Assembly (NCBI GenBank): GCA_950295325.1
Contig: OX485804.1
Span: 39,432,001-39,496,000, forward strand
DNA: 64,000 nucleotides
Reading direction: 5' to 3'
Source: Polytrichum commune
Lineage: Eukaryota; Streptophyta; Polytrichopsida; Polytrichales; Polytrichaceae
Position 1 is the first letter of the stretch. Each line of letters starts with the position of its first letter. Made by a program: the position numbers and the translations under genes. This document shows positions 1 through 64,000 of this stretch, in pieces. A model generated the notes under the pieces. The model was not told the origin of the DNA, made no database searches, and was given only the letters and a program-made list of their open reading frames with translations.

Positions 1-2210
1 ATAATGTGTGTGTCTATGGAAGATCTTTGTGGTGATCTTGATAATGTACTAATGGAAGCCATAGCTTTATGAAGGAACTCTACAAAGTTTAGATGATTGT
101 TTTCACATCCACAAAGATACCTTTCAAGGCGTTTTCCTCTTGAAGGTGAAGATGATATTGTTGATTTTGACTCTAACAGTTGGTGAATTTCATTTTTGTA
201 TATAGTATGGTATGTTAGGTTACTCTTTTATCATGTTGTGGCCTCAAATCTAATATGAGGTTTTAAGACCTAGGTATGATAGAAGAGTTTATCCATGGCC
301 ATCAACTAGTTGATGGTTTATTTTAGGTTCAACTCCTGCTACGGATAAACTGTTGATCATTCTTGTTGGATGTTGATATCATTACATGTTATTGTTGTAT
401 ATTGATATGTTCTTTGGACATTGTTGTTGAATGGTGTATGTTGTTTGTAGATATAATTGGAAAACCAACTTACTTATCAATGCCCAAGTTTTTGGCCGGT
501 TATCATTACAATGAAAAGGAAATTAACCGGCACTTGAAAGAAAATATAGGATATTGGCCGATCCAAATTAATGACAACAAGTTTGCAACCGATCAAATCC
601 TAAAAAAACCGGTAGAAATTATGAAGGGACGGATTTTAGCTGGTTGAGCTCAAAAATCTCCCGAACCCTAATCTACACAATAGTTCGTAACATGCACAAG
701 GAACAAGCCAAGTGGGAACAATGTTGTCAAGATAGCCCTTGGATGGTTGCAAGGGCAACAATGTAGCATTGTGGGAATGGACATGTTTTAAGCGTCAAGA
801 GAATGGTGTGGACAACTTTTATATGTATGCCGGTCCCATGTTGATGTGGAGGTTATTGAGTTGTTGGTTGAGATAGTGACAAGCTAACATGCGGAGCCAT
901 TTGTGTTGGGTGCAAAGTTAACATTAATGTTGGGGACGTGTTCTAATTTTTTAACATCATTCCTAACCACACATTTCTTGTGCACCATATTCAAATTTCA
1001 TGAGTTGGGAAAGTAGGGTGCATGTTAACCATGGGGATATGCACGACTTATTCTTATTGTGCATAATCCTTGTAAAGTTGGGTTTCAATTTGTGCATTTG
1101 CATAACTCCTTCTACTTGGACCACAAAGATCCAAACACGGGCATTGGCAAAATAAAGCCATTCACCTTCGGACGAAACTTAGGTTAAGGCAATCATCTAA
1201 TGGTGGACACAAACATAATATATGCCTTGGATACAAGCTTTGAGGGAAATGGCAATTCATGGTGAGGCTCGGGAAGTTTGAGGAACATGGAATGTATTCG
1301 ATCAACGTCTAGTTCCGTGTCCGGGGAGATTCTTGGGCATAATCGGATAAGATCCTAGTGTTTCCAAGTCCAATTGGTTACATGTTGACATCTTTTGGTT
1401 TTTCTTTATGCATTTGAAGACTAGTGTCTAAATTCCCCTAAAATTACCAGTAATTTTCTTGACGTTTTGAACTTCGACCACTTATCTCTCAAACTCAACG
1501 GGTTCATCTGTAACTCGTAGCCAATTCTCCATGTTCATTGGTCTAGTTGTTCTTATTATCCTATGCATGCACTTTAATAAGAGGCTAGGGTTGGCGACGA
1601 ACATAACATTATTCAGATCCATGATAGTGTTTTGTGGGATTGACAATATTCCATGCTGGGAACTCATGTGAGGGTGTTGACTCCAATCAACGATTGCCAC
1701 TCCAATGCAAACTTTACGTGAACATCGATGACAACTATTTGGTCAAATTGAAATATTGTTTGATGTTCATGGATGTGACACAACACATCACTCTGATATA
1801 ATCTTACAAATTCTAATCGTCTTCAAATTGCATGGGTCATGTGTTTAAGGGTAGATAGCCACGTCGACTTGATGTTTATGGTTATTTTGATTGTAGATGA
1901 ATAAGTTAGGTGAAGTTAATATAGGGAAGAACTCATCCATCAACCTATAAATGGTTGCTTGGGAGGTTGGAGGTTCTACTATTACTTTTGTTAAATGTAC
2001 ATTGATGATTGAAACATGATTTCCACGCATTTTAGAATGTAACTTGATTTTTGGACATTGTATGAATACACTATTCAATTTGAGAAAGTTGATTCTAAGT
2101 GCATCCAAAACCAACAAAACATAAAGGCAAGTTCGTTTAGGCCACATTTGGTTGAGGATCAAAATTATGTCTAGTTTAAGGTAGAAGTGAATTATTTGAA
2201 TACTTTTCTC
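1..2210. other. Intergenic sequence, no gene recognised
   Basis: AT-rich sequence with only short open frames. The longest are 94 aa on + at 363-647 and 105 aa on - at 1845-2162. Neither shows a domain, repeat or composition I recognise, and stops are frequent around them. It may be decayed mobile-element sequence, but I see no terminal repeats that define an element. Confidence 0.4.
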
Positions 2211-2410
2211 TTTGCACCCCTCCTCGTCGGATATGAAACATGCGATTAGTGCAAGATGATTAACATATCCAAATTATGCACGTAGCCATTTGTCTCATAC
2301 TTTGTAGAGCTCATGAATATCTAATTCATTATCAAAATGAAGACTATCATGCTCGTTAGGTGGTCAAATAGGGCCCCCAAATTATGTTGACTATTGACCT
2401 TGTGATGTAA
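2210..2410 (+). repeat. Dispersed repeat family R, fragment
   Basis: A segment with the landmarks 'ctcgtcggatatgaaac', 'aacatatccaaat', 'gtggtcaaatagg' and 'aattatgttgactattga'. It aligns by eye with 20925-21135 and 33075-33290. In the 33-kb copy this segment runs directly into the half of the family found at 19.5, 39.7 and (inverted) 4.7 kb, so both belong to one larger unit. No coding potential is seen. Confidence 0.55.
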
Positions 2411-3500
2411 ATGATGATTAGCCACAAGCGGTCACCTGACATTGCAAGGGAAAAAAGAAAGAAAAAGTCAGATCAACATTGACATATTCGAAGTACAATC
2501 CACCTTGACATTTGTTAACACTTTGGAGCAAGGAAACTTGGAACACTTGTGTGGTGTTAACACTTATCGGGGGTAGCACAAACAATTTGTAACGCCTATA
2601 TGAATAATACTAATGTGATTTGGAATTGAAAACAATAACACTTATATAGGTGAAGGTTGAAAATACACAAGATACGAGTGTCACCGTACATCCAAGCATA
2701 ATGAAAGAACGTATCTTAAGTAGTTTGATGAGATTCTTGTGCACGCCAAAGGTCTTGTTTCCTTTTCAAGTGTTCAATTGCTTTGGATGAGAGGTGTAAC
2801 ATCACTAGGTTTTTGTTCCGTTTTTTTTTTCAAGGTCACTAAAGCACATTTAGCATCCTTGATACTCTACTCTATCTACCACCACATCATCAATTTTCAT
2901 ATTGTCAACTTCCTCAATGGGTTCATTATCAACTACATCATTTCTTTCATCAAGCACACTTATAATTTCCTCCTCAAAACGTATATATATGAACTGTTTA
3001 GATCCAATTCCAATACATAAATAATGAACTCATGTACATTCACAGTGGGTCCAGTTCTACATGATGGACCTAATTCAGTTTCATCCAAGCTATAAGGTTT
3101 CATAGCCTCACTTCCATTTGAACTAACACTTATTGTATCGAGATGAATTCAATCAACATGGAACCATGCATTTTCTAAATTCTCTCAACAATCAACAATA
3201 AAGGCTTACTAATGGATTGATTTATTTCTTATTTTATTTCTTCCTTTTTCTTAGGAGCGCAATTTTCCTTAACACATATCAAAGTTGGACTGCACCTCTA
3301 TGCACGGACATCATCAACCATGTATTTTGACCTTCACAACACGGTGACATTGACTGATACTAAAGAAGAGAAAAGAAGAAGCCCGAAAAGGAAGGCAATG
3401 GGATTCGATTTCAAAAGGTGGACCGCCACCCTAGTCACGCCAACCATCATTGAAAACGAGCCCTAAAAACTTTTTGTTCTAAAAAAAAAACCCGGAAAGT
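2411..3500. other. Intergenic sequence, nothing recognised
   Basis: Low-GC sequence with short open frames only, such as 93 aa at 2739-3020 with hydrophobic low-complexity composition. No homology, repeat boundary or regulatory structure was identified. Confidence 0.35.
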
Positions 3501-3860
3501 TACATGGAGTTGAAACACACACAACTCCCCTTGCCACCATCCAATGCCAACGAGGCAAAGAAGACGACGCCCGGCCTTTCTCACATGTACCTTGGGGCTT
3601 CATTTGGGTGCAAGGGAAAGTCTAGGAGGGGTGTAGATTGGGTGCGCCACTTTGAAATGCTTTGTAGGGTTAGAGGAATGTTTGGGCCTAAGAATTAGGT
3701 ACAACTCCCACATTATTGCCGTCGAGACGGGAAGGGATGACGCTTACCGTGGCCGATGTACATTGAATGTTCATTTAAGATCGCGGAGATAGAGGTGGGA
3801 GGAGTAGGGGTGATATCTAGGCGGGGTGTAGATTTGGTTGGGGGTTTGTAAGTGCTACGG
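3500..3860 (+). repeat. Distal copies of the ~180-bp tandem repeat
   Basis: Contains the landmark 'tagatttggtgcg' (or near variants) at about 3634 and 3829. Shared flanking blocks include 'cccttgccaccat..caatgccaacgaggcaa' and 'ttagaggaatgtttgggcctaa', which recur in the array at 5.59-6.13 kb. A 64-aa open frame at 3504-3698 lies inside the repeat and is not supported as a gene. Confidence 0.5.
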
Positions 3861-4734
3861 ATGGTTATTAGAGCCTTAACTCTTAGCTTCATGAGAGGCT
3901 CGTTTTGGGTTTATGAATGATTTTTGAAGGCAAATTTATCCAAAAGAAAGGTGGTAGGCAGGTCACAATAGGGTATCGTTGTGTTCCTCGTGAAGTTTTA
4001 TCGTCAATGGCGAGGATCCCATTCCAATATGGGAAGGTGGTTGTTCACCATAAATGTTTAAAGTCAAGAATGAACTAATTTTTCTCTTTGTTGATGGATT
4101 ACTACATATAGTAATTTAAAAAAAAAAATTGATTGAATTTTTTTTTTCTTACGTCAAAGTGTAGATTTTATTTGAATGTAGTCTTGACAATTTGGACTAA
4201 ATTTTTAGGGAATTGTCGAATTGACCACAAAGACATGTTGCACGGTCACATGATCTGTCAAAATTTGATTTTCTCATCGTACACATGAAGAGGAGCAAGG
4301 TGTCAACTTTGTGTTAGAATTAATAAAGTTGTCCAACTTGGATGACAAGTCAACGCCTAGTTGACACATTACATATTGATTATGGTCGTTTGAACTAGTG
4401 TGTATGGTCAATTTAACAATCCCCTGATTTTATTGCATACTTATCACAATTTCTTTAAGTTTATTAATTATAAATAAATCAAGAAAATGACTGAATATTG
4501 CTACCGTATTGATGTGATGTTAACATCATTAGCAACAAATTTTGTTAGGTACAATAAAAATTGAGCTCTAGAAAACTTAGTTTTAGATGATCTAATGAAC
4601 CCACGATACACTCCAAGAAGTTAATAGTTGAGAGGATTGTTTTGGGGCTAAGGTGATGTGGGCCTTGCATGGTCACCCTTCTTCATTGGACACTCAAGGT
4701 AGATGGGTCTTGAGTGGCTTGTTTTCTTAATTGG

Positions 4735-5120
4735 ACTCCTATATTTGATTGATATGTGATTATGTGCGGATCAAAGAGCAAACAACATAAAGACATGTGT
4801 TCAAAAGGGATTGGACTATGTCTCCCAATATTAACAAATACTCTACACTCAAATGTGAACACAGTTGGGAGGACCTATGTATCCAGTTAAGAAATCAACA
4901 AAACATGTCTTTTCAATAAGCATAACTAAATCAAGGGAGATCCAAATTTCAATCCATTTTTTGCAAATGCTTCATCATAGATTTGTTGATGCAACACTAG
5001 TTTGATTGTGTGAATCTAATCAGTAGAAGATGGAGAAGATGGAGAACAAACCAAATAACTCCCACATACCTTACATTAGAGTCATACATGGCAAGGGTTA
5101 TTGTTGATAATGGACACCAA
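4735..5120 (-). repeat. Dispersed repeat family R, inverted copy
   Basis: In reverse complement this matches 19380-19790 and 39715-39975. Shared words are 'ggtcctcccaattatattcattattgag', 'tagtccaatctctttcaaacatgtgt' and 'tttgctctttgatcctcac'. The copies differ by many substitutions and small indels, so the family is old. It may be an LTR or a non-coding transposon part, but no termini were defined. Confidence 0.6.
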
Positions 5121-5232
5121 AATGACACGTGTTACATTGAGATTGGACTATTGCGATCATGTGAGAGTGAATATCTAGAAAGTGAGATCTAACACTTTGT
5201 AGATTTGGAACCAGTAAAATCCAATTACGAGA

Positions 5233-5452
5233 CATAAAACAACAATTTGCGTGATTTGCAATTGCTAACTGGATGACATAGTTCCCAGTTCGATCCATTG
5301 GTCAAAATTGTTTGTGGAGTTGGAAAGAGCCCACAATAGGGCCCATAAAACAACAATTTTCGTGAGCTGCAATTGCTAACCGGACGACACAATTCCTAGT
5401 TCGATCCATCGGTCAAAATTGTTTGTGGGGTTGGAGTGCCCACAATAGGGCC
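5233..5452 (+). repeat. Tandem duplication, 111-bp unit x2
   Basis: Two adjacent units starting at 5233 and 5344, both beginning 'cataaaacaacaatttkcgtga' and ending 'gcccacaatagggc'. They differ by scattered substitutions. A related single unit is recognisable near 44330-44400 ('cttgcaattgtaaactggacga'), so this is an extra part of dispersed family R. Confidence 0.75.
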
Positions 5453-5544
5453 ACATACTTTAAACGGACACTCCTAAATTCCAATCCCTTACCTCAAGGC
5501 TCAAAACAAGAAGAAATTAATTCTATTGCATGTAGCTATTGTGA

Positions 5545-6140
5545 TCATGTGAGAGCGAAGATCTAGGTAGTGAGATCTATCATATTTGTAGATTTGGGTG
5601 CGTCGTTTTAAGTGGTTTGGAGCATTAGGGAAGTGTTTGGGACTACACATTACATGGGCACAGCACCCAATGCCTTGCCACCAAGGCAAACATGACATCA
5701 CCCATATTCCTCTGGCGTTCATTTGAGAGCAAGGAGATAGAGACTAGGGTAGAGGGTAAGATCTATGACGTGTATAGATTATGGTGCCTGCTCGTACACA
5801 AATGCCTTGGAGGATTAGAGGAATGTTCGGAGCTAAATGGGGGGCACAGGCAAACGAGACGACACTCCATCCTCCCTTATGTACCCATGGCATTCATCTG
5901 AAGTCGAAGAGATAGAGTGAGATCTATATTCTGGTAGATTTAGGTGCGCTGTGGAGGCCAGCGGATTGTTCGCAGTCTAATAAATGGGCACAATTCTCAA
6001 TGTCATGCCAACATGGCAAGCGAGACGTCACTCCTTCATCGTCATGTACCCTGTACGTTGATTTGAGGTCCACGAGATAGAGCGAGGAGTAGATACGGTG
6101 ATCTACAGAAGAAGTAGATTTAAGTGCGCGCTTTTAAGTG
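5545..6140 (+). repeat. Tandem array, ~180-bp unit, upstream of cytochrome b5
   Basis: The landmark 'tagatt' followed by 'gggtgcg'-type sequence recurs at 5589, 5775, 5935 and 6115, spacings of 186, 160 and 180 bp. Each unit carries 'gggcacarcacycaatg', 'ccatattcctctggcgttcattt'-type text and 'gagatagag'. Divergent copies sit at 3.5-3.86 kb. The array ends where the CpG-rich start of the cytochrome b5 gene begins. Confidence 0.7.
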
Positions 6141-6386
6141 CTAGGAATGTGCGGATTTGACTGATCTGCTGCCTGTGCGGGGCGACGGAGGAGACTGTGG
6201 TTCTTGCACAAAACCCTCGCGCAGAACTGCACTTCCGCTTTCGTGTGTGCACATCAATCGGGCGCGTACTGGCTCCCAGGCGCAGCCACGCCATCGCCAC
6301 ACGCGCTAGGGCTGCGCAGCGAAAGAAATTTCAAGAAACGGTGCACTGAGTCGCACAGGGGAGAGGTTCGAAGGATTCGAGGCGCA
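6125..6386 (+). promoter_or_regulatory. CpG-rich promoter/5' leader of cytochrome b5 gene
   Basis: GC and CpG content rise sharply here compared with the sequence upstream, and the rise continues to the first exon. The reading frame of the protein stays open back to 6204, but no ATG occurs in that frame before 6387, so the upstream part is taken as 5' leader. I saw no convincing TATA box. Confidence 0.5.
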
Positions 6387-9300
6387 ATGGCGACCGAGGG
6401 AAAGAAGATCTACAGCCTGGCTGAGGTCTCAGTCCACAACCACGCCAAGGATTGCTGGCTCATCATCGACGGCAAGGTGAGCTTCGTTCGACACTCTACG
6501 GTGTGGTTGTATTACGCTTTTTTATTTTTTTTAATCATTTTATTCCATCTGCTCTGGGTCTTTCGATTGCCAAGTTCGTGGTTGCCGCGATGGCCGATTG
6601 CTGGAATGGATATGTGTTGGAGGTCTTATTCGGGCGAGCTTTTAATTTTTAGCTTAGGGGATTATTACATAAAGCGCGTTTGCGAGATGTGGAGTGTCCA
6701 TTGGCTCCACGGTGCTTAGTAGTATGCTTGTGATTGTGGCCATGCTATGGAATGGCTCTGCGACGGGCTGTTTAGGAATATGGTTGCCTCTAATCTGCCA
6801 TTATGGAAAATCATTCAACAACGGACAGGTTTGACAGTGGGGGATTTTTTTTCCTTATGTTTTTCCATTGCTCTGGATATTCGATTGCCGAGTTCGTGGT
6901 TTCCCTGTGAACATAGTGAGGCGATGGCCGATTGCTGAGGTGACGACTTTAAAATATATGCGTTGGAGGTTTTATTCGGGCGAGCTTGTGATTATTAGCT
7001 TAGGGGTTATTGCATAGAGCGTGTTTGCGGGCTGTGAAGGCCATTGGCTCCGTGGTTTCCAGTATTATGCTTGTCATTATGGACATGCTATGGAATGGCT
7101 TTGCAAAGTATGTATTGCATTTTTTCCTTTGTTCTTTTATTTCTGTTTTTCCATTGCCGAGTTCGTGGTTTCCTTGTGGACATGGGGAGGCGATGGCCGA
7201 TTGCTGAGGTGATTGCTGAAATGGATTTGTGTTGGAGTTCTTATTTGGGCGAGCGTGTGATTTTTAGCTTAGGGATTATTGCATAAAGCGCGTTTGTCAG
7301 ATGTGGAGTCCATGGGCTCTGTGGTGCTTAGTAGTATGTGTGGGTGATTGTGGATATGCTATGAAATGGCTCTGTGACTGGCTGTCTAGGAAGCATGGTT
7401 GCTTCTAGTCTAGCATTAAGGAGAATCGGTCAACAACAGACAGGTTTGATAGCAGGGAGTTTATTCGTTGATCCCTCGAGTATTTTTCGGAACTTTGTTG
7501 ATCCTTGCAACTATAGACAAAGGTCCTTCTGTGTGGGACTATATACTTGCTTGTACATGTTGGCGAAAGTTGATATATTCTGCTTGCCATTTCCTCATGT
7601 CTGCTTTCTCTTTCATTTAATTTTTTGATGTTCATATGCAATTCTATCATCCTTTTGATGTGCAAGCTACCTTCAGACTTTAGATGTCTCATCCAGATCC
7701 CTCACTATTGGTTTGAGGTTGTAGTTTGATATATTTGTCCAACGAGACCTTGATTTTGTTCTGAATGGACATGTCTCTTTCTTCATGTTCACAGCTTTGC
7801 AGACTTTAAATCTGCAAATTTAAAAATATGCAGTTCCTTTTTCTAACCAAGTTTGTTAGCATTGTTAACTTGTCTCATGTGCAAGTGCCCTTTAGACTAT
7901 AGGTGCCTCATCCGGATCTTTCGCTGTTGACGTTGAGGTTGTAGTTTCATGTAGTTGTCCAATGAGGTGTTGATTTCGCTCTCATCGTGATCACAGCTTT
8001 GCAGGACTTCAAATCCACAAACCTGCAAATATCAAGTTCGTTCCATAAAAGTTTGTTACCATTGTTAAGTAAGGGCTTGCGGAAGATGTTGTGGTCTTTT
8101 TATTCAAAGTGATGATTGTGGGCTCATGTAGTACCTGTACTTTGTTCATTCTCCTGAAGTCTTTTGGACCATACCATCAGTCTCCACATCATATTATTAT
8201 CTTTGGATATAGAATCTTCATGCACGTGCTTCTAGTGAGATAAAGAAACCTTGATATCATGTTTTAAACTTTGTTGACGGTGGATTTAATCGTTCTCATC
8301 GATTTTTCCAGCTTTCCTCCTCCTCCTAGAGTTCAGGATATTATCATCTGAATACCAGTATCTTGTATGGATTCATCACACTGTGCACAAGGCTTCATTT
8401 AGAAGTTATGTTGTGTCCTGATGGAGGGACAACAGGATTTTGATAGACTTTATTCTGTAGAGGTTGCTAAGCTGTACAAGTAGTTGTGTTTTCCTGCACT
8501 AAAAGAGTAAATGGTCAAGCTCTCAAGTTGATGGAAAATGCCTTTGACCTATTTCAGGCATTGGGAAATTTTCCACTAAAGAGAGATTGGCCATTATAAA
8601 GAAGAGTATCATTTCCTTTGTTCAGAAGGTGTTGTGAACTTGGAATATGCATCGACATGTTCTTTATCTCTTTTCTCTCAGTATTCGATGTCTTATCGGT
8701 AACAGGCAGCATATTGTCTGATCATATGACAACGATCTGCAGGTTGCCTTTTTCTGAAAACTTGAGAGTTTTATGATGGCAGGTATACGATGTCACCAAA
8801 TTCCTAGAAGAGCACCCTGGAGGAGACGAGGTTCTTCTCTCAGCAACTGGTATGCTTGTTTCCTTTGTACACATGCCTTTGCTCTGGCCATTGCTTGTCC
8901 TGTTTCTCCCACTTTTCAAGGAGTGGTAGCTTCTCAGAAGCTTTGATGGAGGATTTGTGCTTAGAAGCCTTTATGGGGAATTCATCAATTTTAATTGGAT
9001 TCTTGCTCAGCAAGAAAAGAAAAACATTGAAACTGCCAAAGTATCAGATGAGTGGCTACCTAGTCTTGGAGAATGTAAGAGAGAGCTCACTTCATCCTTA
9101 CAAAATAGCTAATATGTTGCTGGGACTTGAAAATGGAGTGCTCTGACTTGCTGCTGAAGTGTTCTGAGCTTCAAAACTAGGTTTCTTTTAGCTCTGAGAA
9201 GATCAGGAATATCTTGTGCATATATGTTGCTTGATAAACTGAAGCTGCAAGTGTTTATCAGTGCAAATATTTTGTCAGCTCTCTGCCTTTGTGCATGAAA

Positions 9301-9599
9301 TGTATTTAGGCAAGGCTTGTTTGTGGTGGTTCACAGGAAAGGATGCAACTGATGACTTCGAGGATGTGGGCCACAGCACGAGTGCACGGGCAATGATGGA
9401 AGACTACTTTGTCGGTAACATTGACCCCGCCTCATTTCCATCGAAGCCTACATTTACTCCAGCCAAACAAGCTGCATACAACCCTGACAAGAGTTCTGAG
9501 TTCATCATCAAGATTCTACAGTTTGTTGTACCTCTTGCCATTCTTGCATTGGCAGTGGCTGTGCGTTTTTTGACAAAGAACGAAGATGTGGCAAAGTAA
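6387..9599 (+). CDS. Cytochrome b5, tail-anchored (ER type), 3 exons
   Basis: Exons are 6387-6476, 8783-8849 and 9337-9599, all with GT-AG introns, giving 139 aa. Cytochrome b5 is a small heme protein that passes electrons to desaturases, hydroxylases and P450s at the cytosolic face of the ER. The N-terminal heme domain (about residues 8-82) has the HPGGDE motif with His41 and the DVGHS motif with His65, the two axial heme ligands. A linker of about 25 residues precedes a hydrophobic C-terminal anchor (about residues 108-129, ILQFVVPLAILALAVAV) and a short charged tail, typical of tail-anchored plant b5. Length fits the family (about 130-145 aa). The start is the first ATG in frame and gives the usual short N-terminus. 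Intron 1 (2.3 kb) carries tandem duplications. Family identity is near certain; the isoform is not assigned. Confidence 0.95.
6519..7460 (+). repeat. Intron-1 tandem repeat, ~300-bp unit x3
   Basis: Three consecutive degenerate units lie inside cytochrome b5 intron 1. The landmark 'ttcgtggtt..gatggccgattgctg' occurs near 6573, 6891 and 7160. Units 1 and 3 also share the end block 'acaacrgacaggtttgayag'. Unit 2 lacks that tail, which suggests unequal exchange or deletion. Landmark spacing is about 319 and 269 bp. Confidence 0.8.
7657..8068 (+). repeat. Intron-1 tandem duplication, ~210-220-bp unit x2
   Basis: Units begin 'atgtgcaag' at about 7658 and 7878. They share 'agaytwtagrtgyctcatccrgat', 'gttgaggttgtagttt', 'cacagctttgcag' and 'gtttgttascattgttaa'. 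They follow the 300-bp repeats in the same intron, so roughly 1.35 kb of the 2.3-kb intron is duplicated sequence. Confidence 0.75.
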
Positions 9600-11480
9600 G
9601 AAGCCATTTAGTTATGTAGCTCATCCATTTGAAGATTGTTATAGCCTGTGGATACGTCAGGTGTGACTGTATTGTCAAATTTTAAAAAAAAAACACCAGA
9701 TGTTCCCTTCTCAAAGACAGTGGAGAAGTAGGTACTGGCTAGAATACAGTATTGTGCTTCTTGTCAGGTAGGGTTGCAGTAAACTGAAATATAGAGAAGG
9801 GACCTTGAAGTGACTTCACATGTAGACACATTTTTTTCTCTACCACGATTTGCTCTATTGTGACCAATAGTCACGTTTTCACGTGTGACAATATATGTTG
9901 ACAATCATCAGATGTGGTTGAGGCCACCTTTTGTTACTACTATCCTCTCTTATATTGTTCCAAATGGGTGTTTGCATGGCCTTCTCAGCGTTCTGTTTGC
10001 AAGCCACAGGAACTTGAAAACACAGTCCTATGTCACTACTGGCATTTTCTAGGTTTTCGCTTGACCACCGCTTTCAGGGTCAATCTTACATTACCATGAG
10101 GTGATAATGCAAGCTGATAGAATTATCATAGAGCTGAAGGCATACTTGCAATGAATGTTTTCACTTGTTGTACTTTTAAGTGCAATTCTCAAGATTGTGT
10201 AGAAAGAAACGAAAGAAGGAATGTCATGGGGGTGGGGGTGACTGGGGGAGCCTTAGTTTCTGTTTTCACAGGTGGACTGTTCTACAGTATCTACTACATG
10301 TATTAGAGTTGGTGTTAGAAGGTGTTTTAAGCAAGTGGGACTGGGGCTTGTTTCTTTTCTTAAATTCCATTGTTTAGGATGATGTGCGTCAAGTATATTG
10401 TGGCTATTTGTGAAAGAGTCTCCATTAACTTGTGGATTTCCGGAGTGGGGATCTGGAGATCTTGGAGGTGTTTAGTGGTTGTTGTGTGTATAGTTCCTCG
10501 TATTCCTACTGTGATGATGATGTGCAGTAGTACTTCCCATCCTGATTGGGATAGGAGAGGGTCACGATTGTGTAGATTGTTATTGACCTAACAATCTTTG
10601 TTGCTTATGGTCTTACTTGTGGCTCAGGAAGATGAAGCTGTATGCTACTCGCAACTCTTTGTGATACAGATCAAAGCTTCGCGGGTCTTCTCATGTTGGG
10701 TGATTTACAGCAAAGCACACTTGTGTGCAGTTATGCCATCCATCTGCGATATTACTGCAAATGAGGTAAACTCCATCACATCAAGATTGCTGAGAGTGAT
10801 TCCGAGGCGCAGACATGTTGGCCAGTGATATATATCAGAGGGATGTCTACAGGTCTACTAGGGATACAGAGCACTTGAGTACCTCTTTCCAGAGTCTTGG
10901 TAGCCCTAAGCACACATGTCCAGAACTCAGGCCAGGTGCAGGCTTCTGTGGTCAATTTGTTGCCACATTGTGATTCTCAGACACATGACAGGAAACTAGA
11001 GAGCACGTGGAATCCACTGATTCAGATCACCTGCTGGGTTCAAGTGAGTGCAGGCGTGCATATCTATTAATCTCTGTTGTGAGTTATGAGCCTACTTGGG
11101 AACGGCCATCCGACGAGATTTCATGCCACGCAACCAACAGCCACAATTTAACGATTTCTCTTGACATGTCAGTATTTATCTTTACGATGGCATCTTTCTC
11201 TTGGACAACTACTATTTCTATTTACTACCATCATGTAGTTTGCCTTAGTGCACAGATCAATTGTGTACCTATTGGCTTCTAATGGTGTTGAGATTGAGAT
11301 AAGTATAACTTCATTCAGACTCATCCTCCTGTATATCCAAATGATGCTTATCTGAATGTGACTGATGGCGAAAACGTACATGTTCTGGCCACTCGTACTC
11401 AGGGAGGTAAGAGTACACTCTTGTCACTGGAGAGAGGGAATTATTGTATACGAGCATATCCATCATCTATCCAACATGAA
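9600..11480 (+). other. 3' region of cytochrome b5 and unassigned downstream sequence
   Basis: The first few hundred bases after the stop are probably the 3' UTR, but no clear AATAAA polyadenylation signal is seen. The rest to 11.48 kb is of mixed composition with short open frames and no recognisable protein, repeat boundary or RNA gene. Confidence 0.35.
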
Positions 11481-11553
11481 AACTCCCCTATAGGTTTGTT
11501 GCCGATTCATCTTAAATGACCTCTACTAGATTAATTCTGGGTCTCTAAACCTA

Positions 11554-12069
11554 CACTGTTGTGTCTAATTAGTGTGGATTACAATTTGGAGTTAGGTTTT
11601 GCTATACCTTTCTACTGAGGGTATCATTTTTTACCCATATAACATAAGTGCACAAAATATGATGTTTAGTATCACCAATTCTAAATGTCTTGCTCAATAC
11701 TAATCGTAAACTGCGGTATAGTGTCACCAACACTTGATGTTAACCCAACATGTAACTTGCCAAGTGACTTTTCATCCAAATTTCAATCACCCATTACAAT
11801 TTTCCATCACAAGTTGCTGACAAGAGAAGGTAGGGTTTTGGCCAATGGATGAATTCATCCAAATCTATTACAATATTTGTTCACTTATTCATAAGATGTG
11901 TCATCCAAAAAGTTACCATAGTGACACTAAATACCAGAAGACACTAAATTTCATACTAAATGCACACCGAAGAATATGTTATAACTTAGTTGGTAATAAA
12001 AAAGCTTGGTAACAAGTTTAGCAACACATAACTCCAAATAATAACCCACACTAATTAGACAAAATAGTG
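11554..12069. mobile_element. CACTA-like non-autonomous element
   Basis: Begins CACTGTTGTGTCTAATTAG and ends CTAATTAGACAAAATAGTG. The inverted ends stay similar for about 45 bp, including 'agtgtggattacaatttggagtta' against its complement. Length is 516 bp. Flanks 11471-11553 and 12070-12110 align to 27680-27810, where the element is absent. CACT..AGTG ends point to CACTA-type DNA transposons. Flanking triplets are cta and taa, so the duplication is not clean. No ORF is seen. Confidence 0.65.
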
Positions 12070-12529
12070 TAATTCCGGTGTCAAATCAACTACAAAAAGT
12101 AAACCTCTAGGCTACATGAATGAATGCTATTCATGGCCTTTATGCTAGATGAATGAGAGGTACACTCCCTCTCTCCTCTGTGACCAAACTGAATCTCCTA
12201 ACCTATTGCTTATCCAAGTGGATATTGCTTGAACAACTCAACTCCCTTGTGCCTTTCTATCCACGTTGGGAGCATTCTTCCATCTACTCAAGTTGTTTAT
12301 GGGGGTATAAGTGATCTTGCTCATGGGCAAAAATCAAAGGTTGTGAACGGTTATGTTTTCTACGTGGAAAAGTAAAAATACACTTCAAGCATTTTTCATA
12401 TGCTTTTCTCCATATATGCATGGAAAATGCTTTAAGTGCTCTCTCTACTGATATGAGCAATTGAATATGTCCCAAGAACAACTTGAGTACGTGGATATCG
12501 CTTTGTTAACACATATCTCTCTTCTAGCT

Positions 12530-12730
12530 AGTTTTTTGTAGTATGTGTATTTACATTTGAAAGTGTGCCACCATAGAAACTACACTCTAACCTCCCTACT
12601 ATCACGCTTGTGGCAACCAAAGTGCACATGATATTAATGAAGTTTGTAGTGTTAACAGTATACGAGATTGAAACTAAACACAATTTTGGGATATAAGAGA
12701 GGGAATGACATTACAAAGGGTGACATTAGC
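12530..12730 (+). repeat. Dispersed repeat shared with 14.6-14.96 kb
   Basis: Shares 'gtggcaaycaaagtgcayrtgatatt' and 'atataagagagggaatgacattacaaagggtga' with 14610-14960. In the second copy about 190 bp of extra sequence lies between these two blocks. Function unknown. Confidence 0.55.
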
Positions 12731-12795
12731 AGGGTTATGATATAGTAGGTTCATACATGACAAAATATTGAAATAAAACATGACATGTCAATAGC

Positions 12796-12825
12796 ACAAA
12801 CAAACAAACAAACAAACAAACAATG
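12796..12825. repeat. (CAAA)n microsatellite
   Basis: About seven uninterrupted CAAA units. Confidence 0.9.
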
Positions 12826-12829
12826 ACTT

Positions 12830-14040
12830 CATGACAACATATGTGTTACATTCATCCAATTTATGTTTTCATTCATTGTGGTCAAAGGGTATTAGTCCCC
12901 AATGACTAGCATGTCCATTCTTGTTAGGATTTTCATTTGGGTTCTAGGTTTTTACAAATTGGAGACTCTTGGAGCGCTCATTAGTTCCCTTGAGTTTTGC
13001 TCTCTGGGTTGTGGCTAAGTTATTATCCTCTTGTCATTGTTTGTTTAATGCAATCATTGAGTACATCTTATGGATGAAGAACTCTTCAATGACTTTCTCA
13101 TTGGAAAGTGAAAGTGGATTGTATATGTAATAAAGGCCTATTTATTTCATGATTTATATTTTGTACATGAGGTGGGGATCTTTATTATACTTAATTGAAA
13201 ATTTGAGTATAAATACATGAATCAATTTTCTTGCATATAGTTAGTGTGTATACATTTGTTTTTCTCTATAAAATTCTCATGTATGGGGGTTGTAATTTCA
13301 TAATATCTCACATACATCCTTTTAACAAAGAGTCTATCCTTAGGGGTCTTATATGGGTCTCTCAATGCATAATACTATGTATTTGAGCTACATGCTTTTA
13401 AATTTAGTGGATTGTGTAAAAATTGACCCTATTTGAAATTAACTTGTTCATCAATGAACATCTTTCTTAATTGATTGAACAATTATTCTTTAAATGAAAA
13501 TTCAAGTTCAGATACACAATGAGTGTTAGGGTAGGATGCAAATTCATACTTAGCATATTGATCATCAATGTCACATGTGACTGCATTTTAACTTGGACTT
13601 TGAATGAAATATCATTTTTATCTAAATTAGATAGATGAATAGGTATAATGACTAGGTTTTTTATGTCCATCTAAATGTCCTCGTATCATATTAATACGGG
13701 AATTAATATATGATCATAAATTGAAATATCATAAGTACTTTGGTAGGTAATGGCGAAATTATTGAAGTACCGTGGACGGCTTCCTATTCCAACACAAAAT
13801 GAAGTAATTCTTGACTCTAACATTTTGGTGGGTTTAGTCTTCACAAGGTTGCAAGGAATGGAATATATAGAAGCACCTTTCAAGATTTCTAATGGTATTG
13901 ATGGTTCTACTTTTTCTTAGCCGCATGGTTTCATGGTTTCCATGTTATTATAGGCACTATTTTCCTAATAATATGTGTTATTCATCAATATCTAGGGCAG
14001 TTTATCCACACACATCACTTTGGCTTTGAAGTAGCTACTT
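12830..14040. other. Intergenic AT-rich sequence
   Basis: No gene is seen. Parts near 13380-13640 ('gtatttgagctacatg', 'attgatcatcaatgtca') resemble segments at 51.7-52.1 and 53.1-53.3 kb and so belong to another dispersed repeat. Confidence 0.4.
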
Positions 14041-14044
14041 GGTA

Positions 14045-14187
14045 CCGGCATTTCGTTGACGTGGTTTGGTTATTTTCCCCTCAAAATTTGCCACGTGTCA
14101 TGCTCATCATATTCACCACAACCCACTTCTATGCCGTGTCGAAACTACATTCCAGCAAATATAAAGATGAAACAGGGAGCCCTCTAC
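14045..14187 (+). mobile_element. Small MITE-like element, copy 1 (family GAGCTCCCTATT)
   Basis: Shares 'tttgccacgtgtcatgctca', 'actacattccagcaaat' and 'gatgaaacagggagccctcta' with the better-preserved copy at 32609-32750. The left end is diverged. A third copy in inverted orientation lies about 200 bp downstream. Confidence 0.55.
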
Positions 14188-14383
14188 AGTATTGTTATTT
14201 CAGTTTTGGAGTCATTCCCATATATGCAATTTGATTTGCCACCCATAAAACATATTGAAGTTGTAAATCTAGACAAGGTCTTGGTTAAGTTTCTCTTATA
14301 TCAAATTGAAGGGCCATGACATCCACATTGTCAAGGGGCCATTATCCAACCATCCACAAATGATGTATTGACATTTGTATACC

Positions 14384-14530
14384 ATAGAGAGCTCCCTATT
14401 TAATCTTTACATGTGCCAAACTGTAGTTTCCACATGGGACACAAGTGGATTGTAGCGAATGTGAGCATGACATGTGGGAAATTGTTGAGGGGGGAATCAT
14501 TATTTTGTATTGGAATGTAGAGACCTCTAC
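14384..14530 (-). mobile_element. Small MITE-like element, copy 2, inverted
   Basis: Reads 'atagagagctccctatt..ctttacatgtgcc..gtagtttccacatggg..gagcatgacatgtgg..tattggaatgtagagacctcta', the reverse complement of the family at 32609-32750. With copy 1 it makes a diverged inverted pair around 14190-14380. Confidence 0.6.
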
Positions 14531-14609
14531 AATACATCCTACCCTCTTGTTGTTGTAAGAAAGATTTCCCAAGGAACATGTCTTTATGGCACTTAGTACA
14601 AGATAATAT

Positions 14610-14960
14610 ATATACTCTACCCTCCCAAATAGCATGGATGTGGCAATCAAAGTGCATGTGATATTGAGGAGGTGTGCAGTGTTAACATGCATGCATGATG
14701 ATAGAGAATTAGTGTAGCGTGTGACACTATGGAATAACACAAAGTCAACATTGCAATAATGATAATGATGACAACGTGATGCGTGTGAGCGTGTGGTTTG
14801 GTTTCTTTGGTGAATTATTTTGATGTCAAAACTTGTGATATATGGGAGGGAAATGTGACAACAAGGAGGGATATTTAAATTGAGCACATATGTTCCCCTC
14901 AGGTTTCAGGATATAGGAGAGGGAGTGACATTACAAAGGGTGAGATTACAAAAGTTAGGG
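14610..14960 (+). repeat. Second copy of the 12.5-kb repeat, interrupted
   Basis: Homologous blocks to 12590-12650 and 12690-12730 are separated here by sequence absent from the first copy. The interrupting segment shows no clear terminal repeat. Confidence 0.5.
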
Positions 14961-15424
14961 TGTACATGGATTATCTCAAAAGTGTTGGAGGGATTTGGGT
15001 ATTACCAAACCACAAATGGGGCAAATAGTAGAAGAAAACCAGTTCACTGTAAGCATTTTTGACAATAAAAAAACCTTTGGTTTGACACCCCAAATGATTT
15101 ATTTATGTATTTTCTCATCACAAGTTGCAACAAACAATTGAATTGGACAAAAATTTCTAGTAATGGAAGAAGTTCTTCTTCAACCTTGCCCTTTCGGGAG
15201 TGGACTCTTGTCTCTATCTATGTAGCGGCAACAATCAATGAGAGCAAGGGGCAATGAGTGGTATGTAGCTAGGGCAAGCATACTTGAGCCATGGAGCTAT
15301 TTGGTCATGTGCGTATTCTTTGGAGAATTGCGAGCATCATGAGCATCACGATAGTCATGAGTGGATTGAAATATGGATTGGTCAATCAAGGCTGCCAATT
15401 AAGTATTTATTGTGTTCACTACAT

Positions 15425-15840
15425 TGTTTATCCCATTTAGTGTGTGTGGTATTGATTCCCAAAACACGCACTGTTTTGCCAAATCTCAAAATTGATGAGG
15501 GTTGAAATATAAAATGAGTGATACTACATTCATGAATACAGGCTCATTTACCATGCCTTTCAAGAAATTAGTTTGTGCTTTAAGATGTTTGTAGAGTATA
15601 AAACTTGTTTGAATAGGCTCGAAGAAGTGTCTTCTTCTTCTCAATCTTTGCCTCTCACTCCTGAAGCATATCCTAACGGGCTCCTGACACCAAGAAACCG
15701 CAAGGAGTTTGTATTGAGGATTTCTTACATTTTGATACTCTAGGTACCCGAAACCTTAGATATTCTAGTAACACTAATTTCCCACATGCACTATAAGCCC
15801 ACCCTCACTAAATTGGATAATTAGTGTCATAGTTACACAT
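15425..15840 (+). repeat. Dispersed repeat shared with 21.4-21.8 kb
   Basis: Shares with 21395-21780 the words 'gtgtgtggtaytrakycccraaacaygcactrttttgccaa', 'cattcatgaatacakrctcatttaccat' and the closing 'ccctcact..ttgggataatyagtgt'. Similarity covers most of 400 bp in direct orientation. No ORF. Confidence 0.6.
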
Positions 15841-15844
15841 TTTC

Positions 15845-16866
15845 TAATTTCCCATGGTTATTTCATTGCTTTTTGCATGCCCTTGTTAACTCCTCAAATT
15901 ACATAGTTGTAATCTTTGAACTTATTGGTAATTCAATCAAGAATGATGTACATAATGCCAAAGGAAGACCCAAGCAATCCACGGAAAGGTAAGAAAGAAG
16001 GGAGAGAGTGTTAAATGGATTGAAGAGGATGAAAGGAAGAGTCACAAGTCAAGCGGGTGGGAGGAGGCACGGGAGGAAGGTCGCTTTGACTTGTGTTTGT
16101 TGGGAAAGATCGTGCAACCATCTTGCCAATGGTGTGGCAACTCTATAGAGTTTATGCTCTCCATCAATAATAAAAAATCATAAACACCACGTGCTAGATA
16201 ATGACCATTAACTATCGTCCTTGGGGTGGACCCTAGAGCTATGGGTTGGGTCCACTTAATGACCTTTACCTATCATCCAATGCATGCGGAAAATAATTGA
16301 ATATCACTTAGAACTTAGACAACCCATTGGGCCATGTGTCATATGTTGAGTGAAGTGGATGTCCTTGAATGTGTGGGTTGCCCTTAAAACTTATGGTGGA
16401 CGATATAATCCCTATCTTATCTCAAATATGAGTACAATTCGGAGTGAAGATTGCAAAGACATTTTGCAATGTCATGCTTGTCCCCACTTAACCCTTTAAC
16501 ATATGAAAAGTCTAGTACGGGCGTCTCAATGTCATAAGGAGGTGTTTAAGATTACTTCATGATGTTTTAGCTAAAATCGACCCATTTATCATAAACAATA
16601 TTCCAATTGAAACTTAATTATACATGTGTAGTGAAATTTAAACACATTTGAGTTCGTATATATGGTGTAAACTCAAATATAAATACCATGTATATCTAAT
16701 CATTGTTATCACGTATGACTATATTTTCAAATATTAATTCTTTGATAGATTCTGCACAATTTGTATAATACTATATGTAAAAAATAAAAGAATATTTCAA
16801 TACATGTTGAGGGTTTGTATGAATTGTCGGGTATCGTGTTTAAACACATTCCACTTCCTTTAAGGG
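15845..16866. other. Intergenic sequence, nothing recognised
   Basis: No open frame, RNA gene or defined repeat boundary is supported here. Confidence 0.4.
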
Positions 16867-16869
16867 TTA

Positions 16870-17146
16870 GGGTTGGTTCATGTGGGTTCCGAAGTCCCAC
16901 ACGTTAGCAAGTCCCAACATGGAGGCAAAGTCCCAAGTTTCGAGCCTCAAGAAATTATTCAAATATGGTTGATTATCATTAAAGTCAGATATTAATTATT
17001 TCATACAAAATATTCTTTGGATTGAGGAGTTGGGACCTTGTGTGAAGTGGTAAGTCCCAACTTCCATGCTCTCAACGGCTGAGATTGCATGGATGGGTCT
17101 CACAAGACTTGGGACTTAGATCTTGGGACCCCATGTGAACCAACCC
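16870..17146. mobile_element. Tourist-like MITE (PIF/Harbinger type), TTA duplication
   Basis: Starts GGGTTGGTTCATGTGGG and ends with the near complement CCCCATGTGAACCAACCC, followed by further inverted similarity ('aagtccca'). It is flanked on both sides by TTA (16867-16869 and 17147-17149). Terminal GGG/CCC, TTA target duplication and a length of 277 bp are the classic signature of Tourist MITEs mobilised by PIF/Harbinger transposases. No ORF. Confidence 0.85.
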
Positions 17147-17149
17147 TTA

Positions 17150-17896
17150 AACTTGCCCACAAAGCTACATGAAACCATTTGTTAGTTATATTATTTTAAC
17201 TTAGTTGCTTTCCATGCTATTGGCCATTTTTCCTTCTCTTCTTGTTGGTCCTTATCTGCATGCATGACACTCTCTGTGGGGCCATGCAAGCATAAAGTCG
17301 ATTGCCATGTGGCTCACCTCAAATCCTAGTTGGCATCCACATCCGGAATAAATTGGGTTGGGATTTTATTTTATTTTTTCTTAAAAGTAATTGAAATGAC
17401 CCCAAAAAAAACCCGAAACACACACAATTTTATTATACATGGAAGGGTGGTGCTTTTTTGGCTGCGACCAGAAGACGGTTCCGGCTGCGGAAAAAAGCTT
17501 GCCCCTCCCATGGATGCAGGCAATGACCAAGAAGAACCGGCCTATAGTTACAATTTAACCAATTGAGTTTGAGAAACAAACTTTTGAAGTTCAAGACTTT
17601 CATGAAAATTACTAATCTTTTTAGAGGACTCTATGATATATATCTCAAATTTATGAAGGAAAACCGGAAGATCACACCATGTGACCAGTGGGCCTTGGAA
17701 ACACCACTAGGATCTCGACCGATTATGCATGCCTAAAAATCTCCATGGACGCTGGATGCAGGACATGTGGATAACCTAAATGAAGGAAATTTTTTATATT
17801 GACCAAGCTTAAGTGGAGAAATTGTTGCTTGACTGGAATTACTACCAAAAGCTACAGTGTTTTGAAACTCGACATCGAGTTACACTCAAAACTTAC
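17150..17896. other. Intergenic sequence, no gene recognised
   Basis: Short open frames only, such as 78 aa at 17330-17566, with no recognisable domain. Confidence 0.35.
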
Positions 17897-18113
17897 CACT
17901 ACACCAATTATGGTATTTAGTGTCACATTGTATTTGGGATTACACAACGTTATAATTTCTTACGACAAGTTTTGTTGTGTATTTACAAAGACTAAATAGG
18001 TTGTATGGACGTTATATAACATAAATGGCATGTACTTGGTAAGAACTTACATTCTTCATAAAAAGTAGTTGTATTGTGTAACTTCAAATAGTAAGTGGCA
18101 CTAAATACCATGT
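17897..18113. mobile_element. CACTA-like small element (TATGGTATTTAGTGTCAC ends)
   Basis: Left end is CACTACACCAATTATGG followed by TATTTAGTGTCAC. The right end is the inverted 'gtggcactaaataccat' but lacks the outer complement of CACTACACCA, so it is diverged or truncated where an LTR-like sequence begins. The same termini bound the element at 26096-26644. Confidence 0.6.
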
Positions 18114-18119
18114 AATATC

Positions 18120-18474
18120 AGCTTTGGGATCTTTGTGAGAGGGCCATATGATAGATTTATGGCCTACTGCTGCAATTTCATGATGGTGGGAATACATGTC
18201 AGCTTTGTAATCTTTGTGAGGGGTCGCATGAGAGATTTTTGGCCTAGTGCTGCAGTTTTTTCATGGTTGATTGTGAAACAATCTTTATGGGAGAGGGAGT
18301 GTAGATGTACAGTACACTTGTATAGTGTGAGTTGGAAATATGAAGAAGATCAGATTGCACTTACCAATAAAATTCTTCTCGCTTCCCCATCTAAATGATG
18401 GCCATTCTACTCGTCTCATCCTTTTTCTTGTGTCTTCTGGTTGCTCTAGCTCTTCCCCTCGCGGTGTTTCGATT
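18120..18474 (+). mobile_element. LTR-like sequence with 81-bp U3 direct repeat
   Basis: Two tandem units start at 18120 and 18201 ('agctttg..atctttgtgag..ggcct..tgctgca'). They are followed by a likely R/U5 part with AATAAA in 'caataaaattcttctcgc' and a pyrimidine-rich end. A primer-binding-like site follows at once. Repeated U3 units and a poly(A) signal fit a retrotransposon LTR. A second LTR was not found, so the left boundary is uncertain. Confidence 0.5.
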
Positions 18475-18487
18475 TGGTATCGAGGCC
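18475..18487 (+). other. Candidate retrotransposon primer-binding site
   Basis: TGGTATCGAGGCC resembles the plant initiator-Met tRNA primer site (TGGTATCAGAGCC) with one base missing. It sits just after the LTR-like segment, where such a site would lie. Confidence 0.45.
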
Positions 18488-18543
18488 CCGAAGGGCGGAG
18501 CTCTATGCCCTTGCTTGGGCTTCTCAATACACACCTTGATGTG

Positions 18544-19310
18544 ATGATGAGTCTTGAATTGGGTCTAAGGGGAGTGATCTCGTTCAGATCTTTGAGACTC
18601 CCTTTTCGAATGTCACAACTTCCCAAATCTCACAACTTCAAATCTCACAAGTCTTCTGGATTTGCACTGCAGCTATTCCAGGTTTGATCCGCAGCTCTTC
18701 TAGATCTGATTTCAGAATTCACATCTAGCATTCCAGGTTTGAAACTCACAGCTAGCTAGCTTCCTCAACTTCGAAACTCACTACTTGACGTGAGGATGAA
18801 TCTTGGGTTATGTAAGTGAAATGGTCTCGTTCGGATCTTTTGAAACTTCCTCTTTGGAGCTCAGAGCTTCCGGGTCTGACAACTTCTAAACCCACAACTT
18901 CTAAACTCACAGCGAGCATTCCAACTTTGAAAATCACAACTAGCTAGCTTCTCAGCTTCAAAACTCGCTGATGCGAGTCTTGGGCATTGCAAGTGGAGTG
19001 ATCTCGTTTACATCTTCGAAACTCCCTCTTCAAAACGTACTCACGACTTCGGAACTCACGGGTCTTCCGGATTTGCACTCCAGCTCTTTCGGATCAGATT
19101 TGAAATTCACCCCCTCGATCTGCACACAGTGGGTGTCTTTTAATTCGCAGAGAGCGTCGATGGCTCCGATCTGCTCTCTCCCACGCTTCAATCTGTTCTT
19201 ACTAAGTTTCGATTTTCTCTCCTTGAGCTTCAAACTGCTTTCATTAAGCTTCAATCTGTTCTCACTAACCTTCGATCCGTCAATCCCTGGTGAATACCAA
19301 TAAGATTATG
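18544..19310 (+). mobile_element. Retrotransposon leader with tandem repeats, 3' truncated
   Basis: Three degenerate tandem units carry 'gatctcgttcrgatctt..gaaactyccty', near 18576, 18823 and 19000. They share 'aactcacagctagctagcttc', 'tccggatttgcactccagctctt' and similar words. They are followed by 27-bp-type repeats ('cttcaatctgttcttactaag') up to about 19280. A short frame with ATG near 19159 could be a gag start but is truncated where family R begins. No gag-pol domain is seen. Confidence 0.5.
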
Positions 19311-19324
19311 TGCTTAACATAAAG

Positions 19325-19790
19325 AGGTGAAAAGACAACACTTGAACTATTGAAGAATGCAACACTTGAACTATGCAACAACAAAAGGTATGTGGGTGTT
19401 ATTTGGTTCGTTTTCCATATTCTCCGTCTTCTACCGATTTGATTTACAAAACAAAACTCAAGTTGTAATAGCAAATTTACGATGAAACATCCAAAAAAAA
19501 GTGGATTGAAAATCGGACCTCTTCCTTATTTAGTTATGGTTATTAAACGTGCATGTTTGTTGAATTCTTAACTGGATACATAGGTCCTCCCAATTATATT
19601 CATTATTGAGTGTAGAGTAGTTATTTATATTTGAACACATAGTCCAATCTCTTTCAAACATGTGTCTATATGATGTTTGCTCTTTGATCCTCACCTAACC
19701 ACACACCAATCAAATATAGGGGTCCGATTAAGAAAACGAGCTATTTAAGACCCATCTACCTTAGACATTCACTCCAGACTGTAGAGTCAA
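19325..19790 (+). repeat. Dispersed repeat family R, copy
   Basis: One of the better copies of the family, with 'ggtcctcccaattatattcattattgag', 'gaacacatagtccaatctctttcaaacatgtgtc' and 'tttgctctttgatcctcacc'. Other copies are at 4735-5120 (inverted), 27300-27590, 33075-33450, 39715-39975 and 44405-44650 (inverted). Confidence 0.65.
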
Positions 19791-20164
19791 CACACATAAT
19801 TGAGAAATAATATCTTAATCATCACAAAATCGGCACTTGTATTCAATGAAGTTGCCATGTACACAAAAAAGAGAGTCTAAGAACTCCAAGTTGTTTCCGA
19901 AACCTTACTTCTTGGCTATCCTTGCTTAGTTTCTCACCATATTTTCTTACTTTGGTGGTAAACATGCAAATAGTGTGGCATGTCGATAAATTGGTGTGGG
20001 GCTACCTGATTGCATAGATACGTGTAGAACCTTTGCTTAATATATGAACTTGATCTACAACCAACACTTGTATATAAACCAATGTCGGACTAGTGTATCA
20101 TTAATTACATGTTATCTCTACCAAATATTTAAAATGGTATCAAAGGACCTATTGGAGCAATATT

Positions 20165-20530
20165 AAAAGGGTAACATGGTTATTTGAGACCATGGGTTTC
20201 ATCCTTCTTTAAGAAAACACTATATTGAGACATCCTCTTTCCACCTCTCAAACTTTTGGAAATATATTAGGATCTAAAATAAGGTATGTGCATGGAACCC
20301 CATGTGCTAAATCCCATATTGGCCAATGCAAGGTTAACTTGGCCCACCAATCCTAAGAAGACAAGCTAAAAAACCGGTTTTTTAAAACAGCATGACACCG
20401 CTCTTTGTGCATGATTTAAGAATTACAAAAACTTAGATGACTTTGCATTAGTTCTCTTAAACTCGGGGTATGGGACCAAACCTATGGTTTCATCTACTTT
20501 ACTCAACAAATAATTCTAATACCACTTAAG
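20165..20530 (+). repeat. Repeat copy lacking the Harbinger insertion (related empty site)
   Basis: Matches the two flanks of the 36921-39404 element: 'cctctttccacctctcaaa', then 'attaggatctaaaatarggyatgtgyatg', 'aaatcccatat', 'catgcaaggytarcttggcccacc' and later 'ggtttcatctactttac'. The sequence runs through the insertion point without the element, so it is a paralogous unoccupied copy. Confidence 0.7.
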
Positions 20531-20924
20531 TTTTATATGTATCCCAAGATGACAAATAAACTCTCTTCTATCACTTCAAACGGATTTCCAACTACTTCAC
20601 AATTGTATCGATACAACCTACCGCAACAACCTTCAATCTTTTTGTCACACAGTATATATATCACATATCTAGGGAGAGTAATAAGGTTAGTAAGATGACA
20701 ATTTGGTCAAACTTCAACCAAGTTGTGTCACTCTTCGTTATAGCCACTTAAGAAAAGTAGTATTTGAAGGTTTTTGAATCCATGTGACTTGAGTTTTGGT
20801 CGACTATCAAAAGAAAATACTCTTACAATGATATGATGGGGGACTGATCGGACCATCCTGCTTGAGCCCGCCATACGAGTATAAGCCTAGTAGGCCTAAA
20901 ATGAAAACTATTAGCTTAATAACA

Positions 20925-21135
20925 CCCATTTTCTCCTAGGATATTATTCATGTAAATTGTGTGAAATTGTTAACAAATCCAAATTGAAGCTGTAGCCATT
21001 TTCCTTGTTATTTTTGTTGAGTTCATATCCTATCCCTTATCAAAGTGAATATTCCCTTTTGTTCTTAAGTGATCATATACTTCCATCTTCACCCACCCAC
21101 ACACATGATAATGTTGACTATTGAACCTATAATAT
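20925..21135 (+). repeat. Dispersed repeat family R, fragment
   Basis: Matches 2210-2410 and 33075-33290 ('tctcctaggata', 'aaatccaaattgaagctgtagccattttcc', 'gttgactattgaac'). Confidence 0.5.
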
Positions 21136-21394
21136 TAAGTAGGGAAAACATCTCCAAAAAGTTGAGTTAGTCACAATGCAAGAATATGATTCTTGCATGT
21201 ACATGTGTAAGAGAATGACCTTCTTCAAGAGGACTTTTCCTTTGCATTTGTGGAATCGTAAGTTTGCACTTGATCCATGTGGCCAGAGAATTATTGTAAG
21301 TTTTGACATGCCATGGATTGATCCCTTTGTTCAATAATTTCCCTTTGGCTAAATGCTTTGGGCATGAAAGAGAGACATTACAATAATAATTCCA

Positions 21395-21780
21395 ACTAGT
21401 GTGTGTGGTACTAAGTCCCGAAACATGCACTATTTTGCCAAGTCTCAAAATTAGTGAGTGTTGATTTTTTTACTAAGTGGTACTAAATTCATGAATACAT
21501 ACTCATTTACCATACATTTTGAAAAAAATAGCGGGTGTTCTAAGGTGCTTCTAGATTGATTTCAAATTTTTATATGCAAAAACATGCTTCTCATTGAATA
21601 GTGCTAGGTTGAATAGGGTTGCTATGAATAGTGATTTCAATAAATAATGCCGAGATGAACTATGATTCCTAGATTTTTTGGTGGCACTAGTTTCAAAGTG
21701 CAAAGAGGTTTAGTTTCGCCTTCATCAATTTCCACACGCAACTATTAGCCATCCCTCACTGATTGGGATAATCAGTGTAG
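21395..21780 (+). repeat. Dispersed repeat shared with 15.4 kb
   Basis: Second copy of the repeat described at 15425-15840, same orientation, with small indels. Confidence 0.6.
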
Positions 21781-21799
21781 TGTTGGTGAATCAAGGTTT

Positions 21800-22043
21800 G
21801 ATAGGGGGACCCCTATCATCTAAGTAGATAAGTACGAGCTCTAAACTGCCTTTGACCGACGTTACCACCATACGACTGTTTCAAACCTTCAACATATCAT
21901 GACTCAATAAGCAACATAGTAGTAGTTGGTTCCAATGCCGCCACTTGGAGACCTGCCACACACCGATGTGAGCAAAGGCCCCCTTAAACGGTCCAACCGA
22001 TAACACATGGCTCCTTGAATGCCCACGATCGGGTAGGGCTAAG

Positions 22044-22075
<32 letters not shown>

Positions 22076-24150
22076 ACAAACCAACCAACCAACCAACCAC
22101 AAACACGAATGTGGTGGGGTTGCAAAGCACCCACCACCACGGCCGTCCCACATGCGGCGGGTGGGCACGGCGCCACTTCTTTGGGTGAAGGGAGAATCGT
22201 GATAGGAGGGAGGAAATAAACTTATGTGGACGTTTGTAGCGAGGGTTTTGAATAGGCTCCCTCACAAGTAGTCCGAAAGATACGATGAAGTTGTGCGATA
22301 TGATAGTATAGTTATACATACATACATGGTGTCTCGCTCAACTAAGTTATTAGGCCGCGTCTCCAATGCCGTCCTCCATGGCCATTGGAAAAGGGCGGCA
22401 AGTGAGAAGGGCGCAACACTTGGCCCGTGCTCGTAAACGGGGCCGGCCATGTGTCCCTTGCTTGGCGAGCTTCACTCGGAGTCAAAACCGGTTGCCTCTC
22501 CCCCACCGCCCAAGTGTCTCCTTCGCATCAAGCCTCATGGAGGAGGTACAGGACTCCCACTGACCCAGTCAGGCGGAGCCTTAAAGAAAGACGCGAAAAC
22601 CAACTCCAATCCAACGCAACACAAGGAAGAAGCACCACGAAGAAGAAGAAGAAGAAGTTTTTTTTAGAACAACAACAAATACCCTATTAAATATCGGTAA
22701 AAACATAACCGTAAATGTCTGTTCGGCCTATGTATGAACGGGGAGGAACTGACTGCTACACTAGTTGCAGATGCATTCTGTTGAGTTTTGAGAAATTAGG
22801 GTTTGAAGTTGAAGACTTTGTGGGAAATTTGACCCCTCGGTTTAGAGGAATCGAGAGAATATGGTCCGATGTGTAATGGCGGGTCGAAAGATTTCAACAT
22901 GTATCCAGTTGGACTTGGAAACACGAGGATCTTGACGGATTACCCTCCAAAATCGCCCCGGACAATAGGCCAAGCCCTAACTTGGTAAGAGAAGAGGCGA
23001 GTGATTGATTGATTCAAATTGCACACGTGAAGGAGCACCCATGATTTGCATGGCCGTGTTGGGGTAAATGTTTACAACGCCTATCGAGGGAGGGCGAACT
23101 AGGGGAGTGGGGATGATGAAAACGTTGATTACTATTGTAAGGGTCCGAGAGTTGTTGTTGTTTTTGACCGAGTTAGAAGTCCCGAATCGGGGTTTGAGGC
23201 TCCGAATTAGGGTTAGTGAGGTTAAGTTGGTATGAATCAATAACCGACCTAGAGGGAGGGAAAAATTTATCGCATACGCACGTACCTGAAATCATTCTTT
23301 CAACATGAAAGTCTTGCAATAGTACGCAACCCATAAAGTTAGTGTTTCGGTTGATTTGACACCGGAATGAACTTCAAAGACCACAAAGTAGTCGAATCCA
23401 AGTCATTTGAGACGAATGAGCTACAAACGTGTAGGGTCTCTCAAGTTTTTATGTTGGATGGATGAGCGTACTATGCTCGTGTGCGATAACTCCCTGCTCT
23501 CCAACCTGTAGGGGCATTCTTTTTTTTAACTATGATTATCTCGGGAGGTGTTATGAAACCAAACTTGTCATGCGGACTATCATAGATGTCTCACTCATTG
23601 AGTTGGGACCCTACCACAATACCACCTAAGATGGAAACGCAATCACCTGTATTATAATTTGTTATTGTTATTTTTGAATTGCTTGACTCTGGATTAGACG
23701 TCATAAATTTTTCAATAAGTCTAGATAGACCCAATTAAAACGAACAAATGATAAACTCATGGGAGTTTATTTTTTACTAGACTCCCTTCACCGTAGTGAG
23801 ATTGATGGAGGCCCGGCTCGAAGAAACAAGACATTGACATAGCCTTGGCCATGTTTGCCTAATGGTTGAGTAAAGTATAATGGTTGAGTGAAGTATTGAG
23901 CTATATTACGAATACAAGGGGTAATGCCACCTATTATGCATGTCACTCGGGCTTGTTGAACATGGGGTCATGGAACATGGAATTTTTGTCGTGAATTAAG
24001 GGAAGACTCGCGATTGGGGTTGGCAACCATTGAGAAGAGTTCCCGGAAGTTGCCCATTCGATGGGCTCGGAGATATTCTTGGGTTCCCTATTGGAACTTG
24101 ATCCAATAGCAATAACTTGGTACCCCTCTTCAATGCCAAATTGAGTTACC
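21800..24150. other. Intergenic, moderately GC-rich, with simple repeats
   Basis: Contains (CAA)n and (CCAA)n tracts at about 22045-22100 and a GC-richer patch at 22340-22640 with overlapping short open frames of up to 87 aa. The predicted peptides are low in complexity and match no family I know. No gene is called. Confidence 0.35.
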
Positions 24151-24154
24151 AAGA

Positions 24155-25155
24155 AAGGGGGGGGGGTCTATGTCATGACAAATGGCACATGGATCACATG
24201 TAAACTTGCGATTGTACCAATGCACATAACTTGAAAAAAAATGGAAGTCTTTTACATGCGTGCACACAACCACATTTCATTTTTTAGGCATCTAAGTGTT
24301 GTGGTGACTAACCTACTTGGAAGTCATTTTACCTACTGCATGTACATGCAATTATTTACGTGTTGGTTTCAGTTCACCTACAAAGTGAGGCTTCCTTGTC
24401 ATAGTTCTCGTGATTGAATGAACCAACAACCGATAGGATCTCAAGTTATCTAATTCCTTCGCTTCTAGCAACCCCGTCTCAATTTGGGATCCCCTATTAG
24501 GAGTTGTTGATTACACATGAAATCTCCTTTAAGAATTCAAGGGACAATATGCACATGCCACAACCACAACCACCCCCCCCCCCCCCTCCCCCAACCCGCT
24601 CTTTAGACCCACTCATATCATGCTAAGAGGGGAGCAACTTAGAAGTAGGGTAGAAGGAAAATGACAATAAAATGCAATGTTCAAAATGCATTAGAAGAGT
24701 TATAGTCATCCCCAACGTAGAAGAGGTGGCAATATGCATTAAAACTTCCCCAAAAAACTTCACAATTTGAAACTCCACTACACTCAATATTAGACACACA
24801 ATTTGGAAAGGGGGGAGGGGGGGGGGGGAGTGGCAAGTTACCTATAAAACACAACTTAAACCCAAGACCATGCATCGTATTGGTGCATATATCTCCACAT
24901 GCCCATGCCTATGTAGTTGTGGTCATGACATGATGGGGACCCATAATGACCACTACTCACTACACCACACTACATTGCTACACATGCCATGCCCACACAT
25001 ACGAATTGCCAAGCAAGGTACACAAATAGGTGATGTGAACTTTGCATATCATATGTGGGCCAAAGGGACAACCATGCGTACATAGTGGGCTTAAGGGAAG
25101 ATCATAGGCCACATGTATATAAATCCTCAAGGTTAAATGTTGGGGGGGGGGGGGA
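24155..25155. repeat. Cluster of poly-C/poly-G homopolymer tracts
   Basis: Homopolymer or near-homopolymer G/C runs occur near 24159 (G), 24572-24590 (C, broken by one T), 24811-24829 (G, broken by one A) and 25142-25154 (13 G). Similar runs lie elsewhere, near 33248, 35358 and 63825. They could form G-quadruplexes. Confidence 0.7.
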
Positions 25156-25284
25156 CTTTATGATTAATCCACAAATTGTATTTGCTACTTGTTGTGATGT
25201 TAGGTCAAATTTACTACTCTACAATGTCATATTACTTATCTCCCAAAGCCTCTTTTTTTTCAAATTCAATTATTAGCCATGTAT

Positions 25285-25537
25285 CACTATATTCGTTAAT
25301 TTGGGACTTTTTTGGCATTTTGAGACAGTTACAAATATAAGAACATGGATAAAATCACACAAATTTTGGAGAATGTTGTAAGATGCAAATACTTTGAAGC
25401 GGGTGTTCATATCAAGAACCCAATTAAGAACTCATATCAAGATGGTTTAGGTAGGACGACCCAAACATTAGACCATGTTGTTGTGGTCCATATATTAATT
25501 TGAGACAAGAGAAAGTCTCAAATTAACGAATATAGTG
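25285..25537. mobile_element. CACTA-like MITE, 253 bp
   Basis: Begins CACTATATTCGTTAATTTGG and ends with its near-perfect complement (AAATTAACGAATATAGTG). About 26 bp are inverted, with one mismatch. Flanking triplets are tat and att, so the duplication is not perfect. The interior has no ORF. Confidence 0.7.
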
Positions 25538-26095
25538 ATTATTGTTTGCAAATTGCTTTTATTTAGTATGGAAACTTTTTACTTTTGGAATATGAACCAA
25601 GAGCCGTGACTATGAAAATTGAAGGGTCCTTGAAATTCATCCAAAGGCCATACCATTGGAAATAGAATCCAATTGGTGGGCTTTTTAAGTTTGGTGTAAT
25701 GTGAAGTGAACTATGTTGAGGGACCGCAACATATGTTCAGGCTTGGGTCCCCATGATGGCAATATAACATTTTTGGGAGCCACTAGCAATTTAATTGATT
25801 GCCACACCCCCCCTAGTTTTGCATTATACATGTATCTTTTTGATGGGCCTTACGCAATATTTGGTACACCATGAAACATTATCCACTTGTTGCCATGTAG
25901 GATGACACGTAGATTTTTCATCCATTCATATTTCTTTGGTCACTCATGTCTTCAAGGTCTAGTGCATAGGAACTTGGATTGTCTCCGTCTTCTTGACCAA
26001 TCGCATCATTCGGAAATACGGGTCAAGGCCCTTTTAGCTCTAGTGTAAAGTGGGCCCTAAGTTAACATGGTGCATTTCAACGGTGAACTTTAAGA

Positions 26096-26644
26096 AGTAT
26101 ACAATGGGTTATGGTATTTAGTGTCACATGCGTAATAATATCACTTACCATGTTTTGAGGCATATCTAGGTTACAATAATGATCAACAACTTCACCGTTG
26201 GTGTCACCTCATGACACTTGGCGTTCAAGTGCACTTACTAATATCTCGACATGAGTATGTCCAATAGTGTTATGAGGTGTATGCCTATGTTACACAATAG
26301 TCTACAAATTGACTACAATGTACACAAATGATAATTGGCATTAGTATGTTCAAGAAACCCTTCCTCTTGCATACTAAAATGTAAACACGTGACAGTTGGC
26401 ATTAATAAGCTCAGTAGCATCTTCCTCTTTCATTTCAAAACACAAAACTATCATCTCAAGTATTCCAATGTGCTACACTACTTATCATAATGCAAATATA
26501 GTTCACTTTAAAAAAAACTACTTATGTTGACAAATAGTATCATAAGTGCAATTAGCGGACGTGACAATTTGAGACATCTACGCATCTAGTTTGGGCCCTC
26601 CGCTAATAGTGTCCATGACACTAAATACCATAAATGGTGTAGTA
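26096..26644. mobile_element. CACTA-like element with TATGGTATTTAGTGTCA ends
   Basis: Left end is 'ggttatggtatttagtgtcaca'; right end is 'catgacactaaataccataaatggtgtagt'. The right outer end complements ACTACACCA, the terminus of the 17897 element, so both belong to one family. The roughly 550-bp interior is AT-rich without ORF. The left outermost bases are diverged. Confidence 0.65.
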
Positions 26645-27025
26645 GTACCAATTACAATTGAATCGGTCCTCAACCTATAGGGAGTTGCTATAGTCCCTTT
26701 GTTCACAATTGATGAATTTATATATACAAGTTACAACACATAACTCATGTTGTACAAGGTGTGTTTATTTGGAATATAAAGTGCATCCGAACATGTATTC
26801 TAGATATTCAAATTATAAATATATGACAAATTGATGGTGTTAAAGTTTCATGGCGCATGTAAACCTATCCATCATGGATCAAGAGGCTCTAGTGAAAACA
26901 ATCCCAAGCATGTTGAGGGTTGATTCATTCCAAATTGAGTCCCCATAGACTATTTGGGGGTATGTAATATTGTTCGTTCTCAAAAAAATAGACTTTAAAA
27001 GCTTTATAACATTTCCTTGTGTTTT

Positions 27026-27139
27026 TTTAAAAAACAAAATTGGCACAAATTGAAGATTCCAATTGCAAGAAAGAAAAGAAAACACAACCACCTCAGGTGA
27101 ACCAGCGCAAGCCAAGGGAAAATCAAGAAATTATGCTAC
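27026..27139 (-). mobile_element. Short retroposon insertion with 13-bp target duplication
   Basis: Flanked by a perfect direct repeat TTCCTTGTGTTTT (27013-27025 and 27140-27152). On the - strand the insert ends in 'cttgcaattggaatcttcaatttgtgcc' and then an A-rich tail. The same 3' sequence lies in the 47648-47714 insertion. A poly(A)-ended insert between target duplications is the hallmark of target-primed retroposition. Confidence 0.7.
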
Positions 27140-27299
27140 TTCCTTGTGTTTTCACCTAGCGGATTTATAAGTTTTTGTAGACACCACAAATCCATAACCA
27201 TTGAATAGACCCCACTTGAAATAGACGGGCCTAAACCAAGAAATACTTTAGCTTTGCACCCACTTCAGATCCCAGGACACTAAATACGCAACTAGAATG

Positions 27300-27590
27300 A
27301 CATAATTTGCAATTCCAAATCAAGGTTGTGGACATATTCCCTTGCATAAATTTTAGAGTTCATATGAATATCTTATTTCCTATCAAAGTCAAAATCCTCT
27401 TCTTACAAAAAAAAAGTCATATATGCCTCCCCAACACACCCAATTATCTTGGCTATGGAATCCTAGAATACCTAGTTAACATGTTTGATCACGTGGTCCA
27501 AACTCTTCCAAACATGTATCTTTTTGTAATCACACATCACTCAAATGTAGGTGTCCAATAAAGATACGAAACCGAATTAGGCCCACTTAT
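27300..27590 (+). repeat. Dispersed repeat family R, copy
   Basis: Matches 33075-33450 in order: 'aattccaaatcaaggttgtgg', 'agttcatatgaatatctta', 'caattatcttggc', 'tggtccaaactcttccaaacatgtatc', 'aatcacacatcactcaaatgtaggtgtcc'. Confidence 0.55.
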
Positions 27591-27679
27591 CCTATGATAC
27601 ACAAGACAAGATTGGTAGCAGTCATACCTTTCATACACTGAATTGGCAAAAAGTCGTGTATAGTAGCATACCCATCCAT

Positions 27680-27850
27680 TCAACATAATAAACTCGACCC
27701 CCTATAGGTGCATGGGCTATTCATTCTAAATGACTTCAACTGAACTAATTTATATGTTTTTGATACTAGTTCCAGTGTCAAATAAACTAAAAAGTAATGA
27801 CCTCTGGACTAGACCTATGTTGGATGAATGTGAGATACGTTAGTATGCAA
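27680..27850 (+). repeat. Repeat copy lacking the 11.5-kb CACTA-like element
   Basis: Aligns to 11471-11553 joined to 12070-12175: 'cccctataggtg', 'ttctaaatgac', 'ttccagtgtcaaataaactaaaaagtaatgacctctggacta' and 'tggatgaatg'. It runs through the insertion point near 27770 uninterrupted. Confidence 0.6.
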
Positions 27851-27859
27851 TAGCTCCCT

Positions 27860-29150
27860 CTCCCCCCTTTGAAATAGCTTGGTGTTGTTCAATAGGTATG
27901 GGTTTGGTTTGGTCCGAGCCATTGTTAGATTGGTAAAGTCTTCATTTGATATCATGTGGGTATTTATAAAAAGGATGTCATATTTGATGCCAATAGGGTA
28001 TATGCATTTGAAAGGTTTTTTTGTTGTTTTCGATTCCATTTGGACAAATAGATAGATGCCATGTAAGAACTTTCATACCTAGACCAAACCTTCCTAGTAT
28101 CAATTTGAATTAGAACGGTATTGACCCAAATAATAACATGGATATGCAAAGATTTTCTTACCTTGACAGACCCAACAAATATCAACATTTGATTGGTATT
28201 ACAATTCAAAACCCTTGATAGACTCTTTGATGCAATTGTTGATGTGGATGAGGTATTGACACCCATGCATTTCACCTATATACCGGTCCAAAGTTGGTTG
28301 GAGCCTTGAGCCCGGGGATACACACACAAAAGGTACCATGGACCGGAGGGTGAGGCTTAGCATAGAGTTTTGATGCACTCATGCCTTGTGAAAGTTAGGC
28401 AAGGCAATAGACTTCTAGACTATTCCGGATGTGAAGAAACGTAGAAGAGGCTGCAAGTTACTCGGACGGCTAATAAGTTAACATATGGCATTCCTTCGGG
28501 AAACCAAGCACGTGTTCCTTGGCGTCCACTAAATTGTATTCCATACACTTGTACTCTCCAATAGGTATGTCCCACAAACATTCATATCACATACACGACA
28601 ACGGCACCTAACTTCTTTCTTTTCCACATCATCATCCACAAAGCAATGTTGTGAGTTGTGTACACTAGTTTCATAACAAGACGCATCACTTGGGGGTTAC
28701 AACCTAACACTGGGAATTTGAGAGCATCATGCCTCATTTATGTTGGGCCCCTTTCACAAACGCAGTGGATGAGTGGTGGCAGGAACGGAGGAGATCAAGG
28801 GAGGAGGGTTACATCGGTCAAATCCGACGGTCGAGAAAGCACATGCAATGTGGCCTCACCAGAAGCCAGAAGTTGCTTTCATCGCCCATAGACTTCTTCT
28901 CGAACAAATGGTATTTAGCATTATTCATTATGTGAAGGCAAATTGATAGCCACTATACACATTTGGGCTTGATTATTATTGATTTCTAGGTACGACCCAT
29001 TGAATTCATTGGAATGTTTGAATTGTCCATTTTTCAGAGCCTAGGTGGTATGCGACACATGTCGGGCATGTTAGGTTAAGGTTTTGTTGCGTCATCTGGA
29101 GAATATTTGGTCGGGAACTAGGGCTACGTGTAGTTTCCTCCCCTTTAAGA
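27860..29150. other. Intergenic sequence, no gene recognised
   Basis: Short open frames only, up to 103 aa on - at 27964-28275, with no identifiable domain. No defined repeats. Confidence 0.35.
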
Positions 29151-29159
29151 AAGGGCATT

Positions 29160-29470
29160 GTTGATGTTGGTTGAGTACTCTTATTCATATTAGTGTGGGC
29201 CACGTCAATATTCATCCCACGCCTAATCTATAGTTTTAAATTAGTGTGGGCCACGTTAATTGTTCTTTTTCTTCTAAAAATTTGATGTTGGCAACTATTT
29301 GATTTGAAGCTGTTTTTGTCCTTTTATGAATACTCAATGTGTTTGTTGGAAGTCTCCATGGAGACTTAAGGGAAGATCCAAGGTCTTGGACTTGCATTAT
29401 TTCCAAAAGACTAGAAATTGGTTTGGCCCACATTATTATTTCAACATTGATTCTCCACCTACATTGACAA
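29160..29470 (+). repeat. Dispersed repeat shared with 52.25-52.55 kb
   Basis: Shares 'rttggtgtgggccac', 'gtctccatgragact.aagggaagayc.aaggtct' and 'gcccac' with 52270-52500 in the same orientation. Confidence 0.5.
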
Positions 29471-29510
29471 TGACTATTTATTGAAGCCTGACAACAACTT
29501 CAATTTATAC

Positions 29511-30461
29511 TACCGTAGTTTAATAGCAGGTTCGGCACAAAATAATTCTAAAAATAGATGCCTAAAATTTTGGAATATTATTGGCATTTTTTGCCAAATA
29601 TAAAATTAATTATTTTTCAAAATTGCCTAAAAGTAAGAAATTTGTACTTCTCACTAGAGTTTTACTTACAATGGAAGCATATGTGAATTTTGAAGGAGAG
29701 AAGGTGCTCCTTTTGTAATCAAACTCACGTACATTAGTCCACAAAGAATATGGTTTAAGAAGTAGCAAGACTCTAGGCGAGGCTTTTCAAATGTGTTGTA
29801 CACAAATTTTTGGAGTCCAATTGAGCATAGAAGATGAAGTTTTTATAGAATTTTGTCCAACTAACAAAAGTTGAGAAATCAATCCTTCTTCCACCTCCAA
29901 CAAGTTTTGTGTCAAAATAAGTCTTTATGCAAAAGATATGGACAAAACATTGCAGCGGTGTAAAGATCAAAAAATTAAAATGCGTTCATAACAGTTTTTT
30001 GGAGCTCATTTGTGCATAGAAGATCAACTTTTTTGGAATTTTGTTGGTCTAAGAAAAGTTTAGAAATCAAGTAATATTTCACCTCCAACAAATTTTATGT
30101 CATTTTTTGAAGACTCTATGCAAAAGTTATGCGTGTTATAAAAATGACGTCTAACTAGGTGCTTCACCTCAAAGTTTACATATCCCATATGCATTGTTGA
30201 ACACAACTCCACTCTACTTGCATAAAGCACAGAGCATTCTCAACTCTTCACTCACATCTTACTTGTCATTCAATGCAAGAGAGATGTACAAGATATAAGT
30301 TGAAATAGAAAATTAAAAATGAATGTAAGCCGAATTTTTAAAAATTAAAAGAGAAAATTACCGAAAATATGAATATACTATTTTAAGGTGCCGAACCTAC
30401 TTTTTGAACTTTAATTAAATATTAGGCAGCAAGTTGCCTAACCTGCTAGTAAACTACGGTA
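29511..30461. mobile_element. TIR element (TACCGTAGTTTA ends), 951 bp
   Basis: Ends are TACCGTAGTTTAATAGCAGGTTCGGCA and its inverted near-copy (TGCCTAACCTGCTAGTAAACTACGGTA), about 27 bp with two mismatches. TATA lies one base outside each end, which may be the target duplication. The interior contains a direct duplication and no ORF with a recognisable domain. The superfamily is not assigned. Confidence 0.7.
29805..30130 (+). repeat. Direct duplication inside the TACCGTAG element
   Basis: Two degenerate units, offset by about 189 bp (29812 and 30001), share 'ttttttggag..catagaagat', 'gaattttgt', 'gaaatcaa', 'cacctccaacaa.ttt.tgtca' and 'tatgcaaaag'. Confidence 0.65.
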
Positions 30462-30464
30462 CTA

Positions 30465-31155
30465 TATGGGGTTGAATTTGGGAATATAAACCTCTTGTAT
30501 GTAAACGCTAACTACACCATATATGATTTAGACTCGATTTAGAGTGGCATTGGAATTGGCGTGTCGTGCTAATTAGAGTGGTCTTTGTGATTTGTCATGT
30601 AGCACCAAGTGTCAAATGACATCCTCTTCAATTACCACCCAGTGAGTGCGACATCCAATTTGGAATGGTGAATAGCACAATCAATTAATCTGAATATTAT
30701 GAGTTTCTTGTGTCAAGAAAAAAGGTCAAACATTGCTACAATACACATTTCTAGTGATGGCCCGCACTAGACACCGGCTCAGTGATTATAACATTCCATA
30801 TATATATATATAACACTAGAAAAATAGATGGTGAGAGAAATTTATCTTATACTAAGGTACCCCTCAATCATCCAACATAATAGCCTTGAAATAGTATGCA
30901 ATCTACATCAATAAAAACTTTATAGCTACTTTCACCAAAAATACCTCCAATTGCTTGTCATGCACAATCAACCACAACAAAGTAAATGATCAAACAATTG
31001 AGGAGTTTTGGTTGACAGTAATTCTTTGCAATTTACATGCAAGGTGTGCTAGTGTATTCCCTTTGAACAACCTTATACTTAAGCCAACCAAAGATTGCAT
31101 GTAACCTTTTCCCATGTAGTAAACTGAATGGGAAAGGTGGATCACATATCAAACG
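30465..31155. other. Intergenic sequence, nothing recognised
   Basis: AT-rich, with a short (TA)n tract near 30800. No gene. Confidence 0.4.
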
Positions 31156-31157
31156 CA

Positions 31158-31667
31158 GGGCCACTTCACACACGAGACTGAGAGCCCGTGACCATTACAC
31201 TTCAAGCACTCTCATTGGTGGTAAAGGCGGAGCCGGTCCAAGTTCCAAGCTTCACACTACGCTTGAGGGACCAATGGAGTATGTGAATGCAGGATGGATG
31301 TGGAGTCTACACGGATTTCTACATGGCATCAAATGGATCATGTTCCATGGTCGCTTGGACTTTTTTCAAAAACCACCTCTTGGAGGTAGGCCCAACACAA
31401 ACCCACTAGGGGAGCATGGCACTCTGAATGCTCATAACCGTTGAATTACTCTATTTTAATCATGCATGAGGACCCGCATGAATAGAAATTCATTGAAATG
31501 GCATTTGGTCGAGGGCCTGGTCACATGTGGCTTCACACTACACTCGAGGGTCCATGACCACACTACATGATTTTGGAGGTGTCTTGGGACGGACGGCCTT
31601 TGGACACTTTCTATTGGGCTCTCACAATTTCATGGTCATGGCTCTTGGCTCATGTGTGAAGTGTCCG
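31158..31667. mobile_element. PIF/Harbinger-type MITE family H1, copy A
   Basis: Begins GGGCCACTTCACACACGAG and ends in the inverted 'ggctcttggctcatgtgtgaagtg', about 510 bp. It aligns nearly throughout with copy B (35581-36093), including 'cttcaagc..ctctcattggtgg', 'ggagccggtccaagttc', 'cacactacgcttgaggg' and 'gattttggaggtg'. The last bases are diverged (gtgtccgt). No ORF. Confidence 0.75.
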
Positions 31668-31669
31668 TA

Positions 31670-32600
31670 AACCCTAAAACGACGCTTATTCTTTAAGCAC
31701 GTCCTAGACACTTCCAATCCCAATTACAACACGTGCATTTATTTTGTATGGTGTTTGTTCCTTACAACAAGCCTTGCCATGAGCTAACAATCTCAAAGAA
31801 TGTGCAAGTTTCGAGCTTTGCCAAGTTCGTGTGTGTGTTCCATTAAATTAATTGTCGAGGTTGGGGGTGAGGAAAGTTCCGATGATTCAGCAGCTTCATT
31901 CTTGCCAACTTTTGTACTAAGTTAAGGCTGTCTGTACTGAGCCACCATAAAGTTACATGCATTTCTTATTAGGAGTTGGATTTTGATTGGTTTGGTTGTA
32001 AGCTTAACTTGAAGTAAGTAGTAATGCAAGGCATGCTTATGCCCGATTTGGGCAAACCAATCCATACACTCATTCCCTGTTGGATGTTTAAACCCTTGTC
32101 TCCAAGGAACCAGTGTACGGGTTGGTTCACCCCAACTCTTATGTCCCCTGTGCACCTGACTTTAGCTAAGCCTAAAAGTTGGTTCTACAAACACGGCCTT
32201 CACACCATCGACATTATTTAATGTCAAGCCTAGTTGGCAAATGATGTGGCATGGTTTAGAAGTGGAGATTTTAAGCCTCAAGCACCGACCCTCCCATCGG
32301 TACCTGGAGATAAGGCAAGAATATAGGACCTTTAAAAGTGTCACCTCCCACCCTTGTGATTGGTTGCTTTTTAGTCTTAGCTATGAGGGCATGAGGAGCT
32401 CCATTAACAAACAAAAAAAAACCGATGATAAGATAGGTGAGTAGTAAGGCATTTGGGGATGGGACGAAAACTATCCAACATTCATTGCTTGGTAGATAAA
32501 ACAAATGAACATGTGTGAAAGCTACTTAACTAAAACTTACTCGAAAATTTCCGGAGCAAGTTCTTGTAGGTGCATTGGGGCATTAGCCTTTGATTTGTAT
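31670..32600. other. Intergenic sequence, no gene recognised
   Basis: Overlapping short open frames on both strands at 31.9-32.5 kb (60-77 aa) have no recognisable domain and no consistent coding signal. Confidence 0.35.
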
Positions 32601-32608
32601 TATTCCAT

Positions 32609-32750
32609 ATAGAGCTCCCTATTCCAACACAAATTCATTCTTTTCCCTCAAACTATGCCACGTGTCATGCTCACATTCGCCACTACCCACTTGGATCCAT
32701 GTGGAAACTACATTCCGGCACATGTAAAGATGAAATAGGGAGCACTCTAT
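32609..32750 (+). mobile_element. Small MITE, ~142 bp (best copy of GAGCTCCCTATT family)
   Basis: Inverted ends are ATAGAGCTCCCTATT and AATAGGGAGCACTCTAT. Family members are at 14045-14187 and 14384-14530. The interior includes 'gccacgtgtcatgctcacattcgccactacccactt' and 'ggaaactacattccggcacatgtaaagatgaa'. TA lies at both edges. Confidence 0.7.
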
Positions 32751-33074
32751 GATATATGCATGCATGCATGGTAGGGGCAATATTTTTTTCCCCGTGGTCG
32801 GAATTGTCTCCCAGTTGCACACAAAAAGTACCGCTCCTCCATAGTAGACAATTATTCCAATTTGTTCCGGGATTCTATTGACTCTAGTATGATAAGTTTT
32901 CTTTTTCTTTTTCTTTCCTTTTCTCCCTTAGAATGTGGACAACCCATTTCCCTACTCAAATTGTATTCCCATAAGACACATAAGTCTTGACACATAAGAC
33001 TCCACCAGCTCTCATGGGTATATGTCAAGGCATGTCAACATCAGGTATATGGGTATTAAGTGGTCACTTCTTCC

Positions 33075-33450
33075 GACGAGCCCACTTCTCCTAGGATATG
33101 AAACACACGATTAGTACAAGATAGTTAGCAAATCCAAATCAAGATTGTAGCCACTTTCCTCTTAAAATTTGGAGCTCATATGAATATTTTAATTTTTTAT
33201 TATCGAGATGAGGGCTCTTGCGCTCATTAAATGGTCATATAGGACATCCCCCCCCCCCAATTATGTTAATTATTGAGCTTATGATGGTTGTTGTATTTTG
33301 AGCACATAGTCCAATCTCTTTTGAACGTGTATCTTCTTGGTGTTTGTTCTTAGATCCACACCTAATCACTTACCACTCAAATAAAGGTGGTCGATGAACA
33401 TCAATAACCAAGTCATGCATATCTACCTTACATACTACACAAGCACATTA
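33075..33450 (+). repeat. Dispersed repeat family R, most complete copy
   Basis: Joins the two halves of the family found separately elsewhere: the 'tctcctaggatatgaaac' half (as at 2.2 and 20.9 kb) and the 'tagtccaatctctttygaac..gtttgttcttagatcc' half (as at 4.7, 19.5 and 39.7 kb). This shows that they are parts of one repeat of at least 375 bp. Confidence 0.6.
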
Positions 33451-33454
33451 TAGT

Positions 33455-35575
33455 TGATTGCTTGCTATTACGGAGGGCTCAAATCCAACATCATAGGCTA
33501 AATGGTATGTACTAAAGGTGGGTTTACACTAGTGTCCAAGACCAATGAAGCTCCACAATCGAGTGATACTTTGGATCGAGAGGAAAATACTAGACCCAAT
33601 GAGTTTACACTAGGGCCAATGAGAAAATTAAGCGGTGCTTATGTGGCATCACTTTCCTGCCAACTCTTAGTAGTTACAACTCAAGAAAATACTCATCCTT
33701 AGGCCCTAACCACATACGTCAACAACTCTTGGCTAGGAACTAGCCTATGAAATTGTGAAGACCCTTATATTCTCATACACCCAACACCACATGAACTGAA
33801 GGTTTTTGTTGCCTATATGGCTGCACTTTTTGAATTGCAACCTCCTTTTCCAAGCACTTCCCCGTAGAAGTTACCACAAGAGTCATGGGTGCCACTTCGG
33901 ATGATCTGTCTTTCAACAATGACTTGAACTTCCAATTGTGTGGTGGTCGTCAAAAGCCCTAAACCAATCATGTCACAAAGGTGTGATTTACTACTGCCCG
34001 TGTGGTTAGGCCCTTTTTTGAGAGACTAGTCTTCAAACTTACGTCCAAAAACAAGGTCCAACATTTTGGACCTCGCGTTTCACGGACCATACCTTAATTT
34101 AAACCCAGCCTAGCACATGAACTAGTTGTGTAGACATGACCAATTGCACTAGAGAAAGACAACACCAACCGTCAGGTTGTTGTGAATAAGGGGCGTTTCA
34201 CCTTGATGATAGTCAGGATCTCATATGCAAATCATGAGCATGGCTATGGGACAAGGGCTACTGCCTCATGTCGGAGGTGGCCCCTATTAGTAACCAATGA
34301 TTGGGGCAATGTAGGGCCATTTGGGTAATATGAGTGTTTGTTTAGAAATGGTGTGTATCTCAAAGGCAGGTGTTATCAAAGCATGGTGTTGGAGGTTGTT
34401 GTAATTTGAGTTGGGTTCAATTCTTGGGGGAGTCTTTGGGAGGTTGTCTATCCTATATCCAAGCTAATTGATTGTGTTTAGCCACCATGTTGTAAGATTT
34501 ATTATTGAGATTTTGCTTGTTTGTATGTGCTAGTTTTGGTATTTGCTTAGGTGGAGAGCACTAGCGGTTGGTGGTTGTCTAGTTTTCATTTGTTGAGCAT
34601 GAGTAGGGATACGTTACATAATTTTATACTAGTTGTTTCATTTTTTTCAATTAAGTACAACAAATTATTCCTTTCCTTATTTGGAAAAAATCACAAATAA
34701 ATAATATTGTTTAGATTAGATCTACCACAAGAGGTGTTGATCTTCTTTAATGAGCTTATGAATCGAATTGATTCATGTTAGACAATTTCATGGTGTTTTT
34801 GCTTCAGCCTTTACGAGTTAACAACTCAATGTGTGAGAGCCAATAATATGGGGACCAATGGAACCTTATCACCATGTCCATTGTTTGGTTGTTTCAAATG
34901 AACAATCAATTTGACATTTGTTGGATAAAATACGAGGTACACAACAAACACATACAACATTGCTTACCTTCCAAAGAGGAGGTAACACTAAACACAACGT
35001 TTCATGTAGTGTTTCTCTCTCCCTCTCTCTCTCTCTTCCTTCTTTTCCCTTTCTCTTTCTCTTTCTCTCATTTTCCTTTTCTTTGTCAAGTTTGGGTTGC
35101 TTCATTACATAACACACGTTACATTACTACTCCTCCCCTTCACAACAGCAACAAACTTGTGGATGTCCAAAATTGGCTGTGATTGGCCCACGCTTGCTTG
35201 GAGGGGGAGCCGCAAAGCCAAGCAAAGCAAAGCAAAAAAGCATGGGAACCACAAAAGGCCACCGAATCATCCACTCCCCCTCACTATTCAAAGCTCCCTT
35301 AATGGGCAAGGCTTTTAGAATGCCCCCCCTCCTGCTCTGCATTGGCGACACCTGTCCCCCCCCCCCCACCAAGTCCATTGATGTGTAAATGGAGCCCGGC
35401 CTCATGAACGGGAGTAATAAGATATACACGTCCACGTAGCGGTAGTGTGCAAGCTAGCCAAGGACTCATGGCCCACATTGATGAGCCGGCTAATGAGAGA
35501 CTCGGGGTTTTTTCAAATTGAAATATCTACCTTATCGGTCATGGTCTTTAGTGTCACGTACACTATTTGGGAAGG
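33455..35575. other. Intergenic; CT-rich tract and GC-richer patch
   Basis: A pyrimidine-rich tract occupies about 35010-35095. A GC-richer patch with overlapping short open frames lies at 35130-35440. None of the predicted peptides is recognisable. No gene is called. Confidence 0.4.
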
Positions 35576-35580
35576 GCTTA

Positions 35581-36093
35581 GGGCCACTTCACACACGGGA
35601 CTAAGAGCCCGTGACCGACCGTTACACTTCAAGCGAGCGCTCTCATTGGTGGAAACGGTGGAGCCGGTCCAAGTTCGCTACGTCACACTACGCTTGAGGG
35701 GACCAACGGAGCATGGGAATGCGAGATGGATGTAAAGTCTACATGGTTTCTTACATGGCGTCAAATGGATCATGTTTCATGGTCACTTGGATTGTTTCCA
35801 AAAACCGCCTCTTGGAGGTAGGGCCCTAACACAAAACCGGGAGACCATGGTACTATGCATGCTCACAACAATTGATTGGTTTTCTTTTATCATGTGTGAG
35901 GACCCGCGTGAATAGAAACTCGTTGAAATAGCATGTGGTTGAGGGCCCGGTCAGATATGACTTCACACTACACTGGGGGGTATGTGATCACACTACATGA
36001 TTTTGGAGGTGTGTTGGGACGGCCGTTGGACACTTTCTTTTGGGCTCTCACGATTTCATGGTCACGGCTCTTGGCTCGTGTGTGAAGTGGCCC
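35581..36093. mobile_element. PIF/Harbinger-type MITE family H1, copy B
   Basis: Begins GGGCCACTTCACACACGG and continues 'gactaagagcccgtgacc'; ends 'ggtcacggctcttggctcg' and TGTGTGAAGTGGCCC. About 36 bp are inverted with a few mismatches. The flanks are TTA on the left and TTC on the right, close to the TTA duplication expected of the superfamily. Length is 513 bp, with no ORF. Confidence 0.8.
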
Positions 36094-36099
36094 TTCAAC

Positions 36100-36780
36100 T
36101 ACATGCCTAGAGGTCTCAAAGTGTCGCATCCGCTAATTGCCAATATGATTCCATTTGTCAACATAAGTAACTTTATCAAGTGAACAAATGTTTGCATTGT
36201 GACATTTAGAGTTAATTGCAGCACGAGTTTTGTTGTGTAAATCTCATCGGTAGAAGTTGGAGAACATGGAAACGAATTGAATAAGATAGAAATACTGAGA
36301 ACGGTGAGAATAAATTGATTATGCCACAAAGAGTGGTTTGAAATTTGTGCAATTTTGTTTGGAGAAGAAATAGATGAAATGACGAGGAATTCAAGTTGTT
36401 TCATAATTTTGTTCCATGCAAATAATTAGTTACATTTTCCCAAAGAGGCAAGTAAGTCAAACCCCTACTTGTATAGTAGAGCCTTCTTAATTTGAGCATC
36501 AAGATATCATACTTTGCATACAAATGAACACAAAACGGTTAACTGAATGGCACCCAAAAGTGATCGCAAGTGGTGTGAAACAACACCTGTCCAACCAATC
36601 ATTGCATCCCACCTATCACTACATCCTTTACGGGCCAACACTTTTACAACTAGCCATCATGGGTCCACACAAGAATCATTCTACCCCTAGTATAGTGCAC
36701 TAAGTAGTGCCCGCTCAATGTTTAAGATTTTTCTACCTTAACACTCACATACCTTGGAGTTATCCATAAAGTCCCTGAAA
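36100..36780. other. Intergenic sequence with a family R fragment
   Basis: The segment near 36160-36420 ('catcggtagaagttggagaacatgg') resembles family R in inverted orientation (compare 44575 and 5030). The rest holds nothing recognised. Confidence 0.4.
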
Positions 36781-36784
36781 GGGG

Positions 36785-36920
36785 GACGAAATCGTGGGTT
36801 TGATCCTTCTTGAGAAGACTTTCCATTAACAATTCATTAGCTCATGGTGTATAATAGTGTGTTTCGAAAGTCAAGTGAAACTTTTGGGACCTCCTCTTTC
36901 CACCTCTCAAATGGGTCTCA
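36785..36920 (+). repeat. Left flank repeat interrupted by Harbinger element
   Basis: Homologous to 20185-20255. The homology resumes after the element, at 39408-39690. Confidence 0.65.
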
Positions 36921-37360
36921 GGGCCGGTTTACACTACGGTGGAGAAGGCCTCCGGTCGGTCAAGAATGCTTGGCCAAGACATGGTTATATGAGGCAAATG
37001 GTGGATGTGCCGGAGAAGAATTAAAGGCAATAAAGTATTTCTTAAGGAGTCTTGACCGGTTGAAGTCTAAACACCTAGAGGAGAAGTTTAGCGGAGAAGT
37101 CCACCGGAGAAGTCCACCGGTGAAGAGAAGTTCACCTAATGGTGAAGATTTTTTGTGATAAAAAACCATAATTCTCTACATTCACATTGTATCAAAAGAT
37201 TTCAACAAGAATTGTGTTCATAAGAATTGTGTAATATAATGTTCAATTTTATTCAAAAGATAATGAAAATTGCCAAATTGCCAATTGTCAAGTTTGGCCC
37301 ATGTAGGAAATACTGTGGCCTTTACTCGACTACGAGCGAAGGCAAAGGCATCAAAAGGCA

Positions 37361-37835
37361 TCAACCTTTTGCTGAAATCCCTAACTTCTTACAAAAAAAA
37401 TTTGCAAAAAAATTTAGCAACGTACCTTGTTTTTTTGCATTCTTCTCAAATTCTGTATGCATCTCCCCACGCATAGAAATCAATTGCTCAACTTCGCTAT
37501 CCAACCAATTTTTCTTCTTCTTCACCTTCTTCACCTTCTACCTTCACCTTGGTGGCTCTCCTCTTGGCCGGAGCTTTCTTCTTTGCTATTGGACCTCTCT
37601 TCTTCCTTGTGGTCTCAATCGGCCGTTCCACAATTTCTACATCATTCTCTTCCTCTATCTCTCTTCCTCCTTCAAACTCTTCCCTCAAATTCCTTGCAAG
37701 TGGAGAAGGGTGTTGAACATAAGCCCTAAAAGCACTTCCTGGAAATTGCCTTGAGGGCTCAAAACAATTCTCACTACCAATGAGGTCATCCTCATCTTGG
37801 CTACTACCAAACTGAAATTGTGAGTAACCAGCCAT
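37361..37835 (-). pseudogene. Broken PIF/Harbinger ORF1 (trihelix/Myb-like DNA-binding protein)
   Basis: On the - strand an open frame starts at a Met at about 37835 (first residues MAGYSQFQFGSSQDEDD). It runs through an acidic, Ser-rich region and a basic KKR..KKKAPAKRR stretch, probably a nuclear localisation signal, then an acidic EEGEEEEK run, to a stop near 37497. In the next frame the reading continues with NWLDSEVEQLISMRGEM and about 30 more residues to a stop at 37361. The W..EV..LI.MRGEM pattern opens the trihelix domain of the DNA-binding ORF1 proteins of these elements. A single-base frameshift and loss of the later helices indicate a dead copy. Identification rests on motif resemblance only. 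Confidence 0.6.
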
Positions 37836-39021
37836 TGCGAAAAAAAATTGCACAATTTTTTTTTGCTAAGGAGCTACTACATCAAAAAAAAAAAAAAAAC
37901 TGACTTTTCAAAACTTTCACAAAGTTTGAACTTCCTCTTTTCAGAGGCCAAATCCTTCAAGTTCTTCTTCACTGTAATGCAAGGGTGGGTGGGTGGGAAT
38001 GTTTACAGGACTCTTTCTAAGTCACTTACCTTGCCCTATTTCACCATTACATAATGCTTTGCATAAGAGAGTCCTTTGCAGTCATATATTGATGGGTGTA
38101 TTGTATCACCTAAGTATTCTATGCCATATCCTAACTTGCCTTGCAATGATGAGTGCCTCATTTACATGCTTTGTGAACAAATGGTTTTCATTACCCATTT
38201 GTATGGTTTCACTTATCCCATGCTTTGGAGTCTAATCCCCAACCTTCATGTTCTAATGCAAAAATGTATCTATCTTGTCCACTACATGTATGAGGTACTT
38301 ACAAAGAGGAAATAATCCTATTAGCCTCAACCAATGGAAATGCATAAAATGTCATAATCACAAAACATTACTGCATTGAATGTGTGAAGGGCCTGCCTCA
38401 CCTGTGCCCATGCAACCAACCAACAAAAAATGAGGATTAGTTACGTACACGAGGTAAATAACAACAGGACCCAGTTGTTATCCATGTCGCACACTTAGAC
38501 TCCATTTCAAAAACATCAAAGTATTTCAAGAAAGTTACACTCATTGTCAAGCCACATATGAGTGTTCAAACCTGTTCTTTTGCCATGATGGGGTAACTCC
38601 AAGTAGAATACTCTTCTTGGTGGTGACTCCTACTCCTTCACGCTTAGCACTTAACTAATACCCTAATTCACACTAAGTTGGCCGCACCTTCCACTACCGT
38701 GAATAGTAGAAAAGAGGCTCCGTTTTAGGGTTAAGGGTTTATATTGGAGTTCTTACCTATGGTAAGTTCTCTCAACCCTAATTTTGGCTTTAGGTTTGAG
38801 ACGTGGGCCCGTCTGTCACTAAGCTCGTGTCATATTTTTCATCCATTCCTCCATAGTGTTTGCTTCATGGTAAGTACAAATTCTTGCCATGTGCTTGGGT
38901 CTTAGTATTTTTTGGCTTATTGGTCATTTATGCTATTAGCAAATACCTTTGCCACGTGCTCATTTATAAAGGTAGTTTATGAATTTCAGAAAATTGCATG
39001 GTAAGGCATTAAACAAGAGCT

Positions 39022-39026
<5 letters not shown>

Positions 39027-39061
<35 letters not shown>
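39027..39061. repeat. (GA)n microsatellite
   Basis: About seventeen uninterrupted GA units, inside the Harbinger element. Confidence 0.9.
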
Positions 39062-39064
<3 letters not shown>

Positions 39065-39145
39065 CTTGCCAACACCTTAGGTTTTGAAACAAACTAGATC
39101 TGAAATCTATGGTCCAGATCTGTTTTTGAAAATTATTTTTTTATT

Positions 39146-39219
39146 GAGTTGGGCTTCTCCGGCCTCTTGAGGCCTCTTGAGGCCGGACAAGAAACTCCTC
39201 CTCCAGAGAAGCCCAACTC
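39146..39219. repeat. Hairpin-forming inverted repeat
   Basis: GAGTTGGGCTTCTC at 39146-39159 is perfectly complementary to 39206-39219. Between them lies a second inverted pair, CCGGCCTC/GAGGCCGG. It could be a nested foldback insertion within the Harbinger element. Confidence 0.75.
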
Positions 39220-39407
39220 CAAAAAGTGCCGCCATGTAGGTGGCCATGTCATTTTATCATCCATGAGAAAAGTTCACCACCATTGTTTTCTTCACCTAGT
39301 GTAAACACCCACCGGTCAAGAGTTGCATTTTCGACCAATCACAATTGAGAAACGCCCTTTTTTTCATGACCGGTGGACTTCTCCACCGTAGTGTAAACCG
39401 ACCCTCA

Positions 39408-39690
39408 TACTTTGAGAGGGTTTTAGGATCTATAATAGGGCATGTGTGCATGACCCGTTGTCCTAAATCCCATATCGACCCATGCAAGGCTAGCTTGGCC
39501 CACCCACCCTAGTAGGATGATCTAGAAAGACAAGTTTTAGTAACCTAACACTATCCTTTGCGCATGGTAATTCAAGCATTTGAAACAATTTGGGTGATTT
39601 GTGTGTTAATTCTCATGACCTCAAGGTTTGGGACAAACCCATGGTTTCATTTGCTCTATTTTGTATATAGTTGTAATGCATGATGGAGAA
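39408..39690 (+). repeat. Right flank repeat continuing from 36920
   Basis: Continues the homology to 20256-20530 after the Harbinger insertion ('ttaggatctataatagggcatgtgtgcatg', 'aaatcccatat', 'caaggctagcttggcccacc'). Confidence 0.65.
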
Positions 39691-39714
39691 GAATGCATCA
39701 ACAATGAAACATAT

Positions 39715-39975
39715 GGAAATCTTGGATTTAAAATTGGACCTTCCCTTATTTAGTTACGATTATCTGAAGCATATGTTTGTTTGTTTCTTAATTAAATTCA
39801 TTGGTCCTCCCAATTGTGTTCATTGTTGAGCATGGAGTTAGTTAATAAAACTTGAATATGTAGTTTGGTCTCTTTTTAACATGTGTCTTTATGGCGTTTA
39901 TTCTTTGATCCTCACCAATCAAATTTAAGCGTCCAATTAAGAAAGTAATTGTATAACACCCGCATACCTTATAAT
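39715..39975 (+). repeat. Dispersed repeat family R, copy
   Basis: Matches 19500-19780 over its length ('cttatttagttacgattat', 'ggtcctcccaattgtgttcattgttgag', 'tctttgatcctcacc'). Confidence 0.6.
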
Positions 39976-39979
39976 GTGA

Positions 39980-41445
39980 CTTAAGTAATGTCATCCTTAT
40001 GATATCATAGTCACACATCCCAATCGAACTCTTGCAGTTGCATGGTGTGTGGCAAGATTTATAGTCAAGGATGGACATTAAAGGCCTAAAAGAGGAAGAA
40101 GAAACGTTGACCATGTGATCAGCGTGATTGGAATGCCCATTCAACCCACCCTTGGCATTAAACCCTCAGGGCATAATCAAGGCCTAAAAGACACGTATTA
40201 CAATGAGATGGGACTCTCAAAATATGCGTAATTTTAGGATTTTGCAAAGGTCCCAGTGACAATTCAAACAATGATTTCTTTTCACCGTGGTTGGTGGAGT
40301 ATAAGGTAAATTAATACGGTCACATGTCTTAATCGGATACTTATCTTTGAGTGGTATATGACAAGGTTTCTAGTTTAGAATGGACACCGAAAAGACACAT
40401 GTTACGAAGAGATTGGACTATGCGCTCAAAACATATGTAGAGTTAGGGCTTTGCATTGGTCCACATGACAACATTAATGATGATTTCTCTCCACCATGGT
40501 TGACGTATAAGGTAACTCTTTTCGACATGATGTGGTGGCACATCTTAATCAAACATACGTATCTGAGAGTTATAGTAGAGGCGCCTATTCTCGATGAGGA
40601 CCCCATTATCAATCTAAAAGACACCGGAATTTCAATGAGGTTGGGACTAAATTTAATCAAGTGGAACCAATAGTGCCATGACACATGTCATTGTTTTGAG
40701 TGCTAAAGTGAGGGGAAATGGATAGTTCAAAATGAGTGGTCATGGAAGACTCTAGACATTTGACAATATTTTTGGACCAACTTTTTGGCTTCAAAAATTC
40801 ATAGTAATTCCAATTTCAAGAATAAAATGACTATATTTTTTTGTATTCCTCTTGATTTATGTCTTCCTACATGGGAGATATTGCACCACCTTATACTTCA
40901 CCAAATCTAATCTAGAACTCTTAAGTGAACGGTTATGGGCACCTCTACTCTATATATGGCAAGGAAGTTAGTCAATAAAGGAAATTGAAAAGATTGAATT
41001 ATATGTGGTGTGGATAGTGATGGGGGTATGGGAGTTAGTTGTAGAAGGTATTGGCATTGAACTACATTTTAGTAGGGGCTCAACATATAAGACAATACAT
41101 TTGGTCTTGTTGTTAAACATGTAAACTATATCTTGGTAGCCATCTCATTTATCCATTTTGAATGTTGCATTAATGGGTAATCAATCCTTAAACCTTTGGT
41201 TATTGTTTTGTTAATGGAAGGAGCTCCAACAAGAAGGAATATTGCAAGCAAAAATTGAATGATCAAAATGTGGTGTACAAGAATCATAAGGTAAATATGA
41301 GAATCTCAACCCCGCATCAATTTCTAAATATGAATATTATAAAATTTCCACTCAAATAGTAGTCAAATAATGGTTTTTGAATACCATGGTAGTTGGTTAC
41401 TCACTTCTTCAAACTTCGTCATTTCCCTATAACTATGTCGGGTAC
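39980..41445. other. Intergenic sequence, no gene recognised
   Basis: Open frames of up to 100 aa at 39.84-40.68 kb occur on both strands without recognisable domains. Part of 40300-40460 resembles 5040-5180. Confidence 0.35.
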
Positions 41446-41452
41446 TAAGTCC

Positions 41453-41719
41453 GAGATGACTTTAAACTACCAGGTGATATTGGAGAGGTGCCCATTTTTG
41501 AATGAAGTGCTTGGCGGTTCAATTTATGTTGTAAAATCTTCTCTCCACTTAATGGAAAAAACTAGCTAGGTAAATAAGAAGCCAAAAGCCCATCCACTGC
41601 AAGGTAGGCAGTAAACCCCACCCTGCACTCAAGAAGATTCTTGAGAAGGGGAGGGCCAATAGGCACATATTCACATCAGATTGCTTGACGTTGACTATTT
41701 ATTTATTTATTTATTTATT
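41453..41719 (+). mobile_element. tRNA-derived SINE-like element, copy 1
   Basis: Shares its whole body with 43140-43446: 'gagatgac', 'aaactaccaggtgat', 'gtaggcagtaaac', 'ccaccctgca', 'gattcttga', 'cagattgcttgacgttg'. A box-like TATTGGAGAGG is at 41478-41488 and B box-like GGTTCAATTTA at 41516-41526. It ends in an (ATTT)n tail. The flanks carry an imperfect duplication, tatgtcgggtactaa (41434-41448) and tatgtcgattaccta (41720-41734). These are features of a Pol III SINE retroposon. Confidence 0.65.
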
Positions 41720-41720
41720 T
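41698..41720. repeat. (ATTT)n tract, SINE 3' tail
   Basis: Five to six ATTT units at the 3' end of SINE-like copy 1. Confidence 0.85.
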
Positions 41721-41734
41721 ATGTCGATTACCTA

Positions 41735-42710
41735 TTCTTGTTCTCTTTGTAATAGAATAAAAATAAAACAGTAATAATAATAAAACAACAACATTTCCAT
41801 ATTATTGTAGTCAACTAGTGGCCTACTTAAGGCTTCAAACACTCAACTTAGTGAAACTCCAAAACCATGCAATCTTGTTGGTCAAGACTATTAAGTTTTA
41901 AGTAGAGTGGGGTTGAAGTCTAAAGTATGAAATTTTGGAATACCGTGCACATGGCATGGCATCACAAGAATTGTCACTAGGTCCATAAAAAGAAAAATAC
42001 CCTTTTAGTTTGAAAGACCAAACTTCAAGCTCTTTGGGTCCAAAGCTAAGGTCCGTTGACAATGATTTTGGAAGCAAAGTCATTTGGTCTTGGACCCAAG
42101 GCGGAGAGGCCTATAGTTCAAACATCTGGAACAAGGTGGCATGTTCTCTCATTCGGACAAAACTAGGAAACAATGTTACAATTTGCGAATTCCATGTTAA
42201 ACCTTGTGCAAATTCCATGAGGTAGAAAATTGTATCTATCATGTGTTGTCATTTTTCTTCTACAATTATTGAATAAAATGTAGGAGTAACTTCACTCCAA
42301 ACCTTCGTGCAAGTTTTGAAGGCCACTTTCATTGAATTTGTTATATTAAATGGAAGATTTACAAGTACTGAGGTAATATCTTGAACAATAAAATCTAAGA
42401 ATGAGAATGATAGATATAAACAAGGCTATTAGCATTATTTCTCACTCACATCATTTTAAACCTCTAAATTGAGTGTACCCCTTAGACTCTAGACCATATG
42501 CATTGAGTTCAAATTTTGGACATCTTGTGCTTTGTGCGCAAATCATGAAAAACAATAATCATTTCCATCAAGTACTAATATATATTGGTATTGGGAAATG
42601 GCTTGATGTTCTATACACTCAATAGACCCATGTAAGTATCACAATAAACAACAAGCTTATTCTAAAAGATCAATATGTTATGAATGGTTCAATAAACATA
42701 TTCCAAAGAT
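41735..42710. other. Intergenic sequence, nothing recognised
   Basis: AT-rich, with no supported gene or element. Confidence 0.4.
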
Positions 42711-42715
42711 TAAGA

Positions 42716-42870
42716 CTTAACGTTACTCAACATACAGCTCTTGTTCCGTGGGCCCTTAGAATATAACAATGGGATGCTCAAAAAGCTATGCAGGGAGACT
42801 CATAATGGGACTAAACCCCCAACATTTCATTATTATATTATGAGGGCCCACGTTGCTAAGTAATGTTATG
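42716..42870. mobile_element. Foldback MITE family F, copy 1
   Basis: Ends 'cttaacgttactcaac' and 'ctaagtaatgttatg' with long inverted similarity that extends inward through 'gtgggccctt.agaatataacaatggga' and its complement. Related copies are at 46285-46442, 48855-48984 and 50283-50428. Confidence 0.65.
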
Positions 42871-43139
42871 GAATTCAAATTATCTCGTATACTAACTTTG
42901 AAATGTATTGCAATCGTATTATTAAAACATGTATACTACATTGATACATTTATTTTGATATAATTTTTTGGTTTATCAATATAATATAAATAATTATTGG
43001 TGGTAATGTACAATATTGACAAAATACATGTGCCACAAGACCAATTATACTTAGATGTAGTGACTTGATTGTTGTTGTGATTTGTTAGTAACATTCTTCA
43101 AATTGATCATGAATGTGAATATAGGAATACATACAATAT

Positions 43140-43446
43140 GAGATGACCCTAAACTACCAGGTGATAGTGGAGAGGTACCCATTTCCAAAGGGAGTGGTGG
43201 GCGGTTTGATTCCCGCTATGAAATCTTCTCCCTACTTGGTGGAATATTTTAAATAAAGTTTTTATTTTATTTTATTTAAAAAAACTTGTTAAGTAGGTAG
43301 GAAGCCAAGAGCCAGTCCACCACAAGGTAGGCAGTAAACCCACCCTGCATCGAGAGGATTCTTGAACATGGTAGGACCAACGGGCTCAAATTCAAGTCCG
43401 ATTGCCTGACGTTGTTTTTGTCTTGTTTATTTGTTTTGTTTTTTTA
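43140..43446 (+). mobile_element. tRNA-derived SINE-like element, copy 2
   Basis: Contains a perfect Pol III A box, TAGTGGAGAGG (43165-43175, consensus TRGYNNARNNG). A near-perfect B box follows 27 nt later, GGTTTGATTCC (43203-43213, one mismatch to GGTTCGANTCC). The body matches copy 1 in the same orientation and the end is T-rich, with TTG/TTTG units. An AT-rich stretch at about 43250-43287 is absent from copy 1. Tail types of this kind are known for plant TS and Au SINEs; assignment to either is not claimed. Confidence 0.7.
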
Positions 43447-43449
43447 ACT

Positions 43450-44400
43450 TACTTGAGAATAAATTTATTTTGAGTGTGTGTGCGTGCATGTAGGGGACTC
43501 ACATCCCGTTTGAGATTTTTGTCCAAAGGGCCTTGAATTGTCAAAGATACTTAATAACTACAACATGCAACACCCACACGTAAAAGTCTCATGATGTTTT
43601 TTCCTATGAAAAGTGGAGAGCAAATGTTGACATCACTTTGGTATCATCTTCTCCAAGTCAAGTAGTGTATTTTATGGATCTTATAGATGACTTTTATTTT
43701 ATTTTTTTGCTTTGTGATAAGTTACCCGTATCATAAAGGTGGAAGGGGGTGGATAATAGAATGTCATGGGTTTTTTATGACATCCGTGACCGGACAATGA
43801 TCTATTATGCTCTTCAATTTATATACAATGAAAGACTCGGTAATGATAGTGGTCATCGTCATGCCATTGTTCACCATTGCCCATTGTTCTGGACAGGCGG
43901 GTGAACTACGTTAAAGTGATATGTCATGTGCAGGGATGCAAAGAGCCGGAACAACACAAACCCATATTAATGCAAATACACCCAACCTACCACTTGAAAT
44001 CAAAGGGTCGATAATTTGGGTCGATGTGACTCTTCTTTGACCCATGCCATGTTTGAGTCCATGATATTGAATGCTCAAAACTAGAAATACAGAAACATTC
44101 TTCTTACATGAACATTGATTATTGTAAATTGAAGACATATATCAATAGTTTTTAAAGAGTTTTCTTGTTTTGTAATTGAAGAATAATAGATTAGTCATTT
44201 ATAAACCACCTTAATTTTTACCCATAATAACTTTTAGTGCACATGAAAAATGTAAACGATGTAGTTGTGGTTTGACCTCTTATAACATGTGCATTTCCAC
44301 TCCAACTTCGAAACGTGAATTGATAATATGTATGACTTGCAATTGTAAACTGGACGAGACTTTTTATGAGCCGATCCAACGGCCATAAATGTTGGTGGAT
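43450..44400. other. Intergenic sequence, no gene recognised
   Basis: Only short open frames. The end (from about 44330) enters family R in inverted orientation. Confidence 0.35.
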
Positions 44401-44404
44401 TTGG

Positions 44405-44650
44405 TCAAAATAGCTCTGCACTCAATAGTGACCACAATTGGGGACGACCTGTGTATGCAATTAAGAAATCAACCAACATGCACGTCCAACAACCAACACC
44501 AAATCAAGAGAGGTGGAGATTTCAATCCGGTTGTGTCGATTTGCTTGAGCAACACAAGGCTTGTTGTGTGAACCTAATTGGCGGGAGTTGGAGAACGTGA
44601 GAAATGAGCCAAACAACACACGACGTACCTTAAGACACGTGACCTTATTT
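44405..44650 (-). repeat. Dispersed repeat family R, inverted copy
   Basis: Reverse complement of the family, with 'acaattggggacgacctgtgtatgcaattaagaaatcaac', 'caaatcaagagaggtggagatttcaatcc' and 'gttggagaacgtgag' corresponding to the copy at 4.86-5.05 kb. Confidence 0.55.
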
Positions 44651-44971
44651 CCAAGCACCTTCACTACATCTACCACCAAGACAAAGGGGAGTGGGAACGG
44701 TTGGTCTACCCAATGGCCAAATCATTTGTCCAAAGTGCACCGGTGGCGGGCAGCCCAGCCTCACCCATTGGGTAGCTATATTGCCCAATACAATATAATA
44801 TTCACAAGGTGACCCCACCTGTACTATGGGAGTATGTAGTGTGTTTTTGGCTCCAACCTCTAGGTGCCACTTTACACTAGAGCTTGAGGGCCCTTGACCT
44901 GTGATATACAAGTTATAGGATTGGTCGAGAAGTCGGAGACGGTCCAAGTTCACTTTACATGACACTTCTTA

Positions 44972-45500
44972 GGACCGCTTTACACCTACAGGCGGGGCCA
45001 ATTCCCTTTGAGGTCGATTGCATGAAATTTCAGCCCCTTTTGGGTTGGAGGCTGGCCTCAACTACACATTACAATAAGACTATAACAGGGGCAAATTTTT
45101 TCATATGTAAAGGCCTTGACGCCAAGAAGCAAGGCCGATTCAACAATCTAGCATAATCCAAAGGATCTAGCATAATCTAGCATAGAGCCGTTCAAATTTC
45201 TACATAATCCAACGGACGTAGTTCGCTGAAAAAATCATATTTTATTGAAAAACATTTATTGGATTCTGACCTTGGCCCCGAGGCCAAGTATTGGCCCTCC
45301 ATTTTGGGTGCACCCAATTCAACGAACTCGGGCCATGTCAGACCATGCATTTTGTGATTAAAAAAACCATACCACCAAATCGGCCCGGCCTCTAGGTGTA
45401 AAGGAGTTGGGACCGATTTTAGCCTTTTGACCAATCACAAGTGAGGATTTCAAACCTCTTACACAACAAATTGGGTCGGCCTCTAGGTGTAAAGCAGCCC
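44972..45500. mobile_element. Tourist-like MITE family H2 with perfect TTA duplication
   Basis: Starts GGACCGCTTTACACCTACAG and ends CTCTAGGTGTAAAGCAGCCC, inverted over about 34 bp with few mismatches. TTA flanks both sides (44969-44971 and 45501-45503). The 529-bp interior includes a second terminal-like motif near 45385 ('cggcctctaggtgtaaagg') and the block 'ttttgaccaatcacaa', also found near the right end of the 36.9-kb Harbinger element. No transposase ORF. Confidence 0.85.
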
Positions 45501-45504
45501 TTAT

Positions 45505-46280
45505 TATGTTTTTTAAACTTTTTTTCCTCTAGTGTCGTATGGTATTTTATGTCACTTCATACGAATGAGTTTGGCAAGTACTGCCATCCCTCCCAACTTA
45601 CATCTACTTTTTGGTATGTTTTGCATCCTAACATTTGTGTAATGAAATGTTGTCATGGATGATGGAAATTTGGATGAAAAACGATTTAGTAAGTGACAAT
45701 ATTTGCAATGATGTGAATTTGTAGTGCCCGAGATTTTTTCTACAAGGAACGACAAATATTGTTAGGTTTACATTTAGTGTGGACTCTTAAAGGCACAAAG
45801 AATCAATGAAGTTTACATGGAAGAAAAATCACATGTCAAGAAGTGGATAAGTTTTTATGGTCTACCATATAGTGCACGAGGCCCATAAGAAAGAGTTGGG
45901 TCTAACGCAAAACTAGGGCCATCGTAATCAATCAAATTCACAGTTGCTCCTAAATGCATTACAATGCCATGGTGGGGACCCAATCCCAAACGTATGTTGT
46001 GATCCCTCAATATAGTCCACTTACACTTTACACTAAGCCTAAGGGCATGTCATTTGCAAAATTGGATTTTCTATTTCCCATGGTACGACCTTTAGATGAT
46101 TTTTAAGGTCATTGTGACTCTTGGTTTGTATGTAAACTTGCCTAAGTACTTGTGAAATTGATTTGTGGCGATCATGTCAACTGAAGATAAAACAATTGGG
46201 AGTTCCTTATAGTTCGTAACCTTTTAACCTTGATATATGTATATAAAGTTATTGTATCAAACATGGAATGAGAAATAGGG
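45505..46280. other. Intergenic sequence, nothing recognised
   Basis: AT-rich, without supported gene or element. Confidence 0.4.
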
Positions 46281-46284
46281 TAGA

Positions 46285-46442
46285 GAGGGGGTTTGTAATA
46301 GGCTTTGTTCATGTGGACCCTAAGAATCTAACTTAGTATGAGGAGACTCAAATGAAGTCTGAATTTACACTAAGTTAGTGCATCTCATGGTTATATTCTT
46401 AGGACCCACATGAACGAACGCACATTGCTTAATAATGTTATG
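46285..46442. mobile_element. Foldback MITE family F, copy 2
   Basis: The inner arms 'ttcatgtggaccctaagaat' and 'attcttaggacccacatgaa' are almost perfect complements. The right outer end 'cttaataatgttatg' matches the family. The left outer end is diverged. Confidence 0.6.
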
Positions 46443-46444
46443 TG

Positions 46445-47625
46445 TTAATTGTAACTTAAACCTTTCCCTTCTTAAGATAAATAAATTGTAAACAATCATG
46501 TCATCTTTCTCAACATTGGGAACAATGACTTTCAATCCTATCAAGACTTGCATGAAGTACCATCGCTTATGTCATATGGCTCACTTTGTAGCTAATAATT
46601 GTTTATTTAGTTTGACCACCTTTGGCGTTGATCCCACCTTCATCATGTGTGGCATTGTTTGAATTGATTATGGTGCACGTATGAAGTAGTCTTGCTCCAT
46701 ATTATCTTGACTCTACACCATTCTTATTCTACCCCATTTGATACTCTTCATAGTGGTTATTTGAGGTCAATGTTTGATAAGCTCAAAGCCATGGCATCCG
46801 GATGGCCATTTCATAACCTCAATGTTGTTTCCTTGAGGAGTGTTTGAGTTTGCCTTGGTGTTTGCTTTGAATCGTTGTTTTGCTTGAAGATGATGTGGAT
46901 CTTGCTTCGATGTTGGAACTTGAGAACAAATATCATTGCATTCAAAGTATGTTCGAGTTTGTCTTCCAAGATGTTGGTGCATGTCTCAATCATGCATTGT
47001 GCTTCGATTATTTCAACGAGTCTCAACTCATCCAAGTCATGCAACCTTAAATCATGATGATGCCACCTTCAAATTCGATTATTAGTGAGATGCAACGGTC
47101 TTGCAATTGTTCACCTTGCTTTTTCCCCTCATATCAATTGATTTTTATCACTTCCAATGCAACTAAAACTATGTTCATACAATCTATTAACATCTTTCCC
47201 ATTTTTTTAAAAGTGTATTCCTTGTATGGGGGAATGCTATCATATGAGTGGTGAACTATAGTCAATAAGTAATGAGTGATGAGGTGTAACATATGAGCAG
47301 TGAGAGAGCAAAAACATATGGAGTTACACCCACTAAACTTAAACCTCTGATAATTTGGCATAAGGAAATTGATACATTTTTTGCAATGACAACCTTGTTA
47401 TTGTTGTTCTTGTTCTTGTTCTCCTTATTGTCATCGACACCGTGCCTTGTTTTCAAGGGCTTTGACATTGTATTGGTGATAAACTGATCATAAGGTTTTG
47501 AAAGGTGACCAACCAAAACATTTGGTGGCGTATTTTCAAACTTGTGGCAAACAATATTGATCTATAAGTTTTAAAAAAAATGTTTTGGATACATTGTGAT
47601 GTGGAAACCACGCTATTTGTGAGGA
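46445..47625. other. Intergenic sequence, no gene recognised
   Basis: Short overlapping open frames on both strands (46.8-47.5 kb) lack recognisable domains. Confidence 0.35.
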
Positions 47626-47647
47626 GATAAACAATTTGGTTGATGTC

Positions 47648-47714
47648 TTTTTTTTTGGGTACAAATTGAAAATTCAGTTGCAAGAAAGATCCCAAAATGC
47701 AACCAACACGGGCA
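47648..47714 (-). mobile_element. Short retroposon insertion with perfect 19-bp target duplication
   Basis: A 67-bp insert lies between two perfect copies of AAACAATTTGGTTGATGTC (47629-47647 and 47715-47733). On the - strand it ends 'cttgcaactgaattttcaatttgtaccc' followed by nine A. Its 3' part matches the insert at 27026-27139. The perfect duplication suggests a relatively recent event. The insert appears 5'-truncated relative to the other copy. Confidence 0.8.
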
Positions 47715-47739
47715 AACAATTTGGTTGATGTCATATTGT

Positions 47740-48850
47740 CTTGGTGAACTGTAGGTGATTGTAGGGGCCGATGATTGCACTAGGGAACATCCATTTAGAC
47801 ATGTGGATAGTGGTGAAAAAACATGCACATAATTTGTGTACCAAAATCATCAAACGGCAACACTATATTCACGTGGATTTTCCAAAAACAAGTACAAGGT
47901 GTATGAAGGCCTTGGAGCTATTACAAAACACATGGAGATTAACAATTATGTCCGAGAGATTTTGGTTAAAAAAGAAGTAATTCATGCTCATGTACAATAA
48001 ATGAATAAATAAAGACTTTCAAAACATGTGGTCAATTTTGATAGTGATTGAATAGCCTGGATGGTTATAGAATCTTTGTTCGAAACAACCTTCAACAACA
48101 TGATCATTACAAACCTACTTTGATTTTTTGTCTAGCATAATTATGATATGAAAAGTTGTAAAGAGACATAATTGAAATCAAACACCTTCAGCTAGTGCAA
48201 GAAAATTCAATTAATATATAGTAACCACATGAAGCAGTCAACTATATCATAGAACATCTATCACATGTTCATCCGTCACATAGGATGAACATGCGGAATG
48301 AAGATAAACACAATAAATTACCCTAAGTGAGTATTCGTGATGAAACAACTATACAACAACCAAAATGTACATTGCATTTTGAACTTCAACATGTGCAATT
48401 TGCATTTACAAGGATGATTCTTAGATGTGAATGTTCTTTTAGATGACCTTTGTTCTTGAATTCAACTTATAAATTCATTTTTGTCAGATATGGAACAAAA
48501 TTGCACTCTCTTGGAAGCAACAAACCCCATAAATGCCGTATGTAAGATGAAAGAGAGAAATTATTTGCATGTAACATGAACAATGATCATAGAATGTTGT
48601 AAATTGTGTGCAAGGGAGGCAACGGTAGAGGATCCATCCTTTAAGGGATGTCTTAGTTGTTTTGCTGCATGGATGATATTCTTTGGATTATTATTGTTTT
48701 CTATATAACACCATGAGGTGTGTGCAATGCAAACATTTATTTTGAGGATTATGTTGAGGCGGGTGCATGGGAGGTGCTCATTGGTTTGGATGTGTGTGTT
48801 TCCTCCCATGCACCCACCCCGACTTTCACTTTAGTAGCAATCACCTCGAA
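47740..48850. other. Intergenic sequence, nothing recognised
   Basis: AT-rich, short open frames only. Confidence 0.4.
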
Positions 48851-48854
48851 TTTT

Positions 48855-48984
48855 CAATAACTTTACTTAGTTGACAAGGATGTGTTCGTGGGCCCAACAA
48901 TACATTTGAGAATACAGACTCTGGATGTTAAAATCCCACTTCTTCATGTTGAATATGAAGTCAGAGCAACTAAGTAATGTTATG
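48855..48984. mobile_element. Foldback MITE family F, copy 4
   Basis: Ends 'caataactttacttag' and 'ctaagtaatgttatg'. The left arm includes 'gtgttcgtgggccc' as in the other copies; the interior is diverged. Confidence 0.55.
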
Positions 48985-49410
48985 TCGAATGCCTCGTAAT
49001 GAATGCAAGAATACATAATAGAATCTTGAAATAGAAATGACACCAACGTCAACGAGAGATGCTTCACCCTTGATCACAACCGCAAATCCATGTGCAAACT
49101 CAAGGCAAGTGCTAAAGATAAGGTCCACTCCTTACGCCAACAATGGATTGTTTATTTATTTTGGGTACAAGTGAGGGCCATGGGTCTCTAGTAATTGGTG
49201 GGGTAATCAATATTTGGAATGTGGGGATGTGGGTACATGTTCATGGTTGGTTGGTGGTGGGCGGTGTGTGTGTTGGGGGGTTGTCAAGGCTTGAGGTTGC
49301 GGTTAGTCGGTGTCATCATTTGTGGGTGTGAATTAGGTCCATGCTCGCCCCTGTGAAGAATCTTAACCATAATAACCAAAAAATTTAAATAAAGCCCACA
49401 ACAATAATTT

Positions 49411-49670
49411 CATTGGGTATACTTGCTATATACAGTTTAGACCATGCATAGTGAAGGAAATCATTTATATATCAATATATCTATCTATGTACTCAAGCCT
49501 AACTTACCCTACATATGCACAACGAATAGAGCATTACTTTCATTGGCTATACTTGCCGTATACAGTTTAGACCATGCATAGTGAAAGAAATCATCTATAT
49601 ATCAATATATTTATCTATATACTCAAGCCTGACTTACCCTACATATGCGCAACGAATAGAGCGTTACTTT
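49411..49670 (+). repeat. Tandem duplication, 130-bp unit x2
   Basis: Units 49411-49540 and 49541-49670 both begin 'cattgg.tatacttgc' and end 'gcrttacttt', with only about eight differences. This is a fairly recent local duplication of AT-rich sequence. Confidence 0.85.
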
Positions 49671-49671
49671 C

Positions 49672-50280
49672 TATCTATATGTTTTTCTTTCCATAGATAA
49701 TGAATTAGTCACTTTTTGGAATGAAATGAAGGCAATATTGTTTTATATTATATTATATTGTGTATTGTATTGTATATATATAAAAATTCCCTTCATATAT
49801 GCAATATAGTTGCATGATATTTTTTTTTCATGTAACTATTTATGTATCACATTTTTTGGGCACAATTAGAGCTTACACTTAGCTTTTTGCAAGAGTGTGG
49901 ATTGTACTTGTGGAGGTGCCCCAAGATCACCATGTGTGAGGCAAGAAAGAGGACAACTATTGTGAAATACAAAGAAATGGAACACGCAATTTTGTGTGTG
50001 CACAAGGGAATCAAGGGGAGAATTTGTTGCCTCGAGGTGCCTCAAAAGACAATATGGTTTTTATAGCTGCAATCGATGTCATTCAATGTAAGAAAATCGA
50101 AACAAAACAAAGAAAACAAAAGATATGTGTGGGTGTGTATGTGTGTGAGCACTTATATTTCATTCACACATCTTGAACACATGCACTCTACTTATGCACC
50201 ATCTCAACCATATGCTCCAAAGACTTTGATGCCTTGTGATGTTGGTGGGAGAAAAGTTTGTGGGTTGTCCTTTGAGCTAG
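49672..50280. other. Intergenic AT-rich sequence
   Basis: Includes an interrupted (TTATA)n-type tract near 49740-49785. No gene recognised. Confidence 0.4.
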
Positions 50281-50282
50281 AC

Positions 50283-50428
50283 CATAACATTACTCAACAT
50301 TGTGTGTTTGTTATGTGGGGCATGGGAATATAACCATGGGATGTGGGAACTCAATTTGAATTCAAGTCATCCCATAGTTATATTTCTAGTGCCCACATAA
50401 CATAAGCACAACATTAAGTAACCTTATG
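50283..50428. mobile_element. Foldback MITE family F, copy 3 (best preserved)
   Basis: Begins CATAACATTACTCAACATTG and ends with the near complement 'aacattaagtaaccttatg'. About 60 bp of each arm are inverted, including 'gttatgtgggcatgggaatataaccatgggat' and its counterpart. The whole 146-bp unit is almost one hairpin. No ORF. Confidence 0.75.
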
Positions 50429-50429
50429 A

Positions 50430-51660
50430 CTCTCTTTGCTTGAAATCCTTGATAAAAATAATATTGTTGGTTTTCATATTTATTGAAGAAAGAAAGAAAG
50501 AAAGAGTGGGAATGAGAGAGCTAGGGAAAGGAAGGGAGAAGTGACTTAAAGAATAATTGACAATGAAAGAGGTGATGAAGCCAATGGAGAGGGAAAGTTT
50601 GATTGTAATTGTTATTGTAATTCTAATTGAAAAACCATCATTTGACATGTGAGATTCTTGAGTCATCCTAGTACAAATGGCAATCATGTTGATATTTCAG
50701 TATCATTTTCATTTGAGGTTTTGAGAATCTCTTACCTCTAAAGACGGTGCAATAACAAATCGCACTTTGTTCGATGGCAAATTGCCTTGATATCTTCATA
50801 TAAGATATATGATGGAAGGTGACTTCACATCAAATACAAAGAGCAAGGAGTACGAGGCTACTTATGTGCAAGGGGATAGTGAGAAACAATTTAGTCTTTA
50901 AGGATTAATGGAAGATAAGTATGAATATATTTGTAGTTGCAATTGATGATAGTTTTGGGCTAAAGAAAACAAGATGATAGCCTCCAACCATAATCTAAGT
51001 GAAAAATGGATGAATACATAAGGGAAATTATTATACCATTGATTATGGTGTTGTGAAAAGAGAATCTTAGTCAAACATGGTGATTTGGTTGATAATTATG
51101 TTGACATCTCCTCCATTGAGTTGGATTTCCTCCCACAACAAGTTTTCCATGCGTATTTATTTATTTATTTATAATAATCCTCATTATTCCACCACAATAA
51201 ACACCATGGATAAGGGTAATGTAATAATGTATTGATTTCTATACTGCACCAATGAAAGTGGATGTTGCAATGATTGCCACATTCTAATTTGCATGTTTGA
51301 CAACAAGGAAAATCTACATTCCAAGTCCCTAAGTCTATTCAACACATATCAACAAAGTATCCAACATCATGTTCATTGGTAGTCAATATGCCTTAGGTTC
51401 ACACACAAGCTCACAACTATGACTTCACCAAGGAATCGGTAAGTTATTCTAGTAGAATATATTTTTAGTGCAATGTTGAATTCAACAAGCCTAGAGGAAC
51501 TTCCAACATATATTGCATTTCACACAAATATTGTTCATGGATGTACCTAAACTAGGCCTAAATTACATTAATCGATTCAAAAAAACCAAAGACTAAATTC
51601 CCATTATACATTGCATTCCATAATTATTGTAGGATAAAATATTGATAAACATCACATCTT
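50430..51660. other. Intergenic sequence, nothing recognised
   Basis: A short (AAAG)n tract lies near 50487-50505. No supported gene. Confidence 0.4.
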
Positions 51661-51699
51661 AACTACAAAACTTGCCATCTACCACTCATATTTAGGTGT

Positions 51700-51940
51700 A
51701 AAAACAAACCCTTAGTGTATATTTGAGATACATCCTTACACCATAAGCTCATTGTGTAAAAAATGACCATTAATAAAATCAAGTGTATTTCTTTGAGACT
51801 AAGTAGGATGCCTTTAAAAAAAAACCCCTTATTGTATACTCGACTTGCATCCTTACATTTAAAGCTAGTTATGCAGAACACTACCATTTATAAAATACAT
51901 ATATTTTGAGCTGCATTTCTTTGAAAATAAGTTGAACACC
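51700..51940 (+). repeat. Degenerate tandem duplication, ~125-130-bp unit
   Basis: The blocks 'cccttagtgtatatttgagatacatccttac..ataagctcattgtg..accattaataaaat' and 'ccccttattgtatactcgacttgcatccttac..aaagctagttatg..accatttataaaat' follow one another. A related fragment is near 13380-13440. Confidence 0.6.
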
Positions 51941-51959
51941 ACCTTATCGATTTAAAGAT

Positions 51960-52140
51960 TCGGGGTTCGTATGTACAACTTTGATGCACATATAATCTAG
52001 ATAGTTTGATCATCAATGTCATATAAGATGATTTTGATTCACTCGTAGACATAATATGATATACTAAATATAGTTTTAAGACTTGGTGAGGCTTGTAGAT
52101 TTGTGTATGCATGTTGTATATCAAGACCTTGGTCCTTTAA
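51960..52140 (+). repeat. Dispersed repeat shared with 53.17-53.37 kb
   Basis: Shares 'tttgatcatcaatgtc', 'gattttgat', 'tagacatratay', 'tatactaaa', 'gtatatcaagacc' and 'cctttaag' with 53190-53370. A shorter match exists near 13560. Confidence 0.5.
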
Positions 52141-52249
52141 GGGTGAAGGGAAGAGTGAGTGCATAAGGCTTTACAATCTCATTGGTGTTAAGTTACAAAG
52201 TACAATGAATTGTCTTATTAATATGGGTTGCAGTAATTCTTTAGAATAA

Positions 52250-52550
52250 AAGTCAATGCTTATAATCATTAATATTGCAGGCCATGTTAAATTTCAACCC
52301 ATGCTAAATATCTGATTTGAATTGGTGTGGGCCACATTTATAGTTATCCTAAGAAATCGATGTGGTTCACTATTTACTCCATGCTATTTTTTTATGTGAG
52401 GAAACTATTTTATTTCATGGAACATGTTGGTCAATAGTCTCCATGAAGACTCGAGGGAAGACCTGAGGTCTCGGGCCCACGTTATGACTAGATAATTGAA
52501 GTGGCACATGTAAATTCCTCACATCGATTATTTTTTATGTACAAGGCATA
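52250..52550 (+). repeat. Second copy of the 29.2-kb repeat
   Basis: See 29160-29470; same order of shared blocks. Confidence 0.5.
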
Positions 52551-52554
52551 CACC

Positions 52555-53460
52555 TTATATGGTAGAATTGCCCTTTGTGGATTCAAGAGTTTTTTTTTTT
52601 TTCCTAATATTTTTTTTTATAATGTCATGCTAACCATTGATCTACTATAAATCTATTGATCCAAAATTTGTGTGAGGTCTTCATATGAGATAATGCCTTG
52701 GGAGGAGGCAATGTGGGAATAAATGGCAACCTTTGAGCAAACCCACACCCTCGGGCCTTATCTACCACATTATTTCCACCATGACCAGACAATCAACATG
52801 GCCAATACTAATTCTCCACCACACTAACACAACCATTTAGTGCAATGACATCGGGACGGGCTGGGTTGGTACTACAAAAGATAGAATACAAAACACAAAC
52901 CTAGATGCATTCATAATATGTTCTTTCGATCTTTGGAATGAATACATAGACCCTCCCAATCATGTTCACTATCAAATGGGGGGTGCTTAACCCCTAAGAC
53001 TCAACCTCTCCAAGCACAAAGTCGCATAGTCATACTTCACTTTTAGCTAATCATGTCAAAAGCAATCCTATCTATGATCAACTTACTCTTTAAGTGCACG
53101 CCTTAGATACATTAATCACTTTCTTGTTACTTACGATTTAAGTTCAAATGCGAATATTGGGTGCCCTTAGAGGCAAATGCATATGTTGTGGTCTGATCAT
53201 CAATGTCTAATATGAGTATAATTTTGATCTTCTCCTCGACATGATACAATGCATATACTAAAGTTCTAAACACACACATTTACATAAAAGTATGAGTTTA
53301 TAAATTTGATGACACCCGTATAAATTGTGTATATGGCCGTATATTCAAGCCCAAGTCCCTTAAGGAATAATAAAGTACAAAGACGTAGTTGAATCTCTAC
53401 CATACACGTGTCATTACGATGCTTGTTCTTTGGTTACTCACCGAACCCCATATCAATCAA
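52555..53460. other. Intergenic repeats ahead of the GC-rich gene start
   Basis: Fragments of family R near 52920-52985 and 53360-53460 and the 53.19-53.37-kb repeat fill much of this stretch. No gene. Confidence 0.45.
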
Positions 53461-53461
53461 A

Positions 53462-54982
53462 ATATAAGAATCCGCATACCTTAGTGCCCAGCCCCTCCCG
53501 TATCGCGGATTGGATCCGTACATATACGGAGAAGGGTATGATACGGAATATACGCCTCGATACAAATACGTAGCATGAGGAGGCGTATCGGAGGGCGGAG
53601 GGCGGAGGGCGGAGGGCGTGTCGATATTTCATCCACGGAGACGGATGAGGATCATCATGGGAATACTGTTTGTCGGGCAGCGCGGGCAGGCTCAACTGAA
53701 ACTCCAGTGGCGAGGGAGGGCAGGGTGCCTCGTGGAGGGAGGGGAGGAGCATAGGGGGTGTGCTGGCGGAGAGGGAGTGAAGCCAGGCAGCTCTTCGGCC
53801 GTCTTCATCACAAACTGGGACTCAATGTATGCATGCCCCACCCTCGAGCCCTGTCTGCCTTCCTTTCCTTTCTCCTTTCATTCTCTCTTCTCTCTCTCTC
53901 TCGCGCGCGCTCTGTCTGTCTGTCTTGTCTGTCTGTGTGCCACGCACTGCGACCTCCCTCCCCTTCACACAAAGTGTCCTCTGCAATGTCTCTGCTCGTT
54001 GACGGCTGGAGAGCTGCTCTTTTGAGCTCCCGCTTTTGCATGAAAAGCTAGAGGGGTGAGGAGGAACAAGAGAGAAGAGAGGATGTTGATGAGGAGGGAG
54101 GAGAAAAGGGACAGGGCTCGGAGGGCGGAAGCAGCACAAGGGGGGAGGAGGATGGGGGAAGTGATGATGATGATGATGATGAGAGATGCGAGCAGTGGTG
54201 GCAGCGGGGGAGGGAACAAAGAAGTCGCAGGGGAAGCAGATGGAGATATAGGAGCAGGATGGATCGGCGAGGCTTGAATCTATCCCTCTCTCCCCCCCTT
54301 TCTCTCTCTATCTCTCGGGTTGGACTTCCCTCTTGCTCCTCCTCATACCAGTGTTTCTCTAGTGTTTTTGTTTGTTTTGTTTTGTTTTTTTTTTTGAAAA
54401 ATTGAATTTTGTGTCTACCACCGAGAGAGTATGCGGGGTGTGTCCTCTGTTGTGTTCTCCTCTTCTCCGGCGAGGTGTCGTGAAATTCGTGAAATGTGTG
54501 ATTGCAGTAGCAGGAGTGGAGGTTTGAGGTGCTAGTTTATTGATTGATTCCTTTCTTCCCTTGGTGTAGGAGTGAGTTTTCTCTTTTGTGTCTGTGTATT
54601 TAAGCGGTTCTTCAACGCTCCACAGGGGGTGGGGGGTAGGGTTGGAGCACGTAACTAAGGAATTTGGAAGTTGTCGTGCATTTTGGTGCATAGATCAAAA
54701 TTGGTGATATATCCAGGAGTTTTGTTAAGTCGAGTGCGCCCTGTGTCTGTGTTTTTGATGCCTTTGGCAACCTATTTTTGAAGTGAATGAAAATTTTCCA
54801 ATATCGTGCCATGGATGATAAGTTCGGTGGAGGGGAGGCATGGACCTAATTGTTGCATTCGGATTCTGCACTCCTCTTTGAATGCGCAGAAAGTGTAAAT
54901 ATTGCTACAACAGAGCCCACGGCTGCAGTAAGTAACACGAAGTAGGAGAAGGTTTAGCTGGTGGAGCTTCAGCTTCACCGGA
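53462..54982 (+). promoter_or_regulatory. GC-rich promoter/5' region of the MINIYO-like gene
   Basis: Base composition changes abruptly near 53.46 kb from AT-rich repeats to CpG-containing sequence. The region has a heptamer repeat (GGAGGGC)4 at about 53590-53617, a CT/CTGT-rich stretch at 53870-53940, a (GAT)n run at 54157-54183 and T-rich tracts. The longest open frame (135 aa at 53618-54025) is low in complexity and not credited. The frame of the downstream protein has an in-frame stop (TAA) close upstream of its ATG, so this part is leader or holds an undetected 5' intron. Confidence 0.5.
53589..53617. repeat. Heptamer tandem repeat (GGAGGGC)x4
   Basis: Four perfect units inside the GC-rich region upstream of the MINIYO-like gene. 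Confidence 0.9.
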
Positions 54983-57900
54983 ATGGGAAGGGAGGATATG
55001 ACAGTTGCCACCAATCGAGAGGTTCTACTTTCAAATCGGCAATTGCATGATAAGATAGGAAGCATGGAAACGTTGTGGATGACTCGATTGGAGTCAGTGA
55101 AGTCCTACGTCTTCGATTTGGAAGGTAATGTTATAGCGCGGGATGTTGCGAAACGAGTGCCTGGAAGTCACTCTTTATCAGAAGCAGCAAAACTCATCAG
55201 CAGTACGGTAAGCTTCAGTTCCCTTTTAATTCTGAAACTTAGATTTGCTCTTTCTTTCTGTCGTAAGGTTCTAATTGAATGGAGATATTGTATTTGCAGC
55301 TCCAGTTCCTTTCAATTTCGAAACTTATTTTTGCTGATTCTTCTGTCTTAAGTTTGCAATTGAATGGAGGTATAGAAAAAAGCTCGTCCTTAACGGGGAT
55401 TAGGAATTTTTCTTACTCCTTCAGGATTCAACTCAAAAGGAAGCGGACTTGTTGCTTATAGCATCCGTGCTAAGTAAAGCGACATGTGAACTGCAAGCTC
55501 AGGGGCTGTCGTCGACTGATGCAACCAGCATAATATCTGAGGAAGCAAATGCGGATTGGCAAGCAGTGTGGGCGTATGCTCTTGGCTCAGAGCTAGAACT
55601 AAGCTCACTCCTCAGGTCAGACAAAAACTTTAGCAAGTGTCCACGATTGGCTCTCTCTGTGGTGCAAAGTATTGCAACATGCTTTTTTTTTGTAGATTTG
55701 AAATGTGTCGCTTACTTAGTAAGCGATTGTTTGTTTGTTATGCTTCTGTTGTGTGCAGGGCGGCCATGGAAGATTCCAATCCCGCTGTACTAATAGCCTG
55801 CGCAAAAGCATTGCATGCAATTCTGAGCTGCTCTCCCAATGAGAATGTATTCGATCTTCAAGAGGTATTCATTACTCTTTGCGTCCTCAACAAGTTCCAG
55901 GTGTTCCCGTGAGGTCTCCTCTAGCATTTGTTCCCTCTAGCATTTGTTCCCTCTAGCATTTGTTCCCTTCTAGTTAGATTCTGTTAACCTGGATTGATCC
56001 TGCATTCAAGAGGCTGTACAACCCGCGTCAAACTTGTTATCCAGATCTTCCAAGTCTCTTTAGTAGGAACATCCTTCCTGATATACTGAATGTAATAGTA
56101 GTAGCCGGAGGTTCAGAAACAAGTGCTTGTGATTCGTCATACAGCAGTCTTTGAATTGGTCAAATCGTTGCTCACGCAATCCTTGGTGTCGAAGTTGATA
56201 ATGACCCCCGATAACCTGGCCGTTTTTTTTGGTTGTATCGAAATTTATCCTGAACCCTTATGCTCTTGTCTCAATTTTTCCTTTTTCAACCAGGTAAAGC
56301 TGAATACTCTCCCAGGGCAACTTCCTTTTAACCTCAGATTAGAGATGGTGCTTCTATCTTTGAATCTTGTTCCTTATCTTATTTATGCCCTTAATAAAAA
56401 ATTAAAATATCAATTTTTTAAAAGGCGGCATTGTTACACATGCTAGATAACAATCTGCTCGAGTCTTTTCCTGAGAGATTTAGCAGAAACTTAAGACTAG
56501 GACCCACACAAGTCAGTGGTGATCTCATGGAAGGGGGCTTCTTGCATGCAGATTGTTGTAGATGGTCTCTTGTCATATGATTCCAACCATTCGATTATTG
56601 CAGCATGAGTCAATGATACAATCCGTTTCATGATCATTCCTTGCCCTAGGGCATAGCACTTAGAGCATAACTTTGACCTATCCATACGTTCCTTTTGCAA
56701 CTCTCCCTTCTGCTTTTTCCCTTTTTTTTTCAACTGAATGTGTAACTATTTAGTTTCTAAAATGGTCATCAATACTAGATATCTTATTGCAGCCTGGTTA
56801 AACCGTCACACGATACCTATGAGGATGTTAGGCTAGTGCTCAGCTGTAACTTGTACGGAGGTGTCTATTATACAGGGTATATGGCCTGGCAACAAGTCAA
56901 CATTTACAGCACCAGTTTTTCGAAGGCATACAAAACAGGAAGATGGTTGGATAGGAGGTGGTCGATGGAAGTATTCTGTGAATGCAAGCGAGCTACACCC
57001 TATCACTCAAACATTGAATGCTTCGAGTGATAATGATGACGACAAAGATTTACCCGGAGGTGAGGCAACTGTCACAAGCAAAGATATTGCTGCTGGTCTT
57101 ATCCGTATGGGTCTTCTCACCAGGATCCAGCACATTCTTGAGGTAATGTGTTTTGGTTTCATCACACACATGCATACATATGTATTTCTCTATGCATTTT
57201 GTTAACTACAGAGCCTATTGGAGAATTGCTAGGTAGAAATACCTGGCGTAGGTTTTCTTCTTTTGAAGAAGAGGGAAGTTGTCGGATGTGCTTCTCTTGT
57301 GTCAAAGTAAACCTCTATCTGCATATGTTATTTGTTTTTGGAAATTGGGATTGACAAGATCTTTCCTGCATACAGGTGGAGCAGTTAAAGGCAGTTGACG
57401 AACATTTGTTGAGTGTGGTGATAGCACTTTCTCGTCATTCTCCAGCTGCTGCTAAAGCCGTTATGAGATGCCCAAGACTGATGGATACAATCATACAACG
57501 TTTCCTTCTCACAGATGAAGATTTGAATCTCGGACTTCGTCTTTCTCATAACAAGGCTATTCAACTTCTCAAAGTATGGTTCTGAATTTTTTTTCAAGCT
57601 TTCTTCAAGCTCCTGACAACTGGGTCTGACTGATAGAGCTCAGTTTAATAAATGTGCATGGGGGATGGATTGGTCAAATTTAATGCAGACTGCACAGACA
57701 ATTACTATGCCTTAAGTAGGTTTTGCAGTAATCTACTTTTACTCGACTTGCTCACAGCCCAATGTTTATCATTAATTGCAGATTTTATCTCAAGCAAGTA
57801 CAGCCAACTGCATACGCTTTGCAGAAACAGGAGCACTGCAAGTGGCACAGTGTGAATTATATCAACAAGGTTACCTGCTCCCTACGGATCCAAGACTTGG

Positions 57901-60900
57901 CGAGAATTCCTTCAAAGGGATCTGTGTGACTGTTGTAGAATGTCTCCGGTTGTGGCGTGTCTGTATAAACCATCAGATTGGAATTGCATTATTTCCAGAC
58001 ATTTATCCTGCCCTGTGCTCCTGGCTTACCCCACTTTCGCTCAAAGCAATTTCCTCGGAGGATGCTGATGACATCCTAACTTTGGCACAAGAGTCCTACA
58101 GTTTGCTGGAAAGACTTGCTTGGACTCTCCCACTTCTGCACACTGAAGGCTCTGTTCATCTAAATTGGGCATGGAATGTTGCTGTTCCATTGGTTGAGAC
58201 AGCATTTGGGTGGTTGGGTAAAGATCGTATTGCTGGTATCTGCAAAATAATTGATCTATCAACCAACGAATCTCAGCAACATGATCATGGTCTTCGCAAG
58301 AAATTGATGGGGACTATGGCTCAAGTTTTCCATTTCCTTGCTACAGTGTGCGAGATGTTTACTGACTCAGGGGCAGAGGATGGTGGCACGAATGGTTCTC
58401 AAACTATCACTTTGCCACCATTTGTTTGTCGGCTTGCAGTATTGCTCATGACAAATGATTTGCTAAAATCGACAAAAGGGAAGAAATCAATGTTAAGTAT
58501 CTTAAGCTCTCTTCGAAGCATTGTTGATGATGAGGAGACGGCAATGGTTGCCTCGAGTTGTATTCATGGTCTTGTTCGTATGGTCAGTGTGGTTGACCAG
58601 TTAAGTTCAAGATTGGATGAGGAAAGTGAACCCACCCACCTCCCTGCACAAGAGATTGAAGCACACAAAATCTTTGCAAATGGCCTAGTTGTTGCGATTG
58701 ACAGGGAATTGCGGGAGCTTTTGTATGTTGTGGGAGAGGAGATGATCTCAAAGCATAATCTCGCACAGTCTTTTGAAGAAGACGGAAGAGGGGGGCCTGC
58801 CCCTGGTTTAGGAGTTGGCTGGGGTCGAATCGGTGGTGGCATGTTCTCGAAGAATGTCCTACATGCAAAGGGAGTTGCCAGGCTTGTTACAGAGTTGCTT
58901 GAAACATTGCCTGCTAAACACGAGGCTGAATATGAAGAGAAGTCCTTGGCAGCGACCTCTGACTTATTGTGGAGGATAAGCTGTGGCTTGTCAGTTGCAG
59001 CCATTGCTGGACCTGGAGATAGTGAAATTATACATCGAATCTGCTCAAATTTGTTACTGCACCCAGATACCTTGGCACATTTGCTCCAAAGATTGGATGC
59101 CACTATGATAATTGATACTTTATCTGGTGCTCCCCTGGCAGCTGAAAGGAGTCCTGATACATCACCTAAAGCTCCAAACTTCATGTATGAAAATATGTCC
59201 AAAGTTTTGTTGGAGCATTACAGAAAGGTGTGGCTGTGTGGAAAGCCTTTGAAATCCTCCCACAGTAGACGGAGCTCCAAGAAGAATGTGAAGGTGAAGA
59301 CGAGCCTCATCTCCACAAAGTTATCAACCCTAAGTGAAGAAAGTGCCAGGTTAGCAGAGGAGAGAATTGGAGTTGAGGGCCTTGCGAATGAATTGGTAGC
59401 TGAATGGGCCAAACAAAGGCTTCCTTTGCCATCACATTGGATCTACAGCCCCTTGGCCACCAATTTAACCGGACTTGCGGAGAGTGCACCTGAGTGTAAA
59501 ATATTGGCAGATGGTAAGTTTGCCATCTGTCATGGACGAGAGACAGAAATGGAAGACTCTATCAAGCATGGCCTTGTATGGTTACTCGGCTTGGAAGTAT
59601 TGAGTCAGTCAACGATGGACAATAAAACCAGTCCACTGGCCGCAATCCCCATAACAAGAAAAGTGCATGCATTGTCAAGCCTGTTCATTCTTGGGGGTGA
59701 TGTGTTTCTCGATGAGAACCTCAAGGACTGTATATTATGTTTACAGAAGCTGTTTGGAAAGCTTCTTGATTCCAAGTCAGTGGCATATCGGGGACATCAT
59801 AGTGATAACTTTTCTCCCCTTGACACGCAAGGCAGAAATAATATAATAGATTTTGAAGGGGAAATTGATGGCAATTACTCTACTTTCACTGCAACATTAG
59901 CCAAGCGACTTTCCACTGCATCATCAGTTGATCTATGTTTAAGTTGTCAAGTGGCTCTTTATCTCAGGCAGGATGTGGCTGCCTCCATACGGTTGAGTGT
60001 TTGGCGAACTCTAAATGACACCCAATCCTTAAGCCTGTTACCTCCCCGAGCTGAATGTTGTGGAGACCCTGATGCATATCTCTTCCCATATGAGGTAATT
60101 TCTTTTTCCTACATCTAAGGTGTTCAAATATAGGAACTGGGCGACATTCGCCTGAACACTTATTTCCAGCTCTCATGACAGTAATACCTGAAGGTGATTT
60201 GGCACAAGTTCTTGTGCACATTGTGCATGCATCATTTCTATTAAGTTTCATAACGAGTCTTCTGTAAACAAGAACTTTGCATATCATAAATTTGTTGGAG
60301 TCCTTCATGTTCTTGATATCTTACTTGTGAGTCGATTTCTATCAGTTTTTCTGATTGATATCCTGCATGGTATCCTACTTGTGAGCATTTAGGTGCTGTA
60401 TGTGCCCCTTTTCCAATACTGGAGAAGTTGCTGATGTGGTCACTTCTCAATTAGAAGAGTATGATAGTAGAGGGCTATTATGGTTTTTCCTCTTAATCAA
60501 TTTCAGCTTATAGTTGTGTTCATCTTGGAAGTCTTCTTAACTTTTGGTTGGTGTACAGCAAAATGAAGAAGTTATTGCAGCATATGCATCTGCATGGGAG
60601 TCTGGGGCTATCGATGCTGCAGTTGCCAATGGATCTATGGCATATGAGCTTTCTTTGCATCATATTGCAGGGTTTTTATTTGGAAAAGATTCAGTAACGG
60701 AGGATTGTGTGCAAAGTAAGGTTGCTGTAAGTATTGTAGAGAGCTCCATGCGCAAACCAGAGCAGGTGCGTATGCGCCCCCCCCCCCCCCCCCCCCCAAA
60801 TACTGGTAGGGATTGCATTGCAACTTCAGCAAAGTGAAAATGTGCATCCATCATGTACAAACTGTTATTGTTGCAACCGAGTAATTGTATGTATGTATGT

Positions 60901-61079
60901 ATATTCCACAGGAAATGCTGCTGAAGTTAGTCACATACCGGATGATGGCTGGAGAACCTGACATCAACGAGTTGAACAGACGGCTTGGCTTCTTCCAGGA
61001 AGTGTGCAAGGGACACACATCCTTAATAACTGAAGTGAAACGTTTGCAAGTTCACTTACTTGGAAGTACACATTCCTGA
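54983..61079 (+). CDS. RPAP1/MINIYO-like RNA polymerase II-associated protein, 8 exons
   Basis: Exons: 54983-55207, 55425-55615, 55759-55864, 56876-57142, 57376-57573, 57782-60094, 60559-60765, 60912-61079; all introns GT-AG, frame kept, 1224 aa. Family members bind Pol II, support transcription elongation and Pol II assembly/import, and in Arabidopsis (IYO) drive cells into differentiation. Matches recalled from the family run in order: the RPAP1_C-type start (MTRLESVKSYVFDLEGNVI, residues about 32-51), then ADWQAVWAYALG and DSNPAVLIACAKALHAILSC (exons 2-3), FTAPVFRR..GGRWKYS and KDIAAGLIRMGLLTRI (exon 4), ILSQASTANCIRFAETGALQ opening the 2.3-kb exon 6, and NEEVIAAYASAWESGAIDAA with GSMAYELSLHHIAGFLFG (exon 7). 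The helical body suggests ARM/HEAT-like repeats. Full-length plant IYO is about 1450 aa; the N-terminal RPAP1_N part is absent. The acceptor of exon 4 is the least certain junction. Confidence 0.9.
55919..55969 (+). repeat. 17-bp tandem repeat x3 in intron 3
   Basis: Three perfect copies of CTCTAGCATTTGTTCCC in the intron between exons 3 and 4 of the MINIYO-like gene. Confidence 0.9.
60777..60797 (+). repeat. 21-nt poly-C tract next to a splice donor
   Basis: An uninterrupted C run begins 12 nt after the end of exon 7, just inside the last intron (CAG/gtgcgtatgcg then C). The opposite strand is poly-G and could form a G-quadruplex. The true length may differ from the assembly, since such tracts are error-prone. 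Confidence 0.8.
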
Positions 61080-61800
61080 CACCTGACGGTGGTTAAAGAG
61101 TGTTCACATAGAACTAATGAAAACAGGGGAAGAACTAAAACTGATTGAAGTGTCTTCATTTGCATGTTTCATGCCTCAGACTGGTGATGTCCTCCTATAT
61201 GCTGTGTCACAGCTGTAGATGTGATTATTTTGCTGTCGAATCACTCTTGGCATAACCAACTACAGGCCTATCAAGGTATCACCTTCACATCCACTTCAGA
61301 TGGGTATGAAGTAATGTAGGACTGATCACACACAGCAGCAGTTATTTTTGAATCTGCTCATAATTTGACATCTGTTGAGATCGTCAAAACAGAGTACTTG
61401 GAAGTCTTGTCTTACATATGTTGCCCAAACATAATTTGGCCAGCACAATATTCTGCTTGTGTGTCTTAATGAGAACGATGACCTGTACAACCTCAGGTGG
61501 AGGTGGAGGGATGTAATAAACCCTTTTAAGGGGAAACAACATCTACAGAGACAGACAAGAAGCAGCGGCATGGTTTGACGTGCAAGGATAAGCTACATTC
61601 CTGATCTCAATTATGTAGTCCCCTCATATTTTTGCAATAGAATGCTGCCTTTCTGTAACTCTGTTCTTTTTATAAGTATGATATCATACAGTATATTGGT
61701 GCTGATTTATTTTGAACGTTCCAGATTATGCCTCTGAAGAATACTCAAATCAAATCAACTCGTCCACTCAAATCACGTGAGTGTTGGCACTTAATGGACT
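61080..61800 (+). other. Probable 3' UTR and downstream region of the MINIYO-like gene
   Basis: Composition resembles transcribed sequence. An AATAAA hexamer occurs at 61515-61520 and could be a polyadenylation signal. No further coding sequence is recognised. Confidence 0.35.
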
Positions 61801-63230
61801 CCTTTCTTTACCCTTGCTTCAGCATATCAATTTAAAATAATAATATCCTTGAACTCCGATTCCATAAAACTCTATGTTGTCCATAGATCTACTGCATATA
61901 ATATCAATAATTTCTTTCCACTGGTAATGCATGCTTGGAGGGAGTGTTTGAGTTTGAGCGAAGAGCCATGGTTAGTTTTGCACCTGTCACAAATCCCAAA
62001 TTTATGCATGATGCAAATTTGACGGGTGTGATGGGCATTTGATAGGCATTTGACACACCAAAATGATTTGGACCCTCAATAAATTAGTATAGAATGCTCT
62101 TTCATCAAACCTCCACACTACCTCTGATCATCCACTGATCTGAACATGGAAGGTGTCGTATGCATAACAACCAACTCCTGATCAAAAGTCGTGTTGAGGT
62201 AGAGGTTAACTCTATTACAACAAACATAAAAGTTGGTCATTTAAGAACCAACAAATATCAAGAACTTGATTACATGGTTTGTGTGGTGTCGGTTACACTG
62301 ATTTGTGAAGTGGCCATATTCAAAGTGAAGTATTGAATACTAAACAAAAGAGAAATTCATAAGCAGCCAAAGAATGCTTGAAAGGCCTTGGGCTTGGGAT
62401 CCATGAAACAGAAACTTGAGCTTTCAACATTCCTAAACAAACCTAACCCCATGAGGCAGCTTGGGATTTTGACCGAAAACTTATCACAGTTGTTCCACAT
62501 GGGATCCATCCAGATGTTATGTAAGCTTGATAAACAGTTCAAGCTTGCAAGTTGAAAGCTCAAGTGTTGAGGGTGCTAAGTGAATGAGCATGTGTACAAG
62601 GCTCCTTTTTATTTTCTTTGAGGTTTCAGCCTCTCAATTGTAGAACTCAGATTCAACACATTCTTGTCAGTCAAGTTCTCCTTCAAGACAGGACAAAGCT
62701 GGAGGCAGGAGCATGATCCAAATACTGTTGAACACAAGGAAACTGATCCACGGACTTTGAGACCTTCATCGCATTACATAAATGGAGTACCACATCACAC
62801 TTGCTGGTATGTCAACACCAGCTGCTTTGAATTCAACATCACAAAACCTGTAAGCCAACAAATTTGGGCTGCGTTAATTACCACTGTCCACTCAGGGACC
62901 AGTGTTACATCACAACATGCATACAGAAGGTGAGATTCAACATCATACATGCAGGAGGAAACAGATAAATTCAGCAGTAATCCTTTGACATGACCTAATA
63001 TGCTCCAACTTACCCCTCAAACGGGGAAATTTGTTAAATACACGAAACCCATATGAAAAGCTAGGATTTGACACACCATTGACACGTTCCATATAGATGA
63101 GACTAAGTTATCTAGAAATGTATGTAAGAAACTACATAGAACTACAAAACCTAATTAAAACTCACTCTTGGGAGCTCACAGAGGGGGAGCTATCAACAAA
63201 GAGGGAGGTAGAGTGGGTGAATATGTAGTC
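61800..63230. other. Intergenic sequence, no gene recognised
   Basis: The best open frame (89 aa at 62664-62933) shows no known domain. No clear element boundaries. Confidence 0.35.
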
Positions 63231-63319
63231 ATCCTAATGGAAAAGTTGTAGCAGGGTATAGAATCAGAGGGAGGGCGTTGGAATTGAGCCCAAAAAATGG
63301 AGCAAGCCTTGCTTGTAGA

Positions 63320-63800
63320 GTGTCTCCAAAACCCGATCGAGTAGCTACGCCTCCGTGTACCAACGATCTAGTGACATTGCCCAGGTTCAAGCCCGCTAGT
63401 GAACCGGTGAAAGTTCGGCACACCCCCTCCCTTTCAGGCCTGATGTGGAGGTCATCTTGCCAACACCAAAGTCATGCCTAGTCAAGGTGTTGTTGTGTAC
63501 CCAAGAAACAAAACAAAGAAAACGAAAGGAGGACGAGGTCACATGAAGAATGTGGATGAGCAGATGACCACGTTTTGCAACAATTAGAGAAATGCGGGTT
63601 TCTCAAATTTGTGCCTCCTCGGCCGAGTGGCTGCATCAAACAACGGGCGTGGAAGGAGATAAGGCATTGGATTGTACTCGTGAACCGATGAAAGTCCGGC
63701 GTATCCTCTTCCTTTTAGGAGCCAACTTGGACCTCGAATTGCCAACACCAACGTCTTGTTGGGTCAAGGTGCCATTGCGTACCAAAAAGAATATAAATAC
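63320..63800 (+). repeat. Two degenerate copies of a possible tRNA-related repeat
   Basis: Both units contain 'cgtgaaccggtgaaagttcggc..cc..ccctttcaggc', 'cttgccaacaccaaagtc' and 'gtcaaggtg..tgtaccaa' (with substitutions), at about 63400-63505 and 63675-63785. Unit 1 has B box-like GGTTCAAGCCC (63383-63393). Unit 2 has A box-like CGGCCGAGTGG near 63620. No complete tRNA fold was found. A SINE origin is possible but weakly supported. Confidence 0.4.
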
Positions 63801-64000
63801 AACATGACCTAAAAAACACGACAGGGGGGGGGGGCCAAGGAGAGAGAGAGAGGACGCTGGCCTGTTAGAGTTGGCATGAATTAGAGGTGCCTTTACTCAT
63901 TAGTGAATCCGAGGGGTCGGTGGTCGTCACCTGGGCCAAGCCCTGGAAATGGCAGGCGGCCAAGCTCTGGTTGTCGAATGATCAGTAGTCTTTAGGGCCT
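63801..64000. other. Window end, unassigned
   Basis: Contains a G tract near 63825 and a short (GA)n tract near 63840. A partial match to the preceding repeat ('tagtgaatccgagggg') may be present. No gene. Confidence 0.35.

Follow-up and report, generated by a model that had tools for sequence, protein, structure and literature searches.

MINIYO/RPAP1, a factor in RNA polymerase II assembly and cell differentiation, is described in the literature consulted as a single multi-domain protein in both plants and animals, with the N-terminal part only in yeast. A locus of Polytrichum commune therefore poses a question: how is one to account for a gene of this family that appears complete in every respect except that it begins only around the RPAP1_C domain? 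It lies in a 64,000-nucleotide stretch, analysed here as a whole and termed the window (C2:39432001-39496000), of a 408 Mb assembly whose 64 contigs comprise seven large ones (42-78 Mb) followed by small ones. A sequence-only reading of the window had described an RPAP1/MINIYO homologue that seemed to lack its N-terminal third and had offered several explanations: a second, truncated paralogue, a gene split into two halves or overlooked 5' exons; an assembly error was named as a possible refutation. The underlying gene model withstood an independent rebuilding from the sequence: eight exons at 54983-61079 on the plus strand (as for all features of this gene given below), in phase up to the stop, with a coding sequence of 3675 nt that contains no internal stop and specifies 1224 amino acids. 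All seven introns are GT-AG, leaving the 14 splice dinucleotides intact.

What is missing is best judged against the rest of the genome. A whole-genome search with the Pfam profile of RPAP1_N returned a single match, on the minus strand at C6:38672540-38672674 (64.9 bits), and none outside C6 even at E<=10. This match belongs to a gene that we modelled by hand (C6:38674130-38665860; 11 exons, 1603 aa; introns GT-AG in nine cases and GC-AG in one, the intron after exon 3), the product of which scores 58.7, 49.0 and 70.4 bits against the RPAP1_N, RPAP1_C and TPR_RPAP1 profiles, respectively. With this domain complement, the C6 gene is the canonical full-length MINIYO. Its protein also carries LRKRGLKK right at the end of RPAP1_N, i.e. 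at the position of the nuclear signal NLSA, and KKSKRMR further on. The RPAP1_C profile, run across the whole genome, recovers the C6 gene and two weak sub-threshold matches, including a fragment on C4 considered below. Thus, profile searches for both domains, which had been suggested as a check, yielded a full-length paralogue and no separate N-terminal gene, in favour of the option that the window holds a second, N-truncated copy. A lineage-specific arrangement with the N- and C-terminal halves of MINIYO encoded separately, to which a gene for the C-terminal part alone would conform, is contradicted by the fact that the only RPAP1_N-bearing gene also possesses a complete C-terminal body (an open exon of 843 codons plus every exon that follows it); we consider it close to impossible.

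Measured against the full-length paralogue, homology stops upstream near C6 residue 336, which amounts to a loss of about 335 of 1603 residues (21%): the N-terminal loss is real but smaller than the third originally estimated. A Pfam profile search found no match to RPAP1_N (PF08621) in the window protein, and in the alignment both the NLSA region between RPAP1_N and RPAP1_C and any counterpart of the Arabidopsis GPN1-binding segment (aa 1-209) are absent. A simple pattern search detected no KKxK, bipartite or basic-cluster nuclear signal; the protein does contain the basic stretch KPLKSSHSRRSSKKNVKVK. There is also a second deletion, of about 25 residues inside RPAP1_C (C6 aa 383-407), so that the earlier description of a model starting at this domain holds only in part: what stands at the start is a degenerate remnant of RPAP1_C (PF08620; aa 64-94, 55172..55481, spanning the first intron) that covers profile positions 38-68 of 69 and scores 14.5 bits (E 0.035), below the Pfam cut-off of 27. 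The retained portion consists of a helical ARM/TPR body, an RGG motif and a C-terminal TPR_RPAP1 domain (PF25766; aa 1014-1145, encoded by exons 6-7 at 59834..60693; 43.1 bits, cut-off 27). The RGG motif (aa 665-667, 58787..58795) is embedded in the conserved block DGRGGPAPGLGVGWG, the same block as at aa 1027-1029 of the C6 protein; the shared segment GRGGPAPGLGVGWG corresponds to aa 664-677, and these surroundings are among the best-kept blocks in the alignment of the two proteins. Neither the window protein nor the first 686 residues of the C6 protein has a sequence match among solved structures, and the predicted structure of exon 6 alone is helical, with a mean pLDDT of 39 that is too low to use. 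On its reading frame and domains, the window harbours an intact RPAP1/MINIYO homologue devoid of RPAP1_N.

The affinity of the two genes is apparent both from their proteins, in which 534 of 1180 aligned residues are identical (45%), and from their exons. Exon 1 (54983..55207, aa 1-75) combines the 3' end of C6 exon 3 with C6 exon 4, lacking both the intervening intron and the approximately 25 residues of RPAP1_C. The remaining exons follow those of C6 one by one: exon 2 (55425..55615; flanked by GT-AG, with junctions as in C6 exon 5 in position and phase), exon 3 (55759..55864; C6 exon 6), exon 4 (56876..57142; C6 exon 7, 55% identity), exon 5 (57376..57573; C6 exon 8, the most conserved at 70% identity), exon 6 (57782..60094; 771 open codons, C6 exon 9), exon 7 (60559..60765; C6 exon 10) and exon 8 with the stop codon (60912..61079; C6 exon 11, 30% identity). 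Each of the seven window introns coincides in alignment column and phase with one of C6 introns 4-10, one of them being off by a single column. Since the introns are shared in position and phase, the duplication occurred at the DNA level and not via RNA, and a retrocopy origin was rejected on the same ground. Absent from the window copy, whether lost or never acquired, are exons 1-2, most of exon 3 and part of RPAP1_C. It is a homologous paralogue by its body and gene structure, yet by its domain content no canonical full member of the RPAP1/MINIYO family. That the window gene is a diverged second, N-truncated MINIYO paralogue can be held with high confidence on these alignments. As to individual introns, C6 intron 3 (38672199-38671981), at whose site the window paralogue lost the intron and about 25 residues, is the GC-AG one and is located inside the RPAP1_C coding region, and intron 7 of the window gene contains a run of about 20 C at 60778-60797.

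The surroundings of the two loci differ in their identified genes, and a comparison of local synteny (194 kb around the C2 locus vs 140 kb around the C6 locus) gave, besides MINIYO, short and mostly repeat-like matches among those listed. As the identified neighbours differ, the duplication may have been either whole-genome or dispersed. A few other features were observed near these loci. Next to the C6 MINIYO gene, two near-identical HMG-CoA reductase exons (L029:7168-7596 and L023:4344-4802) are positioned about 7 kb apart as a tandem duplication. In the window, an open stretch at 6165-6719 (plus strand) ends in sequence resembling an initial cytochrome b5 exon (MATEGKKIYSLAEVSVHNHAKDCWLIIDGKV), its score of 19.2 bits falling slightly short of the Pfam cut-off, and 45 kb upstream of the window there is a weak match to XS/zf-XS, a plant-specific domain pair and as such in keeping with a plant genome, with both domains below their Pfam cut-offs.

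The region immediately 5' of the gene agrees with the initial description. An in-frame TAA (54929-54931) precedes the ATG by 17 codons, and a GC-rich island with purine/pyrimidine tracts at 53600..54200 (GC 56-59% vs 29-43% in the preceding 3.6 kb) is likely to be a promoter or 5' UTR. When C6 exons 1-3 were compared with this GC-rich region, no homology was found beyond one low-complexity match (E 1.7), and at the DNA level the 5' regions of the two genes have in common only a repeat on opposite strands. RPAP1_N-like sequence is equally absent: none was found in the window and 125 kb upstream (phmmer --max; tblastn), in any frame of the surrounding 194 kb (phmmer at full sensitivity) or on the other strand, and tblastn with the first 440 residues of the C6 protein retrieves window exon 1 and no upstream RPAP1_N. 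As a positive control, the whole-genome search recovered exons of the window gene that encode 35-90 residues and show 40-55% identity.

These results bear directly on the proposal that the gene is full-length and that 5' exons encoding RPAP1_N were missed. In its favour, the codon score of an open, GA-rich stretch at 54055-54327 resembles that of coding sequence, with a weak partial alignment to C6 aa 12-50 (E 1.7), and a usable-looking acceptor ends at 54972, 3' of the in-frame stop; it is weak, though not weaker than genuine acceptors here can be. However, in the C6 gene RPAP1_N shares an exon with the start of RPAP1_C, and hence it would be expected close to window exon 1, whereas there is none in the 125 kb upstream or anywhere off C6; moreover, a comparable RPAP1_N exon should have shown up in the kind of search that detected exons as short and divergent as those of the control. 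The GA-rich stretch was considered as a lost exon 1 and rejected; given its low complexity and the lack of an ATG ahead of the aligned segment, we regard it as 5' UTR. Missed exons with RPAP1_N are therefore very unlikely. Possibly, a short 5' coding exon non-homologous to MINIYO and spliced to 54973 could add some residues to the protein.

An assembly error that removed or displaced the 5' part had been suspected at about 53.5 kb, and a copy of a short dispersed repeat (53300..53475; about 40 matches genome-wide at 75-91% identity) is indeed situated near that point, directly upstream of the unique promoter-like region: repeat matches cover the first 179 bases of 53300-54982, and the remainder matches itself alone in the genome. 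Nevertheless, the window contains no undetermined bases (N), and a displaced RPAP1_N would be seen among the 64 contigs and is not, with the caveat of gap stretches elsewhere in the assembly. A single misjoin also leaves unexplained that the loss falls inside the equivalent of C6 exon 3 and is accompanied by a second deletion in RPAP1_C. We thus regard an assembly error as highly improbable, even more so than missed exons.

If the truncation is genuine, the next issue is whether the copy has been maintained. In a pairwise comparison of the window and C6 genes by NG86, dN is 0.51 and dS about 2.9 (near saturation), giving dN/dS of about 0.17, a two-sequence value in which constraint is not assignable to the window lineage alone; fourfold sites are 39% identical vs 28% by chance. 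A simulation in which the homologous C6 frame drifts to half the divergence without selection predicts about 42 stops where the window gene has none, and the gene is therefore inferred to have been constrained for most of its history, its current function being beyond the reach of two sequences. On this evidence it is not an old pseudogene. Decayed copies do exist in this genome: a fragment of C6 MINIYO (aa 310-580; 51-74% identical, with stops) at C4:58050338-58051049 on the minus strand, which runs without an intron across the exon 4/5, 5/6 and 6/7 junctions and by this token is a processed pseudogene, and two pieces (aa 1378-1415 and 1539-1603; 74% identical to C6) of a decayed copy at C7:3927311-3928272 on the plus strand. 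They illustrate what unconstrained MINIYO copies look like here, and, as both resemble C6 more closely than the window gene does, the latter is probably the older duplicate. These fragments, together with the poorly conserved last exon (30%) and the degraded RPAP1_C, could be taken to mean that the window copy was functional until recently and is now decaying; against such a recent pseudogene stand a frame of 1224 codons with neither stop nor frameshift and intact dinucleotides at all 14 splice borders despite near-saturated synonymous divergence, making it an unlikely account. Taken together, the identity of the window gene as an old N-truncated paralogue and its intactness are well supported by these comparisons, if somewhat less firmly than the identity by itself.

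The functions mapped in Arabidopsis allow a prediction of what such a protein would lack. In IYO, GPN1 binding resides in aa 1-209, RPAP1_N occupies residues 209-254, and import depends mainly on NLSA (aa 254-259), a signal predicted in homologues from all embryophytes; C-terminal fragments locate mainly to the cytoplasm, and the RGG motif is required for pro-differentiation activity (PMC6748027). By analogy, the part lost from the window protein would comprise the GPN1-binding segment, RPAP1_N and the principal import signal. Lacking both GPN1 binding and NLSA, the protein should be mainly cytoplasmic, and the most likely reading is that of a body-only MINIYO that resides predominantly in the cytoplasm and modulates polymerase assembly, although the direction of the mechanism is put forward only tentatively. 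Under this model, the protein would stay mainly in the cytoplasm, where its body would bind the same polymerase subunits or RPAP partners as MINIYO; it would be unable to recruit GPN1 or to carry partners into the nucleus by itself, and polymerase assembly or import would be tuned either through competition with full-length MINIYO or through scaffolding alongside it. An alternative is a working paralogue specialised not as a Pol II assembly modulator but for Pol IV/V or another client. It draws on the reported participation of Arabidopsis MINIYO in the assembly of Pol II, IV and V (according to the title of Li et al. 2018, as cited in PMC8136413), is weakened by the missing GPN1-binding part, and appears rather improbable.

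Should the gene have been long maintained, it would show that the body of MINIYO does work independently of GPN1 binding and NLSA-driven import. A bolder extension, for which we see just a slim chance, is that a long-kept body-only MINIYO acts as a cytoplasmic counterweight to the full-length protein, the separation of modules being an evolved regulatory device; it might, e.g., hold polymerase or RPAP partners and thereby delay their import and the onset of differentiation. If long maintained, the window gene would also form with the C6 gene an existing pair with which the polymerase-assembly part of MINIYO could be told from its differentiation part. A search of the accessible literature on MINIYO in Physcomitrium and on RPAP1 paralogues in land plants found no paper.

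Known systems offer several points of comparison. With MINIYO of Arabidopsis (IYO, AT4G38440) and the C6 gene it shares the helical body, the RGG motif and TPR_RPAP1, and with the C6 gene specifically the intron positions and phases and 45% identity; unlike both, it has no RPAP1_N, NLSA or N-terminal GPN1-binding segment, and its RPAP1_C is shortened and below the cut-off. Yeast Rba50 (439 aa), which is essentially the N-terminal part of RPAP1 alone, is likewise a naturally shortened member of the family, but represents the reverse truncation: it has the RPAP1_N/RPAP1_C part without the body, of which the window protein is the complement (PMC6748027). A further parallel is IYO500REV (aa 500-1465), again a body without the N-terminal part, whose GFP fusion is mainly cytoplasmic (PMC6748027); it differs in being an artificial construct and in starting about 110-180 residues further downstream than the window protein.
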